From Microvenator marinus (GTDB taxonomy: Bacteria > Myxococcota_A > Bradymonadia > Bradymonadales > Bradymonadaceae): 64,000 nt of DNA. The DNA lies in assembly GCF_007993755.1 (NCBI RefSeq), contig NZ_CP042467.1:496001-560000 (forward strand). The letters are read 5' to 3'. The notes below the pieces were generated by a model. It was not told the origin of the DNA. It ran no database searches and saw only the letters and a list, made by a program, of their open reading frames with translations. Positions 1 through 64,000 of the stretch are shown in pieces. A program made the translations under genes and the position numbers. The first letter of the stretch is position 1, and each line of letters starts with the position of its first letter.

Positions 1-111
1 ATTGGAGGGTCACACGCATAAAATCTCACATTTAACCTGCTGCAACCATCATGCATTACACCTGCAAACTCAACAGGGATTCTGAAATATTCCGGGACCG
101 CGAACTCATAC

Positions 112-140
112 TTGCGCACGGGTGCCTAAGACATTACTAT
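112..140 (+). promoter_or_regulatory. Candidate sigma70-type promoter for the lipoprotein at 181
   Basis: A -35 like TTGCGC (112-117) is followed by a 17-base spacer and a -10 like TACTAT (135-140). The -10 matches five of six consensus positions and the -35 three of six. Transcription would start near 147, leaving a short leader that contains the AAAGG ribosome binding site at 167-171. The rest of 1-111 shows no gene. Confidence 0.5.
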
Positions 141-180
141 CCCGCGCCAGTGTTGATTTTGGACTAAAAGGTACCTCGTT

Positions 181-798
181 ATGTTTACACGCACGCAAAG
201 ACTCACAGCCATCGTTGCTTTGGCGGCATTTACACAAACCGCCTGTTACAACACCTACTTCATCACGAAGAGCGAGCTCGAAAAGCTTGAGTCGAGTGTT
301 GAGCCCAAAGAAACCGTGGAAGTCTTTGGCGACTGTCCTGGTGTTGCTGTGCTTGACTCTGAACGCCCAGCCTTTGCCCAGGCAGAAGGGGAAGCGCCCG
401 CAGAAGCTGGTGCAGACGCACAAGCTGAAGTCGCTACCGACGCGCCAGCCGATGCCCAAGAGGCCGTGGCCGAAGAGATGGAAACCGCTGGAGAAGCTCC
501 TTCGAGTTACGATGGATGCACCACAGTTCAGGTCTCGACCGCAAACGCGCTTTTCATCAAGACCAACGACGGTCGCATGAACCGCGTGACCCCGTTCAAC
601 TTCATCATGAGCCAAGGTCAGATCGTCTCTCCAGAATACGATCTACTCGAGCGACTCGATGACGTAGAAGGCGCTGAAGTCGACCAGTTCTCGACTTGGA
701 AGACCGTCGGCACCATCGCAGGTGTCAGCATCCTCGCCATCGGGACATTCGTTGGCATCAGTCTAATCGCGCCAGAAAGTGACGGATTCTCTCGCTGA
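181..798 (+). CDS. Predicted lipoprotein with C-terminal membrane segment
   Basis: I do not recognise the family. The 205-residue protein opens with a lipoprotein signal whose lipobox ends in T-A-C at Cys22. A stretch rich in Ala, Glu and Asp follows (about residues 60-105) and looks like a flexible linker. A hydrophobic Gly/Ile-rich segment near residues 176-198 could be a second membrane anchor. The start ATG has AAAGG nine bases upstream and a plausible promoter beyond. The 3' end is embedded in an intrinsic terminator, so the gene is probably a monocistronic unit. Envelope location is well supported; function is unknown. Confidence 0.75.
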   Translation: MFTRTQRLTAIVALAAFTQTACYNTYFITKSELEKLESSVEPKETVEVFGDCPGVAVLDSERPAFAQAEGEAPAEAGADAQAEVATDAPADAQEAVAEEMETAGEAPSSYDGCTTVQVSTANALFIKTNDGRMNRVTPFNFIMSQGQIVSPEYDLLERLDDVEGAEVDQFSTWKTVGTIAGVSILAIGTFVGISLIAPESDGFSR

Positions 799-811
799 GA
801 ATCCCTTTTTT
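784..811 (+). terminator. Intrinsic terminator overlapping the stop codon
   Basis: A perfect 8-bp stem (GGATTCTC at 784-791, GAGAATCC at 797-804) closes a 5-base loop and runs into C plus six T (806-811). The stop codon TGA at 796-798 lies in the loop and right arm, so the end of the coding sequence doubles as the terminator. Confidence 0.8.
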
Positions 812-826
812 GGGCCGAATGAATCG

Positions 827-855
827 TTGATTATCCAGTGGGGCACTGTTAGAAT
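827..855 (+). promoter_or_regulatory. Candidate sigma70-type promoter for the lipoprotein at 894
   Basis: TTGATT (827-832), a 17-base spacer and TAGAAT (850-855) match the two consensus hexamers at four and five positions. It lies between the terminator of the preceding gene and the ATG at 894, so the downstream gene probably has its own transcript. Confidence 0.55.
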
Positions 856-893
856 CCACAAGTTCCTAAATGGATTACTATGCGGTGCTCTGA

Positions 894-2657
894 ATGAATT
901 ACTTCAAGCTCATACTACTCATTCTTTCGCTCGCCCTTGCAGCTTGCGGCGATAGCGAAGTCAATACCAACGCATCCGGTGAGGCTGGGCCAAACGGGCC
1001 GAGCTTTAGCGACGAATTTTTCATGGTGCCGGCGGGACCCACATCGGTACAAGCCAACGTCACCGAATCCGTGCCTCTTGGCGTTCTTCTTTACAGCAAG
1101 AAGACCGGAGAGCCCGCTGCGGGTCAAAACATCTCCTACGAAATCATCGGTGAGGCAGGGCAGGCTTCACTGAGTGCGCGTAATGGCTCGACCGTCGAAG
1201 ACGGCTCAGCTTCCGTCAGCTTGCGAGTTGGCTCGGAGATGAATACCATTCAAGTTCGCGCCGATCACCCAAGTGCCAACGCCATTGACTTCCAAGTCAG
1301 CGTTGAGGCCCTCGCCGTAGGCTCGCTCAAGGTCAACCTCGTCAACACAGCTCCCTCGATCATGGACCTCTACGACATCGAAGTACGGGTCTACAAAGAA
1401 TCGGAATACAGCTGCGACGAGTTCCGCCCGTTCCTTCCGCAGCCACAGGCACTTTACGAAGAGATCGCACCTACCACAGCGACCGCTCCTGTATTCGACA
1501 ACCTCGGCACGTCCCAAGAGTTCATCATTACCGCTGTAGCCAGAGGCGACCGTTCGCAAGTCGCCGCGGGTGCTTGTCAGGACAACATCAACATCTCGGC
1601 CGATTCGATCAACGAATATGAACTGCTCCTGCAACTCATTCCGCTCAGCCCCGTTGGCACCTACGATGTGGAGAGTTTCTGGGACTTCACACAGGCCCTG
1701 GAAGACTCGGGTTCCATTGGTGCCACGATTGTTCGAGTTCTGAACATCTTCGAAAACCCAGGGCGCGCGATCTATGACGAGATCATCAATCTCGTCGAAC
1801 TCCTCGTTGGCGGCATCATTTCGGCCGGTATTGACCTTTTCCTCTCGGCGACCGGTCTCGATGACTCGTTCGCCAACATGATCAACAACTTTATCGCCGA
1901 GAATGAGGCTTTGTCGAAAATCTTCCGCGCCGGTAACGATTTGCGTGAGGTGGTCTCAAATCTTCAGATCCACAGTCAACTCACGATCGGTAAACTCGAT
2001 TCAAATTACGAGTTCCGTGGCCGCGACAACTGGACCGGTATCACGCTCTACTGGCGCTGGAACTGCGATGAAAACGCTCCGGCTGACTGCGGCGCGATTC
2101 CCCTGGTTGCCGACGCCAACGGCGAAATTGCCGACCTCGGCGTACTTAGCTCAGAATGGTCGGGGCGTGTAGTGGCCTACAACCAGCTCCAAATCGATTC
2201 TCACACTGTGAGTCTTCGCTACGGGCGGTTGATTCTATACATCCTCAACGAATTCCTCCTCCCTGAACTCACCAATGGGAATGCCAACTCCTTGACCGAT
2301 GCCTTCGCGTATTGGATCGGATGTCCAGACTTGGCCACGAACATCACGGGCTCGGATGGAGAGGTTTGTGCCTTTGGCGCGTGTCTAACGGATACACAGA
2401 TTGAAGGCTTCTGCTCCTCAGCAGTGAGCACACTCTTTGGTTTCGCCGACCTCGCCATTCAAAATCTGGAGTTCGATATCGGCTTGAGGCTTGGCGGAGA
2501 AGGCACCCTTGTTGAGTTGGATTCAGACGGTTTTGCGGACTTAATCGAAGAAGGCGAGTTCAGTGGATACATCCAAAACAGTGAGGGGGGGCAATCTTCG
2601 CCTTTCACTGCCGACTTCGAGGGTGTACGAGTCGGATTCGACACTCAAAATCTCTAA
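894..2657 (+). CDS. Large lipoprotein with N-terminal Ig-like region (paralogue of the gene at 31719-33770)
   Basis: The 587-residue protein has a lipoprotein signal peptide with Cys18 in an L-A-A-C lipobox followed by a low-complexity linker. Residues of about 45-140 resemble a bacterial Ig-like fold of the kind in invasin-type and surface proteins (P-x-G-V-x-L-Y-S, a G-x-A-S-V-x-L pattern). The remainder is of unknown family. It shares the order and local motifs of the 683-residue lipoprotein encoded at 31719-33770, including a V-x-V-Y/F-K-x-x-x-S-C-D stretch, a Y-W plus paired-Cys region and an H-T-V-S-L-R-Y-G-like stretch. The two probably form a lineage-specific lipoprotein family. Ribosome binding site at the ATG is weak. 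Function unknown; surface or periplasmic role inferred. Confidence 0.7.
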   Translation: MNYFKLILLILSLALAACGDSEVNTNASGEAGPNGPSFSDEFFMVPAGPTSVQANVTESVPLGVLLYSKKTGEPAAGQNISYEIIGEAGQASLSARNGSTVEDGSASVSLRVGSEMNTIQVRADHPSANAIDFQVSVEALAVGSLKVNLVNTAPSIMDLYDIEVRVYKESEYSCDEFRPFLPQPQALYEEIAPTTATAPVFDNLGTSQEFIITAVARGDRSQVAAGACQDNINISADSINEYELLLQLIPLSPVGTYDVESFWDFTQALEDSGSIGATIVRVLNIFENPGRAIYDEIINLVELLVGGIISAGIDLFLSATGLDDSFANMINNFIAENEALSKIFRAGNDLREVVSNLQIHSQLTIGKLDSNYEFRGRDNWTGITLYWRWNCDENAPADCGAIPLVADANGEIADLGVLSSEWSGRVVAYNQLQIDSHTVSLRYGRLILYILNEFLLPELTNGNANSLTDAFAYWIGCPDLATNITGSDGEVCAFGACLTDTQIEGFCSSAVSTLFGFADLAIQNLEFDIGLRLGGEGTLVELDSDGFADLIEEGEFSGYIQNSEGGQSSPFTADFEGVRVGFDTQNL

Positions 2658-2693
2658 TCCGTATTTTGACGGTTTCGGTTTTTTAAGTCATCA

Positions 2694-2708
2694 ATCATAG
2701 ACTATGAT
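2694..2708. promoter_or_regulatory. Perfect 15-bp palindrome upstream of the PP2C gene
   Basis: ATCATAG at 2694-2700 and CTATGAT at 2702-2708 form a perfect inverted repeat around one central base. The right half contains TATGAT (2703-2708), which would serve as a good -10 element, although no clear -35 lies 16-18 bases upstream. The arrangement fits an operator overlapping a promoter 31 bases before the ATG at 2739. Its role is inferred from position and symmetry only. Confidence 0.35.
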
Positions 2709-2738
2709 GGGCATTGGATTGAGATTCAGGAATTCTAG

Positions 2739-3506
2739 ATGAAGCTTGTTTGCGCTGGAATGACCGACGTGGGTACGACCCGCGAGCACAATGAAGACGA
2801 TTTCTACCTCTCGGAAGGGGAAGAAGCACTCTGTGTGGTTGCTGATGGGATGGGAGGGCATAGGTCGGGCGAAGTCGCCAGTGCTATGGCTATCAAGGCC
2901 ATCGTCGAGTTTTACCGTGAGACGACGGTAGACGGTAAAGGAGATGCCCGCCTCAATGACGGCGAGGATGAACGCTCACTGGACGAGTATCGTCTGGTTA
3001 AGGCGATTCGGCAGGCCAATAAGGCCGTCTTCCAAGCCGCCTCAGAAAGCGAGTTGTATCGCGGAATGGGAACTACGGTAGTAAGCAGCTATTTCATCGA
3101 GGGTGGCGTCTATTTCGCCCATATCGGCGATTCTCGAGCCTATCGCTATAGAAACGGTAAACTCGAGCAACAGACCGAAGATCACTCCCTTGCGAACGAA
3201 TACGTGCGCATGGGAATTCTGAAAGCCGATGACGTCGAGCATTTCCCTTATAAAAACGTGATTACCCGAGCGTGTGGCCTCACTGATGAAGTGGAGGTCG
3301 ACGTTGTTTTCAGAGAAGTCGAGCCTGGTGATCTCTATCTACTTTGCTCAGACGGGCTCACAGATATGATCACAGACTCGGCTCTTCAAGAAATGCTCAA
3401 AGATCATTCCGACCTTGAGAAACTCGCCAAAATACTGGTGGATCAGGCCAATGAGAACGGTGGTGCGGATAATATCACCTTGATTCTCGCCAAGGTCGAA
3501 GAATAA
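2739..3506 (+). CDS. PP2C-family protein serine/threonine phosphatase
   Basis: The protein removes phosphate from Ser/Thr residues using two metal ions and is the usual counterpart of Hanks-type kinases such as the one at 16550. At 255 residues it has the compact bacterial Stp/PrpC length. Signature positions are visible: R15-E16-x-N18-E19-D20 at the N-terminus, the metal-binding V-A-D36-G37-M-G-G, G-D-S near 130-132, the C-S-D205-G206 motif and A-D244-N245 at the end. No signal peptide or membrane segment, so it should be cytosolic. AGGA seven bases before the ATG supports the start. It is separated from dprA by 66 bases. Confidence 0.93.
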   Translation: MKLVCAGMTDVGTTREHNEDDFYLSEGEEALCVVADGMGGHRSGEVASAMAIKAIVEFYRETTVDGKGDARLNDGEDERSLDEYRLVKAIRQANKAVFQAASESELYRGMGTTVVSSYFIEGGVYFAHIGDSRAYRYRNGKLEQQTEDHSLANEYVRMGILKADDVEHFPYKNVITRACGLTDEVEVDVVFREVEPGDLYLLCSDGLTDMITDSALQEMLKDHSDLEKLAKILVDQANENGGADNITLILAKVEE

Positions 3507-3572
3507 TTTTTAACTAATTTCGCAACACATGCGCAAATCGTCCGAAAATAACTTCTGACAAAGGAGTTATTT

Positions 3573-4517
3573 ATGGAAACGATCAACGTATGGGATTGGT
3601 TACTCTGGAAACACAAGAAGTGGGATGGCGCAGCGGACGCTGAAGAACGAGCGCGAGAGCTCGGGCTTTGCCCTGATGAGCTTGAAGAAGAACTCGAAAA
3701 GCTTCCTTCGGATGCGCGCATCGTCTCTTCGGATGGTCCGGAGTATCCAGATTCTCTAAGAGATCTCACGAACCCACCCCGATACATCTATGTTCGCGGG
3801 CAGATCCCTCCAGCCAACGCTCTCGCGTTCATTGGCACACGACGAGCCACGCGTTGGGACGAGGAGCTCATCCGGGGCTTTGTGGGCGAGCTCGTCGCTC
3901 GGGGCCACCACGTACTAAGCGGAGGGGCCTTTGGCGTGGACATCTGGTCTCATCAAGCGGCACTCCAAGCCGGCTCACCAACGACCATCGTGGTGCCGGG
4001 AGGGCTCGATCACATGAGTCCAAAGAGACATCTCCCAGAATTCGAGGCCGCCCTTGAAGGAGGAGGGGGCATTTTGAGTCTCCAGCCACTCGGCACCCAA
4101 CCATTCAAAAGCTTGTATGCGCCAAGAAACGCGCTGCTCGCGGCACTTTCAAGCGGTGTAGTGGTTCTGCGCTCCGGCGAGACCGGCGGAACAATGATCA
4201 CAGTCGAAATCGCCAAACGTATTGGACGCCCAGTCTATGCGCTCCCCGGCGACCCCCGCGACGATACGTGCCGCGGATGCCTCAAATTGGTTAAGACCGG
4301 GGCGGCGCAGCTCATCTGGGAGCCTGCGCACCTCAGTGCCCATGAACCAAGTAGTACCAAGGGTTCGTTGATTGACTTGCTCAGAACGACAGAGTCACTA
4401 CACACGGCGTTCGAACAAAGTACTTTAGAATGGCACCAGTTCGAAGAGCAGGTGTTTGAGCTCGAAATTCGAGGCCAAATCAAACGACTGGGTGATGTCG
4501 TCAAAGTGACGACGTGA
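3573..4517 (+). CDS. dprA: DNA-processing protein DprA
   Basis: DprA binds incoming single-stranded DNA and loads RecA during natural transformation. The Rossmann-like core is clear: A-F-I-G-T-R at 85-90, L-S-G-G-A-F-G-V-D at 115-123, V-P-G-G-L-D at 141-146, A-P-R-N-A-L-L-A-A-L-S at 183-193 and the G-R-P-V-Y-A-L-P-G-D stretch near 218-227. At 314 residues it is somewhat shorter than many homologues. The N-terminal ~50 residues are acidic and poorly conserved, and a winged-helix-like tail follows the core. AAGGAG directly upstream of the ATG gives a strong ribosome binding site. No other competence gene is visible nearby. Confidence 0.92.
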   Translation: METINVWDWLLWKHKKWDGAADAEERARELGLCPDELEEELEKLPSDARIVSSDGPEYPDSLRDLTNPPRYIYVRGQIPPANALAFIGTRRATRWDEELIRGFVGELVARGHHVLSGGAFGVDIWSHQAALQAGSPTTIVVPGGLDHMSPKRHLPEFEAALEGGGGILSLQPLGTQPFKSLYAPRNALLAALSSGVVVLRSGETGGTMITVEIAKRIGRPVYALPGDPRDDTCRGCLKLVKTGAAQLIWEPAHLSAHEPSSTKGSLIDLLRTTESLHTAFEQSTLEWHQFEEQVFELEIRGQIKRLGDVVKVTT

Positions 4518-4522
4518 CGTGA

Positions 4523-4558
4523 TTGACACGTGATCAGGCAAGCGGTACCCATGCCTGA
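4523..4558 (+). promoter_or_regulatory. TTGACA box with inverted repeat upstream of the aminotransferase
   Basis: A consensus -35 TTGACA sits at 4523-4528. The 17-base-spaced -10 would be TACCCA (4546-4551), which is weak. The -10 region is enclosed by a perfect 7-bp inverted repeat, TCAGGCA (4534-4540) and TGCCTGA (4552-4558). This could be a promoter with an operator, or a hairpin ending dprA transcription, although no T-tract follows. Confidence 0.35.
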
Positions 4559-4571
4559 CTCGAGGTGAACT

Positions 4572-5708
4572 ATGCTCAAACACCACTTAATTACACCCGG
4601 CCCAACACCCGTCGATCCAGACGTACTACTCGCCATGGCGCGCCCGATGATTCATCATCGTGGCGCTGCCTTCAAAGAGATTTTTCAGGGCGTACGCGAC
4701 GGGCTTCGGTGGCTATTTCAAACTCAATCCGATGTTTTGACGCTCTCTTGCACCGGCACCGGCGCATTCGAAGCGGCCATCATCAACTTCACTCGTCGAG
4801 AAGACACATTGGTGGCCATCGGAGGTGGGAAATTCGGCGAGCGGTGGGGCGAAATCGCTCAAGCTTATGGCATGAATGTCATCGCGATGAACGTGGAATG
4901 GGGCCAACACGCAACACCAGAGGCTCTTGCAAAGGTTCTGGAGGCGAACCCAGACGTCTCCATGGTTACACTCTGCGCGAGCGAAACATCTACCGGCGTT
5001 TATCACCCTGTGAAAGAACTCCTGGAGGTCGTTCGCGAAAAGACCAACGCCCTCATTGCTGTGGACGCCATCACAGCGCTCGGTGTGCACGAACTTCCCA
5101 TGGATGAATGGGGCATCGACATCGTGGTCGCAGGCTCGCAGAAGGCCTTTAGCCTTCCGCCTGGTCTCGGATTTGTCGCCGTGTCTGAGAGGGCGTGGGA
5201 GCGCGCTGATGAGGCCGATCATCCCAGATACTATCTCGATCTTCGAAAGGAAAAGAAGGCTCAGTCAAAGAACCAAACCGCGTTTACAGCCGCGGTCTCC
5301 CTGGTGATTGGCTTAGAAGTAGTGTTGGGGAAGATGAGAGCCGAAGGGCTCGAAAACATGATTGCAAGGCACGCCATGCTCGCCAAAGCCACGCGCGAAG
5401 GGGTCGTTGCATTGGGCCTTGAAACTTTTGCGTCGCGGCCTGCGAATTCAGTGACCACCGTGCAAGTCCCGGGGCTCGACCCAAGTGTGTTGGTATCAAA
5501 AATGAAAGCCGACGGCGTGTTTATGGCGGGTGGACAGGACCATCTAAAGGACTCTACGTTCCGTATTGGTCACCTCGGCTTCTACGACGAATCCGATATT
5601 CTTACCGCACTTTGCGCACTCGAAAGGGCGCTTCAAAGTGTCGGCCATGATTTCATTCCGGGCAGTGGCGTGAGCGCCGCCCAAAAAGTATTTTTGGAAA
5701 ATCCATGA
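4572..5708 (+). CDS. Class V PLP-dependent aminotransferase (alanine/serine-glyoxylate type)
   Basis: The protein probably transfers an amino group between serine or alanine and glyoxylate or pyruvate, using pyridoxal phosphate. The family signature T-P-G-P-T-P-V occurs at the N-terminus, G-T-G-A-F-E at 62-67, V-D-A-I-T-A-L-G at 164-171 and the PLP lysine in G-S-Q-K191. At 378 residues it has normal length, with a short C-terminal extension. Related enzymes include phosphoserine and purine-catabolic aminotransferases, so the exact substrate is uncertain. GAGGTGA precedes the ATG. The stop overlaps the purA start by ATGA (5705-5708), indicating translational coupling, which fits a role in glycine/serine supply for purine synthesis (inference). 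Confidence 0.88.
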   Translation: MLKHHLITPGPTPVDPDVLLAMARPMIHHRGAAFKEIFQGVRDGLRWLFQTQSDVLTLSCTGTGAFEAAIINFTRREDTLVAIGGGKFGERWGEIAQAYGMNVIAMNVEWGQHATPEALAKVLEANPDVSMVTLCASETSTGVYHPVKELLEVVREKTNALIAVDAITALGVHELPMDEWGIDIVVAGSQKAFSLPPGLGFVAVSERAWERADEADHPRYYLDLRKEKKAQSKNQTAFTAAVSLVIGLEVVLGKMRAEGLENMIARHAMLAKATREGVVALGLETFASRPANSVTTVQVPGLDPSVLVSKMKADGVFMAGGQDHLKDSTFRIGHLGFYDESDILTALCALERALQSVGHDFIPGSGVSAAQKVFLENP

Positions 5709-6988
5709 GTTCAACAATTGTGATCGGCGCCCAATGGGGTGATGAAGGAAAGGGTAAGATCGTTGATATCTTCGCAGAAAAGGCTGACCTCGTGGTCCGA
5801 TTCCAGGGCGGCAACAATGCAGGCCACACTCTGGTCATCGGAGACCAAAAGACCGTCCTACATCACATCCCAAGCGGTATCTTGAGACCCGAAGTTCAAT
5901 GCATTTTGGCAGGAGGTGTCGTCGTCGATCCCGAAGTTTGCCTGCGTGAGATAAAGGCCCTGACCGAAAAAGGGGTCTTGAGTCGCGAAGGACAACTCGT
6001 CATCGGGGCGGAGTGCTCCGTTATCACGTCCTACCATCGCACCTTAGATGCCGCTCGCGAGGGTAGCCTGGAAGGCACCAAGATCGGTACGACGGGACGA
6101 GGAATCGGACCGTGTTATGAGGACCGAGTCGCGCGTCGCTCAATCTTTGTGCGCGATCTTCTCGACCGCAAAGGACTTGAGGCGAAACTCACCCAAAACC
6201 TTCACGAAAAGAACGTTCTGCTGTCCCATTACGGAGCACAAACGTTTTCAGTTGAGGAGCTTTTGGACGAGCTTCTTGCGTTTGGTGAAGCACTTAGACC
6301 CTACGTTGCCGATGCCAACGCGTTGGTCCGAAACGCCCTTCAAGATGGCAAAAAAGTTCTTTTTGAAGGCGCGCAGGGAACGCTCCTCGATGTCGGGCTC
6401 GGCACCTATCCGTACGTGACGAGCTCTCATACCGTCTCAGCCTCGGCCTGCGTGGGCGCGGGCATAAAGCCGCAGGCACTCACATCCATCTTTGGGATCA
6501 CCAAGGCGTACTGCACGCGTGTGGGCGAGGGGCCATTCCCCACCGAGCTGCATGGGGATGTCGGAGAAGAATTGCGGAAGCTCGGCCACGAATTCGGAAG
6601 TACCACCGGACGACCTCGTCGCTGCGGGTGGCTCGACCTTGTGGGCCTCAAGTACGCAGCTGAGGTCAATGGTCTCACGTCCATCGCGATTACCAAGCTG
6701 GACGTGCTGAGCGGATTCGACCAACTCAAAGTCTGCACAGGTTACCTCGACAAGAACTCCCGGCCGATTTCGGAGCCTCCGCTCGACGCGAGAGAGCTAG
6801 AAGGGGTTTCTCCCGTCTACGAGGAGCTTGCTGGCTGGTCCGAGGACCTTACTCAATGCCGCACATGGGCGGACTTGCCAAAATCAGCACGGGATTACAT
6901 TGAGTTTATAGAGGCCAAGGTGGGCGTTCCTGTAGACTTGATTTCTGTAGGCCCCGACCGTGAAGCCACGTTTTGGAGACACGCATGA
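5705..6988 (+). CDS. purA: Adenylosuccinate synthetase
   Basis: PurA condenses IMP with aspartate using GTP to give adenylosuccinate, the first committed step from IMP to AMP. The N-terminal G-A-Q-W-G-D-E-G-K-G-K loop holds the catalytic Asp13. The G-G-N-N-A-G-H-T motif supplies the catalytic His, and the G-T-T-G-R-G-I-G-P and T-T-G-R-P-R-R-C-G-W motifs follow. At 427 residues the length is typical and the protein is complete. Its start overlaps the preceding aminotransferase stop by four bases, and its own stop overlaps the next start by ATGA (6985-6988), so three genes form one translationally coupled unit. Confidence 0.97.
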   Translation: MSSTIVIGAQWGDEGKGKIVDIFAEKADLVVRFQGGNNAGHTLVIGDQKTVLHHIPSGILRPEVQCILAGGVVVDPEVCLREIKALTEKGVLSREGQLVIGAECSVITSYHRTLDAAREGSLEGTKIGTTGRGIGPCYEDRVARRSIFVRDLLDRKGLEAKLTQNLHEKNVLLSHYGAQTFSVEELLDELLAFGEALRPYVADANALVRNALQDGKKVLFEGAQGTLLDVGLGTYPYVTSSHTVSASACVGAGIKPQALTSIFGITKAYCTRVGEGPFPTELHGDVGEELRKLGHEFGSTTGRPRRCGWLDLVGLKYAAEVNGLTSIAITKLDVLSGFDQLKVCTGYLDKNSRPISEPPLDARELEGVSPVYEELAGWSEDLTQCRTWADLPKSARDYIEFIEAKVGVPVDLISVGPDREATFWRHA

Positions 6989-7557
6989 GCGACGATGTGG
7001 AAGACGAAACATTGCACGAAGAGTCTTGGAGTGACCTCGAGAGAGAAGAAGCGTCGCGAATCCTAAAGGGCTTGGAAACGGTAATCCCAGGAATTTTACG
7101 ACGTTCGATCATCTCGGGCCTAAGTGCAGCGGTGAGCGAAGATGGGCTTAGGTCGATCGTCAGCGATAAGAAAGACATTCCGAAGGACGCAGTCTCTTTC
7201 ATCCTCTCTCAAGCCGATTCCACTCGAAAAGAACTCCTCCGAATCGTGTCTCGCGAGATACGGCTCTTTCTCGAAAACATGGACTTCGGGGGAGAGATCG
7301 CGAAGATCCTGACAACCCTCTCATTCGAGATTCGAACCGAAGTTCGCTTCATCCCCAATGAAGAAGCCGTCAAACCCAATATTCGCAATCGCGTAAAGGT
7401 CAAACGGGTTCGTGAAGACGGCAAGGAAGAGACAGTTTCGGAGTTCGAAGACAATCCGACAGACACTCCAAAGGGCGAGGCCACAAAGAATGAGTCGGCA
7501 ACTAAGCCAGAACAAAAGACTCAGCGAAGATGGAGTCGAAAGAAAGGCTCCGAATAG
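6985..7557 (+). CDS. Hypothetical charged cytosolic protein coupled to purA
   Basis: I do not recognise this 190-residue protein. It is soluble, starts with an acidic stretch, has an amphipathic middle containing repeated Arg/Ile/Leu patterns, and ends in a low-complexity Lys/Glu/Thr-rich tail (about residues 130-190). ATG at 6985 has GGAG six bases upstream and overlaps the purA stop as ATGA. An upstream TTG at 6973 in the same frame lacks a better signal. Poly-granule or phasin-like proteins can look similar in composition, but no motif supports that. Function unknown. Confidence 0.7.
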   Translation: MSDDVEDETLHEESWSDLEREEASRILKGLETVIPGILRRSIISGLSAAVSEDGLRSIVSDKKDIPKDAVSFILSQADSTRKELLRIVSREIRLFLENMDFGGEIAKILTTLSFEIRTEVRFIPNEEAVKPNIRNRVKVKRVREDGKEETVSEFEDNPTDTPKGEATKNESATKPEQKTQRRWSRKKGSE

Positions 7558-7633
7558 TATTGTTCCAGCATCCAAGTTCTGAGATTCTGTTGGGCAGTCA
7601 GAATTCTGTGAAAAGTTAGTAATAAGGAAAATA

Positions 7634-8260
7634 ATGAAAAAGCTATTGATTTTAGGTGCAAGCGTATTAGCTGGTTGTGGTCTCTTCGACGGAGAGGACC
7701 CTTTTGATATCGAATTCGACGAACAGGTGCCTGTTGCATTCAGGATCGACGCCGATAGATTCTGCCCGACCACGATTGATTGCACCGCAGCTGAAGGGCC
7801 AGCACCTGATCGTGTCGAATTGCCTCCAGTAGAGCTCGATATCGACATCGATATCTTGGCAGCCACTGGTAGCACCCAGCTGCGAGAGGTCTCGAGCAGA
7901 TTGAAGTCCATCGAAGTGGACCGCGTTGAATACAAATATTTGAACAACACGCTCAACATCAAGACTCCAAACATCAAGCTCTACGTGGCGCCCGAGAACG
8001 CGAGTAGCCGCGGAAGCGGCGCAGAACTCGCCTCCGTCCCGCAGGCCGAGGCTGGAACGACTCCAAGCGGCACAGAAACCGTTCCCGACGATCAGAAAGA
8101 TGCGGCGAGCGATATCCTCAAGACCCTCCAGATTTCGGTCATTCCCTACATGGAAGCTGAAGCGATCGAGCGTGGTCAGCCATCTCCTCCTAAAGGCGGA
8201 GCAGACATTGAAATGATCCTGCATCTCAAGGTTGTGGCTAACCCAACGGAACTGCTCTAG
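7634..8260 (+). CDS. Predicted lipoprotein, unknown function
   Basis: The 208-residue protein has a short lipoprotein signal (M-K-K-L-L-I-L-G, lipobox L-A-G-C15). The mature part is acidic, with alternating Asp/Ile residues near 70-76 and a body resembling the beta-rich lipoproteins of Myxococcota-type bacteria. Residues of about 125-155 form a low-complexity Ala/Gly/Thr-rich linker. AAGGA precedes the ATG. It ends 70 bases before the start proposed for the large sigma54-activator protein. Envelope location is well supported; the role is unknown. Confidence 0.7.
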   Translation: MKKLLILGASVLAGCGLFDGEDPFDIEFDEQVPVAFRIDADRFCPTTIDCTAAEGPAPDRVELPPVELDIDIDILAATGSTQLREVSSRLKSIEVDRVEYKYLNNTLNIKTPNIKLYVAPENASSRGSGAELASVPQAEAGTTPSGTETVPDDQKDAASDILKTLQISVIPYMEAEAIERGQPSPPKGGADIEMILHLKVVANPTELL

Positions 8261-8330
8261 AAATCGAGTAGGGTTTTATGCTACACTGGAGCACATGAGA
8301 AGATTGAGGCCCGATGAAAGAGGTACGAAT

Positions 8331-11300
8331 TTGAACTACTGGGAAAACCCAAAAATTTGGAACGCAATGGTGGCAACCAGCCGCACGCCAGAGGTGTTCC
8401 ATTTTCGAGGTTTGGGTGAACCCACGCTCGTTCAATCATTTCGCAATCTCTCCGATAGCCTTAAAGGTGCATCGTTTCTCCCACTGGTTTTCGACGGCAA
8501 CCATACCGAAGGCGCAGTCGAAGGGCTTCTTTCATCGGCACTTAAGAGTATCGAAGGTTTGAGAGAACTCGATGACTCGCTCATTGAGCTTGTGCATTTC
8601 TACCGCAACTTGAGTGCTCGCAACCAACGCCACTCCAACCAAGCGTTGGGTAAGTATCGTCTCGAGATTCTCTCCAATATACTCGCTGCGATTTCTCGCC
8701 GTAGACCACTTGCGATTTTTGCAGTCAACCTCGATGGGGGCCAGCCGAGCGACCTCGAAGCACTGGCGCATATCGCTGAGTTTGTGTTCGGCGATCCGCT
8801 CAGAGACCTTGCGCCCGAAGCATCGACCACAGGTGTGTACGGGTTTCTGGCCTATGTAGATAGCGCCCATGCTCCGACTTGGGCAAAAGACCTCGACGCG
8901 AGCGAGGATCGCAAGGGCGAGGCGCTCGAGATACTCTCGGCACCTGGTAATCTGCAGAAGCTTTTGGCTGCTGTCCGCGGTGATATCGCAAAGATTCCAG
9001 ACTTAATCGACGATCTTGAAACGCACTCGACGAGCTTCGCTCAGCACCGCCTAAAGAATCTACCTGAAGATGAGCAGGCTTTTGTGCATCTGCTCGCACT
9101 CGCGGTGCGGCCGCTGGGCTTGGACAGAATTGAGCGTTCCATGGAAGCCCTCGGAATCCGTGTTCACCTCAAAGATGTGCTTCGCTCGCTTCAGGAAGCG
9201 GGTTGGATTGAGCGTAGAATTTCGAACGGAAGTATTGAGGTTTATCTCTCGGACTCACAGCTAAAGAGCGCGTTTGCGAACGCAGCGTCTAACCAGCACT
9301 ATCGCACGGCTCTTGCGAACGCTGAAATCACGTGTGGCGGCTCATCCTTTGACCCAGTGTTTGTCACTGAGCAATTCTACCTAGCCGAAGAGTTCGATCT
9401 TGCATCGAAGTTCGGTCTGCGTGCCCTTGAACAGCTAAGGAATCGTGGAGCGTGGGAGGAGTGCGTACAGCTCGCCGAAAAGCTCGAAACGCAGGAAGTG
9501 CTCGGAGTTTTAGATGTAAAACTCGAAGCGCTTCGTATGCTCGGACGGCACCGGGAGGCGCTGATCTGTGCTCTCGCCCTAGAGGAATTATCCGGAGAGT
9601 CCGTTGACCTTAGCTTAGAGGTCGCCGTGCTCAGTACTAGGCTTGGGGATTTCGACGAAGCTGTTCGGCGATACCGAAGTGTTCAAGAGTCCTCGAAGAG
9701 TGGACAACATGTGCTCAAGGCTCAAAACGGCCTGGCAGATATTGCATACGCAAGGGGCGAGCATAAGGACGCTGAAGCCATCTCCGGGAAAGTGATCGGC
9801 GAGATTCTCGCTGGTGAACGTGGATTTTCAGAAGACCTTATCCTGATTCAAGCTCGAAACACACTTGGTAAACTCTCGATATTTCAGGCGAAGTACAACA
9901 AGAGCCGAGAGATTTTTGAAGCCAACCTCGACTTGGCCCATAGCTATGGCTGGGAAGATGAAGAGGCGAGGGCATTGGCCAATCTTGGGGTTGTGGCGCT
10001 TCAAGAAAGGGACCATGCGCAAGCGACCCAGCTTCTGAATCAAGCACTTAAGCTAAGCGCGACACAATCGAGCCTTCCAAGAGCGTATTGCCACGTTAAC
10101 CTGGCTACCATTGCCCAACGCGAGCAACGATTTGAGAAGGCCGTTGAGCATTGTTTAGAAGGCATGAGGGCAGCGCGTATCGCACAAGACTCCACCGCCT
10201 ATGGCGTGGGCGCTCATAACCTTGCGACCATCTACCAAGATCTCGGTCTCTACGGCCGAGCGCATGAGGTCATAGACCATCTGGAGACCAATCCGGCAGA
10301 TACCATTGCCAATCGCTGGAATCAGCGGGTTCGCGCCTATCTCTTGTTGGAAAGTGGTGAAAATGAGCGTGCACTTGAGCTCTTCAAATCGCTAGAGGGC
10401 AAAGATTTTCATAGCGCACTCTACGGCCCAGAGTCGCACCTTCGAATCGCGCAGATTCATCTCGAAGCATCCAAATACGAAACCTGTGAAGAGGTGCTTC
10501 AAGAGTTCGACATCGATGAGAATAACGGTGATTTTGAGCTTTTGATGGCACTACACTCCATGTTGACTTCGGAGTTGGCACTGCGACGTGACGGTGCTTT
10601 CGACATGGACGCGCTAAAAGAAACGACAGAAACATTGATCCGCCTCAATCAGCCCTATGACGCATTGCGCGCAGCGATCGTGTTTGCCAAAGGCATGATC
10701 AAGGAAGGGGAGGGCAGCGCGGCGTTGAAGACCCTGCAGTCACAACTCAAGCGGGTTGGCGCTGTGGCGGAGAAACTCCCAGACCTCTACCGAAAGAGTT
10801 ACGTGGAAAAACCACTTCACGTAGAACTCTTGGACCTCATTCGTGCGCTTCAAGGGGAAGTGCCACAGGTCCTTCGTCCGATAGAAACTCAGGCCAAGGC
10901 TTCAGCCGAGCGATCGGCCACGTGGAGTCCCGCGTTTGATAATATCATCGGTCAAGACCCTCATCTCTATCAGATGTTCCGTGTGATCGAGAAGGTGGCG
11001 CCCAGCAACGCAACGGTACTGCTTTTCGGTGAGTCGGGAACTGGTAAGGAGCTTCTGGCAGAAGCCATTCACGCCAAGTCCAAACGGGCAGAAAAACCCT
11101 TGGTGAAGGTCAACTGCGCAGCATTTGTTGAGTCTCTTCTCTTGAGTGAACTCTTTGGTCACGAGAAGGGCGCCTACACCGGTGCGACCCATCAAAAGCC
11201 CGGTCGATTCGAACTCGCCGACGGCGGAACCCTCTTCTTGGACGAGATCGGGGATATCTCGCCAAACACTCAGGTTGCCCTGCTTCGCGTTCTCCAAGAG

Positions 11301-12011
11301 GGAACATTCGAGCGGGTCGGCGGTCACGAAACGATTAAGACCGATGTCCGCGTCATTTGTGCCACCAACAAGGACCTCGAAGAGTTGGTTCGCAAAGGGG
11401 AGTTCCGCCTCGATCTCTATTACCGCCTTAAAGGCGTGATCATCGAGAGCCCGTCGCTACGGGAACGAAGGGCGGACATTCCATCCCTGGTCCTGCATTT
11501 TGCGGAAATGTTCAGCGAAGATGTGACACCACGCTTTGAGAAGCCGGTGCTTGAGTTTCTTTCTAAATACTCGTGGCCCGGCAATATTCGCGAGCTGCAA
11601 AACTTTGTGAAGAGCGTGCTGCTCTTTGCCGAAAGTGATGTGGTGAGCCTCTCGACTTTGGAAGACTTCAAAGACTTCTTCCAGAGCGGGGATTTTGTCG
11701 ACTCTATCGAATTCGAGATTTCCGAAGCCGAAGAGAGAGCCATAGCAAGCGTTGTGGCTTTGCCAAAGATTGGCGAATCTTCAGATCGAGATATAGAGTC
11801 GATGTTGGTGGAAAAAGTTGTTCGTGAGGGGCTTTCCCTTACGGACTTGAAGCACCGCTTAGAGATCGAATCCATCAAGCGAGCGTTGATGGAAGCTGAG
11901 GGGAATGTGACTCGAGCAGCCGAGATTCTTCAAATGAAGCGGCCGCGTTTGAGTCAGATTATTAATGGGACAGAAGAACTAGCGGACCTAAAGTCCACGC
12001 TAGTAGGTTGA
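8331..12011 (+). CDS. TPR-repeat sigma54-dependent activator with degenerate STAND-like N-terminus
   Basis: The roughly 1226-residue protein combines three parts. The N-terminal ~300 residues align by pattern with STAND-type NTPases (R-P-L-A-I-F-A-V-N-L-D at a Walker B-like position) but show no Walker A loop. A long series of TPR-like helices follows (coded at about 9350-10850). The C-terminal part is a sigma54-interacting AAA+ domain with G-E-S-G-T-G-K-E (11028-11051), G-A-Y-T-G-A (11169-11186, Tyr replacing the usual Phe), a L-F-L-D-E-I-G-D Walker B and a Fis-type helix-turn-helix near 11905-11970. It should activate RNA polymerase-sigma54 in response to a signal sensed by the repeats. TTG 8331 has AAGAGG upstream; an ATG at 8295 is the alternative start. 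The regulated genes are unknown. Confidence 0.88.
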   Translation: MNYWENPKIWNAMVATSRTPEVFHFRGLGEPTLVQSFRNLSDSLKGASFLPLVFDGNHTEGAVEGLLSSALKSIEGLRELDDSLIELVHFYRNLSARNQRHSNQALGKYRLEILSNILAAISRRRPLAIFAVNLDGGQPSDLEALAHIAEFVFGDPLRDLAPEASTTGVYGFLAYVDSAHAPTWAKDLDASEDRKGEALEILSAPGNLQKLLAAVRGDIAKIPDLIDDLETHSTSFAQHRLKNLPEDEQAFVHLLALAVRPLGLDRIERSMEALGIRVHLKDVLRSLQEAGWIERRISNGSIEVYLSDSQLKSAFANAASNQHYRTALANAEITCGGSSFDPVFVTEQFYLAEEFDLASKFGLRALEQLRNRGAWEECVQLAEKLETQEVLGVLDVKLEALRMLGRHREALICALALEELSGESVDLSLEVAVLSTRLGDFDEAVRRYRSVQESSKSGQHVLKAQNGLADIAYARGEHKDAEAISGKVIGEILAGERGFSEDLILIQARNTLGKLSIFQAKYNKSREIFEANLDLAHSYGWEDEEARALANLGVVALQERDHAQATQLLNQALKLSATQSSLPRAYCHVNLATIAQREQRFEKAVEHCLEGMRAARIAQDSTAYGVGAHNLATIYQDLGLYGRAHEVIDHLETNPADTIANRWNQRVRAYLLLESGENERALELFKSLEGKDFHSALYGPESHLRIAQIHLEASKYETCEEVLQEFDIDENNGDFELLMALHSMLTSELALRRDGAFDMDALKETTETLIRLNQPYDALRAAIVFAKGMIKEGEGSAALKTLQSQLKRVGAVAEKLPDLYRKSYVEKPLHVELLDLIRALQGEVPQVLRPIETQAKASAERSATWSPAFDNIIGQDPHLYQMFRVIEKVAPSNATVLLFGESGTGKELLAEAIHAKSKRAEKPLVKVNCAAFVESLLLSELFGHEKGAYTGATHQKPGRFELADGGTLFLDEIGDISPNTQVALLRVLQEGTFERVGGHETIKTDVRVICATNKDLEELVRKGEFRLDLYYRLKGVIIESPSLRERRADIPSLVLHFAEMFSEDVTPRFEKPVLEFLSKYSWPGNIRELQNFVKSVLLFAESDVVSLSTLEDFKDFFQSGDFVDSIEFEISEAEERAIASVVALPKIGESSDRDIESMLVEKVVREGLSLTDLKHRLEIESIKRALMEAEGNVTRAAEILQMKRPRLSQIINGTEELADLKSTLVG

Positions 12012-12015
12012 GGTT

Positions 12016-12831
12016 ATGATGAATTCTAGAATCGGATTTGCGCTGCTTGGGACACTCGCATTTGGTCTTTTGGCCGGATGTGTAGATGCTGAGACACCAA
12101 TGCAAGAGCGAACTCGCCATGCTCAAAAGGCACAGGCTGTGGTCGTGACACCGGAGTTTAAACTCGTAGGTGCAGAGGAAGTCCCGGAACATCTCTTTTT
12201 GACGCAGCTGGGACTTCTCGTTTCCGAGATTCGCCTCACGCCCATGGCATCGACGTCGTCCGGCGTTGCATACTCCACGGCCGAGCCCATTGAGCTCAGC
12301 TTCGATGTGGCAGAAGGCCAATTCGTTCAAACCGGAAAGGCCGTAACACTTCCCGATGCGGGACGCTATGTGGTCAGTATTCGCCTTGAGCCTATGGTCC
12401 AAGGTGACCAAGAACTCGGCTCTCTCTCCGTTGAGGGGTTTGTGGCTTCAGAAACGTCCGACGTTTCCAAGAACTCCGACGGAACACCATTGCCTTTGCC
12501 TTTTGATGAGAAGCCAGAGGGCGACGGCCTCACAGATGCTGCTGAGGCCCCACTCGCGTGGACTCCATTCACGTACAATAGCCGTCGGACCGTGTTTTAC
12601 ACGCTCAACCAGGTGGACCTTGAAGAGGGCGACCAGTATCTGGAGTTCTCGTTTGACCTCAGAGACTGGGCAAATGGCGTCGCGACGCACATCTCAAAAG
12701 CCGTCAAGACTAGCCCAGCTACCGGCGAAGACGGCGGCGTGGACGTAACTCGTCAGATCGAGAGCCTTGGACAGGGTGTAGATGCCATTGTCCAAACCGG
12801 CGCCGTGACTCGAGACCCAACTCGATTCTAG
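12016..12831 (+). CDS. Predicted lipoprotein, unknown function
   Basis: The 271-residue protein has a lipoprotein signal ending L-L-A-G-C22. The mature part is probably beta-rich and resembles lipoproteins annotated only as hypothetical in related bacteria. I see no catalytic motif. Two ATG codons in tandem (12016 and 12019) follow GAGG at 12010-12013; the second has the better spacing. The start lies just four bases after the stop of the sigma54-activator gene, so the two are probably co-transcribed. Its link to that regulator (signal input or output) is only suggested by adjacency. Confidence 0.7.
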   Translation: MMNSRIGFALLGTLAFGLLAGCVDAETPMQERTRHAQKAQAVVVTPEFKLVGAEEVPEHLFLTQLGLLVSEIRLTPMASTSSGVAYSTAEPIELSFDVAEGQFVQTGKAVTLPDAGRYVVSIRLEPMVQGDQELGSLSVEGFVASETSDVSKNSDGTPLPLPFDEKPEGDGLTDAAEAPLAWTPFTYNSRRTVFYTLNQVDLEEGDQYLEFSFDLRDWANGVATHISKAVKTSPATGEDGGVDVTRQIESLGQGVDAIVQTGAVTRDPTRF

Positions 12832-12846
12832 AGTTTAGAGGAGTTT

Positions 12847-13638
12847 CTAAGTACCCAAGAGGGGAGCCAGCGCACGAACGTCTCGATAGAGGCGTTCGAT
12901 TCGATACTCGCGCGTGTATCCGTAGCCCCCGTGCATCTGCAGTGCTTCGTCAGTCACATAAATGGCTGCGTCTAGCGCAAGAGCACGAGACGCCTCGGCA
13001 AATTCAGGTGCATCGAGAGAACGAAAAGCCAAAAGAGTCGCCGCATCCGTGCGACTGCTCATTTCTGCCAGTTTGAATTGGGTTCCCTGAAAATCGGCAA
13101 TGCGTTTTCCAAATTGCACGCGTTCGTTGGCGTACCCGTATCCAACCTTCAGTGCGTCTGTAGCCAGACCCGCAAAAATCAGAGCGAGCGCCGAGTGCAT
13201 CCAAGACACCGTAGTATCGGATTTCGCACCCTGATTGCCCATGTAAGCGGCCGCTGACTTCAAGCCGTAGAGCGACACGGGTTCAAATCCCGATGCGCCA
13301 TGGGCTCCTTCAGCACTGTAGGCGAGCGTGGCGGGTGCAAAGAAAGAAACGACTCTATCTTTGGAGACGAATCCCAAACCATCGGAGCCTGTTGCCGCTT
13401 GATTCAAGGCCCTGAGCACAGCGAGTGAGGCTACCGCGTCAGCCTTTGCGAGTTCGAAAAGAACAAGTGCGGCCATCTTCGGATCGTCTTCCCAGACCAT
13501 GTCCAAGAGTCCAAGTTCGCGAAGCACCTCGGCATCAAACGGCTTGGTGTCATCGTGAGAAACACTCAATGAGTCTTTTGCGAAGCGCGATACGGCGCTT
13601 CGCACCATGTCTAGTTCTTCCGGCCAGGTAAACCTCAT
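12847..13638 (-). CDS. Short acyl-CoA dehydrogenase-like protein lacking the catalytic glutamate
   Basis: The 263-residue protein starts like an acyl-CoA dehydrogenase and ends with the family's C-terminal helical region (E-R-V-Q-F-G-K-R-I, then Q-M-H-G-G-Y-G-Y-T-R-E-Y). It is about 100 residues shorter than usual: most of the middle beta domain is missing, and the chain stops after R-D-V-R-A-L-A-P-L-L-G-T, without the E-G-T glutamate that acts as catalytic base. It is translationally coupled (ATGA, 13635-13638) to a complete acyl-CoA dehydrogenase. By analogy with heterotetrameric alpha2beta2 acyl-CoA dehydrogenases of actinobacteria, it may be a non-catalytic partner subunit; a decayed gene is the alternative. 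Confidence 0.8.
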   Translation of the reverse strand: MRFTWPEELDMVRSAVSRFAKDSLSVSHDDTKPFDAEVLRELGLLDMVWEDDPKMAALVLFELAKADAVASLAVLRALNQAATGSDGLGFVSKDRVVSFFAPATLAYSAEGAHGASGFEPVSLYGLKSAAAYMGNQGAKSDTTVSWMHSALALIFAGLATDALKVGYGYANERVQFGKRIADFQGTQFKLAEMSSRTDAATLLAFRSLDAPEFAEASRALALDAAIYVTDEALQMHGGYGYTREYRIERLYRDVRALAPLLGT

Positions 13639-14732
13639 CCGAGCCTCCTTCCCAATTCTCGTGCAATCACGATCTTTTGAACCTCGCTTGTACCCTCATA
13701 GATTCGGGTCACGCGGGCATCACGCACTAGCTTTTGGAGAAAGTTTGAGTTCAATGCAGCCTCAATGCCTGCCTCGGCGAGTATCGTATCCCCCAAGGCC
13801 GAGGCGCACTCGCTTGCGTAGAGTTTCGCGACACTAGCCTCGTAGGTAAATGGCGCCTTCTCTTCCTTGAGTTTTGCGGCTCGCCAGACGAGCGCTCGTG
13901 CTGCCTCGACCCGCCCACTCCAATAGCTCGATGCCGCCCAACCGATGCGACCGGCTTCTTCCAAGAGTGCGTCACAGATACCGAGCGCCTGGCTTGCGAT
14001 TCCGATGCGCCCACCATCGAGAGCCATCATCGCAACCTTGAAGCCCTGTCCAACATCCATAACCAATGCGTCGGCAGGCACCTCCACGTCATCAAAATTC
14101 ACGACGACGGTGTTTGAAGCATGTTGCCCCATCTTTTCTTCTGGTGCGCCAAAGGAGACGCCAGGTGTTCCTTCTTCCACAAAGAAGACACTAATCGAGG
14201 ACTTGCCGCCGTTTTCGACCTGAGCCCAAACGAGGTAGGCCCCGGCAAATTCACCAGATGTAATCCATGCCTTTGACCCGTTGAGCACATACCCAGAATC
14301 TGTACGACGTGCATTGGCTTGCATTCCCGCTGCATCGGAGCCGGAACCAGCCTCACTCAGGCAAAACGACCCGGCAGGCGTTTGTCCGCTCAGCAGTTTT
14401 GGGATGAACGCTTTTTGTCTTTCGTCGCCAAACTCCTGGAGAACTTCAGCGACCATATTATTGACACACATGGTCACAGCGATTGCTGGATCGCCCCACG
14501 CGATGGCTTGCACGGCGTTTGAATACGCCACAACGCCGGCCTCCAACCCGCCAAATTCCTTTGAAACATTGACGCCCATGAGCCCGTGGCTCGCGAGCTT
14601 CTTCAGAGTTTCCACTGGAAATTCGTGGGTTTCTTCCCACCGAGCCCAGTTCTTCCTCAAATCTTGCCCAGCAAGCCCCCTGGCGAGCTCGCCAATGGCT
14701 TTGTGTTCAGAATTCGGCACTATGTTCATCAT
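13635..14732 (-). CDS. Acyl-CoA dehydrogenase
   Basis: This 365-residue flavoenzyme should oxidise an acyl-CoA to the trans-2-enoyl-CoA and pass electrons to an electron-transfer flavoprotein. Family hallmarks are present: F-C-L-S-E-A-G-S-G-S-D for substrate and flavin contact, K-A-W-I-T-S-G in the beta domain, and R-I-Y-E-G-T-S-E-V-Q at the C-terminus with the catalytic Glu. The order of the operon (after a 3-hydroxyacyl-CoA dehydrogenase and an enoyl-CoA hydratase) suggests short-chain substrates such as butyryl-CoA. The start overlaps the upstream stop by ATGA (14729-14732). No electron-transfer flavoprotein gene is seen in the window. Confidence 0.93.
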   Translation of the reverse strand: MMNIVPNSEHKAIGELARGLAGQDLRKNWARWEETHEFPVETLKKLASHGLMGVNVSKEFGGLEAGVVAYSNAVQAIAWGDPAIAVTMCVNNMVAEVLQEFGDERQKAFIPKLLSGQTPAGSFCLSEAGSGSDAAGMQANARRTDSGYVLNGSKAWITSGEFAGAYLVWAQVENGGKSSISVFFVEEGTPGVSFGAPEEKMGQHASNTVVVNFDDVEVPADALVMDVGQGFKVAMMALDGGRIGIASQALGICDALLEEAGRIGWAASSYWSGRVEAARALVWRAAKLKEEKAPFTYEASVAKLYASECASALGDTILAEAGIEAALNSNFLQKLVRDARVTRIYEGTSEVQKIVIARELGRRLG

Positions 14733-15508
14733 TTCCTCTTAAACTCAGGAGAACGCCTTTCAAGCAGGGCAGTCATTCCCTCAACCTGATCGTGGGTTCC
14801 AAAGAGTGCTCCAAAAGCCTCTTGCTCATAGACCATGGCCTGCTCGAGATTGACTCCTTCGCCCTTAAAAATCGCGGATTTTGCCGCTCGAAGCGCCAAC
14901 GGACCGTTCGCTCGGATCTCAGCCACACGTTCATCAATCTTGGAGGCGAATTCATCGATAGGATACACGTCCAGAACAAGACCAATCTCTTTAGCTTGCG
15001 CGGCCTTGATTTTGCGGCCGGTAAAGATCAGTTCGCGCGCATGATGCCAACCGATGCGGCGGCCAAGGCGTTGGGTTCCGCCCCAACCAGGGATCACCGA
15101 AAGTGCAACCTCGGGCAGTCCGAGAACAGCTTTGTCGGAGGCGTAGAGTAGATCGCAGGTCAGCGCCAACTCGAGCCCACCGCCGAGGGCGAATCCATGA
15201 ATCGCAGCGATGGTAGGGAAGGGGAGCGCCGCTATAGCGTCCATGGCTTGGTGGCCGAGCTCGCTGAACTGCTGGGCTTCCTCGGGTGAATACTCGAGCA
15301 TCGCCTTGATATCAGCTCCTGCGACAAAAGCGCGTCCTTCGCCGCCGAGCACCAATACGTCGATCGACTCGTCGTTTGAGGCGAGTTTCGCGACCTCGAT
15401 CAGTTCCTCATGGACCTGCCGATTGAGCGCATTGAGTGAGTCTGGGCGGTTAATGGTGAGTCTTGCGACGCCGTCTTTTACTTCATATTTGAGTGTTTCG
15501 AATTGCAT
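14729..15508 (-). CDS. Enoyl-CoA hydratase (crotonase family)
   Basis: The 259-residue protein should add water across the double bond of enoyl-CoA, for example crotonyl-CoA to 3-hydroxybutyryl-CoA. Both catalytic glutamates are in place: Glu113 in G-G-G-L-E-L-A and Glu133 in L-P-E-V-A-L-S-V-I-P-G-W-G-G-T-Q-R-L. The oxyanion-hole stretch G-R-A-F-V-A-G-A-D-I-K near 58-68 is also clear. Length is typical. It is the second gene of the minus-strand operon, 60 bases after the 3-hydroxyacyl-CoA dehydrogenase gene and overlapping the acyl-CoA dehydrogenase start. Confidence 0.94.
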   Translation of the reverse strand: MQFETLKYEVKDGVARLTINRPDSLNALNRQVHEELIEVAKLASNDESIDVLVLGGEGRAFVAGADIKAMLEYSPEEAQQFSELGHQAMDAIAALPFPTIAAIHGFALGGGLELALTCDLLYASDKAVLGLPEVALSVIPGWGGTQRLGRRIGWHHARELIFTGRKIKAAQAKEIGLVLDVYPIDEFASKIDERVAEIRANGPLALRAAKSAIFKGEGVNLEQAMVYEQEAFGALFGTHDQVEGMTALLERRSPEFKRK

Positions 15509-15568
15509 ACCAAGTCCAAGGATTAAGGTTGGGTGTGAATTCCCCTGAATACCGCCAAATTTCGCGGT

Positions 15569-16423
15569 TCAACGATAGTCGTAGAAGCCTCGCCCGGATT
15601 TGCGGCCGAGCCATCCTGCGTCCACGTACTTCCGAAGAAGCGGGGAGGGCCGATACTTGGTATCTCCGAGCTGCGTGTGCAGTACCTCCATAATGGCGAG
15701 ACACGTGTCCAGCCCGATGAAATCAGCCAGAGTGAGCGGGCCCATCGGTTGGTTCGTTCCGAGTTTCATTGCAGCGTCGATATCCTCCACGCTGCCAACT
15801 CCTTCCATAAGTGTGTATGTGGCTTCGTTGATCATCGGCATCAAGATGCGATTGACGATGAACCCAGGATAGTCCTGTGCAAGTACCGTGGTTTTTCCCA
15901 TCTTTTCGGCGACGTCATTGACCAATCGGTAGGTCTCATCGGAGGTCTGAAGTCCACGGATAACCTCGACGAGCTTCATGATCGGCACCGGATTCATGAA
16001 GTGCATCCCGATGACTTGTTCGGGACGTTTGGTGAACGCGGCGATCTTGGTGATCGAGATACTCGACGTGTTCGAAGCCAGAATGGCGTGAGCTGGAGCG
16101 TTTTCATCCAAGGTCTTGAATACGGATTCTTTAACCTTCAATGATTCGACCACGGCCTCGACCACGAGGTCCGACTTCGCGGCATCCTCGAGCTTGGTCG
16201 TCAGCGCTATCTTCTCAAGGGCGCTATCGCGATCCGCTGCACTCAATCGTTCCTTTTCGACGAGCTTGTTCAAGCTCTTTGTGATGGTGGCGAGCCCGCG
16301 GTCAAGGGCATCTTGAGAAAGGTCGGACATGATTACTGCGTGACCACTAAGAGCCGCGACTTGCGCGATTCCATTGCCCATTTGCCCAGCCCCTACCACA
16401 CCGATCGACTTGATTTGCGACAT
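15569..16423 (-). CDS. 3-hydroxybutyryl-CoA dehydrogenase
   Basis: The enzyme interconverts 3-hydroxyacyl-CoA and acetoacetyl-CoA with NAD(P). The N-terminal Rossmann motif [13 protein letters not shown] is followed by S-N-T-S-S-I-S-I-T and the [14 protein letters not shown] catalytic segment with the conserved His. The C-terminal [10 protein letters not shown] is also standard. At 284 residues it matches the stand-alone Hbd/PaaH group rather than the long fused FadB type. GAGGTAG precedes the ATG. It heads the four-gene minus-strand operon. Confidence 0.94.
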
Positions 16424-16467
16424 ACGCTACCTCGTTTGAACTTGGAGAACCTAAAATGCGGAAAGTG

Positions 16468-16495
16468 ACTATCACGCCCCAAAACCAAGCGTCAA
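16468..16495 (-). promoter_or_regulatory. Candidate promoter of the acyl-CoA operon
   Basis: On the minus strand, TTGACG (16490-16495) is followed by a 16-base spacer and GATAGT (16468-16473), four of six matches to the -10 consensus. It lies 45 bases upstream of the 3-hydroxybutyryl-CoA dehydrogenase start in the divergent spacer with the kinase gene. Confidence 0.4.
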
Positions 16496-16549
16496 ACGCT
16501 GGCCGTCTTGAGCGTTGCCGAAGCCCAAAGGGTGACGTAGGCTTTAATC

Positions 16550-17893
16550 ATGGCCATTTGCCCACATTGTCAGACTCAACTCACGAATTCGTTGGAGCCG
16601 TGCCCCACGGGCGATGGCTACTATTCCGTCGAGGAGAAGGTATATCGTGAGAACCCCGATGATGCCCTCATGGGGTGGCCGGTTGCGGGCCGCTTTGTGG
16701 TCAATGGGCTGGTGGGCCGTGGAACCATGGCCAAGGTGTATCGCGCACATCAACTCGGGGTAGAGAGAGATGTTGCCTTGAAGCTATTCAGCCGCGATAG
16801 CTTGATCGAAAAGAACCTACCTCAGAGCGACCGCGAAGCAGCTATTCAGATGGCCAAAGATCGCTTCGTGCAGGAGGCTAAGGTGCTCGCCAAGTTGCAG
16901 CACCCAAACTGCGTGACCCTCTACGATTTTGGCGCCCTCGCACAAGACGATTACCTCTTCATCGCGATGGAACTCATTCAGGGAGTCTCGCTTCGAACGG
17001 CCGCAAACCGGCGACTAAAGTACGAGCCAATCTTGGAGATCGCACAGCAGGTCTTGCTCGCCTTGCGTGAGGCTCACGGCGTTGGGATCGTCCACCGAGA
17101 CTTGAAACCGGAGAATATCATCCTCTCAGTGAGGCCTGGCGGAGACGAGCAGGTGGTCAAGGTCGTAGATTTCGGGATAGCACGCATGATTGGGGCGAGC
17201 GTCGATGGTCAGACTATGGTTGGAACGCTCTTCGGAACGCCAGCGTATATGTCGCCGGAACAGTGCAGGGGAGACACAAGTGACGTAGGTCCACATTCGG
17301 ATATCTATTCACTTGGTTGCATCCTCTATGAACTTCTCTGCGGAAAACTCCCGTTTAGCGCGAACTCGCCTCAAGAGATGATCCACAAACACATTCATGA
17401 GGAAGCGCCGGATGTGATTGTCAGGGCTGGAATCCGGGCTCCCATTGAGTTCGTGGATTTCATTGCTAGGTGCCTCAAGAAGGACCCCGCCCAGAGATTT
17501 AGAGACGCCCAAGAGGCGCTTGTGGCGCTAAATGAGCTCAGCATCTCTGAGACCTCTACCGCGGAACATATGCGTCGGACCGCGGTGCAAGGTAGCAGTC
17601 TGAAATCCGTGAAAGTCATGGGCCCCAAAGACATGGTTCGTGGAGATGTCTTGGAGGCCCCACGGCTTGACGCAATTCCGGACATCGATCCATCGCCTAT
17701 GGTCACAAACGTAGTCAAACAGCAGAGCTCGGCAGGGTCTGGCTCAGTCCTTCAGACCCAAGCAGATGTTTCCATGTCCCCGACTAAACCGAAGCGGCAG
17801 TTTTCCACGATGACACTGGTGATGGCGGGCATGGTGATCATTGCCCTGATTTGCGTCATGGTCCTCGTCCTTGTTTTTAGCCAAATTGCCTAG
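16550..17893 (+). CDS. Hanks-type Ser/Thr protein kinase with zinc-ribbon-like N-terminus and C-terminal membrane anchor
   Basis: The 447-residue protein carries a complete kinase domain at about residues 50-310. Visible elements are the G-R-G-T-M-A-K-V nucleotide loop, Lys78, the H182-R-D184-L-K-P-E-N catalytic loop, the D207-F-G segment and G-T-P-A-Y-M-S-P-E-Q. A short N-terminal motif with Cys4, Cys7 and Cys18 resembles a zinc ribbon missing its fourth ligand. After a Ser/Pro-rich linker, one hydrophobic helix (about 423-445) ends the protein, so there is no extracytoplasmic sensor domain; the kinase would be tail-anchored with its domain in the cytosol. The PP2C phosphatase at 2739 could oppose it (inference). 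The ribosome binding site (TAGG) is modest. The gene ends with a 4-base tail-to-tail overlap with the next. Confidence 0.92.
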   Translation: MAICPHCQTQLTNSLEPCPTGDGYYSVEEKVYRENPDDALMGWPVAGRFVVNGLVGRGTMAKVYRAHQLGVERDVALKLFSRDSLIEKNLPQSDREAAIQMAKDRFVQEAKVLAKLQHPNCVTLYDFGALAQDDYLFIAMELIQGVSLRTAANRRLKYEPILEIAQQVLLALREAHGVGIVHRDLKPENIILSVRPGGDEQVVKVVDFGIARMIGASVDGQTMVGTLFGTPAYMSPEQCRGDTSDVGPHSDIYSLGCILYELLCGKLPFSANSPQEMIHKHIHEEAPDVIVRAGIRAPIEFVDFIARCLKKDPAQRFRDAQEALVALNELSISETSTAEHMRRTAVQGSSLKSVKVMGPKDMVRGDVLEAPRLDAIPDIDPSPMVTNVVKQQSSAGSGSVLQTQADVSMSPTKPKRQFSTMTLVMAGMVIIALICVMVLVLVFSQIA

Positions 17894-18486
17894 GTCTTGT
17901 TTACGATCCCTTCGGCTATCTCCAAGTCTTCACCAAAAACCATGACTTCAAGGGGCTCTTCTAGCGCAAAACCACGTTTGAGCCTTGCGGAGTATTGACC
18001 GCGGACATGCACCGAGATTCCCGCCCGCTTCAAAGCTTGGGAAGCGAGATGAGCGCGCGAAAGGTCGCGGGTTTCAAGGACGGTTCCGTAGAACTTTCCG
18101 CTTCGGCTGAACGCCATTTCATTGCGCAGATCGAGCGCGATTGCCACGCCAAACGCGATTCCAGCCGCGTAGAGCGCGCCAAAATTTCCAAATGTGTTCA
18201 AGAAGACCAAGGATACCGCGCCAAAAAGAAGTCCACTCCAGAGGCCTGGCGGTGTCTCCGAACGATTGCGTTCGAGCCACCAGAGGCACAAGAGAAGTAC
18301 CAGCCACGAGAGCACATGGACCCAGAGCAGTGCTGGGACGAAAGCCATACTCAGCCCCATGAAGAGTAAGGGCCAAATGCCGCCTGCGGGACCGGGATTG
18401 GCTCCAGGGGCACTTCCGATGCCAACTCCGAAGAGCCCCATGCCCAAAGCTGCCAGCCATTTCGTCCAAATCGTGTTCAAATTCAT
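17890..18486 (-). CDS. Predicted membrane protein with C-terminal DUF2007-like domain
   Basis: The 198-residue product begins with several hydrophobic segments (about residues 5-110, three to four predicted membrane helices). It ends with a soluble domain containing the pattern of DUF2007-type proteins (V-L-E-T-R-D-L, then A-L-K-R-A-G-I-S-V-H-V-R-G). That domain is described as a putative signal-transducing module, and its biochemical role is not established. The start at 18486 is chosen because AGGAG lies just upstream; the reading frame stays open further upstream but no start there has such a signal. It converges on the kinase gene with a 4-base overlap. Confidence 0.72.
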   Translation of the reverse strand: MNLNTIWTKWLAALGMGLFGVGIGSAPGANPGPAGGIWPLLFMGLSMAFVPALLWVHVLSWLVLLLCLWWLERNRSETPPGLWSGLLFGAVSLVFLNTFGNFGALYAAGIAFGVAIALDLRNEMAFSRSGKFYGTVLETRDLSRAHLASQALKRAGISVHVRGQYSARLKRGFALEEPLEVMVFGEDLEIAEGIVNKT

Positions 18487-18554
18487 CTTTACTCCTCGCC
18501 CGGCGATTCTCCCATAACTCGTACTCGGGGTCCAACCGGGCGAGGCGGTGGTGA

Positions 18555-18584
18555 TTGACACAACTTGGTTTTTGTCGTTAGAAC
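18555..18584 (+). promoter_or_regulatory. Strong sigma70-type promoter of the opp operon
   Basis: A consensus -35 TTGACA (18555-18560), an 18-base spacer and TAGAAC (18579-18584, four of six) precede oppA. Transcription would begin near 18591, which rules out in-frame starts upstream of it and supports the GTG start at 18620. Confidence 0.7.
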
Positions 18585-18619
18585 GTCGGCCCAAAGGTCG
18601 ATTGCCCAAGGATATCCGC

Positions 18620-20275
18620 GTGAAACAAACCACATTCTTTCTAAGTCTAATTTTCGCACTCGTTAGCGCATGCGAGAAGAAGTCGGAGACGACTGAGTCC
18701 ACACAGACCCAAGCTGCTGAAGCCAAGGCTGATGAGTTTGTGGCAGGCGACAAAGCCGACGGTTTCACCGCAATTCTCGGAGCTGACCCTGAAACGTTTG
18801 ATACCGCAAAAATGAGCGGCGCGCCTGAAGGGCGAATCGCGTTTCAGCTCTTCGAAGGTCTTATGATGCCTGGCCCAACTACCGAAGGCCTGGACGACCC
18901 ATCGAAGCTCGTGCGACCCGCCATGGCTGAATCCTACGAATTGAGCGAAGACGGAAAGGTCTACACGTTCAAAATGAGAAAGGATGCGAAATGGTCGAAT
19001 GGCGACCCTCTGACCGCGAAAGATTTTGAATGGTCTTGGAAACGCGTCCTCACTCCAGGCTTCCCCGCGGATTACGCGCAGATGCTCTGGGTTATCGAAG
19101 GCGCCGAGGCGTACAACAAGGGTGAGCAGACCGAATGGGAGAAAGTGGGTGTCAAGGCCGTAGACGAGGCAACGCTTCAGGTCACCTTGAGCCATCCGAC
19201 TCCTTACTTCCCAGAACTCACCGCGTTCTACACCTTCTTCCCTGCACACCAGAAAACGATCGAAGCCCACGGCGATGACTGGACCAAGCCTGAGAATATT
19301 GTCTCGAACGGCCCGTACAAAATGGTGAGCTACGAGCCGCAGCGCGAGCTCAAGATGACCGCCAACGAACACCATTGGGAGGCGTCAAATCTGAAGATCA
19401 AGGATGTTCGATTCCGTATCATCACGGACGCTAATGCCAGGGTGAACGCCTACAAAACCGGCGAGGTTCACTGGTCGGGAGAGGGTCTACCTGTGGCCCA
19501 AATCACCGGCCTCCTCACGCATCCTGACTTTAGACAGGAGCCAATGCTAGGCACTTACTACTATCGCGTAAACGTCTCCAAAGAAGATAGCCCGCTGAAC
19601 GACCCACGTGTCCGCCAGGCGCTCGCGCTTTCGGTCGACCGTACATCTGTGGTCGAAAACACTCTCAACAACTTGCATATCGTGTCCAAGTCCTTTGTCC
19701 CACCGATGGCCGGCTATCAACCAGCCGCGATGGGTGAATACGACGTTCGCAAAGCCAAGGCGCTCCTTGCCGAAGCCGGATTCCCGGACGGCAAAGGATT
19801 CCCTGAAGTTGAACTTCTTTACAACACGGATGAGAACCACAAACTTGTCGCCGAAGCCATTCAAGCGCAGTGGAAGCAGAATCTCGGTGTGGACATCAAG
19901 CTCAACAACAAAGAGTGGAAAACCTACCTGCAAGACGTCGACACGATGAACTATCAGATTGCTCGTGCAGGTTGGATTGGCGATTTCAACGACCCGATGA
20001 CCTTCCTCGACATGTGGGTTACGGACAACGGAAACAATGACACTGGCTGGTCAAATCCCGAATACGACGCCTTGATTAAGGAAGCTCAGCAGACAGTGGA
20101 TACCAAGGCGAGAATGGCGACTCTCAAGAAGGCCGAAACCCTTTTGCTTGAGCAAGGTCCAGTCATTCCAATCTATTTCTACACCAACAACACGCTTGTC
20201 AGTCGCTTCATCAAAGGGTTTGAACCGCATAATCGGGACATCCACCTGTTGAAGTACATGGAACTTGAGAAGTAA
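18620..20275 (+). CDS. oppA: Oligopeptide ABC transporter substrate-binding lipoprotein (OppA)
   Basis: This family-5 solute-binding protein captures peptides outside the inner membrane and delivers them to the OppBC channel. The 551-residue protein has a lipoprotein signal with lipobox V-S-A-C18 and an acidic linker. The body shows characteristic motifs: D-P-E-T-F-D, L-F-E-G-L, W-S-N-G-D-P-L-T-A-K-D-F and D-P-R-V-R-Q-A-L-A-L-S-V-D-R. Its C-terminal region includes the G-W-I-G-D-F-N-D-P peptide-pocket stretch. GTG 18620 is chosen because AAGGA lies seven bases upstream and the promoter sits just ahead. It begins the A-B-C-D-F order of classical Opp operons. Confidence 0.93.
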   Translation: MKQTTFFLSLIFALVSACEKKSETTESTQTQAAEAKADEFVAGDKADGFTAILGADPETFDTAKMSGAPEGRIAFQLFEGLMMPGPTTEGLDDPSKLVRPAMAESYELSEDGKVYTFKMRKDAKWSNGDPLTAKDFEWSWKRVLTPGFPADYAQMLWVIEGAEAYNKGEQTEWEKVGVKAVDEATLQVTLSHPTPYFPELTAFYTFFPAHQKTIEAHGDDWTKPENIVSNGPYKMVSYEPQRELKMTANEHHWEASNLKIKDVRFRIITDANARVNAYKTGEVHWSGEGLPVAQITGLLTHPDFRQEPMLGTYYYRVNVSKEDSPLNDPRVRQALALSVDRTSVVENTLNNLHIVSKSFVPPMAGYQPAAMGEYDVRKAKALLAEAGFPDGKGFPEVELLYNTDENHKLVAEAIQAQWKQNLGVDIKLNNKEWKTYLQDVDTMNYQIARAGWIGDFNDPMTFLDMWVTDNGNNDTGWSNPEYDALIKEAQQTVDTKARMATLKKAETLLLEQGPVIPIYFYTNNTLVSRFIKGFEPHNRDIHLLKYMELEK

Positions 20276-20289
20276 TCAGGGCCCCCTAA

Positions 20290-21312
20290 GTGACTCGCTA
20301 TATTCTTAGAAGGATTATCTCCAGCATCTTGGTGCTGGTCGTAATCATCACGGTCTCCTTGTGGCTAACTCGGCAAGCTCCGAGTAACCCATGTTTAAAG
20401 GAGCGCGAAGCCAACACCTGTGCGTGCGTCAAAGAGAACGCACTCGATCGTCCGGTCTTCCCGGTCTTTCGAGGCGAGCCTTTGGCGCCGGTTCAAGGGT
20501 GCGAATTCTGGACCTCAGAAAACACGCTCAGCGTTGGTGGTACCTCATTTCTCATGCCTGCAGACTGGGGCGAGACGCAGTACGCGATCTATCTCAAGAC
20601 GATTCTCTCAGGCTCACTCGGCCAGAGCATGAAGTCGGATTTGACGGTGATCGAAACGCTCAAAGCTGGATTTCCGTATACCGTGCAGCTGGGTCTCCAA
20701 GCCCTCTTCGTGGCACTGCTACTCGGGATCCCTGCAGGGCTGCTCGCCGGTTTAAAGCAAAACACAGCGGTTGATTATTCGACGATGACGGTGGCGATGG
20801 TCGGCGTAAGTGTGCCGAGCATCGTACTTGGCCCTCTACTCATCATGCTTTTTGCGCTCGAGCTCGGCTGGTTCACCGCGGTCGGCTGGAACAATTGGAC
20901 GGATAGCGTGCTACCGAGCATCTCGCTCGGACTCTTCTACGCGGCCTACGTTGCACGGCTAACACGCGGAGGCATGCTCGAAGTCATTCGCAAGGACTAC
21001 ATTCGAACCGCTCGTGCCAAGGGTGTGCGAGAAAGCATGGTGGTCATGCGTCATGCCCTTAAGGGCGCACTGCTCCCGGTGATCAGTTATCTTGGGCCTG
21101 CGAGTGCTGCGCTACTGACGGGTTCTGTCGTGGTTGAAGAAATTTTCGGACTTCCAGGAATTGGGACCCACTTTGTGCGCTCGGCGCTCAACCGCGACTA
21201 CAATTTGGTCCTTGGGACCATCATTTTGTACTCCACGATTCTCGTTTTCCTGAACATGGTTGTGGACATTCTCTACACCTTCATTGACCCACGCGTGAGC
21301 TACGACGACTGA
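20290..21312 (+). CDS. oppB: Oligopeptide ABC transporter permease OppB with cysteine-bearing insertion
   Basis: OppB is one of the two membrane subunits forming the peptide channel. The 340-residue protein has the usual first helix, the EAA-loop region (R-T-A-R-A-K-G-V) and the D-P-R-V ending. Between the first helix and the core lies a segment of about 30 extra residues containing Cys35, Cys44, Cys46 and Cys71; it should face the periplasm and may form disulfides. Homologues are usually close to 306-320 residues without this segment. The GTG start lies 14 bases after the oppA stop and the gene overlaps oppC by one base (TGATGG, 21310-21315). Confidence 0.9.
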   Translation: MTRYILRRIISSILVLVVIITVSLWLTRQAPSNPCLKEREANTCACVKENALDRPVFPVFRGEPLAPVQGCEFWTSENTLSVGGTSFLMPADWGETQYAIYLKTILSGSLGQSMKSDLTVIETLKAGFPYTVQLGLQALFVALLLGIPAGLLAGLKQNTAVDYSTMTVAMVGVSVPSIVLGPLLIMLFALELGWFTAVGWNNWTDSVLPSISLGLFYAAYVARLTRGGMLEVIRKDYIRTARAKGVRESMVVMRHALKGALLPVISYLGPASAALLTGSVVVEEIFGLPGIGTHFVRSALNRDYNLVLGTIILYSTILVFLNMVVDILYTFIDPRVSYDD

Positions 21313-22634
21313 TGGCTGAAGAAATCGTAAAAGGCACAAGTTTGTGGGCGGACGCATGGCGAAGGCTGAGAAAGAACCGGGCAGCCACGCTGAGTGCTGG
21401 ACTCCTGGTGATCATCACTGCACTCGCACTCGGCTACGAGCTCTTCGCGCGCTTCGTGACCGGTTTCGTCATGGAGGAACAACATGGCTGGGTGGTGCCT
21501 AAACCTCCCGGCGCTCGAAGCGTTCCAACTCATTATTATTCGGTGGAAAAATCCGGCGTTTTTGATTTTGCCAAGATCGACGCGAATCAAGATGGACTCC
21601 TAGACGCCAACGAAGTCCGCGAGGCTTACAGACGTTATGAATTCTCGCTGATCGACACCAATCAAGACGGCAAACTTTCCTACGACGAGTATGTAGACGC
21701 ACCGCTGAGCATGGAGTCGAGCGGCGAATTCATTCCCACCTGTACACAATGGCGGATGGTCTCGAAGAGCATGGCTCCAATCGAGGACCGTAGCGTGTTC
21801 GACTGCACCGCTAAAGATGGTTTTATGGCGTATGAGGATGCGGGCAAGCTCCTTGAGCTTGTCTCAAGCAGCGAAGCGCTTGAAATCGTCAACCGCTTTG
21901 ATGCAGACGACGACGACGCCGTCTCCGAAGCGGAATACGTTGGGCTTCCAGTTCCCAGAACCCATATCATCGGTACGGACCAACTTGGACGTGATTTGCT
22001 CTCACGCACAGTCTACGGCGCCCGCATCTCGCTCGCAGTGGGGTTCCTGGCCACGTTTGTCTCGTTCATCATCGGTGTCTCATGGGGCGCGACGGCTGGA
22101 TACTTCGGCGGCAAAGTTGACAATATCATGATGCGAATCGTGGACATCATGTACGGCTTGCCCTTCATGTTCCTCGTGATCTTGCTGATGGTGGTCTTTG
22201 GTCAAAAGATCTTCCTCTTGTTCCTAGCGCTTGGCGCCATACAATGGTTGACCATGGCCCGCATCGTTCGTGGCCAGGTTATCAGTTTGAAGAATCAAGA
22301 GTTTGTTGAAGCAGCCCGTACAATCGGTGTCTCCCCGGTGGGAATTATCTTCAAGCACCTGATTCCCAACGCTCTAGGCCCGATCATTGTTTATGCGACT
22401 CTGACCGTGCCGGCCGTGATGCTTGAAGAGGCGTTCCTTTCGTTCCTCGGACTCGGCGTTCAGGCTCCTCAAACCTCGTGGGGCGCGCTCATCAGTGAGG
22501 GACGACAGCTCATGGAATCTGCTCCTTGGCTGATCGTCTATCCGGGCCTCGCGCTCGCGGTCACTCTACTCGCGCTCAACTTCCTCGGAGACGGCCTCCG
22601 AGATGCCCTCGACCCACAACTCAGGAAGGATTGA
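21312..22634 (+). CDS. oppC: Oligopeptide ABC transporter permease OppC with EF-hand insertion
   Basis: OppC is the second channel subunit of the importer. The permease core is ordinary: I-I-G-T-D-Q-L-G-R-D-L-L-S-R near 219-232, then membrane helices and the EAA loop (A-A-R-T-I-G-V, G-I-I-F-K-H-L). At 440 residues it is over 100 longer than usual. The extra segment after the first helix (about 60-215, periplasmic) holds EF-hand loops: residues 90-101 and 115-126 match the canonical D-x-N-x-D-G pattern with Glu at position 12. A third, at 197-208, has D-x-D-x-D with Asp instead of Gly at position 6. A degenerate loop lies near 165-176. Calcium binding could couple peptide uptake to extracellular calcium; this is inference. 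Confidence 0.92.
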   Translation: MAEEIVKGTSLWADAWRRLRKNRAATLSAGLLVIITALALGYELFARFVTGFVMEEQHGWVVPKPPGARSVPTHYYSVEKSGVFDFAKIDANQDGLLDANEVREAYRRYEFSLIDTNQDGKLSYDEYVDAPLSMESSGEFIPTCTQWRMVSKSMAPIEDRSVFDCTAKDGFMAYEDAGKLLELVSSSEALEIVNRFDADDDDAVSEAEYVGLPVPRTHIIGTDQLGRDLLSRTVYGARISLAVGFLATFVSFIIGVSWGATAGYFGGKVDNIMMRIVDIMYGLPFMFLVILLMVVFGQKIFLLFLALGAIQWLTMARIVRGQVISLKNQEFVEAARTIGVSPVGIIFKHLIPNALGPIIVYATLTVPAVMLEEAFLSFLGLGVQAPQTSWGALISEGRQLMESAPWLIVYPGLALAVTLLALNFLGDGLRDALDPQLRKD

Positions 22635-22635
22635 C

Positions 22636-23721
22636 ATGGAAGAGGCGTCACCACTTCTCGAATTGCGGGACCTAAAGACCCATTTCAAAACGGATGACGG
22701 CATTGTTCGTGCCGTTGACGGAGTGAGCTACTCCCTGATGCCGGGGGAATCCCTCGGCGTCGTAGGTGAGTCTGGCTCGGGAAAATCGGTCACTCAGATC
22801 TCTGTTCTTGGCTTGATTCCTAAACCACAAGGCATCGTGACCGGAGAGATTCTCTTCAAAGGAGAGAACCTTCTTAAGCGAACCGACGCAGAACTGCGTG
22901 CCATCCGGGGCAACCAAATCTCGATGATTTGGCAAGACCCTATGACCAGCTTGAATCCCTTTCTCAAGGTCAGCCGACAGCTGACCGAGCCCCTGCAAAT
23001 CCATCAAGGGTTGAACAAAGCGGACGCTCGAGCCAAGGCGATCAAGATGCTCGAGAAGGTTGGAATCCCGGGGCCAGCTGAGCGATTCGACCAATATCCG
23101 CACCAGTTTTCTGGCGGAATGCGACAGCGCGTCATGATTGCGATGGCGCTGCTCTGTGAGCCACAGCTCTTGATTGCCGACGAACCCACGACCGCACTTG
23201 ACGTGACCATCCAGGCTCAGATTCTCGAGCTGATGAAAGGGCTTCGTGAAGATTTTGGCACCGGCATGATTCTGATTACGCACGACCTCGGCGTGGTGGC
23301 CGGAATGGCAGACCGCATCGTGGTGATGTACGCGGGCAGGGTTGTTGAGGAGGCTCAGTCGAAGGACCTCTTTGAGCGTCCGGCACATCCGTACACCGTG
23401 GGTTTGCTAAAGAGCGTGCCTCGACTCGACCGAGGTAGGGCCGATAAGCTGATTCCGATCGAAGGAAGGCCACCCGACGTCTCAAAACCCATTGCAGGGT
23501 GCGCGTTCGCGGCGAGATGCCCGTGGGCCGAGGACCGTTGTACCAAGAGCTGGCCAGAGGCCGTTGAGATTGGGCCTCGACGCCGTGTTCACTGTTTTCG
23601 CGCCCACGAGGTCTACGGGGCAGAGCTCGGCACCCATGCTACCGCTTCAAAGGTAGAAGAGATCGAAGCAAGAGTTAGAAAAGGCGAGAAGCTTGAGAGT
23701 AGGGGAGAGCCGAATGAGTGA
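22636..23721 (+). CDS. oppD: Oligopeptide ABC transporter ATPase OppD
   Basis: OppD is one of two ATPases driving the importer. Walker A (G-E-S-G-S-G-K-S), the signature F-S-G-G-M-R-Q-R-V and Walker B ([12 protein letters not shown]) are intact. The C-terminal oligopeptide-transporter extension includes the cysteine-containing G-C-A-F-A-A-R-C-P motif, which in relatives holds an iron-sulfur cluster. The protein is 361 residues. ATG 22636 is preferred to in-frame codons inside oppC because AGGAAGGA lies five bases upstream, one base after the oppC stop. The stop overlaps the oppF start by eight bases. Confidence 0.95.
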
Positions 23722-24802
23722 AGTATTGCTCGAAATCGAAAACCTCCGGATGCATTTCCCCATGTACAAGGGCGCTTTGATTCGCAAAGAAGTCAATCGC
23801 GTCCGCGCTGTAGATGGCCTCAACTTCAAGATCATGAAAGGCGAGACCCTCGGGCTCGTCGGTGAGTCTGGGTGTGGTAAGTCCACGACCGGGCGCGCGA
23901 TCATTCAGCTCTACCGACCCACTGAAGGCAGCGTGAAGCTTCGTGGAAAAGATCTGACGAAGCTTAGTCACTCCGAGCTGCATCCGTTGCGCCGCGACCT
24001 CCAGATGATCTTCCAAGACCCGTATAGCTCGCTGAACCCGCGAATGACTGTCGGAGATATCATCGCCGAGCCAATCAAAGTTCACCAACTTGAGTCCGGG
24101 GAAGCGATTTATCGACGCGTGCAAGAGTTGATGGAGATCGTCGGCCTCGATCCGAGGTTCGTCCGGCGATATCCTCACGAGTTCTCTGGTGGACAACGTC
24201 AACGTATCGGCATTGCACGTGCGTTGGCCAGCAAACCAAGCTTCATCGTCTGTGACGAGCCCATCAGCGCCCTTGACGTGTCGATTCAGGCACAGGTCAT
24301 CAACCTTTTGGAAGACCTCCAAAATGAGTTTGGATTGACCTACCTCTTCATCGCACATGACCTCGCCGCCGTAAGGCAGATTTCAACCCGCATCGCGGTG
24401 ATGTATCTGGGCAAAATGGTGGAGCTTACGAGCGGAGAAGAACTCTATCGGCGACCCATGCACCCCTACACGCAGGCGCTTATCTCCGCCGTTCCAATCC
24501 CCGATCCCGAGGTGGAGCGCGACCGAGAGCGGATTGTGTTGACTGGCGATGTTCCGAGCCCGCTCAAGCCTCCCTCCGGATGTGTTTTCCACACACGCTG
24601 CCCGTTTGCCTTCGAGAAGTGCAAAAAGGATGTTCCGGAGTTTAAGGAAGCTGAGGAAGGACACTTCGTGGCCTGTCATCTTGTGGACGACCCTGAGCGT
24701 CGGAAGACCGCTCCGAACGTGACATCACCTGAGGCCGCAAAAGCAGCGGTTCATGCGATGGACAAAGCGTTTGGACCAAGCTTGCCGGAAAGCTCCAAAT
24801 AG
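23714..24802 (+). CDS. oppF: Oligopeptide ABC transporter ATPase OppF
   Basis: This is the second ATPase of the Opp system, 362 residues. Walker A (G-E-S-G-C-G-K-S-T), signature [10 protein letters not shown] and Walker B (C-D-E-P-I-S-A-L-D) are present, with the C-terminal [10 protein letters not shown] motif. AGGGGAGAG upstream and an 8-base overlap with oppD support the ATG at 23714. It completes the operon in the same order as the Escherichia coli locus. Its last 52 bases overlap, tail to tail, with the oppositely oriented ABC ATPase gene; both C-terminal tails in the overlap look poorly conserved. Confidence 0.95.
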
Positions 24803-25500
24803 ATTCGCGTAAGGTCCTTTCCGCCTTCTCGGTCGAGGTCCGACATCGGCGAGTCAAGGACCACCGCCCCACCTCTCAACATCACCACTCTCGAACATAC
24901 CTTCTCGAGCATCTCGAGAATATGACTCGAAAGCAGGACCGCTCCGCCTTGCTCACAATGCACCTTCAGAGCTTCTCGAATTCTCCACGTGGACTCGGGA
25001 TCGAGCCCGACGAACGACTCATCGAGGACCAAGAGGGGAGGGGCCCCAATCATGGCTCCCACAATCGCGATTTTTCGCGCCATACCGCCTGAGTATTCTT
25101 TGATGACGCGGTGACGAGCCTCCAGAAGGTCTCCTAGGCCGAGTAAGCGCTCGATCTCGGAATCAAGCTTGGCGGCTTCCACGCCTCTCAAGCTTCCGAG
25201 ATATCGAAGATACTCTTCACCCGTTAAATAGCCGTGGAGGTCCAATTCCTGGGGCACAAAACCCACTTTTTTTCGAGCTCCCACGGTATCGTCGGCGACA
25301 TTGATTCCGCTTACGGAAATCTGCCCCGCGCTCGGAATCAAGCGCCCCATGATGCAGTTCATCAACGTGGATTTACCGGCACCGTTTGGTCCGATTAACG
25401 CAACAAAATCGCCTGCTTGAATCTCAAGCGAAACATCATCAACGGCCTTTGTCAGTCGGAATGACTTACTCAGTCCTTTTATCTCAACTACGTTCATCAT
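24751..25500 (-). CDS. ABC transporter ATP-binding protein (ABC-2 exporter type)
   Basis: The 249-residue ATPase has Walker A (G-P-N-G-A-G-K-S-T), signature [10 protein letters not shown] and Walker B ([12 protein letters not shown]), in which Ser-Phe replaces the more usual Pro-Thr. It resembles the CcmA/NodI-type ATPases that work with a separate ABC-2 permease, here the membrane protein encoded just upstream on the same strand (7-base gap). Two tandem ATG codons (25500, 25497) follow GAGGA; the second is better spaced. The exported substrate is unknown. Confidence 0.9.
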
Positions 25501-25507
25501 TTCCTCA

Positions 25508-26980
25508 TCATAGTCGCACGGGTCTGAGGGGCTTTCGGGGAACTAAGAGCGGCAGGATGGCTGCTCCTGACAAACCCAATACCAACGAAACCAGGGGTGA
25601 GAATGTGGCGGCCAGAGTCCAGAGTACGGCCGTGTAAATGGGTAGGAAACCCACGACTCGCTCGGCCCTTGAAAAACGCTCAGCCAAGATTTGCACAGCC
25701 GCCATAAACACAGGCCCCAGAAGCCCAGTCGTCACAACCAAAGCCTCTCTCTCCGTGGAGAGCGAAAAGATAAACGCCGCACCCACAAAAGCCGGCACGT
25801 ATCTCACCCAGAGAGCCCCGATCGCGGCAAATCTCGCGAAAACTTCGGCCTCATAAAAGACGGGGAGGTTTCTAGAATGGTGCGGACCCACAACTTCCGC
25901 AAACGCGAACCTCCAGGGGTTTCCGAGCGCGAAAATCACCGTGGGAGCAGCCACGAACACCCATGTGGGAAGCGGAGCCCAAAGAAAATCAACGGCCAGT
26001 ACAAGGCTGAACCCGGTCGTCATCATCGAACGCCCCAAGACGCCAAGACGCCAGGTCTGAATCCAAAGCCTTCGGTAGGTAAGTCGAGCCCATTCGGGCA
26101 CGTACTTTTCCATAAACTGGGCTTCAAACTCCGACTTCTGATGTTCAGCATGAAGACTGACAGCGGATGAATCCGCTTCGTTGAACCAAGCGCTGACAAG
26201 GTAGTAGCGCTTATGACACTCTTTCCATGCGAGTAGGAGCCCCAGCACGGAGAGGGTTCCCACCACCGAAATTCCAAGCTGAAACGCCCTTGTGAGCTTT
26301 TGCGCGACCAACACATCGCCGAGGGCGAGTTGGAGCAAGAGAAGGGCGACAAGGGAGACGGCCAGGGCTGCTCCCGGGGCATAGATGAAACCCGCCCCCG
26401 ACGAGCCGTAAGCATCTCCGGGTAGTCGCACGCCATCGGGGGAGCCAAACTGCGACCCGAGCCACATCAAGGTTCCAAAGGTCAGCCAAGACGAAAAGAG
26501 CGCGCCCAGGACCACCAGTGTGACCGTAAGTCCCCCCAGCATCAGGTTGACTCCGAAGATGGGCCAGAAGATTGCGGATGCGCACAAGCCGAGGATCAAA
26601 CTCTCCGAAGAGATCACGATCAGCCGCTCCAAAAAGATCTCACTTCCGCTGAAGGGCAGGGCGCGCAGTGCACGGATATCATCTCGCCGAAAGAGAGCCT
26701 CCATGACTCGAAATGAGATGGCGGAGCTCAAGAGGGCGGCGATCCAAAACGCCACTTCAAGTGCGACTCTGCCTTCGGATTTCGCGTCACGCAGCCCTGG
26801 TGCCCACGTGTCGACAGGCACGGCCAAAAAACTCTCCTGAAAGTGAACGCCTGTGGCTACAAGCAGGCTCACAATCACGAGCCCCCCGAGCAGCTTGAAC
26901 ACCGAGATGCCTGCACCGTTGATGTCGATGCTTCTCTTGAGTTGAATGCGCTTGAGAGAGAGTAAAATTCGGAGAGACAT
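25508..26980 (-). CDS. Multi-pass membrane protein, putative ABC-2 permease
   Basis: The 490-residue protein consists mostly of hydrophobic segments (about ten to twelve by eye) separated by short loops, with a larger hydrophilic loop near the middle. It belongs beside the ATP-binding protein encoded immediately downstream, and together they would form an ABC-2 type exporter. ATG 26980 shares one base with the purM stop (TAATG) and has no separate ribosome binding site, so translation is likely coupled to purM. The coding frame remains open upstream inside purM, but that part looks out of frame with real protein. No substrate can be proposed from the sequence. Confidence 0.75.
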   Translation of the reverse strand: MSLRILLSLKRIQLKRSIDINGAGISVFKLLGGLVIVSLLVATGVHFQESFLAVPVDTWAPGLRDAKSEGRVALEVAFWIAALLSSAISFRVMEALFRRDDIRALRALPFSGSEIFLERLIVISSESLILGLCASAIFWPIFGVNLMLGGLTVTLVVLGALFSSWLTFGTLMWLGSQFGSPDGVRLPGDAYGSSGAGFIYAPGAALAVSLVALLLLQLALGDVLVAQKLTRAFQLGISVVGTLSVLGLLLAWKECHKRYYLVSAWFNEADSSAVSLHAEHQKSEFEAQFMEKYVPEWARLTYRRLWIQTWRLGVLGRSMMTTGFSLVLAVDFLWAPLPTWVFVAAPTVIFALGNPWRFAFAEVVGPHHSRNLPVFYEAEVFARFAAIGALWVRYVPAFVGAAFIFSLSTEREALVVTTGLLGPVFMAAVQILAERFSRAERVVGFLPIYTAVLWTLAATFSPLVSLVLGLSGAAILPLLVPRKPLRPVRL

Positions 26981-28011
26981 TAGAAAACGATTCCGGCTTC
27001 GGTAGTGACGACCCCAATGCGAGACGCTCGATACCCGGTTTGCTCCAGCTGACTCATGACGGCATCCACATTGGCAGCTGGTACCGCGAGGATCATGCCG
27101 ATCCCCATATTGAAAATGTTCATGCACTCTTCACGCGAAAGCCCCGCTTTTTTGACGATGAACTCGATCACCGCGGGAACTTCCCACGTCTGGTCGATGC
27201 GCGCGCCAAATCCCTCGGGTAGGGCGCGTGGCAGGTTCTCTTCGATACCGCCCCCCGTGATATGAGCCGCAGAATGAATCAATCCACCGATAGCGCGAAT
27301 GGCGCGCGAATAGATAACGGTGGGCTCAAGCAGCGCCTCTCCAAGGGTTCCCTCACCGAAGGGTTGGGAAAGTGAGAGTTGATGTTCGGCGATTATCTTT
27401 CGGATAAGGCTGTAGCCGTTGCTGTGAAAGCCGCTCGACGCGAGCCCGATCAGGACGTCTGATTCCTTCACTCGCTCGGGCCCCAGCATCATTGAGCGCT
27501 CAACCACACCCACACAAAAGCCAGCGACATCGTAATCGCCGTCGGCGTAAAAGCCCGGCATCTCGGCGGTCTCGCCGCCCACAAGCGCGCAACCCGCTTC
27601 AACACAACCCTTTGAAATGCCGCTTACGATGGACTCAGCCTGCGACGGGTCAAGGCACCCAGTCGCGAGATAATCTAGAAAAAAAAGCGGCTCGGCGCCG
27701 GTCACCACAATGTCGTTGACGCACATGGCCACGCAATCGATGCCGATCGTGTCATTCTTGCCCATCTCAATGGCGAGTTTGAGCTTGGTACCCACCCCAT
27801 CGGTCCCTGAGACCAGAACAGGGTCATTGAGCTGCACGCCCGCGTCTTTCAAAGAGAAGAGTGCCCCGAAGCCACCGATTCCCGAGAGCACTCCAGAGCG
27901 GTGTGTATCGTGGACAAGTTTTCGATATCGTCCTACGGTTTCCTGCGCTGCGCCGAGGCTCACGCCCGCTTCTTCATATGAGGCTGCTCGAGTTTTGGAC
28001 TTGTCGCTCAT
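26980..28011 (-). CDS. purM: Phosphoribosylformylglycinamidine cyclo-ligase
   Basis: PurM (AIR synthetase) closes the imidazole ring in purine synthesis, turning FGAM into AIR with ATP. The protein starts with the family's Y-x-x-A-G-V-x-L-x-A stretch, then shows G-I-G-G-F-G-A-L-F, G-T-D-G-V-G-T-K-L, D-C-V-A-M-C-V-N-D and G-G-E-T-A-E-M-P-G-F-Y. At 343 residues it is full length. AAAGGAG lies seven bases before the ATG. It leads a minus-strand operon with a putative ABC exporter and is transcribed divergently from the glycosyltransferase at 28055. Confidence 0.96.
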   Translation of the reverse strand: MSDKSKTRAASYEEAGVSLGAAQETVGRYRKLVHDTHRSGVLSGIGGFGALFSLKDAGVQLNDPVLVSGTDGVGTKLKLAIEMGKNDTIGIDCVAMCVNDIVVTGAEPLFFLDYLATGCLDPSQAESIVSGISKGCVEAGCALVGGETAEMPGFYADGDYDVAGFCVGVVERSMMLGPERVKESDVLIGLASSGFHSNGYSLIRKIIAEHQLSLSQPFGEGTLGEALLEPTVIYSRAIRAIGGLIHSAAHITGGGIEENLPRALPEGFGARIDQTWEVPAVIEFIVKKAGLSREECMNIFNMGIGMILAVPAANVDAVMSQLEQTGYRASRIGVVTTEAGIVF

Positions 28012-28054
28012 TTGGCACTCCTTTCAGCCCCATCTCTCTAACAAAGGCATCGAG

Positions 28055-28831
28055 ATGTCGCGACCAAAATCATCTTCTCCCTCACTCGCCAACGGCGGCG
28101 TGTGGTGGCCTCAACGCCGCGACATGGTGCCTCCACAAGACCTGAAGGTAGATGTCGTCATTCCAGCGCTCAATGAAGAAAAGAGTATCGGTTTGGTCCT
28201 CGACGCTATCCCAAAGGGCTGGGTTAGACGCGTCATCGTCGTGGACAACGGAAGCACGGATGAGACGGCTCAGAAGGCGAAGGATGCTGGCGCCGAGGTC
28301 ATCTTTGAAAGTCGAAAGGGATATGGTTCGGCCTGCCTCGCTGGCCTTGCATTCGCGCGCCTCAATCCCCCAGATATCGTCGTCTTCTTAGACGCGGACT
28401 TCAGCGATAATCCCGCCGAGCTACCAAGACTCATCGAACCTATCCTGGTCCGCGATGCGGAGATGGTGATCGGCTCGAGAACCATCGGACCCAGACAACG
28501 GGGGGCGCTCCTTCCACAAGCGGTCATGGGCAACAAGCTCGCGTGTACTCTGGTGGAGTTTCTATTCGACTACCATTTTTCGGATCTCGGCCCGTTTCGT
28601 GCCATCACCTGGGAAGCCTTAGAACGAATGAGCATGCGCGATCCCGACTTCGGCTGGACCGTAGAAATGCAGGTTAAGGCAGCCCGCCTCAAGATCCCAT
28701 CGGTCGAGGTGCCAGTCAGCTACAAGAAGAGGGTAGGGACCTCAAAAATTACCGGCACCGTCAAAGGCACGGTGCTCGCCGGATACAAGATCCTTTATAC
28801 GATTTTCGCGCACGCTGTGGACGACGAATGA
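28055..28831 (+). CDS. Family 2 glycosyltransferase
   Basis: The 258-residue protein has the GT-A fold motifs of dolichyl-phosphate-mannose-synthase-like enzymes: V-V-I-P-A-L-N-E-E, V-D-N-G-S-T-D-E-T, F-L-D-A-D-F-S-D-N-P and E-M-V-I-G-S-R. It would transfer a sugar from a nucleotide donor to a lipid or polyol acceptor; the substrates cannot be told. There are no C-terminal membrane helices. ATG 28055 is chosen because AAAGG lies seven bases upstream and earlier in-frame starts fall inside the divergent purM gene. It overlaps the next gene by ATGA, and the pair probably acts in one pathway. Confidence 0.88.
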   Translation: MSRPKSSSPSLANGGVWWPQRRDMVPPQDLKVDVVIPALNEEKSIGLVLDAIPKGWVRRVIVVDNGSTDETAQKAKDAGAEVIFESRKGYGSACLAGLAFARLNPPDIVVFLDADFSDNPAELPRLIEPILVRDAEMVIGSRTIGPRQRGALLPQAVMGNKLACTLVEFLFDYHFSDLGPFRAITWEALERMSMRDPDFGWTVEMQVKAARLKIPSVEVPVSYKKRVGTSKITGTVKGTVLAGYKILYTIFAHAVDDE

Positions 28832-29508
28832 AAGAAGTCGTGGTTTTTGCAAAAGCGCCCGTACCGGGAAAGGTTAAAACTCGCCTCGCTGCGACGGTCG
28901 GTCCTGATACCGCCGCTAAAGGGCACCGAGCATTTATCTCAGACCTTCTCACAATGCTCGGTGGTTTGGACGCCAAGACTGTGCTTGCGGTTGGGTCGAA
29001 GGCTGACCTTGACCACGACGCATTTCAAAACCTGGGAGACGTAGAGATCGTGGTGCAGCCAGAAGGTGATCTTGGAGAGAGACTCTCGGAGATCACTCGA
29101 TTGAGATTTGACGGCGGTGCTTCCAGAGTGCTCCTGATTGGTACCGATAGCCCGACCCTCGGTCGACTCCAGATTGAAAATGCGTTCGACGCACTCCAAA
29201 CGCACGAGGTAGCCCTCGGTCCAACTTTCGATGGTGGCTACTATCTATTGGGGTTGAAGAAATTCAACGAGCATCTTTTTAAGGGCATTCCGTGGTCGAC
29301 TTCGGAGGTGGCGAATGCCACTCTCGATGCCCTCATCAACCAAGAATTGAGTGTTCAAATTCTTGAGTATTGGTACGATGTGGATACAAATGAAGACTTA
29401 AGATTTCTTAGGTTTCAACTTAAGGCGTTTCTGTGCGATGATTCTCGCACGGAGCCTTTACCTCAGGCCACAATCGCGTGGCTTAATGAGCTTGATCAAA
29501 GGCATTAG
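28828..29508 (+). CDS. TIGR04282/DUF2064-family glycosyltransferase-like protein
   Basis: The 226-residue protein matches the nucleotidyl/glycosyl-transferase-like family typified by the N-terminal V-V-V-F-A-K-A-P-V-P-G-K-V-K-T-R-L, followed by L-I-G-T-D-S-P-T-L and L-G-P-T-F-D-G-G-Y-Y-L-L-G. Members are often found next to a family 2 glycosyltransferase, as here, and some are linked to arsenosugar synthesis; no arsenic-related gene is visible in the window, so that role is not claimed. Start and stop overlap with the upstream gene (ATGA) point to co-translation. Confidence 0.87.
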   Translation: MKEVVVFAKAPVPGKVKTRLAATVGPDTAAKGHRAFISDLLTMLGGLDAKTVLAVGSKADLDHDAFQNLGDVEIVVQPEGDLGERLSEITRLRFDGGASRVLLIGTDSPTLGRLQIENAFDALQTHEVALGPTFDGGYYLLGLKKFNEHLFKGIPWSTSEVANATLDALINQELSVQILEYWYDVDTNEDLRFLRFQLKAFLCDDSRTEPLPQATIAWLNELDQRH

Positions 29509-29529
29509 TTTTTCTGAGCGAGGTGTGCA

Positions 29530-30168
29530 TTGGCGACGAAAGGCAAGGATTCAGAAAAGGGCGTTACTTCTTGTGCGGCCGGTACTGTTCTCTTTAAAGA
29601 GGGTGAAACAGGCACGAAGATGTACGTCATAAAGTCTGGGCGCATTCGGATGTCCAAACGCGTTTTCGATACCGACGTTACAGTGGAAGAGCTTGGTGCC
29701 GGTGATTTTTGCGGCGAGATTGCGCTGCTGAACGAACAACCTCGGCCGACCACCGCTACGGTATTGGCGGACGCCACGGTGATTCAAGTTGACGCCGCAC
29801 AGTTCGAAAACATGATTCGAAGCAATTCGGACATCGCTGTCAGAATGCTCAAGAAGATGTCTCAGCGACTTATTCAGTCACAGTTTCGGCTCTCAAACTT
29901 TGCGCTCAGGACCACAAAAGGCCGACTTCTCCACCAGCTTCGCGCTGAATCTAGCGTCGCTGGAGGAAAGCCCTCTCCAATTCCAGACAACCTTGTGGAT
30001 GTTCTGGGACTGGAACTTGGCGAGATCAAGGTCCTGCTTTCCGAGTTCGTCAAAGACGACCTCATCAGCATCGATAAGCGCGGGTTCTTCACCATTACCG
30101 ACCCTGTGGCGTTCGATCGGTATCTGAAATATCTCGAACTCAACGACCACTTCGAATTCAGAAATTAG
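29530..30168 (+). CDS. Crp/Fnr-like cyclic-nucleotide-binding protein with atypical DNA-binding helix
   Basis: The 212-residue protein has a cyclic-nucleotide-binding beta-roll at about residues 15-125, including the phosphate cassette F-C-G-E-I-A-L-L-N-E-Q-P-R. A long dimer helix and a winged-helix-like C-terminal domain follow. In that domain the recognition helix reads L-G-L-E-L-G-E-I-K-V-L-L, without the Arg-Glu pattern of Crp. It may therefore bind a different site, or no DNA. TTG 29530 is supported by GAGG six bases upstream; no good ATG lies near. It follows the sugar-transferase pair by 21 bases and precedes folC by ten. Confidence 0.82.
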   Translation: MATKGKDSEKGVTSCAAGTVLFKEGETGTKMYVIKSGRIRMSKRVFDTDVTVEELGAGDFCGEIALLNEQPRPTTATVLADATVIQVDAAQFENMIRSNSDIAVRMLKKMSQRLIQSQFRLSNFALRTTKGRLLHQLRAESSVAGGKPSPIPDNLVDVLGLELGEIKVLLSEFVKDDLISIDKRGFFTITDPVAFDRYLKYLELNDHFEFRN

Positions 30169-30178
30169 GTTCAAAGTA

Positions 30179-31381
30179 ATGGCCGACCCTTGGCGTGCGT
30201 TTTCAACTCGCCTCTTCGACCAGAACCTCTTTGCCGTCAAATTGGGCCTCCAAAACATGCGACTGGCGCTCGACTTGGAAGGTTCTCCAGACAAGGCGCA
30301 AGCTGCAATCGTGGTGGGTGGAACCAACGGAAAGGGTTCGGTTTCTGCACTTCTCTCCAATATTTTGGAGGCCCATGGGCTTAAGTGCGGACTCTACACC
30401 AGTCCCCACCTCATCGAAGTCCGTGAACGCTTCAGAATCAATGGTGCGCCGGTATCTCGTGAACAAACCATGCGGGTGGGAAAGCAATTGCTGCAAAAGT
30501 ACGGCCGGCCCGACGCGACGCCCTGTCTGACGTTTTTTGAACTCACCACATTGATGGCAGCCAAGATCTTTGAAGAAGAGAAGGTGGATGTCGCGATCTG
30601 GGAGGTTGGACTTGGCGGAAGACTAGATGCGGTAAACACCATCGAGCCAGCTCTTACCGTGATTACGACGATTGGACTCGACCATCAGGAATACCTCGGA
30701 AACACAATCCCGCTGATATCGCTCGAGAAGGCTGCACTCGCCCGCAAGGGCATACCGACGCTGATTGGCAGACAGGACCACGAGGACGCGCGACAGACGC
30801 TCCTTGAAGCCATTCCGGACGCCATAGAAGTGCCATGGGTCGAAGACGAAGCAGATTTTAGACAACGCCATATCTCAACCGCCACGCTCGCTGCGCAAAC
30901 CTATTTGGGCGACCGGTTTGATGCCGAAAAAGCTCAGAGTGCGGTGTTACGAACGCGATGGCGTGGCAGACTAGAATCCTTGGAAATCAACGGAGCCACC
31001 TGGCTCATCGATGGGGCACACAATATTGACGGTGCTCGCCATTTTGCCGCTTTCATGCGGCACTACGAGCCAGATACCTTCTTGATTGGTGCGATGAAGG
31101 ACAAGGACCTCGAAGGCGTCTTTGGATGGCTGAAGAGGCCGCCTTTCGAGTCAATCCCCATCGTCAGCGCCACGCTGAAGACACAACGCAGCGCTCAAAG
31201 CGACCAGATAAGGTCCACACTCGACCGAGCCATACACTTCGAGTCTTTGGAAGAAGCCCTCGAAGAGATTCGAGAGAACGGCTTCGGAAAGATTGCGGCG
31301 TTCGGGTCGCTCTACCTTGTCGGTGAGCTATTGATGGAATTGGGTTTGAGTTCGGAAGACCTGACGACATGGAAGGACTAA
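30179..31381 (+). CDS. folC: Folylpolyglutamate synthase / dihydrofolate synthase
   Basis: FolC adds glutamate residues to folate (and to dihydropteroate in bifunctional members), using ATP. The P-loop G-G-T-N-G-K-G-S-V lies near residues 47-55, with T-S-P-H-L at 75-79 region, E-V-G-L-G-G-R-L-D-A and G-L-D-H-Q-E-Y-L-G in the Mur-ligase-like core. The C-terminal domain has D-G-A-H-N. The protein is 400 residues, normal for the family. The stop codon TAA at 31379-31381 abuts the stop of the opposite small gene with no intervening base. Confidence 0.94.
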   Translation: MADPWRAFSTRLFDQNLFAVKLGLQNMRLALDLEGSPDKAQAAIVVGGTNGKGSVSALLSNILEAHGLKCGLYTSPHLIEVRERFRINGAPVSREQTMRVGKQLLQKYGRPDATPCLTFFELTTLMAAKIFEEEKVDVAIWEVGLGGRLDAVNTIEPALTVITTIGLDHQEYLGNTIPLISLEKAALARKGIPTLIGRQDHEDARQTLLEAIPDAIEVPWVEDEADFRQRHISTATLAAQTYLGDRFDAEKAQSAVLRTRWRGRLESLEINGATWLIDGAHNIDGARHFAAFMRHYEPDTFLIGAMKDKDLEGVFGWLKRPPFESIPIVSATLKTQRSAQSDQIRSTLDRAIHFESLEEALEEIRENGFGKIAAFGSLYLVGELLMELGLSSEDLTTWKD

Positions 31382-31594
31382 CTAGGGTGTGCCAACCACC
31401 TCGATCCCGAGATTTCGACACGTAAAGAGAAAGACCTCAAGTTCCGCCTCACCAAAATGTTCGGGGGGAAGCGCCTGAGAAATCTCCGTCCAGCTCAAAG
31501 TACCTTGCTCGATCCCTTGGCGCAGGAGTTCACGCTTTCGGCCGTGAAAGTCATCATCATCTGGCATTTCAAAGGTCTCGTCGGGTTGCATCAT
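31382..31594 (-). CDS. Stand-alone sigma70 region 1.1-like protein
   Basis: The 70-residue protein resembles the N-terminal region 1.1 of primary sigma factors: a helix with R-K-R-E-L-L-R-Q-G, then G-T-L-S-W-T-E-I-S-Q-A-L-P, and ending R-N-L-G-I-E-V-V. In RpoD that region occupies the DNA channel and blocks free sigma from promoters. Here it stands alone, behind an acidic tail (D-D-D-D near the start), with no other sigma domain. It could act as an RNA polymerase or sigma modulator (inference). ATG 31594 or 31591 follow GGAG; a TTG at 31642 is less likely. It is preceded by the terminator of the gene above. Confidence 0.72.
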   Translation of the reverse strand: MMQPDETFEMPDDDDFHGRKRELLRQGIEQGTLSWTEISQALPPEHFGEAELEVFLFTCRNLGIEVVGTP

Positions 31595-31664
31595 AAGCTC
31601 CAATCTCGCCCTTTGGATGCTTCGTGGCGCCCGTGGATTCAAGTAGTGCCAAAAAGCGCAAGAA

Positions 31665-31697
31665 CAAAAAAGCCACCCAGGTTGGCTGGGTGGCTTT
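31665..31697 (-). terminator. Intrinsic terminator of the lipoprotein gene 31719-33770
   Basis: AGCCACCCAG (31671-31680) and CTGGGTGGCT (31686-31695) form a perfect 10-bp stem with a 5-base loop. On the minus strand the hairpin is followed by a run of T (A-run 31666-31671 on the plus strand). It sits 22 bases beyond the stop codon at 31719. Confidence 0.85.
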
Positions 31698-31718
31698 AGG
31701 ATTGGGGAAAGTCAGATC

Positions 31719-33770
31719 TTAGAATCCGGTTCTGTTTCCGCTGAAGGTACCGTCAGTCTCAATGATCGTGTCTTGAGAGATACGGATCTTCACGTCCCAC
31801 TCACAGAGCATCGAGTCGGTTCCGAGACCGTCAATGTATGGAAGTGGCTTGCCGATCCAAGCTCCGGTGTACGCCTCTGGCTCGACGAGCTTACATGGCG
31901 TGCCAGTTGGCGTAGCGAGAAGGAAATTGTCTTCGCCAGAGATCGTGAGGTTTTCCGTCAGGAATTCACGAATTCCATCGGACGCCGATTCAAGCAGACT
32001 TTCGCAAAGGTTACGTGCAATCGTTTCAACGCTGCTGCCGATGTTATCGACCATAAAGTCCGCAAACCCCTGACATCCAGTTGTTCCACCTGGAAGCACC
32101 AACAAGAGGAGTTCGTTCAACGCCGCCTCCAATGAGGTCACAGTCGGTCCAAAGATCGAAGGAAGTACCACTTGTTCGATGATTCCCAAAATGAGTACAC
32201 CGTAGTTCAGTGCCAGTGTGTGCTCATTGATAATCAAACCAAAGCCGGTTTCACCCTCACCAGTAAGCGGAACCACAGTTCCTGTGAAAGAGCCCTCCAC
32301 AACGGACGAGGTTGCACCGAGGTCAGTCGCGCTGAATGTTCTCTCGCGACAAGCAGCTGGAGCCGAGGATGCACAATCACCTGTCCAATAGACAATGATA
32401 TCCTCCCAAACCTGCTTACCAGGGCGGTTGCCGTCTTGGTCAGCATTCAAGAGGCCAACCACTGTGTTGGTTTCCGTGTCCAGTGTTGGATCAGGCTCAC
32501 GCTCAATCCGAATGATGCCGTTCACCCTGAACTCTTGGAGTGACTCGTAGATATCAGCGGTAATGTCGATTCCACCCTTCACCCAATCTGGCGCGTTGTT
32601 TTCGATCCATGTTGCAAAGAATTCGTTGAGCGCGTCTCTCCCAAGGTTCTGAATCAAACTGTTGCCCAAGAAGGATTCAATTGCTCCTTTGAGAGTTCCG
32701 AGGATGCCGTCATCTGGTAGGAAGTCTACGATCAACCCGATGATTCCAGTGTCTCCACTGCCTTCTCCCAAGATAAAGCTCGCCGGGTCTGTAGCGAGAC
32801 GGCCGATGAGATCGATGGCCAAGCAGACTCCGCTTGGAAGCACACCAGCGTAGCCGCCATTCGGCTGCGGATCACAAATGGCGTCCGTGATGCTGAAGGT
32901 GTGGGTCACATCAAAGGATCCTTTCAAACGCGGAAGATGGTCCTCAAGTCGAACGATGACGTTGACCGAGTTGCCGTTCTCGATTGGAGGATTGGAATCT
33001 GTGCAACCAAAAGCGAGTTCTACTTCGCCGTCATCTCGAGACATCGCTTGAGCTGCCACGTTGAAAGATTGTCCGTTGCTCAAGCCTGGGAAGACCACGA
33101 GAGGCAAGGTTCCGTCTACGCTGGCAACACCATTCGCGGTGTACTCGGCAGTCAACACAGGATTGGTGGAAGCGTCGTCATCTCTTTCTCGTGCGATATC
33201 CTCTCGGATTGCGTCGCAGCTATCTTCAGCCTTGTACAAGAAGACTTTGATATCTCTAAGGGATGCCGTTCCAGCGTGCTCGAAAGTCACCGAGTAACTA
33301 GCTGAGTCTTTAGGCTGTACACCGGCGACAAACTTAATTGGAGCAACTGACGTATCGCCAGGAAGTGACACAATCACTTCAGCCGCACCTGTGGCTTGTC
33401 CAGCTCGAATCTCGACTTGAGCAACACCGTCGGAATTCGTCTGCGCAGAGGCGGCGTTAAGTGAGGTGCCTACCGCCAGACCGACACTGAGTTCATAACG
33501 AACAGCCGCGCCAACAACGGGTGCACCGTTGCCATCAATGACGCGAACCTGAAGCGGGGCAGAGGAGTTGAAGGTCACGTCGACCTGACAGTTTACCTGT
33601 CCTGCACACTGGCCCGTGTGTTGAAGTTTCGACCCCATGGGAATCGGAACATCCACACCCGGAGGTGTGGTCATGTTATTGGGAGATGTGCCGACGGTAT
33701 CGTCACCACAGGCGGCTCCGAAGAGCAGCAAACTTGCGACTAATGCGCTTGAAAGGCGAGAAATTGACAT
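31719..33770 (-). CDS. Large lipoprotein with Ig-like region (paralogue of the gene at 894-2657)
   Basis: The 683-residue protein has a lipoprotein signal with G-A-A-C21, an Asn/Thr/Pro linker and an Ig-like segment at about residues 65-150 (V-V-G-A-A-V-R-Y-E-L-S, then G-V-A-Q-V-E-I). The long C-terminal part is of unknown fold. It parallels the lipoprotein at 894-2657 in order of motifs: V-F-L-Y-K-x-x-x-S-C-D, then Y-W followed by a Cys pair, then H-T-L-A-L-N-Y-G and conserved Cys residues near the end. AGGAG lies seven bases before the ATG. A terminator follows. Function unknown; a surface-exposed protein is likely. Confidence 0.72.
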   Translation of the reverse strand: MSISRLSSALVASLLLFGAACGDDTVGTSPNNMTTPPGVDVPIPMGSKLQHTGQCAGQVNCQVDVTFNSSAPLQVRVIDGNGAPVVGAAVRYELSVGLAVGTSLNAASAQTNSDGVAQVEIRAGQATGAAEVIVSLPGDTSVAPIKFVAGVQPKDSASYSVTFEHAGTASLRDIKVFLYKAEDSCDAIREDIARERDDDASTNPVLTAEYTANGVASVDGTLPLVVFPGLSNGQSFNVAAQAMSRDDGEVELAFGCTDSNPPIENGNSVNVIVRLEDHLPRLKGSFDVTHTFSITDAICDPQPNGGYAGVLPSGVCLAIDLIGRLATDPASFILGEGSGDTGIIGLIVDFLPDDGILGTLKGAIESFLGNSLIQNLGRDALNEFFATWIENNAPDWVKGGIDITADIYESLQEFRVNGIIRIEREPDPTLDTETNTVVGLLNADQDGNRPGKQVWEDIIVYWTGDCASSAPAACRERTFSATDLGATSSVVEGSFTGTVVPLTGEGETGFGLIINEHTLALNYGVLILGIIEQVVLPSIFGPTVTSLEAALNELLLLVLPGGTTGCQGFADFMVDNIGSSVETIARNLCESLLESASDGIREFLTENLTISGEDNFLLATPTGTPCKLVEPEAYTGAWIGKPLPYIDGLGTDSMLCEWDVKIRISQDTIIETDGTFSGNRTGF

Positions 33771-33839
33771 CCTAACTCCTACCCATTTGTGTCTTTGGGT
33801 AAATCCAAATCTTTTTACCGTTACGAATTTGACCTTAAT

Positions 33840-33869
33840 AAGCTACACCGAGGCGGCATCTCGGGTCAA
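33840..33869 (-). promoter_or_regulatory. Candidate promoter of the lipoprotein gene 31719-33770
   Basis: Reading the minus strand, TTGACC (33864-33869) is followed by an 18-base spacer and TAGCTT (33840-33845). The -35 is good (five of six) and the -10 is weak. It lies about 70 bases from the ATG, close to the oppositely directed promoter at 33885. Confidence 0.35.
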
Positions 33870-33884
33870 GGTTTCCCCCCTTTC

Positions 33885-33912
33885 TTGACACCCCTTTGCT
33901 CCGTGTTAGCAT
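33885..33912 (+). promoter_or_regulatory. Promoter of the CpoB-like gene
   Basis: Consensus TTGACA (33885-33890), a 16-base spacer and TAGCAT (33907-33912, four of six) precede the ATG at 33960. The calculated transcript start near 33919 leaves a 40-base leader that contains the AGGA ribosome binding site. Confidence 0.65.
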
Positions 33913-33959
33913 CGGCTTCGAATTGGTTCCCAACTCTAAGACTCATCGTAGGAAACGAC

Positions 33960-34994
33960 ATGCGGCATGCCGCGACACCTTTCATCCTCGGTTCACTGCT
34001 TTTCGGCACCTCGATATTCAGTGGTTGTGCGACGACTCAACCGACCCAGGAAGACCCAAGACTGGTTGCGCTCGAGGCTCGGTTGCACGAGGCAGAGCGC
34101 CAGAATGGGCGCCTTTCGGTTCGAATCGAAGAGCTCGAAGACCAAATGTTTTTGGTCAACGACCGCGTCGAAGCCAATCGTCTGGCACTTCAACGCCGTG
34201 GGATGATGCGTGGAACCTTCGAACAAGACGTGGCAAATGCGCCGTCAAGAACGCCTGAAACATCGTACCGTGATGGGCGCTATGAGGCTCCGCCACAAAA
34301 AGAAACACGCAATACCGTGAGAATTCCGCTTTCGGGTTACGATCCGTATCAGGACCCTAACAGCCCGATCTATGGCGAGGGGCCTTCCAATCAGGAACAA
34401 GTCCTAGCGAACACTCGCGTGACCCAGGAAGAGGAAGAGGTCATCATCAACGATGATACCCTTCGCGCCTTCGCTGGTTCTGACCATGTCGAATCGCGTC
34501 CTTCAACGACGGGTTCTGCTCGCCAAGCCCAGCCGCCCGTGACTTCTGAGCGCCTTCCCACATCGTCGGGAACCACGGCCACCAATCTGGAGAAGCCGGT
34601 TACACAGGCTCAGAAGAGCGCGACGAAAGATGCTTTGACGCTATACAAGGAGTCGCTGAGCCACTACCGAAGCGGGCAGTATCAAGCGGCTTATGAGGGG
34701 TTTGAGGCTTTCTTAGCGCGCAGCCCCAGCCAAGATTACGTCGACAATGCTTTGTATTGGCTCGGTGAGTGCCAGTTCGGCTTGGAAAACTTCGAGGGAG
34801 CGGTTGGATATTTTCAGCGATTGCTGCGAGAAACCCCCGACGGAAACAAAGTTCCTGACGCAATGTTGAAAATGTCACTCGCCTATGAACGGCAGGGCAG
34901 GGTAGACTCTGCAAAAGAGACACTTGAAAAACTTGTGAACCAGTATCCGACCACACAGGCCGGACAACTTGGTGCCCAAAAACTCGGACAATAA
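33960..34994 (+). CDS. CpoB/YbgF-like TPR lipoprotein
   Basis: The 344-residue protein has a lipoprotein signal ending F-S-G-C23, a coiled-coil helix at about residues 33-75 (E-A-R-L-H-E-A-E-R-Q-N-G-R), a long unstructured linker and three C-terminal TPR repeats (Y-K-E-S-L-S-H-Y-R-S-G-Q-Y, then Y-W-L-G-E-C, then A-M-L-K-M-S-L-A-Y). This order matches CpoB (YbgF), which links the Tol-Pal system to peptidoglycan synthesis, although CpoB itself is usually not lipidated. No tol or pal gene is nearby. The start at 33960 has AGGA six bases upstream and lies just after a good promoter. It probably shares a transcript with the LysM gene 30 bases downstream. Confidence 0.8.
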   Translation: MRHAATPFILGSLLFGTSIFSGCATTQPTQEDPRLVALEARLHEAERQNGRLSVRIEELEDQMFLVNDRVEANRLALQRRGMMRGTFEQDVANAPSRTPETSYRDGRYEAPPQKETRNTVRIPLSGYDPYQDPNSPIYGEGPSNQEQVLANTRVTQEEEEVIINDDTLRAFAGSDHVESRPSTTGSARQAQPPVTSERLPTSSGTTATNLEKPVTQAQKSATKDALTLYKESLSHYRSGQYQAAYEGFEAFLARSPSQDYVDNALYWLGECQFGLENFEGAVGYFQRLLRETPDGNKVPDAMLKMSLAYERQGRVDSAKETLEKLVNQYPTTQAGQLGAQKLGQ

Positions 34995-35024
34995 GTCCGT
35001 TTGGATAGTTACTGGAGTTTGTGA

Positions 35025-36092
35025 ATGCTTAAACGTCGTTTCATTACCAGTGCCGCAACCCTCGCACTGACTGGGATTTTCGCGGCCGACGCATCGGCGC
35101 AGACCGTCCACTACAGCGGTCGCACACCCGACTACCACGTCGTACGCAGTGGCGACACGCTTTGGGACCTTTCGGGTTCGTACTATGGCGACCAATACAA
35201 TTGGCCACGCCTCTGGAGCTATAACGCGCACGTCACGAACCCACACTGGATCTATCCGGGAGATATCGTCTATTTGAAGACGCCATCGACGGGTGGAGAC
35301 ACAGGTTCTGGAGATCCTCAAGTTCTGGCTCAAACACAACAAGACGGTCAGATGGTGCTGCCCGTCGCGGGATTCGTCTCTGCGGACCGCATTGAGTACG
35401 CTGGACGTATCATCGCTTCACCCAAAGAAGCCAACATGCTTTCTCCTCTAGACAAAGTCTGGGTGGGGTTCGGAGAAGAGTCCTATACCGAAGAAGAGCG
35501 TGAAGATATGGATGAGGAGGACCGTCGCAAGATGGCTGCGGCTCAACCTAATGTCGGAGAGCTCTACGCGGTGGTCCGAGAAGTTGGCGAAGTCAAAACC
35601 GACGAAGATGATGATGAGGCTGTCGCAGGCTACAAATACCTTGTTTTGGGAACGTTACGAATCGACGAGGTGAGCGACAAGTATCATGACACGGCCGTTG
35701 TGATGCAGACCTGGCGAGAGATTGAGCGAGGGGATTATTTGATTCCTTACGAGCGTCAGGTCAAGAACGTCCAGCCCACTGCGTCCGATCGAGATGGGGT
35801 TGCGAAAATTGTTGATAGTGTGGATGCGCTCTTTGATTTTGGTGAACACCATTACGTTTGGGTCAATAAGGGCGCCGATGACGGGATTCGAACTGGAAAC
35901 CGCATGTTTGTTTACCAACGATTTGAAGGTTTGGATTCCCCAGGTGAAGAGGCTGATTCCAAAATCCCATGGCAAAGGGTGGGCCAACTCATGGTCCTCG
36001 ATGTTCGAAAGAACTACAGCCTCGCTGTGATTACCGACTCAAGTCGAGAAATCAATATTGGTGACCGTTTGGAAATGTATCAGGGCTTCTGA
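35025..36092 (+). CDS. Secreted LysM-domain protein
   Basis: The 355-residue protein starts with a Sec signal (cleavage likely after A-S-A near residue 25) and a LysM peptidoglycan-binding domain at about 37-85 (Y-H-V-V-R-S-G-D-T-L-W-D-L-S, W-P-R-L-W-S-Y-N, W-I-Y-P-G-D). The larger C-terminal part carries two repeated beta-rich segments (V-L-G-T-L-R-I, V-G-Q-L-M-V-L) ending G-D-R-L-E-M-Y. It should sit in the periplasm on the cell wall. It follows the CpoB-like gene and ends before an intrinsic terminator, suggesting a two-gene cell-envelope operon. Confidence 0.85.
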   Translation: MLKRRFITSAATLALTGIFAADASAQTVHYSGRTPDYHVVRSGDTLWDLSGSYYGDQYNWPRLWSYNAHVTNPHWIYPGDIVYLKTPSTGGDTGSGDPQVLAQTQQDGQMVLPVAGFVSADRIEYAGRIIASPKEANMLSPLDKVWVGFGEESYTEEEREDMDEEDRRKMAAAQPNVGELYAVVREVGEVKTDEDDDEAVAGYKYLVLGTLRIDEVSDKYHDTAVVMQTWREIERGDYLIPYERQVKNVQPTASDRDGVAKIVDSVDALFDFGEHHYVWVNKGADDGIRTGNRMFVYQRFEGLDSPGEEADSKIPWQRVGQLMVLDVRKNYSLAVITDSSREINIGDRLEMYQGF

Positions 36093-36118
36093 GCTTCCTC
36101 ACATCTCTCTAGAACTAT

Positions 36119-36147
36119 AAAGCCGGCCATTCGTGGTCGGCTTTTTG
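36119..36147 (+). terminator. Intrinsic terminator after the LysM gene
   Basis: AGCCGGCCA (36121-36129) pairs with TGGTCGGCT (36134-36142) with one G-T wobble, around a TTCG tetraloop. A run of T follows (36142-36146), directly before the promoter of the RCC1 gene. Confidence 0.85.
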
Positions 36148-36150
36148 TTG

Positions 36151-36178
36151 TTGATTTTTCCACTTGAAGCAATAAACT
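36151..36178 (+). promoter_or_regulatory. Candidate promoter of the RCC1-repeat gene
   Basis: TTGATT (36151-36156), a 16-base spacer and TAAACT (36173-36178) give four of six matches in each hexamer. It begins only four bases after the terminator T-tract, leaving a 30-base leader with GGGAG before the ATG at 36215. Confidence 0.45.
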
Positions 36179-36214
36179 CACGTCTTAATCTTTGAATTCT
36201 GGCGGGAGTGACAA

Positions 36215-37891
36215 ATGAAAAGTTTCGAAAGGTTTTGCGGTTTTGGTATTGTACTAACCATTCTTTTTTCGAGTTGCAGCGACGAGTCGACGGTGGCGGA
36301 GGGCCCAACATCTGACGAATGTGTACCATCCGCCGGTGGAATCGAGCTCTGCGACGGTTTGGATAATGACTGTGATGGAGACATCGACGAGGAGTATGAC
36401 TTGGGGGCAGCCTGCATGGTTGTAACTGAAACGTGTACACAAGAAGGGCTCACGATTTGCGCAGAGGATAAGGTCTCCACAATGTGTGCAGAGAATACGG
36501 AAAACTCATGCGAGGCTATGTGTTTGGGTGCCGGTGAGATGTGTACATTGGGAACCGATCAATGCATAACCACTGGGACACTGCTTTGTGAAGATGGAGA
36601 GCTACGATGTTCTGCGGAAGCGCCTGGGGAGTTTTGTGCAGGAGAATGTCAACCCCCATCCTTTTTCACTTCGTCGGAAAATTGTGGAGGGTGTGGCGTT
36701 AGATGCAATGAAGGAGAATTGTGTCTGGATGGTGAATGTGAGTGTGAGAATGAGGAACTCATTTGCGAAGATGTCTGCCAGACGTCAGATTTCTTTCGTT
36801 CGAATCCAGAACATTGTGGAAGCTGCGACTTTCGGTGTGAGTCGTTGTGCGTTGACTTTGAGTGTGTTGACGTAGTGTCAGTTGCAATCGGCTACTCTCA
36901 TACGTGTGCCTTGCTAACGAACGAGACAGTACATTGCTGGGGAGATAATTCTTTCGGACAATTGGGAAACGGAACTTTTGATTCCTCGTCAAACCCCGTT
37001 GAAGTACAAGGACTTCAAGATGTTTTGTTAGTTAGTGCTGGCGCCAATCACACATGTGTGTTGGTAGAAGGTGGCGAAGTGAAATGTTGGGGTCAAAACA
37101 ACTTCGGAAAGTTAGGGGATGGGACAATTACAAACCGCACTTCACCAACAACAATCACGAACTTGTCCAATGCGGACGCTGTTTCGGCAGGCGGGAATCA
37201 TACTTGTGCATTGGTTGGGGGGAATGTGATGTGTTGGGGATTAAACAGTTCTGGCCAATTGGGTGACGGTAGTTTTGAAAACAGGTTGATACCTACGTTA
37301 GTAGTTGGTCTTTCTGATGTGACTCAAATCACTAGCGGTGGACAACACACTTGTGCACGAACCTCCAGCGGTTCCGCCAAATGCTGGGGGACAAATCGTG
37401 GTGGACGATTAGGTGATGGCACAACGACACAAAGGAACTCTCCAGTCGATGTAGTCAACTTAGAGAACATTTTTGGTATTGCAGCAGGTGCATCCACATG
37501 TGCAACGACAACATCGGGTAGCGTTTACTGCTGGGGAGATTCTGTGGGAGATGGAACAACTCAAGCGAAATATACGCCAACCTATGTTGGGGGATTAAAC
37601 AACGTTGGTGATGTGAGTGTTGGGACTTCTCAAACTTGCGCCCAACTTGGTAGTGGAGGTTTAAGGTGTTGGGGTAAGAATGAATACGGGGGCGTTGGAG
37701 TAGGGAATACCATCCCCGTGTTGGCTCCTGAAGCAGTTGCGATTGATCCAATAGAGAAAGTTGTCACAAATTCTTATAACACCTGTGCAATTTCTGGAGG
37801 GAAGTTGTTTTGTTGGGGTTTGAATGAGTTTGGCCAAGTCGGAGACGGAACAACACAAAACGCTGCCATTCCCACACCAGTTAAATGGTAA
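36215..37891 (+). CDS. Surface lipoprotein with MopE-like motif and RCC1 repeats
   Basis: The 558-residue protein has a lipoprotein signal (S-S-C21). A MopE-like metal-binding motif follows at about 46-58 (C-D-G-L-D-N-D-C-D-G-D-I-D). Residues of about 60-220 form a cysteine-rich region with repeated C-x-x-G-E/D patterns. About seven RCC1-type repeats fill the C-terminal half (recurring G-x-x-H-T-C-A-L, C-W-G-x-N, G-Q-L-G-D-G-T). RCC1 repeats form a seven-bladed propeller used for protein binding. The coding sequence is visibly richer in A and T than flanking genes and uses different codons, which suggests transfer or different constraint. GGGAG precedes the ATG. Function unknown. Confidence 0.85.
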   Translation: MKSFERFCGFGIVLTILFSSCSDESTVAEGPTSDECVPSAGGIELCDGLDNDCDGDIDEEYDLGAACMVVTETCTQEGLTICAEDKVSTMCAENTENSCEAMCLGAGEMCTLGTDQCITTGTLLCEDGELRCSAEAPGEFCAGECQPPSFFTSSENCGGCGVRCNEGELCLDGECECENEELICEDVCQTSDFFRSNPEHCGSCDFRCESLCVDFECVDVVSVAIGYSHTCALLTNETVHCWGDNSFGQLGNGTFDSSSNPVEVQGLQDVLLVSAGANHTCVLVEGGEVKCWGQNNFGKLGDGTITNRTSPTTITNLSNADAVSAGGNHTCALVGGNVMCWGLNSSGQLGDGSFENRLIPTLVVGLSDVTQITSGGQHTCARTSSGSAKCWGTNRGGRLGDGTTTQRNSPVDVVNLENIFGIAAGASTCATTTSGSVYCWGDSVGDGTTQAKYTPTYVGGLNNVGDVSVGTSQTCAQLGSGGLRCWGKNEYGGVGVGNTIPVLAPEAVAIDPIEKVVTNSYNTCAISGGKLFCWGLNEFGQVGDGTTQNAAIPTPVKW

Positions 37892-38001
37892 ACCAAACAT
37901 TGATATCAGATCCATGAGTTTACATAATACATATTATCGGACGTTACGCATGTAGATATCCATATACTCCCCAAACCACTCAGTCGCGTAATTATTGGGT
38001 T
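37892..38001. other. AT-rich spacer without gene
   Basis: The 110 bases between the RCC1 gene and the J-domain gene, which are convergent, are rich in A and T. They hold no clear hairpin with T-tract or start signal that I can see. Confidence 0.5.
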
Positions 38002-38754
38002 TTAACTGATTTTGAAGAATTTCTTGAGCTGGTCGGTAAAGCTCTCCTTCTTATTCTTACGCATTTCAATGAGCCTTAACTGTCGCTTCACATCATGGTT
38101 TTGGCCATTGATGAATGAAGCCTCACGTAAAAGAGATTCGGCCTTTTTCTCCTGACCCATTCCAAGTGCCACCGTGCCCATAAATCCTAGGAGCCAATCT
38201 TTACCGGATAGCGTTTGGCTGATTTCGTCCAATTCCTGGAAAATCTCACCAGCTCGTTTTTTCGAAACGACTTCGCCGCGGTCATTTTTCTCAGTGAGGA
38301 GAAACTCTGTGTAGAGAAGATTTGCACGGTACTCAATCTCATCCGGCGCCAACTCACAGGCTTCTTTGAACGATTCGAAGGCACCCTTATGGGCACCCGT
38401 CTTCATCATGTTCTTTCCACGTCGAAATGCCGACTCAGCTTGTAATAACGCGCCAATATCGGGCCCGTCGTCGTTTTCAGCGTCGTATTCCTCACGTTTT
38501 TGAGGGTTTGAAAGAACACGGTGAGCATCGTTGATAGCGGCAAAGATGGTTTGAACTTTGTCTCGAGCATCACCCAAATCCACATTACTAAAACGGTCGA
38601 TATGCCACTTTTTGGTGAGCTGCCGGTATGCCAGATTGATATTCGGTTGGTCGGCATCAGGTGCAACACCCAGGACTTGATAGAGGTTACCTTCCTCTAT
38701 CTTTTCCAACATTTGCTCAATTTCCACCAAGATTTGCTCGTTACCCTGAGCCAT
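38002..38754 (-). CDS. J-domain/TPR protein with HID in place of HPD
   Basis: The 250-residue cytosolic protein has an N-terminal J-domain-like region at about residues 22-90 (Y-Q-V-L-G-V-A-P-D, then A-Y-R-Q-L-T-K-K-W, then A-H-R-V-L-S-N-P-Q-K-R). The His-Pro-Asp motif needed to stimulate Hsp70 is His-Ile-Asp here (H-I-D-R-F). Helical TPR-like repeats fill the C-terminal half. It may therefore work as an adaptor rather than an active Hsp70 cofactor, or the motif is tolerated. ATG 38754 has AGGGAA six bases upstream; a TTG at 38775 is less likely. No dnaK gene is nearby. Confidence 0.8.
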   Translation of the reverse strand: MAQGNEQILVEIEQMLEKIEEGNLYQVLGVAPDADQPNINLAYRQLTKKWHIDRFSNVDLGDARDKVQTIFAAINDAHRVLSNPQKREEYDAENDDGPDIGALLQAESAFRRGKNMMKTGAHKGAFESFKEACELAPDEIEYRANLLYTEFLLTEKNDRGEVVSKKRAGEIFQELDEISQTLSGKDWLLGFMGTVALGMGQEKKAESLLREASFINGQNHDVKRQLRLIEMRKNKKESFTDQLKKFFKIS

Positions 38755-38945
38755 AGTGTGTTCCCTTTCCTTCAAAATTCACCCTATCTTACGTGTAATC
38801 GTGGGTTTAGAGCAATCACGACTTTTTGAAATTTGGATGTGGATCCAAGTTCTACGAAATTTTTATTTCAGTTCATTTTTCCCCTTCACAAGCCATCATC
38901 ACTTATGTAGTGTTCCGGCCCCTGAGAGAGCCAGACTCTCAGTGT

Positions 38946-39020
38946 GGCGGGGTAGCTCAGCCTGGTGAGAGCGCAGGATTCATAACCCTGAGGTCGAGGG
39001 TTCAAGTCCCTCTCCCGCTA
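38946..39020 (+). tRNA. tRNA-Met (anticodon CAT)
   Basis: A complete cloverleaf can be drawn: 7-bp acceptor (38946-38952 with 39013-39019, including two G-T pairs), D stem GCTC/GAGC, anticodon loop TTCATAA (38979-38985), 5-base variable region and TTC-containing T loop. The anticodon stem has an A-C mismatch next to the loop. CAT could also be read as an isoleucine tRNA whose C is modified to lysidine; identity elements cannot settle this here. The terminal CCA is not encoded (CTA follows). The gene ends one step before a terminator. Confidence 0.93.
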
Positions 39021-39022
39021 CT

Positions 39023-39059
39023 AAAAGCCCCCTTGATATCCTCAAGGGGGCTTTTCTTT
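39023..39059 (+). terminator. Intrinsic terminator after tRNA-Met
   Basis: AAAAGCCCCCTTGA (39023-39036) and its perfect 14-bp complement (39042-39055) enclose a 5-base loop. The right arm ends in TTTT and is followed by CTTTT. The hairpin could end transcripts on both strands, although the T-tract favours the plus strand. Confidence 0.85.
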
Positions 39060-39071
39060 TCAAAAGATTTT

Positions 39072-39099
39072 TTGACAAGTGATCGACCCCCTTTAGAAG
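39072..39099 (+). promoter_or_regulatory. Promoter of the transpeptidase gene
   Basis: Consensus TTGACA (39072-39077), a 16-base spacer and TAGAAG (39094-39099, four of six) lie between the tRNA terminator and the ATG at 39134. The calculated transcript start, near 39106, leaves a leader containing GAAGGTGA. Confidence 0.6.
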
Positions 39100-39133
39100 T
39101 GGATGTAGGATAAACACGTATGAAGGTGACTCT

Positions 39134-40456
39134 ATGTCGATGAAACGTCTATCAACGGGACTTATTTCTGGCGCAATCGCGCTCGCCACTGCTGTGAGTG
39201 TGGCGCAATCCCCTTCGAGTATCGTTTCGTCTTCAGTTTCCGAGGCGAGCCACGCCGCTAATGTTGAACACACCTCTAAACTGGGCTCGGAGGTCGGAAT
39301 CTCAATTCAGAATGCGGCTCTAGCATTCAAGCCCGTTGAGATTGCTCGTGTTCCCGAAAACTGGGCGGAAGCTGGCTTGGATATCACCAAAGCTAAGAAC
39401 GTGGATGGCAAGTTGGTTCAGGTCCTTTCGGACGGCTCGAAAGTAACGTTTACGGTAGATCCGTCGGTGCAAGAGCGACTCGAACGACTCCTAGTTGAAA
39501 AGAAGGTACCTCATAGTGGTGTTGTGTTGATGGAGCCACAAACGGGCAGAATCAAGGCGTTCGTCAGTCACACTCAGCACAATCCGCCCATCGAAGATTT
39601 CGCCATCAAATCAGCTGCTCCAAGCGCATCGGTCTTCAAGGTGATTACCGCTGCCGCGCTGATCGAGGCTGGCCACGATCCCAACGCCTCGGTGTGTTAC
39701 CACGGCGGGCGAAGCTTCCTGAGCGCTGAAAATATCAAGGGCAACCCGCGAAAAGACCACAAATGCAACTCGCTAGGCCCTGCCCTGGCATGGTCAATCA
39801 ACTCGATCTTCGCGAAACTGAGCTATAACCACCTCAAGAAGGCAGATCTCGAGGTGTGGGCTGAGCGGTTTGGATACAACTCACCCATCCCGTTTGAGCT
39901 TCCTGTCGAGGTCAGTACGGCGGAGTTTGTAGAAGACCCTCTCGAGCGTGCGCGGTCAGCGGCTGGCTTCTGGCACACCTACCTTAGCCCTCTACACGGC
40001 GCCATGATTGGGGGAGCCCTAAAGAATGATGGTGTGATGATGCGGCCGTCTATCATCGAGAAATACGAATCCGCCGATGGTACCGAATTGCTCGCTTTTG
40101 AGCCGAAGGTTTACAGGCGTGTGATGCGGCCCGAGACCGCTCGAAAGCTTGGAGAATTGATGGTTCAAACCACCACCGAAGGGACGGCACGCAAGTACTT
40201 TAGGCATCGTAGAGGTTTTCCTGACCACATCACGGTCTCCGGAAAGACCGGAACGCTTTCCAATAAGAACCCATATCTTGGATTTACTTGGTTTGTGGGC
40301 TACGCCAGCGATTCTCACACTAAGAAGGATATCGCAGTCTCTGGATTGGTCGCCAACACACCAATTTGGCATATCAAAGGCGGCTTTGCTGCGAGCGAAG
40401 CCGTGCTCGCCTACTTCCAATCAGAAGCAAACAAGAAGGGCCTCGCTCAGCGCTGA
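39134..40456 (+). CDS. Penicillin-binding transpeptidase domain protein
   Basis: The 440-residue protein has an N-terminal signal or anchor (about residues 8-25) and a penicillin-binding transpeptidase domain. The active Ser166 lies in S-V-F-K169; S221-I-N223 and K371-T-G373 complete the family triad. It lacks the N-terminal dimerization domain of class B penicillin-binding proteins and the glycosyltransferase of class A, so it resembles a stand-alone transpeptidase. A class D beta-lactamase is a less likely alternative, given the motif context (M-E-P-Q-T-G-R-I). It should act on peptidoglycan in the periplasm. Tail-to-tail overlap of 10 bases with the next gene. Confidence 0.86.
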   Translation: MSMKRLSTGLISGAIALATAVSVAQSPSSIVSSSVSEASHAANVEHTSKLGSEVGISIQNAALAFKPVEIARVPENWAEAGLDITKAKNVDGKLVQVLSDGSKVTFTVDPSVQERLERLLVEKKVPHSGVVLMEPQTGRIKAFVSHTQHNPPIEDFAIKSAAPSASVFKVITAAALIEAGHDPNASVCYHGGRSFLSAENIKGNPRKDHKCNSLGPALAWSINSIFAKLSYNHLKKADLEVWAERFGYNSPIPFELPVEVSTAEFVEDPLERARSAAGFWHTYLSPLHGAMIGGALKNDGVMMRPSIIEKYESADGTELLAFEPKVYRRVMRPETARKLGELMVQTTTEGTARKYFRHRRGFPDHITVSGKTGTLSNKNPYLGFTWFVGYASDSHTKKDIAVSGLVANTPIWHIKGGFAASEAVLAYFQSEANKKGLAQR

Positions 40457-42390
40457 AGCGCCTCTTCTTCGATCTGATAGCGCGCCTCAATCTCACCGAT
40501 CTCTTCGCTCAAAAGCTCCCATCGCTCATAGTGCCCCACGAGCTCATCCTCGATCTTTCGAAACTCGAGAGAAACCTCTTGGGCCCGTTTAGAGTCATCG
40601 TAAAGCGAGGGGTCTGCCATGAGCCCCTGCAGTTCAGACTTTTTACCTTCAAGTTTCTCGATGAGAGATTCGCAGGACTCGAGCTCAGGCTTCAGGGTCT
40701 TGAGCTCGAGAGACTTCTTTTGCCTCAGTTCCGCTTGCAGTCTCTTGATGTTTTGTTTGGGGCTCGAGTTGGTCGCTTTTGATTGCGCGCCCTCCTCTGC
40801 CTCTTCGGCCCGCTTTTCTCGATAATAGTCAAAGTTTCCGGCATACGAGTCGGCTTTTCCGTTTTCCAAATGCACGGTTCGCGTCGCGACCTGGTTGATG
40901 AAGTGTCGATCGTGCGAAACGAAAATCACCACGCCTTCAAAGTCTACCAGAGCATCCTCCAGAACCTCTTTGGACGCCATATCTAGATGGTTCGTGGGTT
41001 CGTCGAGGAGTAGGACCCCGGCGGGATTGAGCATGAGTTTGCAAAGAGCCACCCTACTCTTCTCACCCCCGGACAAAACCGAGATTTGTTTTCCAACGTC
41101 GTCTCCACTGAAACCGAACGCGCCCAACATATCGCGAACCAGAGAGGCCGTTTCCATGGTCGCCGCGCTCTGTGCCTCAACTAATACAGTGTTGCTCGGA
41201 TTCAAGGCTTCGAGTGCGTGCTGCGCGAAATAGGCAGTCTCGGCATTCGAACCAAGCTCTACGCTTCCAGCATCTGCGCGAAGAGCACCTGCGAGAACCT
41301 TCAGCATCGTGGACTTGCCGGCACCGTTTGGCCCCACCAGAGCCACCCTCTCGCCCCGAAAGAAGTCTATATCGATGCCGCTATAGACCACGTTTGACCC
41401 GAAGGCCTTATGAACTCCCCTCGCGGCAATGGCGACCTTTCCAAGCCTTGGTGGTTGAGGAAAACGGAAACGAATCGCCGCACGTTGTTGTTGCCCAACA
41501 TCGATACGTTCGACCTTTTCCAAAGCCTTAACTCTGCTTTGAACTTGTTTGGCCTTGGTCGCTTTCGATCGGAACCGCTCAATGAACGCTTCCACTCGCG
41601 CTATATCCTTTTCCTGCCTCGCCGCTTTCGCGATGCGTTCCTCGAGGATTTGAACTTTACGTTCTTCGTAAAAATCATAGTTGCCGTGATAAATGCTCAG
41701 ACTCCCAGCTTCGAGCTCCACACAGAGGTTTACCATTCGATTGAGAAAGAATCGGTCGTGGCTCACGATGATGACGCTGCCTTCATACCGGCCAAGGAAG
41801 CGCTCGAGCCACTCGATCGACTCCAAGTCCAGGTGATTTGTGGGCTCGTCCAAGAGAAGCAAATCTGGGCTTCTGAAGAGCAGACGCGCAAGGAGCGCTC
41901 GCATCTGCCAACCTCCCGAGAACGACGTGATCGGAAGGTCAAACTGGTCTGACGTAAATCCCATACCTGACGCAATTTCTCGAGCTGTACTCCTAAACTC
42001 CCATCCACCCTTCGAACGAAATTCCTCCTGGACCTTGTCGTATTCAGTGAGTTGCGTCGGATCATCAGCGAGCTTCCGGGAGAGCTCTTGAACTCTATTC
42101 TCAAGCTCAAGCAAATCGCTTCGCCCCTTAAGGATCGTATCCATCAACGTTCCGGAGCGCTCCGAGAGCGCAATCTCCTGCGGAAGAAAGCCAATTTGAA
42201 AGCCCTTAGGCGTAACAATCTTTCCGCTATCGGCTTCTTCTTCGCCCGCAAGGATTCTCATCAAGGTGGTTTTGCCGGCCCCGTTGGGGCCAATCAAGCC
42301 CACGACGACCCCTGGCGCTAACTGCCAGCTAACCTCATCAAGTATTGCTCGCGCCCCATAAAACTTCGAAAGGCCTTCCACTAAGAGCAT
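40447..42390 (-). CDS. ABC-F family ATPase
   Basis: The 647-residue protein has two ATPase domains with no membrane part. The first shows G-P-N-G-A-G-K-T-T, S-G-G-W-Q-M-R and L-L-D-E-P-T-N-H-L-D; the second shows [16 protein letters not shown] and L-L-D-E-P-T-N-H-L-D. A charged linker lies between, and a C-terminal coiled-coil tail (rich in Glu/Lys/Leu, about residues 555-647) follows. Members act on ribosomes or, for Uup, near DNA repair; the tail and length resemble Uup/YdiF types more than EttA. ATG 42390 has GGAG seven bases upstream; the TTG at 42396 is too close to it. Confidence 0.93.
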   Translation of the reverse strand: MLLVEGLSKFYGARAILDEVSWQLAPGVVVGLIGPNGAGKTTLMRILAGEEEADSGKIVTPKGFQIGFLPQEIALSERSGTLMDTILKGRSDLLELENRVQELSRKLADDPTQLTEYDKVQEEFRSKGGWEFRSTAREIASGMGFTSDQFDLPITSFSGGWQMRALLARLLFRSPDLLLLDEPTNHLDLESIEWLERFLGRYEGSVIIVSHDRFFLNRMVNLCVELEAGSLSIYHGNYDFYEERKVQILEERIAKAARQEKDIARVEAFIERFRSKATKAKQVQSRVKALEKVERIDVGQQQRAAIRFRFPQPPRLGKVAIAARGVHKAFGSNVVYSGIDIDFFRGERVALVGPNGAGKSTMLKVLAGALRADAGSVELGSNAETAYFAQHALEALNPSNTVLVEAQSAATMETASLVRDMLGAFGFSGDDVGKQISVLSGGEKSRVALCKLMLNPAGVLLLDEPTNHLDMASKEVLEDALVDFEGVVIFVSHDRHFINQVATRTVHLENGKADSYAGNFDYYREKRAEEAEEGAQSKATNSSPKQNIKRLQAELRQKKSLELKTLKPELESCESLIEKLEGKKSELQGLMADPSLYDDSKRAQEVSLEFRKIEDELVGHYERWELLSEEIGEIEARYQIEEEALQR

Positions 42391-42450
42391 CTTCAATCTC
42401 CGCTATTTTCGCGGCCTCCTTGTAATCGCGTCTGCTTAGAGAATCCAGAC

Positions 42451-42479
42451 TTGTTTTGAGAGCGGAACCCGCCAATAAT
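42451..42479 (+). promoter_or_regulatory. Candidate promoter of the PEGA-domain gene
   Basis: TTGTTT (42451-42456), a 17-base spacer and AATAAT (42474-42479, five of six) lie ahead of GGAG at 42499-42502 and the ATG at 42509. Confidence 0.5.
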
Positions 42480-42508
42480 GGGGAGGTTCAAATCACTTGG
42501 AGATTCTG

Positions 42509-43588
42509 ATGAAATTGCGTCTATTTCTGGCAACACTCATGCTCACACTGCTTTGCTTTTCGCATCAGGTGTCGGCGCAGGACACCTCAGTGGTGGTCCT
42601 GAAGTTTGAAGAATTCAACGTTGACCAATCGATCTCAGCAGCTTTCTACAATGGTTTGGTCGCCGGGATCGAAGACCACCCGGACATGAAGGTTTCATCC
42701 TCGGGCGAGCTCACTCTTCAAGACCTCATGCTCGCGATGGGGTGTGAATCTCCAAACGTAGAGTGCTTGAGTGGACTGAGCGCAATGGTTCCTGGAAACC
42801 AAATGGTCTTTGGCCAGGTTCAACAGTCTGACGATGTGGTCTTGTTTACCGTCCGCCAATTCGATTTTGCCGAACAACGCTTTGTTCGTGAAGTCTCAGA
42901 TATGAGCGTCAAAGGCACAGCAGGCCAGATCATCGACGCTGTGCCAGCAGTCATCGAGAATTTCCTTTACGGCCCCGTCGGAGTCCTTGAAGTGGCGGTT
43001 CAGGGAGGCTCACCAGAGCTTTTCCTGAACGGCGATAAAGTTGGTCGTGCCCCCACCATCCTTGAAAATCTTCCGCTCGGTGAACATGTCGTGATGGTTC
43101 GCGATTCGTCCGGCGTAGAGAAGTCAGAGACCGTCATCTTGCGCCGCGGTGAAACGGGAGTCGTTTCGTTCGATCTCGGTGGCGTGGCGGACCCAGGCAG
43201 TATTTCAGGTGCTCCTTCAGCAGTGCCAGGCTGGATTCTCGTCGGTGTGGGAGCTGCGGGAATTGGGTTTGGAATCTTTCAAACCCTTCAAGTGGGAAGC
43301 ATTGACGACGATTTTGCAGCCCTTTGCGCTGAGCCCGGAAACGTGTGTGAAGGTGCAGACGCGTCGCTCTCAGGCCCTGAGGCCGCGTCTAGAGCGCGAA
43401 CTCTTGCCGATGATGGTGGAACAGCAAAAACACTTCAGCTTGTCGGATTTTCTGTGGGAGGTGCGGCGCTGGCCGTAGGTGGATACCTGCTCTACCGCTC
43501 ATACTCCTACTCCGGCGAGGAGACCGTCTCTTTCCAAGTTAGTCCTAGTAAAGACGGCTTCCAGGCCGGAATGGGAATCAAGTTCTAG
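42509..43588 (+). CDS. Secreted PEGA-domain protein
   Basis: The 359-residue protein has a Sec signal (cleavage near S-A-Q). Its N-terminal part is of unknown family. A PEGA-like beta domain lies at about residues 155-225 (G-V-L-E-V-A, L-F-L-N-G-D-K-V-G-R-A-P, L-P-L-G-E-H-V-V-M-V). A hydrophobic segment at about 240-260 may anchor the protein in a membrane, and a shorter one follows near 315-330. PEGA domains are common in surface proteins of Myxococcota. ATG 42509 is chosen for GGAG six bases upstream. No partner is evident; it is convergent with the HEAT gene. Confidence 0.78.
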   Translation: MKLRLFLATLMLTLLCFSHQVSAQDTSVVVLKFEEFNVDQSISAAFYNGLVAGIEDHPDMKVSSSGELTLQDLMLAMGCESPNVECLSGLSAMVPGNQMVFGQVQQSDDVVLFTVRQFDFAEQRFVREVSDMSVKGTAGQIIDAVPAVIENFLYGPVGVLEVAVQGGSPELFLNGDKVGRAPTILENLPLGEHVVMVRDSSGVEKSETVILRRGETGVVSFDLGGVADPGSISGAPSAVPGWILVGVGAAGIGFGIFQTLQVGSIDDDFAALCAEPGNVCEGADASLSGPEAASRARTLADDGGTAKTLQLVGFSVGGAALAVGGYLLYRSYSYSGEETVSFQVSPSKDGFQAGMGIKF

Positions 43589-43603
43589 CTCTAACCTTGC
43601 GAA

Positions 43604-45469
43604 TCAATAATGAATGGCATTGATTCCGTAGAGTGCAATCGCTTTGACGGTGGGATTTGAGGCCGCGAGGAACCCTCTAAAGGTCGGTTCCATGTCCTTG
43701 TCTTGATTCCTCGCGAGGAGCCAGGCAGTGGATTGGACTAATTGCTTTGGCCCAGCATTGGCCCGTACAACCTTCTCCAACACAATTTCGTTCGCGCGGT
43801 CTGAGCTGCCTTGGAAGTAGAAGAAGATGGCCTTCCTGTCTCCTGTGGCTCCCGTGCTATCAAGCGCGATGTCGCGCAATTCCTTGTCGAAACCACCAAA
43901 GTTGATCGCCCATCGGATCGCGTCACTTTGTGCGGATCCAGTCGTCTTGGCGAGGAGATGGCCAATTAGCTTGTTTCGAATCGGAGTCTTCAGTGCACGG
44001 ATATCGTCCATATACGTGGCAGGAGGATTGCGAAAAGCTTGTTCCTGCGCCTTCTCGGCCTTCTCGGGTGCCAATTCAAGTGCGGTCAAATAGGCCAACC
44101 ACTGAATCTCAACATTTCGGTCTCGAAGTAGCACATCGAGCGCCGCTCCACCTTCCTTGAGCCCGATATTCCTGATTCCCTTCAAGGCAGCTAACTTGAT
44201 CTTCGGATTGGAATCCGTGACCAAGAATCGAAGCGCTTGCACACTCTTTGGGTCTTTGATGTGTCCGATCGCTTCAATCACCGCCAGTTTGATCTCTGGG
44301 TTTCGCTCGTTGCGCAACGCCTTCTCGAGGACATCGAGCCCGCCGACCATGCCCAATTGACTCAAGCCTTCGACAGTAGCCTCTCGAACCTCGTCGAGCG
44401 CTTCGAAAATGGTGCGTTGATAGACCTTAAGCGCTTCTGGGCTATTCGTTCGGCCAAGAGACCTGAGCGCCAGCTTTCTAGGCTCAAACTCGGTGCTCGA
44501 CTCCATTTTCAGGAGTTCTTTAACGAATTCTGGATCCCGAGAAGCAGCGGCCAGTTCATGACCAAGCGCTTTTTCCTCGGCGTCTTCAGCCTTCAGATAG
44601 GTATTTGCATCCTCAAGTTTGGTCCGAAGACCGGTCTGAAGTATCGCGTTCATCCACTCGATTCGCGCGGCGGGTTCTTCAAGAGTTTTCATCAACGCAA
44701 AGGCCGCGGAAACTCCTTCAGGAAGTTTGAGCTCGAGAACCCGACGGGTCGTCTGGGTCTTAATCTGCGCGTTTTGATCTTTGAGACCAGCGAGCAGAAA
44801 TTCGCGTGTAGAGGGCTCAAGCTCTGGGTGCCTGCTAAGGGCCACAAGCCCCTGATAGGCGTCGAGACGCGCCGCTTCGTCCTTGGACTTGGTTAAGGTC
44901 GAGATCGTGTTCACTGACGTCTTGGTAGGCTTTGCAACGTAGGCTGCGACGGCGAGTTTGCGGTCGGGTGCCGACTTTCCCTTCAGGATTTCTTCGGCGA
45001 ACTTTGAGGGTGCCCCATTCGTGTTAACTGCGAATCGAAGGATAGTTGGCTTGATGTCCGGCGTTGCGGCCTTCCATAAGTCTTCCAAAATGTTGGTCTG
45101 AGTCTTCGAAGGCAATGCTGCGACCAATTCATCAAGAGTCTCGAGGAGTCTCGCGTCGCTCATCAACTCCTGAGTCAGGGTCCCGAGCGCCTTCTTGTCA
45201 CCACTGAGGTAGAGTCCGATGTTCGCGGCAATCTTAATACGCTTTATCTCGGACCCCTGCCCTGCGACCAGGGCCTCTTTGGATTCCTTCGGATCGCTCA
45301 TCGCACGCACCAAAAGAAGGGCCTCGACCGTCGAGTCGTCGGTTTCCTCGGCCATCTTCTGCACGTGCGTCGCAACCTCTTCTTTTAGTTGTTTCGAGAT
45401 TTTAGCGGGAGCAATCGCAGGGACGAGGAGCGCACCAACCAGGATACATGTAGCTAGTCTTGTATTCAT
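43604..45469 (-). CDS. Exported HEAT-repeat protein
   Basis: The 621-residue protein has an N-terminal signal peptide (cleavage near A-P-A-K, about residue 23). The rest is built of repeated two-helix units with the HEAT pattern: A-L-R-S-L-G, A-V-I-E-A-I-G-H-I and A-A-L-K-G-I-R-N-I-G recur every 30-40 residues. Such solenoids bind other proteins. It has no catalytic motif. AAGGAA lies about eight bases before the ATG. It is placed 10 bases downstream of the PHA-system protein gene and probably belongs to the same transcript. Confidence 0.82.
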   Translation of the reverse strand: MNTRLATCILVGALLVPAIAPAKISKQLKEEVATHVQKMAEETDDSTVEALLLVRAMSDPKESKEALVAGQGSEIKRIKIAANIGLYLSGDKKALGTLTQELMSDARLLETLDELVAALPSKTQTNILEDLWKAATPDIKPTILRFAVNTNGAPSKFAEEILKGKSAPDRKLAVAAYVAKPTKTSVNTISTLTKSKDEAARLDAYQGLVALSRHPELEPSTREFLLAGLKDQNAQIKTQTTRRVLELKLPEGVSAAFALMKTLEEPAARIEWMNAILQTGLRTKLEDANTYLKAEDAEEKALGHELAAASRDPEFVKELLKMESSTEFEPRKLALRSLGRTNSPEALKVYQRTIFEALDEVREATVEGLSQLGMVGGLDVLEKALRNERNPEIKLAVIEAIGHIKDPKSVQALRFLVTDSNPKIKLAALKGIRNIGLKEGGAALDVLLRDRNVEIQWLAYLTALELAPEKAEKAQEQAFRNPPATYMDDIRALKTPIRNKLIGHLLAKTTGSAQSDAIRWAINFGGFDKELRDIALDSTGATGDRKAIFFYFQGSSDRANEIVLEKVVRANAGPKQLVQSTAWLLARNQDKDMEPTFRGFLAASNPTVKAIALYGINAIHY

Positions 45470-45479
45470 TTAGATTTCC

Positions 45480-45770
45480 TTACCCAAAATATCGGGTCAT
45501 GCGCTCTTCGATTTGAGATTGAATCTTCTTTTTGAGTGGTTTCGCAAAGAACGCCAGGTCCACATCGATTCCCACTTTATCCTCTCCTAGAGAGAATTTA
45601 CCTTTGAATGCCTTGCCTGTGACATCGGCGACTGTGCCGTCAGAATTCCAAGCGACATTGTTAACCAGATCGCCAAAATCCTTCTGAATATCAGCGATTA
45701 TATCGTCGACCTTAGACTTTGCGTCAGCGAGGCCTAACTCATGAGAACGGTGAACGGAAATATCAGGCAT
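45480..45770 (-). CDS. Polyhydroxyalkanoic acid system family protein
   Basis: The 96-residue cytosolic protein matches the small proteins annotated as the polyhydroxyalkanoic acid system family: H-R-S-H-E-L-G-L-A-D-A-K at the start, G-T-V-A-D-V-T-G-K-A-F-K-G in the middle and I-E-E-R-M-T-R-Y-F at the end. Members are found near polyester synthesis genes, but the function is not well defined. None of the usual phaC or phaR genes is seen here. GGAG lies five bases before the ATG. It leads the HEAT-repeat gene. The acyl-CoA operon at 12.8-16.4 kb would supply 3-hydroxyacyl-CoA for polyester synthesis (inference). Confidence 0.8.
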   Translation of the reverse strand: MPDISVHRSHELGLADAKSKVDDIIADIQKDFGDLVNNVAWNSDGTVADVTGKAFKGKFSLGEDKVGIDVDLAFFAKPLKKKIQSQIEERMTRYFG

Positions 45771-45913
45771 GTTTTCTCCAATACATTAATATGCCAAATT
45801 GACGGGCGGAAACTAACAATCAGAAAGTCGTGTTGCAAGTCCGAGGGAAAACTTGCCGAATAAACTTAGACAGTGTTAAGGTTGAAACCAAACCTATCGC
45901 AGGCAAAGTGAAT

Positions 45914-46654
45914 ATGTTCAATAAATCGCTAATAATTCCCGTTATTTTAGTGACTTCGTTGGTATCGACGCCGGTCTTTGCTCAGAAGATTCGAGATTAT
46001 ACCGGCAGCGCTGAGAGCCAATACGGCACCTCAGGTGCGTTGAATATCCCGGGAGGCCCTGCGGTCAAGAGCGCACCACCACAGGCTGCTCCGGTTGTTC
46101 AAACCGAAGGCGGAGAAAAGGCTGAGGGCGAAGGCCAACCCACGGGAACCAGCGTTGTTCAGATGTACGGTGGCGCTCAGAATGCCAACGTACCTGCGTC
46201 TACGCTTAATCTGAAACCTGAAGAAATGTACCGAGGCGTGATTCCCGGTACACGCGACTCCGTTGAACATCTTGATAAGAAAGCCACTTCAACGTCGTCG
46301 AATCACCTTCTCTGGGTTGGATTTCAGCCTCGAGACACTTCAACCCGAGTCTTTTTCCAAACCGCGACCGAGGCTAACTATAACGCTGAGTACGTGGGTA
46401 ACGAAGTCGTCTTGACCTTCTTCAACACGAAGTTCGCAGCAAAGAATAACAGCCGCTTCGTGGATACCTCGTTCTTTGATCGCAATGTGACGCGCATCGA
46501 ATCAAAGAAGAAAGGAAAGGATGTTGAAGTTCGGATCACCCTCAAAGATGCTGAACGTCCTCAGATCAATACGACGGACCGTTTTGTTTACCTTGAGTTC
46601 GCCGGACCAAAAAACGCGAAAGCTGAGCCGGCCAAACAGGCGCTCGACGAATAA
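45914..46654 (+). CDS. Secreted AMIN-like domain protein
   Basis: The 246-residue protein has a signal peptide (cleavage near V-F-A-Q, residue 23), a Pro/Glu/Gly-rich linker at about 45-110 and a C-terminal beta-rich domain at about 125-235. That domain resembles the AMIN domain that localises proteins to peptidoglycan or secretin complexes (F-F-Q-T-A-T-E-A-N-Y, V-V-L-T-F-F-N-T-K, V-R-I-T-L-K-D). ATG 45914 is chosen because it starts a clear signal peptide; a GTG two codons earlier is possible. It ends before a strong terminator. Confidence 0.75.
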   Translation: MFNKSLIIPVILVTSLVSTPVFAQKIRDYTGSAESQYGTSGALNIPGGPAVKSAPPQAAPVVQTEGGEKAEGEGQPTGTSVVQMYGGAQNANVPASTLNLKPEEMYRGVIPGTRDSVEHLDKKATSTSSNHLLWVGFQPRDTSTRVFFQTATEANYNAEYVGNEVVLTFFNTKFAAKNNSRFVDTSFFDRNVTRIESKKKGKDVEVRITLKDAERPQINTTDRFVYLEFAGPKNAKAEPAKQALDE

Positions 46655-46676
46655 GCCTTTCTTTCAGCCGTTACTT

Positions 46677-46708
46677 AAAGCACGATGCCCCCTCATCGTG
46701 CTTTTTTT
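46677..46708 (+). terminator. Intrinsic terminator after the AMIN-like gene, abutting the next start codon
   Basis: AAAGCACGATG (46677-46687) and CATCGTGCTTT (46694-46704) form a perfect 11-bp stem with a 6-base loop. The T-tract runs through 46708, immediately before the ATG at 46709, so the next gene starts at the end of this hairpin. Confidence 0.85.
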
Positions 46709-48580
46709 ATGCGTTATTCACTTCTCATAGCCATCCTAATGCTGCCCGCACTTGCGTATGCGGAGACCACCATTCCTTGTGAATCGTTGAAGGAATCGGT
46801 GAGCACAGCGTTTTGGACGCCTGAGGCGCTAGCCTTGAGGTTGGCGAATCAAACACTGAGCGCCGAGACATGCGCATTTGATACGGGAATTCGCTGCCAA
46901 GGTCTTCGTTCAGACGATTTCGTCATCGATGAATGGGAGTGGTCGGCCGGGACATGGTCCATGGCGGGAATGGAACTAAAAACCAGCGGTCAAAGCACTA
47001 GAATTGCTCGACTAACCGGAACCCCAACTGAGTTCCGAGCAGAGAATGTAGGTGTCGGCGCGTTTCATGGAGACCAATTCGACTCCACCACCTGTTCTTG
47101 GACCGGCGTTGAAAGCGTGGGAATTCGAGCCGAGCGACTTCAAGCACAAGCCGAAGGACTCAAGGTCAATGGACTGCCCGTTTCCGGTGATGGAAGCCTT
47201 GGCCTGCTCCCCCCCCGATACGCCACTGACCTGACAATTCATGAAGCCAGCGCGGCCGCGATGCTCTTTCGTTTTGAATTCCCACGAGAAAGTCTGGGTG
47301 TCGGATTGGGTACCTACGGGTCCAACGAATGGTTTGGTGCGGGTGTCGTGCTTTCTCAGGCAGAATCAGCTCAAGAGACCGATTGGATATCGGTGCAAGC
47401 GCTTTGGGGTCAGGAACCCTTGATCTCGGCCGTCGGAGAATTGGGAATTGCTGCGGACTCTGCTCATCGCCTGGGGTTTACCGCCTTTGAGGGCTCAGAC
47501 GATGTGTTGAGATTGAGGCTTGGTGAAGCCAAACGCCTAGATCTTTCACGCGGCTCAAGCTTCGGCCTCTCGCTTCGTGGCACAAATCACAGCTTCACGC
47601 TCTTTGGAGAGAGCTCCGATTATCAAAGACCGGGAGGCCTTGGACTACTCTTCGAGGCTGCCTCTGAGGGGCCGCTTGTGAGGTCCAAGACGCAGCTCTT
47701 GTATCTCGGAAAGCTCTTTGACTCGTCTTGGGTACACTCCATCAACGCCGGCGTTGGGCTCACGCACCGCTTTGGCCGACGTGCACTTGCGTTGGAGCCT
47801 GGTCTAAATCTCCTTGGGAATTTCGGCGTGGTTCCGACCGAAGTTGGCTTTGAGGGCTCGACCTCAGCGTCGCTTCTTCCTGAACTAAAGGGTGAAATAA
47901 ATATCGAAGGTCGATTCTCAAACTTCACCCACATCCTGCGTCCAAAGGGCCAGATTTCGTATGAAGTTTACGGATTTTCTCAACGAGGTCTTCTGAACCA
48001 AGACGCAGCACCCTTCGAGTTCACAAGGCGCCCCGGCCTCCATTTTGGGTGGGCAGGCCTAGAGCAAGAGCTTGAGTCAAGAGAGTTTGGATTGAGAGTT
48101 CCTATTGGAATGTATCTCGACGGAGATGCTGAGGCTTCCCGATGGGGATTGCACACGGGTCTTCGAGTCGAACTGGGCAATGTTGAACTCGGAGCCGACT
48201 TCCGATGTCCATCTCCTTGCCAGGATATTAACTGGCGCGCGGATTCATCAGCACAACTCTCAAAGCTCCGTGCTCACCTCTGGCTCCAAGACACGAACGA
48301 GAGTTGGCTGGACGTCAGCGGCCTCACCACGCTCAACCTCTGGCGCGCACATCACACAGATGGCGACAACCTTGGTCTCTTTGGCGGCTGGAATCTTGAG
48401 TACAGATTCCACCAAATTCGAATCGGTACTGCGGGGCTTACCGATACCGATTCAACGCTCGGTGTGCTTGCACGAGCACGCTGGGTCTTTGACAGGGCCG
48501 GATATGCGGTAGGGGTGACTGGTGTCCGAACGACGGACGAAGAAATGGTGGTTTCGGTGGGCTTTGATTCCGTGCCCTAG
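46709..48580 (+). CDS. Predicted outer-membrane beta-barrel protein
   Basis: The 623-residue protein begins with a Sec signal (M-R-Y-S-L-L-I-A-I-L, cleavage near A-Y-A-E). The body has many short amphipathic strands with alternating hydrophobic residues, typical of a barrel (for example G-L-S-L-R-G-T-N, F-G-V-V-P-T-E-V), and few helices. I cannot name the family. Cys residues near the start (P-C, T-C-A-F, R-C-Q) suggest a small disulfide-bonded cap. No ribosome binding site precedes ATG 46709 because the terminator hairpin occupies that space; an in-frame ATG at 46685 lies within the stem. The gene converges with the next one by a 4-base overlap. Confidence 0.72.
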   Translation: MRYSLLIAILMLPALAYAETTIPCESLKESVSTAFWTPEALALRLANQTLSAETCAFDTGIRCQGLRSDDFVIDEWEWSAGTWSMAGMELKTSGQSTRIARLTGTPTEFRAENVGVGAFHGDQFDSTTCSWTGVESVGIRAERLQAQAEGLKVNGLPVSGDGSLGLLPPRYATDLTIHEASAAAMLFRFEFPRESLGVGLGTYGSNEWFGAGVVLSQAESAQETDWISVQALWGQEPLISAVGELGIAADSAHRLGFTAFEGSDDVLRLRLGEAKRLDLSRGSSFGLSLRGTNHSFTLFGESSDYQRPGGLGLLFEAASEGPLVRSKTQLLYLGKLFDSSWVHSINAGVGLTHRFGRRALALEPGLNLLGNFGVVPTEVGFEGSTSASLLPELKGEINIEGRFSNFTHILRPKGQISYEVYGFSQRGLLNQDAAPFEFTRRPGLHFGWAGLEQELESREFGLRVPIGMYLDGDAEASRWGLHTGLRVELGNVELGADFRCPSPCQDINWRADSSAQLSKLRAHLWLQDTNESWLDVSGLTTLNLWRAHHTDGDNLGLFGGWNLEYRFHQIRIGTAGLTDTDSTLGVLARARWVFDRAGYAVGVTGVRTTDEEMVVSVGFDSVP

Positions 48581-49302
48581 AAACTAGTCGCGTTCCGTAG
48601 CAATTTCCCGAGTTTCGGATGTTTGGGATCCAAGGTCCTGACCTTCGCAATGGCAGATTCCGCTTCGTCACCGTCTTTCTGCTTGATATGGTAACGAGCG
48701 ACCAGAACCCAGATGTCTGCATTCGCAGGATCCATTCGCGTAGCTTGATAGAGATTCTTCCTCGACTCTTCCGCAACGGTCGGGTCAAGAGGGGTCTTTC
48801 GATAGGCGGTGTACGCACGGTACGCGAGGATAGAACCACGCGTGGGATCGTAATCGCTGCCTGTCCTAAAACACTCAAGCGCATTGTCCAAATCACCGAG
48901 CTTCAAGAACGTAAGGCCGTCTCGAAAATAAATATCCGCCAGTGCAGAAGCGTTCGGGTCGAGTGCCAAAACGCCAGTATTTGAGACACCGTCCATAGCC
49001 TCTGAGTCCACCGAGTTGGACTCCATAACCCCTTGAATATCGATGATAGCTCGGCCGACAACCCTTCGGATATCGAGAGCCTTTCGAGTTAAGTCAACGT
49101 CGCCGAGTCTTTGAAAATTCTCAGCCCGATAAAACCTTTCGTAACGCTCATATCGCGCGGTCGCCTCTTCCCAAGTGGCATTGCCAGGCAAATTCAGAAT
49201 CACGTAGGGATCGTCTGTGGAGGTCACGCGCTCGTAATCCTCATTCACAATGGCCCTGATGCGGTCAATGCGCTGGCTTTTTTCCGGTGATTCATTTGAC
49301 AT
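48577..49302 (-). CDS. J-like/TPR cytosolic protein without HPD motif
   Basis: The 241-residue protein resembles the J-domain/TPR protein at 38002. Its N-terminal region at about 28-90 has the shape of a J domain (D-P-Y-V-I-L-N-L-P-G, then Y-E-R-Y-E-R-F-Y) but no His-Pro-Asp motif. TPR-like repeats follow (A-L-E-C-F-R-T-G, A-Y-T-A-Y, L-V-A-R-Y-H-I). It probably acts as a helical scaffold. ATG 49302 is preferred; a GTG at 49377 in the same frame is the alternative and would add about 25 residues. Ribosome binding sites at both are weak. Confidence 0.68.
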   Translation of the reverse strand: MSNESPEKSQRIDRIRAIVNEDYERVTSTDDPYVILNLPGNATWEEATARYERYERFYRAENFQRLGDVDLTRKALDIRRVVGRAIIDIQGVMESNSVDSEAMDGVSNTGVLALDPNASALADIYFRDGLTFLKLGDLDNALECFRTGSDYDPTRGSILAYRAYTAYRKTPLDPTVAEESRKNLYQATRMDPANADIWVLVARYHIKQKDGDEAESAIAKVRTLDPKHPKLGKLLRNATSF

Positions 49303-49433
49303 AAGCGGTTTCGCGGTATCGGGTCGGCGGATGATAGCACGAGGCGTACCATCAGCCAATTCGATGCGTCTTTCCACTGCACAATTTTGAACGGTATGGT
49401 AGCACGTGCGCCGCTCTAACTTCGTATACGTGC

Positions 49434-51684
<2,251 letters not shown>

Positions 51685-51785
51685 CCTCATCAGGGAACGC
51701 TGATAAACGCTTTCGACTTTGCGGTCTGTGAGGTGATGTAAGCCTTCCAAACCGCTACTTTTTGTTCGTATCGGAGTATGACTAC

Positions 51786-52121
51786 ATGACCGGACTATCT
51801 AGCCTCGTGTTGATTGCACAATCGGCCCCGGCAGCCCCAGGAATCGGGCAGATGCTGATCCCCTTGATTTTGGTCATGGGAGTGTTCTGGCTATTGATTT
51901 GGCGCCCCCAGGCAAAAGCTCAGGCGAAGCATCAAGAGCTCTTGAAGTCATTGAAAGTTGGAGACGAGGTCGTCACCGACGCCGGTGTATACGGCAAGAT
52001 TACGTCAATCGACGAAAAGCGGGTCACGCTTGAAATCGCAAAAGGCGTAAAGATGAAGATGAGACGCGCAAATATCGAAGGATTCGCCGAAATCGAAGGC
52101 GAATCCGAAGAGAAGAAATAA
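51786..52121 (+). CDS. yajC: Preprotein translocase accessory subunit YajC
   Basis: YajC associates with SecDF in the inner membrane. The 111-residue protein has one hydrophobic helix (about residues 22-42, I-P-L-I-L-V-M-G-V-F-W-L-L) followed by a short cytosolic domain containing K-V-G-D-E-V-V-T-D-A-G-V-Y-G-K-I, as in the family. ATG 51786 has GGAG ten bases upstream; the TTG at 51762 in the same frame would add eight residues. The gap of 101 bases to tgt holds no other clear gene or terminator. It is followed by secD after 22 bases. Confidence 0.93.
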   Translation: MTGLSSLVLIAQSAPAAPGIGQMLIPLILVMGVFWLLIWRPQAKAQAKHQELLKSLKVGDEVVTDAGVYGKITSIDEKRVTLEIAKGVKMKMRRANIEGFAEIEGESEEKK

Positions 52122-52143
52122 GAATGGCGGAGCGAAATAACAC

Positions 52144-53928
52144 ATGAGTTCGTTAAAGTTGAGATGGATCGTCGTAGTCATCGCCCTAATCGGGGCGGCT
52201 TACGGATTGGTCCCTACCGTATTCGACGCCATGGATGGCAAGCTCGATGGAGAGTTTCCAGCCGACCAGGGGCCCCTTGCTTCACTTGTCATGAAGTACG
52301 ACCTCGCCCCACTCACGTTGGGCTTGGACCTTCAGGGGGGCTTGCTTCTGCAGTATCACGTTCTGGTTGACCGAGCGGTGCAGGACAAGCTCGACCGCAC
52401 TGCACGCGACGTTGAGACTCGTCTAAAGGACCGAAATGACGGCCTCGATGTCACCGTGACACATCCTGACGACTCGGACTACCTCGTGCTTGCGTTCGCC
52501 GACGAATCCGGCAAGGCAGCGCTCGATGAAGAATTCATGGAGTTCTTCCAGTCCTACAAAAAAGTGGACATGGCCGGCAGCACTGTGCACCTCGTCGTGG
52601 ACGAAGAGTACATCACCGAGACCAAGGATTTTGCGGTCCAGCAGGCTGTTGAAACCATCCGCCAGCGTGTCGATGCGCTCGGTGTGGCTGAGCCCAGCAT
52701 TACGCGACAAGGAACCTCAGATATCGTGGTTCAGTTGCCTGGTCTGAAAGAAACCGACGTTGACCGTGCACGCCGACTTATCGGCCAGACGGCTCAGTTG
52801 CAGTTCAGAATGGTGGATGATGCCGGGACCAACGGGTTCTTCGAGAGCTTCTCGGGAAGACTTCCGCAAGGATTCCAACTTCGTATCATCGACGGGGGAT
52901 TCCGCTCTGTAACGCACAAAGACAAAGAGGCGTTGAAGGCATTCTTTGAAGGGAAAGTCCCTGATACGCACATCATAGGATACGAGCACAACCCCATTTA
53001 CAAGGACGTTGAAAAGACCAACTTGGATGAGGAGCGTTCCTACTGGAAGACCTATTACGTGTTCAAAAAGGTTGAGCTCACGGGTGATTCGATTCAGGAA
53101 GCACGTACTGCGATCGACCAGCAGTTCAACAAGCCTTACACCGCGCTTAACTTCGACAGCACGGGCGCTGAACTCTTCGGCGACCTTAGTGCAAATAACG
53201 TCGGAAAGCGTATGGCCATCATGCTCGACGATATCGTTAAGAGCGCCCCAGTGTTCAACGAACCCATTCGAGGCGGAAGGGCTCAGATTTCGTTCGGCTC
53301 CATGCAGTCGCAGGCAGAGCTTCTCGCAGAAGCTGAGGACCTTGTGATCGTGCTTCGTCACGGCGCCCTACCCGCTCCGATCGAAAAGCAATTTGAGACC
53401 GTTGTCGGTCCGTCGTTGGGTCAGGATTCCATCGATCGAAGTGTGCGCGCTTTCATGATCGGCATGATTTTAGTTATTTTGCTTATGCTGATTTACTACA
53501 AGGCTGCAGGCTTCTACTCGTGTATCGCCCTGACGTTTAACATGCTCTTGATCATGGCTGCTTTGGCGGCTATCGGAGCGACGCTCACGCTTCCCGGAAT
53601 CGCTGGTATCATTCTCACCATCGGTATGGCCGTTGATGCCAACGTTATTATCTACGAGCGTGTTCGCGAGGAACTTGGAGCTGGAAGAGGTTCTAGAGAG
53701 TCAGTCTCACTTGGATTCGAAAAAGCGTTGTCAGCGGTTGTCGATGCCAACGTCACGACGGGTATCGCTGGCCTTGTGCTTCTCCAATACGGTACGGGCC
53801 CGATTCGCGGATTCGCCGTTACACTTCTGATTGGTATCGTCTCCACGATCTTTACGGCGGTGTTCTTCACTCGCTTGATGTTTGACACCAAGACCCCAGC
53901 GTCGACCTCCGACGTAATCAGTATCTGA
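52144..53928 (+). CDS. secD: Protein translocase subunit SecD
   Basis: SecD, with SecF, pulls exported proteins across the inner membrane using the proton gradient. The 594-residue protein begins with a membrane helix, then the L-G-L-D-L-Q-G-G motif (about residues 59-66), a large periplasmic region and five C-terminal helices with G-M-A-V-D-A-N-V-I-I-Y-E-R-V-R-E-E (the conserved Asp and helix-4 region). The length matches the family. It starts 22 bases after yajC and ends 19 bases before secF. Confidence 0.96.
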   Translation: MSSLKLRWIVVVIALIGAAYGLVPTVFDAMDGKLDGEFPADQGPLASLVMKYDLAPLTLGLDLQGGLLLQYHVLVDRAVQDKLDRTARDVETRLKDRNDGLDVTVTHPDDSDYLVLAFADESGKAALDEEFMEFFQSYKKVDMAGSTVHLVVDEEYITETKDFAVQQAVETIRQRVDALGVAEPSITRQGTSDIVVQLPGLKETDVDRARRLIGQTAQLQFRMVDDAGTNGFFESFSGRLPQGFQLRIIDGGFRSVTHKDKEALKAFFEGKVPDTHIIGYEHNPIYKDVEKTNLDEERSYWKTYYVFKKVELTGDSIQEARTAIDQQFNKPYTALNFDSTGAELFGDLSANNVGKRMAIMLDDIVKSAPVFNEPIRGGRAQISFGSMQSQAELLAEAEDLVIVLRHGALPAPIEKQFETVVGPSLGQDSIDRSVRAFMIGMILVILLMLIYYKAAGFYSCIALTFNMLLIMAALAAIGATLTLPGIAGIILTIGMAVDANVIIYERVREELGAGRGSRESVSLGFEKALSAVVDANVTTGIAGLVLLQYGTGPIRGFAVTLLIGIVSTIFTAVFFTRLMFDTKTPASTSDVISI

Positions 53929-53947
53929 TCGAGGAAAGGAATTCGAT

Positions 53948-55105
53948 ATGTTGAAAATTATACCTGATGGATTCTTCTTCGATTTCTTATCGAAGGCCAA
54001 GGCGGCCGGCTCGGTTTCCTTGCTTGTCGTGCTTGCGTCCGTAGCGATTGTTGCCTTTATGGGCCTGAACTACGGGATCGACTTCAAGGGCGGAACGGAC
54101 ATGATCTTGAAGTTCGAGAAGCCGTTGGACTCCGACACTGTTCGCGCTGCGGCTGCTGAAGCTGGTTTCCCAGACGCGAACGTTCAGGAGTTCGGAAGCT
54201 CCGGAACCCAGTTTTTGGTTCAGACCTCCGCAATCGCCATCGTAGACCAGGCGAAGATCGAAAGCCTTCGCCCAGAGCTCGCGAAGGTTGGAACGCTCAA
54301 GAACTTGGTGTGGAGCGACGAGAACCCTGAAAGAATGGACCTGACCTTTGATGGCGAAGTTTCTAACGAAGCCATCTCAGCCGCGCTTGCACCCCTCGTA
54401 GGCCCTGTTGAGGTCGAAATCGATACAACCGGTGCTGAGAAGCGCCAGATCGTTCGATTCGAAGACCTCCAATCTAAGGTGACCGAAGGTTTTGCGAAGG
54501 CTCTTCCGGATACATTCAATCCAGTCGGCGGTATCGAGCGTTTGGAGACCGTTGGTCCACGCGTAGGTAAGCAGCTCCGGGATTCGGGCGTGCTCTCGCT
54601 CGTCGTGGCTCTCTTTCTTATCCTCGCCTATATCGCATTCAGATTCGACTTGAGGTACGCACCCGGCGCGGTTTTGGCACTCGCACACGACGTTGCGATT
54701 TCGGTGGGTGTGTTCTCATTGATCCAAATGGAAATCACGCTGCCAACGATTGCGGCCCTTCTTACCGTGGTGGGTTATTCACTCAACGATACGATCGTGG
54801 TTTTCGACCGAATTCGTGAGGCTTTGGCTGACCGAGGCGAGAATGAAATCGAATACACCATCAATCAGGCGATCAGCGACACGCTAAGCCGTACCATTAT
54901 GACGAGCTTGACCACACTGGTCGCTGTTGGAGCCATCTTCGTGTTCGGTGCGGGTCTGATTAAGGACTTCGCCTTCGCACTTATCGTTGGCATCATTGTG
55001 GGTACCTACAGCTCGGTTTTTGTTGCTTCTCCAGCGATGTTGTTCATGCACCGCTATCTTGCAACTCGCCGAGAGCTTAAGGCACGTACCGAGTCAGTTG
55101 CGTAA
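53948..55105 (+). CDS. secF: Protein translocase subunit SecF
   Basis: SecF is the smaller partner of SecD. The 385-residue protein has the N-terminal membrane helix, the G-I-D-F-K-G-G motif near 40-46, and the C-terminal transmembrane block with V-V-G-Y-S-L-N-D-T-I-V-V-F-D-R-I-R-E. An AAGGA-type site precedes the ATG. It ends the SecDF-YajC set; recJ follows after 99 bases. The length is slightly larger than in Escherichia coli. Confidence 0.96.
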   Translation: MLKIIPDGFFFDFLSKAKAAGSVSLLVVLASVAIVAFMGLNYGIDFKGGTDMILKFEKPLDSDTVRAAAAEAGFPDANVQEFGSSGTQFLVQTSAIAIVDQAKIESLRPELAKVGTLKNLVWSDENPERMDLTFDGEVSNEAISAALAPLVGPVEVEIDTTGAEKRQIVRFEDLQSKVTEGFAKALPDTFNPVGGIERLETVGPRVGKQLRDSGVLSLVVALFLILAYIAFRFDLRYAPGAVLALAHDVAISVGVFSLIQMEITLPTIAALLTVVGYSLNDTIVVFDRIREALADRGENEIEYTINQAISDTLSRTIMTSLTTLVAVGAIFVFGAGLIKDFAFALIVGIIVGTYSSVFVASPAMLFMHRYLATRRELKARTESVA

Positions 55106-55169
55106 CATCGGGTCAGTCCTCCTTTGGGTGATTAGAAGAAATGTTTGAGACCCGAAATCAGTTTCTAGT

Positions 55170-55195
55170 GACGTTGGTCCACAACCGACGTTGGT
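55170..55195. repeat. Direct repeat of nine bases upstream of recJ
   Basis: GACGTTGGT occurs at 55170-55178 and again at 55187-55195, spaced 17 bases start to start, ten bases before the recJ ATG. Spacing and position fit a tandem binding site for a regulator, but chance cannot be excluded. Confidence 0.3.
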
Positions 55196-55204
55196 GTTTG
55201 AATC

Positions 55205-56956
55205 ATGGCAAGCGAGACGAGACATACTCGGGATTGGATAGTCAACGAGCCCCCGCCTGAGATTTGTCTCGCGCTAGCGAAAGATTTAGGGATTAGCCCT
55301 CTCACCGCCAGAATCCTTGTAAACCGGGGCATAAACAACGCAACGCTTGGGGACGGCTTCCTGAATCCCACGTTGAAGTCCATGCACGATCCCTTCCTGA
55401 TGAAGGATATGAGGCGCGCCGTTCGTGAGGTTCTGCGCGCAATAGATGCCGGACAGATGATTACGGTCCATGGGGACTACGACGTGGACGGAACCTGTTC
55501 CGTATCGGTTCTCTACGGGTTTTTAAAGGCTCTTGGTGCACGGGTGGATTATTATATCCCGGTTCGTACTCAGGACGGTTACGGACTGAATATCGAGACC
55601 GTGAGAAGATTACATGCGAAAGGCACGGACCTTATCATCACTGTGGATTGCGGAATCTCCAATGCAGACGAGATTCGACTCGCGAAGCAACTCGGCATGA
55701 AGACCATTGTGGTGGACCACCATACGGTCCCTGAGGTTCTTCCACCTGCTGTGGCCGTCTTAAACCCGCTGCGTTCAGATTGCGATTTTCCTTTTAAGGG
55801 ACTGGCTGCCGTTGGCGTCACATTCAATTTTGTGGTCGCCTTGAGGTCGGAGCTGCGAAAGCGCGGTATTTTTAAGATCATACCGGAACCTGACCTGCGC
55901 GAATATTTGGACCTGGTTGCACTCGGAACTGTGGCTGACGTGGTGCCCCTCGTGGATGAGAACCGCGTCTTTGTGCGACTTGGACTTGAGGTGCTCAGCT
56001 CCAGGCGTCGCGCCGGGGTCTCGGCGCTGATGGACCGCGCTCAAGTTGAAGTCGGTCCGATCTCCACACGAACCATTAGTTTCCGCCTCGCGCCACGCAT
56101 CAACGCTGCAGGACGCATGTCAGACGCTTCAATTTGTGTTGAGTTGCTCACCACCACTAGCTACGGCCGTGCAACCGAATTGGCAGAGGAGCTGGAGCAA
56201 CTGAACCGTGCGCGCCAGGGTGAAGAGAAGGAGATACTTCATAATGCGCTCGCGCAGGCCGAGGAGCAAATCGACTTGAATCGGCGGGCACTCGTGGTGG
56301 CGGGCGTAGACTGGAACCGCGGTGTACTCGGCATTGTGGCGAGCCGACTGATGGAGAAATACCATCGGCCGGCGTTCTTGATGGGGATTGAAGACGGGTT
56401 TGCCAAAGGAAGCGCGCGTTCGATCGATGGAATCAACATTGTCGAGGCCCTAAATTCGGTAGGTGACCTCCTCGCCACGTGGGGTGGGCACTCGGCTGCC
56501 GCTGGATTGTCATTAGACGCCGTCAATTTGGAAGCCTTTCGAGACCGAATCGACGAGAGCATTGCAAATGTCTTCGATGACGGAACCATTCCAAGGCCCA
56601 GGCTCAAGATCGACTCTGAAGTGGAACTTCATGAGATCGATCGCCAGTTCATTGTGGACCTCAATAAACTGGCTCCGTTTGGTGCGGGCAACCCTGAACC
56701 CACACTGCTCTCCCGGCGGTCAAAAGCGCTCAACGTGAGGGTGATCTCAAACAAACACTTGAGGGCACGCTTTAAAGACGAGTCGGGGATGATCGAGGGG
56801 TTTGGTTTCGCGATGCGCGACGCCATTGGCATGCTTGATGACACTGTGGCTATCGCTTTCGTGCCGAGACTAGTCTCCAACCGAGGCGAATCTAAATTCG
56901 AAGTTCAGCTCAAGGGCGTTCGTCCGTCCGAGCTCGTGTTTGAGAATGAACCGTGA
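55205..56956 (+). CDS. recJ: Single-stranded-DNA-specific exonuclease RecJ
   Basis: RecJ degrades single-stranded DNA from the 5' end in recombination and repair. The DHH core is complete: V-H-G90-D91-Y-D93-V-D-G, V-D148-C-G, and V-V-D171-H-H173-T. A DHHA1 domain and an OB-like C-terminal region follow, including G-G-H-S-A-A-A-G-L. At 583 residues it has the usual length. The ribosome binding site is weak. The stop overlaps the next start as GTGA (56953-56956). Confidence 0.95.
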   Translation: MASETRHTRDWIVNEPPPEICLALAKDLGISPLTARILVNRGINNATLGDGFLNPTLKSMHDPFLMKDMRRAVREVLRAIDAGQMITVHGDYDVDGTCSVSVLYGFLKALGARVDYYIPVRTQDGYGLNIETVRRLHAKGTDLIITVDCGISNADEIRLAKQLGMKTIVVDHHTVPEVLPPAVAVLNPLRSDCDFPFKGLAAVGVTFNFVVALRSELRKRGIFKIIPEPDLREYLDLVALGTVADVVPLVDENRVFVRLGLEVLSSRRRAGVSALMDRAQVEVGPISTRTISFRLAPRINAAGRMSDASICVELLTTTSYGRATELAEELEQLNRARQGEEKEILHNALAQAEEQIDLNRRALVVAGVDWNRGVLGIVASRLMEKYHRPAFLMGIEDGFAKGSARSIDGINIVEALNSVGDLLATWGGHSAAAGLSLDAVNLEAFRDRIDESIANVFDDGTIPRPRLKIDSEVELHEIDRQFIVDLNKLAPFGAGNPEPTLLSRRSKALNVRVISNKHLRARFKDESGMIEGFGFAMRDAIGMLDDTVAIAFVPRLVSNRGESKFEVQLKGVRPSELVFENEP

Positions 56957-57174
56957 AGTACCGCCGAAGTCCCCGAAGGCGTAGAAGTGCGCCTCGGAGT
57001 TTACTGGTCGCGCAAATCGTGGCCTTGATTCTACTCCTGCTCATCATTTTGAGTCTTCGCACCCGCGTTGAAGAGACGTCTGAAAAATTCCTGGATGTCT
57101 TTGCGCCCTCTCCTGAAGATTTGGTGACTCCAGAAGGTGGAGAGGAAGCGGATGCGGGTCCCGACCTAAACTGA
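56953..57174 (+). CDS. Small single-span membrane protein
   Basis: The 73-residue product has a strongly basic N-terminus (R-R-S-P-R-R-R-R-S), one hydrophobic helix at about residues 18-36 (L-V-A-Q-I-V-A-L-I-L-L-L) and an acidic C-terminal tail (E-G-G-E-E-A-D). Charge distribution places the N-terminus inside and the tail in the periplasm. The GTG start overlaps the recJ stop by GTGA, so translation is probably coupled. I do not recognise the family. Its last nine bases overlap the uvrA-like gene on the other strand. Confidence 0.62.
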   Translation: MKYRRSPRRRRSAPRSLLVAQIVALILLLLIILSLRTRVEETSEKFLDVFAPSPEDLVTPEGGEEADAGPDLN

Positions 57175-59925
57175 GGCTCCCAAGTATTGCCCCGTGAGAC
57201 TTTCTGGGTTCTTAGCAATTTCCTTTGGCGGGCCTTCGGCTACGATTTTCCCACCGTCAGGTCCAGCGCCCGGCCCCAAATCGATCACCCAGTCACAATT
57301 CGCGATGAAGTCGATGTTGTGTTCAATGACGAACACTGAATCTCCGGCCTGAATGAGTTGCCTCAGCGCCTTTAGGAGGGTCTCGATATCTAGCAAGTGC
57401 AGACCAATGGTGGGTTCGTCAAAGATGAACGCTATAGGCTTGTCCGTTGACTGGCGGCTCTTGCCACTTCCAATGTACGAGGCGAGCTTAACGCGCTGAG
57501 CCTCGCCGCCCGAGAGCGTTGAGGTGGCTTGGCCGAGTTTGAGATACCCCAAACCGACGTCTGCAAAAGGCTGAAGCTTTTTACGAATGGCGTTTGATTT
57601 GGTGAAAAACTCCAATGCCTCTCGAATGGTCATTTCGAAGACATCTTGGATGGTTTTTCCTCGATATTTTGCGGCGAGGACACGGGGACCAAAGCGGCGG
57701 CCATTGCACTCTTCGCAAACAACTTCGATATCGGCCATGAAATGCATTTCAACCGTGACATAGCCAAGACCCTGACACGATTCGCAGCGTCCGCCGGGCA
57801 CATTGAAAGAGAAATCGCCTGTGCTCAGCCCAAGCTTTTTGGCGTCATCACTCTTGGAGAAGAGTTTCCTCAGATCGTCATAAGCACCTGAGTATGTCAG
57901 GGGATTGGAGCGCGAAGAACGCCCGATCGCCGCCTGGTCCATGAGGACGAGTTCGGAGAACTGCTCAAGGCCTCGAATCTCCTCGACTGCGCCAGCGTCA
58001 ACCCCGCCTTGATGAAGTCGGAGCCAGTTGTTGTAGAGCACGCTGTTCATCAGAGTTGATTTCCCGGATCCACTCACACCGGTGATGGCGACCAACTGCC
58101 CACAGGGAAGTTTGACATGAACATTTTCGAGGTTGTTCTCTGAGGCTCCACAAATCTCAATGGCACTTTGCGATTGCTTCGCGTTCGAAGGGACATGGAC
58201 ACGCGAGTGCAACGAGTTGCTGGTGGGCGTGTCTTCATTCTCAAATTCTTTGATGGTCCCCTCAAAGAGCAGCTCGCCGCCTTGTTCTCCGCCGCGGGGA
58301 CCGATTTCGATCACACGATCTGAGCCCTCGATGATATCGGGATCGTGTTCCACCACGAGAACTGTGTTCCCCAGATCTCGGAGCCCCTTCAGAATCGTCA
58401 AAAGTCGGGCAGAGTCGCGGGCATGCAACCCCGCCGTCGGCTCATCCAGAACGTAGAGTGTGTCCGTCAAAGCGCGCCCGAGGTTTGTGGTAAGGTGAAT
58501 CCTCTGCATTTCCCCACCCGATAACGTTCGAGACTGCCGACCGAGCTGCAGATAGCCCAGCCCGACTTCGTTGAGGTACTTGAGGCGATACTGTATCTCC
58601 TCGAGTAGGTGATGGACCTTGGCAGACTCCACTTCGTCGAGTTCCAGTGATTCGAAAAACTCCGAAGCCTCCAGAATGGACATGGCCCAAACATCGGCGA
58701 TTGTCTTACTCTTCACCGTGGTGTTTCGGGCGTCCTGACTGAGTCGGGTTCCGAGGCAGGCCTCGCAATCATCAAATCCACGAAACTTCGCCATGAATAT
58801 TCGGACGTGGACTTTGTATTGCTCACCCTTAAGCTCTTCAAAGAAACCTCGCACTCCTGGCCAGGTTGCGTCACCATTCTTCACCCACGTCTGGTCTTCT
58901 CGTCGCAACTTTCCAAAAGGAATGTCGATAGGGACACCGCGCTTCATGCAGGCCGAGATGAGTTTTCGCTGCCATGCACTGTGCTTAGGCGTTTGGAATG
59001 CTGCGACCGCGCCCTCATGCAGGGTCTTCCCCGCATTCGGAATGATTTTCTTGAAGTCCAGTCCTACACTTCTCCCATAGCCATTGCACGCCTGACATGC
59101 ACCCAGGGAAGAATTGAAGCTGAATAGCGCAGGCTGAGGCTCTACGAGGGACTCGCCGCACTCATTGCACGCGAATGCGCGGTCAAAAACGATTTCCGGG
59201 TTCTCACTGCGATGCTCGAAGACCCGAATTCTTCCCTTTCCGACACCAAACGCCGTCTCGATGGCTTCTCGTACCCTGCCCTTTCCTTCTTCATTTGCCA
59301 CGACGCGGTCGACAACGACCGAGAACACATCGCGCGAAAGCAGAGATTCAACCTCGTCATCGGCAAAATCCACAGCCTGCCCGTCAATCCACATCCGTCG
59401 GAATCCCTCTTGGATCAGCTGGGTCAAGATGGCGTTTCTATGTTCGCTCGGGGCCTCCACGTCTGCCACGATCACCAACCGTTTGTCCGCGAGTTTGGTC
59501 AGCAAGTAGTCCATCACATTGGGCACGTTGTCGCGGCGAACAACCGCGCGGCACGACGGACAATGCGTTACTCCAGCGTGTGTGAAAAGGAGTCCAAAGT
59601 GGTCATCGAGCTCGGTCACGGTGCTCACGGTAGAGCGCGCGTTGTTGATCTCGTTCTTCTGGCGCAACGCCACAGCCGGCTGGATGTTGGTCATCGACTG
59701 AAATGGCGGCTTTTGCATTCTCTGCAAGAACTGACGCGCGTAAGTCGAGAGTGACTCGGTATATCTACGTTGTCCCTCGGCATAAAACGTGTCGAAGGCC
59801 AGGCTCGACTTGCCCGATCCACTCACACCCGTCACCACCGTGAGCGTGTTGTGATGCAGCGCACACGTTACATTTTTTAGATTGTTGGTTTTGGCGCCTT
59901 TCAGCTCAGTAATTCTAGTTTGCAT
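57166..59925 (-). CDS. UvrA-family excinuclease ATPase
   Basis: UvrA finds bulky DNA lesions and recruits UvrB. The 919-residue protein has both ATPase halves: G-V-S-G-S-G-K-S-S near 33-41, S-G-G-E-M-Q-R-I, then G-V-S-G-S-G-K-S-T and S-G-G-E-A-Q-R-V. The zinc-ligand regions include C-N-E-C and C-Q-A-C in the first half and C-E-S-C plus C-E-E-C in the second. Several stretches differ from standard UvrA (for example L-R-Q-K-N-E-I-N-N-A-R-S-T-V-S), so it could be the housekeeping enzyme or a UvrA2-like paralogue; no uvrB or uvrC gene is in the window. It is transcribed away from the gene at 60049. Confidence 0.88.
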   Translation of the reverse strand: MQTRITELKGAKTNNLKNVTCALHHNTLTVVTGVSGSGKSSLAFDTFYAEGQRRYTESLSTYARQFLQRMQKPPFQSMTNIQPAVALRQKNEINNARSTVSTVTELDDHFGLLFTHAGVTHCPSCRAVVRRDNVPNVMDYLLTKLADKRLVIVADVEAPSEHRNAILTQLIQEGFRRMWIDGQAVDFADDEVESLLSRDVFSVVVDRVVANEEGKGRVREAIETAFGVGKGRIRVFEHRSENPEIVFDRAFACNECGESLVEPQPALFSFNSSLGACQACNGYGRSVGLDFKKIIPNAGKTLHEGAVAAFQTPKHSAWQRKLISACMKRGVPIDIPFGKLRREDQTWVKNGDATWPGVRGFFEELKGEQYKVHVRIFMAKFRGFDDCEACLGTRLSQDARNTTVKSKTIADVWAMSILEASEFFESLELDEVESAKVHHLLEEIQYRLKYLNEVGLGYLQLGRQSRTLSGGEMQRIHLTTNLGRALTDTLYVLDEPTAGLHARDSARLLTILKGLRDLGNTVLVVEHDPDIIEGSDRVIEIGPRGGEQGGELLFEGTIKEFENEDTPTSNSLHSRVHVPSNAKQSQSAIEICGASENNLENVHVKLPCGQLVAITGVSGSGKSTLMNSVLYNNWLRLHQGGVDAGAVEEIRGLEQFSELVLMDQAAIGRSSRSNPLTYSGAYDDLRKLFSKSDDAKKLGLSTGDFSFNVPGGRCESCQGLGYVTVEMHFMADIEVVCEECNGRRFGPRVLAAKYRGKTIQDVFEMTIREALEFFTKSNAIRKKLQPFADVGLGYLKLGQATSTLSGGEAQRVKLASYIGSGKSRQSTDKPIAFIFDEPTIGLHLLDIETLLKALRQLIQAGDSVFVIEHNIDFIANCDWVIDLGPGAGPDGGKIVAEGPPKEIAKNPESLTGQYLGASV

Positions 59926-59990
59926 ACGTTCTGATTCCAGTCATCGGACGGAGCGAAACACACGAAGTCTCAAGAAACTTTCCTGAGTGG

Positions 59991-60019
59991 TTGCTTTTCA
60001 CTCTTGGTCTGACTAATGT
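59991..60019 (+). promoter_or_regulatory. Candidate promoter of the lipoprotein gene at 60049
   Basis: TTGCTT (59991-59996), a 17-base spacer and TAATGT (60014-60019) match the hexamers at four and three positions. The transcript would start near 60026, which excludes an ATG at 60016 and supports the TTG start at 60049. Confidence 0.4.
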
Positions 60020-60048
60020 CCGCCGCGTCGTCAATGCAGGAGTTGATT

Positions 60049-61092
60049 TTGAAGATTTTAATGTTGATTTTGTTGGCCCTGACGGTGGCTTGTTCAGATG
60101 CGGAGCAGCGCCAATGCCAGGATGATGAACTCTATGACCAACTCAACGATACCTGTGTACCACGGGGGCGTGTAGACAATAACGTCAACAATCCAAGTGA
60201 TATGGGCACGGAAGACCAAAACAACGACACGCCAGACGCCGATGTGGTGGACATGGCGCCGGAAGATAGTCCGCCGGACATCATCACAAATCCAAACAAC
60301 AATATTCCTGACGAATGCGACCAAGATCGCGACGGTTCGCTGAGTTTCGAATGTGGTGGCCAAGATTGTGACGACAACGATGGACGCCGCTCTCCGCTGC
60401 TCCAAGAGATCTGCGATCACGTCGACAACAACTGTAATGACGAGATCAATGACGGCATTCAGTGCTCGTTCTACGCACACTCAGGCGATACTCTCTACCT
60501 CATCGATCCCTTCAAGAAGGAGATCCAATCGGTACTCGAGGAGCTTCCGAACCTTCAGGATATCGACACTCATCCCGACGGCACTCTCTACGGCGTCACC
60601 TTCGACGGCTTTTATGCCTACGATGACGCCAACAACACGTGGGCGAAGATCGGTGACTTTGGGATCGACGTTGAGGACCCGAACGGCATGGCGATCGACT
60701 TTGACGGTACCGTCTTCGTGACTGGCCAAGACAAGATTTACACCATCAATCGTTTGACTGGAGCTGCATCGCTTCTGGGTGATGTGGGTCAGAACTTCTA
60801 CTCAAGCGGCGATTGTGTGGTCAATAAGTTCGACACGCTCTTCATGACGTCGAAGCACGATGAGACCCAAGACCACCTTGTTCAAGTCAGCCGCGCCACG
60901 GGCGAAGGCACCGAAATTGGACCCATCGGTTACGACCGAATATTCGGTTTGATCGCAGCCTGGGGCACACTTTACGGCCTGACCCGAGATGGCGAACTCC
61001 TCTCGATTAACGAGTCGACTGGCGAAGGCACGCTCATTCATACCTTCCAAAATGTCCGCTTCTTCGGTGCTGCAAGTACCCCGGACCGATAA
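60049..61092 (+). CDS. Lipoprotein with MopE-like motif and beta-propeller-like region
   Basis: The 347-residue protein starts at TTG 60049, with AGGAG six bases upstream and a lipoprotein signal M-K-I-L-M-L-I-L-L-A-L ending V-A-C15. An Asn/Asp-rich linker is followed by a MopE-type putative metal-binding motif (C-G-G-Q-D-C-D-D-N-D, then D-H-V-D-N-N-C-N-D, near residues 95-130). The C-terminal ~200 residues show repeated short blades (L-Y-L-I-D-P-F, L-Y-G-V-T-F-D-G-F-Y-A-Y, L-Y-G-L-T-R-D-G-E-L) suggesting a beta propeller. It is a predicted surface protein. Possible partners are the Cys-rich lipoprotein at 61528 and the RCC1 protein. Confidence 0.8.
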   Translation: MKILMLILLALTVACSDAEQRQCQDDELYDQLNDTCVPRGRVDNNVNNPSDMGTEDQNNDTPDADVVDMAPEDSPPDIITNPNNNIPDECDQDRDGSLSFECGGQDCDDNDGRRSPLLQEICDHVDNNCNDEINDGIQCSFYAHSGDTLYLIDPFKKEIQSVLEELPNLQDIDTHPDGTLYGVTFDGFYAYDDANNTWAKIGDFGIDVEDPNGMAIDFDGTVFVTGQDKIYTINRLTGAASLLGDVGQNFYSSGDCVVNKFDTLFMTSKHDETQDHLVQVSRATGEGTEIGPIGYDRIFGLIAAWGTLYGLTRDGELLSINESTGEGTLIHTFQNVRFFGAASTPDR

Positions 61093-61107
61093 AATCGACA
61101 ATTGTGG

Positions 61108-61146
61108 TTCACTCAAAGCCAACGACTCGCTATGCTCTTGGCTTTG
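61108..61146 (+). promoter_or_regulatory. Candidate promoter enclosed by a 9-bp inverted repeat
   Basis: TTCACT (61108-61113), a 17-base spacer and TATGCT (61131-61136) form a fair sigma70-type promoter. A perfect inverted repeat, CAAAGCCAA (61114-61122) and TTGGCTTTG (61138-61146), overlaps the spacer and encloses the -10 with a 15-base loop. It could be an operator, or a terminator-like hairpin of the upstream gene without T-tract. Confidence 0.45.
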
Positions 61147-61159
61147 AGGAGTCCGACAC

Positions 61160-61531
61160 ATGGGAAATTTCATCGACACTGCGGCAGATTTTGAGCACCG
61201 ACTAGGCGAGCTCTCTGCCACCCTTTTTCGAGTAGAGTCGCACGTGCGACGCAAGGAGTTCCGAGCCGCTACCGCGCTACTTGAAACGATGCTCGATGAA
61301 TTTGAACAGCTCAGTAAAGACATGGAGCTCCCACTCGAGACCGTGGTCGTGGGCGCTCAGCTAGGCTTCTTCTCCGGTGGGTCATTGATTCGCGGAAGAA
61401 TTCCGGGAGCACTGCTCGGTGCCACCGCGGGATGGCTATATGGGCAGCACATGCTTCAGAAACACCGACTATTCCTCAACGAACTCCTCTCCAGAGTCGA
61501 AGAGATTCATAAAGAGTTGCACCCATCATGA
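61160..61531 (+). CDS. Hypothetical protein with glycine-zipper membrane segment
   Basis: The 123-residue protein has an amphipathic helical N-terminal half (about residues 5-55) and a Gly-rich hydrophobic segment at about 67-95 (G-A-Q-L-G-F-F-S-G-G-S-L, then A-L-L-G-A-T-A-G-W). Such glycine-zipper stretches insert into membranes and pack against each other. The C-terminal helix is charged. GAGGAG lies eight bases before the ATG. It overlaps the next gene by ATGA (61528-61531). Function unknown. Confidence 0.7.
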   Translation: MGNFIDTAADFEHRLGELSATLFRVESHVRRKEFRAATALLETMLDEFEQLSKDMELPLETVVVGAQLGFFSGGSLIRGRIPGALLGATAGWLYGQHMLQKHRLFLNELLSRVEEIHKELHPS

Positions 61532-62607
61532 TGATTCGGTTTGGTCTTGTCGGCATTTTGGTCCTCCTTGGCGCATGCGCTGAGGGCGAGACCAGCAACA
61601 ACGCGGATATGGGGACCACCAACAACGTTTCGAGCCCAACGAATAACGTGACGACGCCGACCAATGGTCAAACAACTCCCGAAGAAGATACTGGACCAAG
61701 CTGTGGTGTCTGTTGTCCGATGGAGCGCTCTTGTACCGACGAGACGACCGTCGGAGTTTGCAGGGCTGATGGGCAAAGCTTTGAGACGACGGCGTGTGAT
61801 GAAGGCCAGGTGTGCGAAAACGCAGAGTGTGTGGATCCCCCTGTGTGCCAGCCTGGTGACCGAAGTTGCTACGATAGCGTGACTCTACTGACGTGTCGGC
61901 AGACCGGCGATGGTTTCACGACCTCGCCCTGTGACGAGGGACTCAGCTGTGTGGACGGCGAGTGCCTGAGCGGCAGTCCGAACGGCACAGCATGCAACGC
62001 AGATGATGAATGTGCTTCTGGAGAATGTCGGTGCGGAAGCAACACAGACGACACCTGCCCTAATTCTCCTTCTCAGGGCTATTGTGCGGCCCGCTCATGC
62101 GATTCTGAGAGTTGCGGGGTCGATGGGGCGTGTTTCGCTGCGGAAGCCGCTCCGCTGGACCCCAGCGTAGATTTCGACCACTGTCTGAGTAAATGCACAC
62201 CTGGTTCTTGTGCAGCAGGGCTAACGTGTATCGGTGTCCCTTCTCGAGGTGAGACAGGCTTGGAGTGGAATGACGCCTGCTATTTTGAAGGCTTCGTGGC
62301 CATCGGAGGCGAATGTACACAAGACTCTCAGTGCATCGGCGGCGTTTGCCTGACGGACTATTTTAGCCCTGACGAGCCTGGCTACTGTACTCGACGCTGC
62401 GACGAAGACTCTTCGTGTCCCGACAACGCGGCGTGCGTCAACCTGCGCGCTGGCACGTTCTATTGTTCGTTGAAATGTGGGAGTGGCTCCGTGACCGGAA
62501 ATCAAACCTGTCCATTCGATACGGCTTCACGGTTCGATGTGACATGTGCCAATTTCAACCGACCAGATGGAACGGCAGTTAGGACCTGCGCCAGTCAGCG
62601 CGACTAA
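61528..62607 (+). CDS. Cysteine-rich surface lipoprotein
   Basis: The 359-residue protein has a lipoprotein signal ending L-L-G-A-C17 and a Thr/Asn-rich linker (T-N-N-V-S-S-P-T-N-N). Most of the mature part is cysteine-rich: C-G-V-C-C, C-D-E-G-Q-V-C and C-V-D-G-E-C-L motifs repeat at about 30-40-residue intervals. Such repeats resemble the small disulfide-bonded modules in Myxococcota surface lipoproteins. Two tandem ATG codons (61528, 61531) could start it. It is translationally coupled to the upstream glycine-zipper gene by ATGA and is convergent, seven bases apart, with pyruvate kinase. Confidence 0.78.
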   Translation: MMIRFGLVGILVLLGACAEGETSNNADMGTTNNVSSPTNNVTTPTNGQTTPEEDTGPSCGVCCPMERSCTDETTVGVCRADGQSFETTACDEGQVCENAECVDPPVCQPGDRSCYDSVTLLTCRQTGDGFTTSPCDEGLSCVDGECLSGSPNGTACNADDECASGECRCGSNTDDTCPNSPSQGYCAARSCDSESCGVDGACFAAEAAPLDPSVDFDHCLSKCTPGSCAAGLTCIGVPSRGETGLEWNDACYFEGFVAIGGECTQDSQCIGGVCLTDYFSPDEPGYCTRRCDEDSSCPDNAACVNLRAGTFYCSLKCGSGSVTGNQTCPFDTASRFDVTCANFNRPDGTAVRTCASQRD

Positions 62608-62614
62608 AGACGAA

Positions 62615-64000
62615 CTAACCGACGCGGTGGAACTTAATCAGATTAGTCTCTGCGTGCGGGCGCACAGGCGAGCCCATCACCACGATCACTTCGTCGCCAG
62701 TCGTCACTTCGTGATTCTGTTTGAGAACCTCTTCAATTCGCTGAATCGCGTTTTCCGATGTGTACTGCTGGTCGCCGTCCGTGTCCGCTGAGAGATCGAG
62801 CTCGATATGGTGCGGTGCGACTCCCCAGTAAAGAGCCATTTGACGGGCGAGCTTCTCATCAGGCGTACACGCGAAGATTGGCTTGTTAGGCCTGTAGGTC
62901 ATCAAAAGTCGAGCAGTAGACCCCGTGAGCGTAAGCACGACGATCCCTTTGACGTCCAGTTCGTGCGCAGCGACCGCGGCGGAGCGTGCCACAGCAGCTG
63001 GGAACGTCTTCAAGTGCTCCGATGCGTCGAGTTCGAGTTTCGCGTGCCCGTGGGACTCAACTTCGTTGATGATATCAGCCATCATGCGTACCGACTGAAC
63101 TGGATACTTGCCTGACGCGGTCTCGCCGGAAAGCATGACAGCGTCGGTCCCATCGAGAACGGCGTTCGCAACGTCTGAAGCTTCAGCACGGGTGGGTCTG
63201 GAGTTTTCCGTCATCGATTCGAGCATCTGCGTCGCTGTGATGGATATCCTACCCATTGAATTCGCAATCCGAATCGCGCGTTTCTGAATGATCGGCACCT
63301 TTTGAGGAGGAAGCTCAACGCCCAAGTCCCCGCGAGCGACCATGATCCCATCCGAAACCGAAATGATGTCCTCGAGAACATCGATCGCTTGAGGTTTCTC
63401 GATCTTTGAAATGATCTTCGGGTGCCGCTTCTCCGGCATCCGGGCCCGGAGTTGGTGAATGTCGAGCGGCGACCTCACAAAACTCAGAGCTACAAAGTCG
63501 ACTCCAAGGTCGAGACCAAAGCTCAAGTCCTCTTCGTCCTTTGGCGTCAAACTGGGCGCCGAGACGGCTGCACCAGGAATGTTGATGCCCTTATTGTTCT
63601 TGAGCGTTCCACCGATCTCTACGACACAATGGACTTCGGGTCCGTGAACACCGGCGACACGGAGTTGGAGCAGACCGTCATCAAGCAGGAGAATATCACC
63701 CGCTTTGACATCCCGATGGAGCTCTTTGTATGTGGTCGAGACGCGTTCCTGGTTCCCGACGAAATCGTCCACTGAGATTGTGAAATCAGCGCCATCAACG
63801 AGCTCGATCTGCCCCTCCTCAAACTTGCCAACGCGGATTTTAGGCCCCTGCAAGTCTTGAAGAATCGCCACGGGTTTTCTGAGTTCCGCCGAAATCCTGC
63901 GAATATCTTCAAATACGCGAGCGTGGATATCGTGGGTTCCGTGCGAGAAATTCAGGCGAGCGACATTCATACCAGCCAAAATCAGCTCCGCGATCATGTC
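62615..64000 (-). CDS. pyk: Pyruvate kinase (N-terminus beyond the window)
   Basis: Pyruvate kinase makes pyruvate and ATP from phosphoenolpyruvate and ADP. The visible part (about 460 residues) includes G-M-N-V-A-R-L-N-F-S-H-G-T, the substrate-binding I-M-V-A-R-G-D-L-G-V-E-L region, T-Q-M-L-E-S-M, and the C-terminal domain to the stop at 62615. The expected N-terminal ~20 residues are missing because the gene runs off the right edge; the first in-frame ATG at 63997 is internal to the family alignment. The tail is normal. It is convergent with the cysteine-rich lipoprotein. Confidence 0.95.
   Translation of the reverse strand, partial: DMIAELILAGMNVARLNFSHGTHDIHARVFEDIRRISAELRKPVAILQDLQGPKIRVGKFEEGQIELVDGADFTISVDDFVGNQERVSTTYKELHRDVKAGDILLLDDGLLQLRVAGVHGPEVHCVVEIGGTLKNNKGINIPGAAVSAPSLTPKDEEDLSFGLDLGVDFVALSFVRSPLDIHQLRARMPEKRHPKIISKIEKPQAIDVLEDIISVSDGIMVARGDLGVELPPQKVPIIQKRAIRIANSMGRISITATQMLESMTENSRPTRAEASDVANAVLDGTDAVMLSGETASGKYPVQSVRMMADIINEVESHGHAKLELDASEHLKTFPAAVARSAAVAAHELDVKGIVVLTLTGSTARLLMTYRPNKPIFACTPDEKLARQMALYWGVAPHHIELDLSADTDGDQQYTSENAIQRIEEVLKQNHEVTTGDEVIVVMGSPVRPHAETNLIKFHRVG

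Follow-up and report, generated by a model that had tools for sequence, protein, structure and literature searches.

The window analysed here is a stretch of 64,000 nucleotides of the Microvenator marinus genome (NZ_CP042467.1, positions 496,001 to 560,000 of the forward strand). It carries a small gene between folC and a gene for a predicted lipoprotein, and the features of the locus, in window coordinates, are as follows.

28828-29508, plus strand: gene for a DUF2064 protein (PF09837, 105.5 bits), part of the conserved neighbourhood
29530-30168, plus strand: gene for a CRP-like cyclic-nucleotide-binding-domain protein upstream of folC (PF00027, 78 bits), part of the conserved neighbourhood
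30179-31381, plus strand: folC, folylpolyglutamate/dihydrofolate synthase (TIGR01499, 270 bits)
31382-31594, minus strand: the small gene, encoding the stand-alone sigma region 1.1 protein (70 aa, 8.0 kDa, calculated pI 4.27)
31391-31534, minus strand: codons 21-68, homology to region 1.1 by Pfam, AlphaFold and Foldseek
31535-31594, minus strand: codons 1-20, N-terminal tail and start of helix 1, acidic and poorly ordered
31595-31668, minus strand: leader of 74 nt between the lipoprotein terminator and the ATG, with GGAG at 31598-31601 and a putative promoter
31669-31697, minus strand: intrinsic terminator of the upstream lipoprotein gene (12-bp perfect stem, 5-nt loop, T run)
31719-33770, minus strand: gene for a predicted lipoprotein (683 aa) in which one stretch weakly resembles Big_1, the conserved neighbour on the far side from folC

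The small open reading frame starts with the ATG at 31594, has a second ATG at 31591, ends with the TAG at 31382 and encodes the 70-aa protein MMQPDETFEMPDDDDFHGRKRELLRQGIEQGTLSWTEISQALPPEHFGEAELEVFLFTCRNLGIEVVGTP. An earlier note on this DNA had credited the gene with a start signal of its own, and the ATG together with the GGAG ribosome-binding site just 5' of it bears this out.

The earlier note had also described the product as a 70-residue protein resembling only the N-terminal domain of sigma70, and all lines of comparison agree with this description. PF03979 (Sigma70_r1_1) matches the protein with 27.0 bits (E 4.5e-6), above the curated cut-off of 22.5 bits, aligns residues 21-68 with model positions 8-55 of 81, and is the sole Pfam family that matches at E<=1; the 20 family members that were scanned all match it at the same threshold (best E 5.9e-10). 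In a profile-profile comparison, the small family aligned with RpoD 1.1 domains over 57 columns with a probability of 98.3% (E 2e-14), which excludes the lack of a profile match that the note had named as the outcome speaking against its claim, and against PDB chains the convincing matches of the small-family profile were all to RpoD/SigA (best E 1.3e-5). An AlphaFold2 model built on an alignment of 20 orthologues has a mean pLDDT of 82, mostly above 90 in the core and below 50 in the disordered residues 1-11, and predicts helices at residues 16-30, 35-41 and 49-61 and strands at 32-34 and 65-67, i.e. the three-helix fold with short strands of solved sigma 1.1 domains. With this model, Foldseek ranked SigA (9a58) and B. 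subtilis sigma 1.1 (5mww; rmsd 1.7, TM 0.68, probability 1.00) first, followed by E. coli sigma70 in holoenzyme, so that structure prediction, too, leads to sigma 1.1 domains as the best solved matches. A domain of ~50 residues cannot be expected to give strong Foldseek E-values, and those obtained are weak (0.03 to 0.6), so that the claim is carried by the Foldseek ranking and the sequence evidence together.

Thus, the small protein belongs to the same sequence family and has the same predicted fold as region 1.1 of group 1 sigma factors (PF03979; RpoD/SigA; structures 5mww, 2k6x and the E. coli holoenzyme), and the core G-x3-G-x-L-S/T-W/Y-x-E-I/V-x3-L-P is common to both. Unlike region 1.1 of RpoD/SigA, however, the members of the free family are separate proteins of 67-84 aa (105 aa in one member) with their own start site; they lack sigma regions 1.2-4, have a less acidic core and carry a conserved signature of their own (KRELL, ExExxLFT). 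In the window, regions 1.2-4 are absent from the 70-aa frame, which is bounded by its own stop codon and by folC, and the protein is therefore not a group 1 sigma factor.

The window genome (5.85 Mb, one contig) encodes an intact RpoD, a 595-aa frame with its own region 1.1 (77.9 bits), at ~2.67 Mb of contig G000:C1 and ~2.1 Mb away from the small gene. The earlier note had allowed that the small frame might be the start of a frameshifted full-length sigma gene; this is excluded by the stop codon of folC at 31381, which abuts that of the small frame, and by the separate intact RpoD. Among 17 matches to sigma region 2 in this genome, RpoD is the only one with region 1.1. PF03979 also weakly matches two other frames, at chance level: one of 661 aa, which encodes a ribonuclease-like protein, and one of 263 aa, which encodes a sigma factor of ~260 aa. 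More generally, a truncated rpoD fragment, a pseudogene or a chance frame would fit the short length of the gene and nothing else, and we consider such an origin extremely improbable in light of the separate intact rpoD and of orthologues that are under strong purifying selection, form a single clade and have conserved synteny.

These orthologues are present in 23 of the 26 genomes of the order Bradymonadales, which has been placed in the Myxococcota as an order of facultative predators (PMC11509652), and in one genome outside the order, G031, from another family of the same class. Within the order they occur in 19 of 21 genomes of f1, the family of the window genome, and in four of five genomes of the second family, f2. 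No free region 1.1 protein was found elsewhere among 379 Myxococcota genomes, and no relatives were found in the phages, plasmids and viral contigs searched; short-frame candidates outside the class (G364, G067 and G095) are RpoD genes cut by contig ends or Ns. Within genus g9, dN is 0.006-0.018 and dS 0.60-0.77 (dN/dS about 0.01-0.03), and pN>=pS was found in 0 of 136 pairs of free-family members. In a tree of 50 region 1.1 domains, which has few columns and an unknown root, a single branch separates the free proteins from the RpoD domains (99/99), and the free proteins are thus not repeated recent truncations. Residues K20, E22, E51, F57 and T58 are specific to the free family and differ from those conserved in RpoD 1.1. 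The survey of homologues proposed in the earlier note therefore reveals an old and conserved family: free sigma 1.1 proteins are real and, within the searched set, are confined to the Bradymonadales and one neighbouring family. In total, sequence, fold, phylogeny and conservation support the identification of the window protein as a free-standing sigma 1.1 domain. The domain as such is already known and annotated in Pfam; among open-access papers we found none on a stand-alone region 1.1 family.

In 21 relatives, including G031, the small gene lies directly 3' of folC on the same strand (the gaps that were measured are 30-120 nt), and in most cases a terminator and the convergent lipoprotein gene come next. 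In the window genome alone, the small gene is reversed between the same neighbours and converges on folC with 0 bases between the two stop codons. Relative to the 21 other genomes, there is an apparent one-gene inversion of window positions 31382-31668, and the simplest reading of this arrangement is the inversion of one gene that took its leader along. A phase-variable inversion was considered and rejected: the only inverted repeats are those of the terminator stem and a pair of 8 nt within the gene, and none flanks it. The description of the gene as lying alone and downstream of a terminator consequently holds in part, as the terminator is there and the isolated position does not extend beyond the window genome to the relatives, in which the gene follows folC. 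Because the small gene lies behind the lipoprotein terminator, its expression would depend on a promoter in the 74-nt leader or on read-through of the terminator; no sigma-70 consensus site was found in this leader. As a separate observation, 11 of 18 leaders contain the extended -10-like motif GTGNYTANNTT, 39-83 nt 5' of the start, compared with 0.04 expected in shuffled sequences, a contrast that is overstated since the pattern was picked after viewing the leaders. The motif is possibly a promoter form of this order; the window leader is without it.

The conserved linkage to folC, which extends to G031 outside the order, raises the question of whether the fold has been repurposed to a target other than RNA polymerase, e.g. 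a partner in folate or stress physiology tied to folC, and the family-specific signature, distinct from that of RpoD 1.1, would suit such a change of target. However, G025 and G021 show a lost or loosened linkage, and the window genome has the gene in reverse orientation, implying that co-transcription with folC is not required, and many leaders of the small gene have a promoter-like motif of their own. On balance, we regard a repurposed fold as distinctly unlikely.

A review portrays sigma 1.1 as a negatively charged DNA mimic when in the holoenzyme and as an autoinhibitor when in free sigma (PMC4598750). In the free family this charge is much reduced: paired in 18 genomes, the mean net charge of the core is -1.8 for the free domain and -6.9 for RpoD 1.1 (Wilcoxon p 2.5e-4, with rows that are not phylogenetically independent). 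The window protein has a net charge of -3 in the core and -7 in the tail. Many members have an acidic N-terminal tail; the tail is not acidic in G001, G025 and G020, and the G001 member has a net charge of +3 and a pI of 9.2. The free family has thus retained the region 1.1 fold, while the charge has not been retained uniformly.

These data bear on the suggestion in the earlier note that the protein could be a DNA-mimicking inhibitor or competitor of polymerase loading. Of this suggestion, the homology to region 1.1 stands and the mimic charge is weakened, as the core means and the positive G001 member illustrate. An inhibitor of RpoD-dependent transcription acting in trans would compete with RpoD 1.1 for the channel or bind the DNA-binding domains of free RpoD. 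In favour of such a role, the homologous domain has been described as an autoinhibitor that mimics DNA in the channel (PMC4598750), and the window protein is itself acidic (pI 4.27). However, the core charge is greatly lowered across the family, the family-specific residues do not coincide with the conserved ones of RpoD 1.1, and inhibition is not a necessary role for a highly constrained protein whose gene is kept in nearly every genome beside a housekeeping gene; we therefore rate an inhibitory role as rather unlikely. DNA-mimic inhibitors of RNA polymerase of the T7 Ocr type (PMC7064336) are likewise small, and competition with DNA or sigma for the polymerase has been demonstrated or suggested for them. 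The free family differs from them in that it has no sequence match to them, is chromosomal and vertically kept, lacks relatives in phages or viral contigs, and shows weak charge mimicry.

Another parallel in architecture is the N-terminal domain of the Firmicute delta subunit (RpoE), which is also free-standing and combines a sigma 1.1-like fold with an acidic disordered tail; the domain binds outside the channel, on the beta' jaw/shelf, and the separate acidic tail competes in the channel (PMC7749165). By analogy, the free 1.1 domain might dock on the beta' jaw/shelf with its acidic tail toward the channel, favouring nucleic-acid release and sigma exchange. The nearly neutral core and, in many members, the acidic disordered tail are in line with such a mode. 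On the other hand, none of 20 members matches HARE-HTH (PF05066) at E<=1, no delta chain is among the 50 Foldseek matches listed, and the tail, of ~10-20 residues and not acidic in three members, is very short and N-terminal, whereas that of delta is long, C-terminal and highly charged (net -47, PMC7749165). Moreover, the two proteins come from different phyla, and we think a delta-like mode fairly improbable. The window genome also has a 493-aa frame with two HARE-HTH domains (G000:C1, ~1774352-1775224, minus strand), which by its size is not a delta-like subunit.

A second RpoD-like sigma factor is encoded outside the window (G000:C1, ~1078155-1079777, minus strand), by a 561-aa frame with regions 1.2-4 and no region 1.1. 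It has orthologues in 18 of the 19 f1 genomes with the small protein, the exception being G004, a fragmented assembly, and it is also present in G021, G022, G025 (as a fragment) and G031; it was not found in G023. Both genomes of genus g5 lack the small gene as well as the second sigma, a joint absence that counts as one event and concerns incomplete assemblies, with a completeness of 84 and 87%; in one of them, G006, the folC-adjacent site is empty and folC is directly followed by a convergent histidine-kinase-like gene. In families f3 and f4 of the class, an RpoD-like sigma without region 1.1 is present and the free domain is absent, showing that the second sigma does not need a free region 1.1 everywhere. 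Immediately before region 1.2, the N-terminus of the second sigma contains a conserved short basic motif, D[FL]IxxRxxRR, in most f1 orthologues.

By homology, RNA polymerase or sigma is the likeliest target of the free 1.1 protein, and action in trans on RNA polymerase is plausible. Tentatively, we favour a model in which the protein is a trans-acting initiation factor that works at or near the sigma 1.1 site of RNA polymerase for sigma factors without region 1.1. In this model, the free 1.1 protein would (i) bind RNA polymerase in trans and tune promoter opening, (ii) sit at or near the position of sigma 1.1 at the mouth of the main channel, where the acidic N-terminal tail may supply part of the negative charge, and (iii) serve holoenzymes whose sigma lacks region 1.1, chiefly that of the second RpoD-like sigma. 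Binding to RNA polymerase, its site, the sigma served and the direction of the effect are all inferred. Several points count against this model: the small gene adjoins folC and not a sigma gene, f3 and f4 have such a sigma and no free 1.1, the joint absence in g5 amounts to one event, and the low core charge does not suit simple DNA mimicry. Compared with competition with RpoD, a role as partner is at least as favoured, given that most genomes with the small protein also encode this second sigma and that g5 lacks both.

A stricter version of such a partnership would be a split primary-type sigma, in which the free 1.1 protein is an obligatory trans subunit of a second sigma that lost or never had region 1.1, and in which its level gates the genome-wide use of that sigma. 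Together, the group 2-like second sigma and the free 1.1 domain do cover all domains of a group 1 sigma factor. The two are, however, encoded at different places on the chromosome, and a split of one from the other is unsupported: the N-termini of the second sigma in f1-f4 contain no visible trace of region 1.1 that would indicate a recent split of the small gene from it. We hold the obligatory version to be quite doubtful; if true, it would be a kind of sigma subunit without description in the literature found.

Returning to the initiation factor in trans, a normally built-in part of the RNA polymerase machinery probably works as a free protein in the Bradymonadales, judging from sequence comparisons. 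Region 1.1 is built into primary sigma factors, where its role as gatekeeper is difficult to disentangle from the other parts of sigma. With a separate region 1.1 beside an intact RpoD, the action of the domain could be titrated, deleted or swapped directly, and the free family would join delta as the second case in which this fold serves RNA polymerase as an independent factor.

Region 1.1 also occurs in an unusual setting in RpoD of family f5 (G028 and G034), in which it is followed by an insertion of ~600 residues rich in Lys, Asp, Glu and Ala before region 1.2, giving frames of ~1210 aa.
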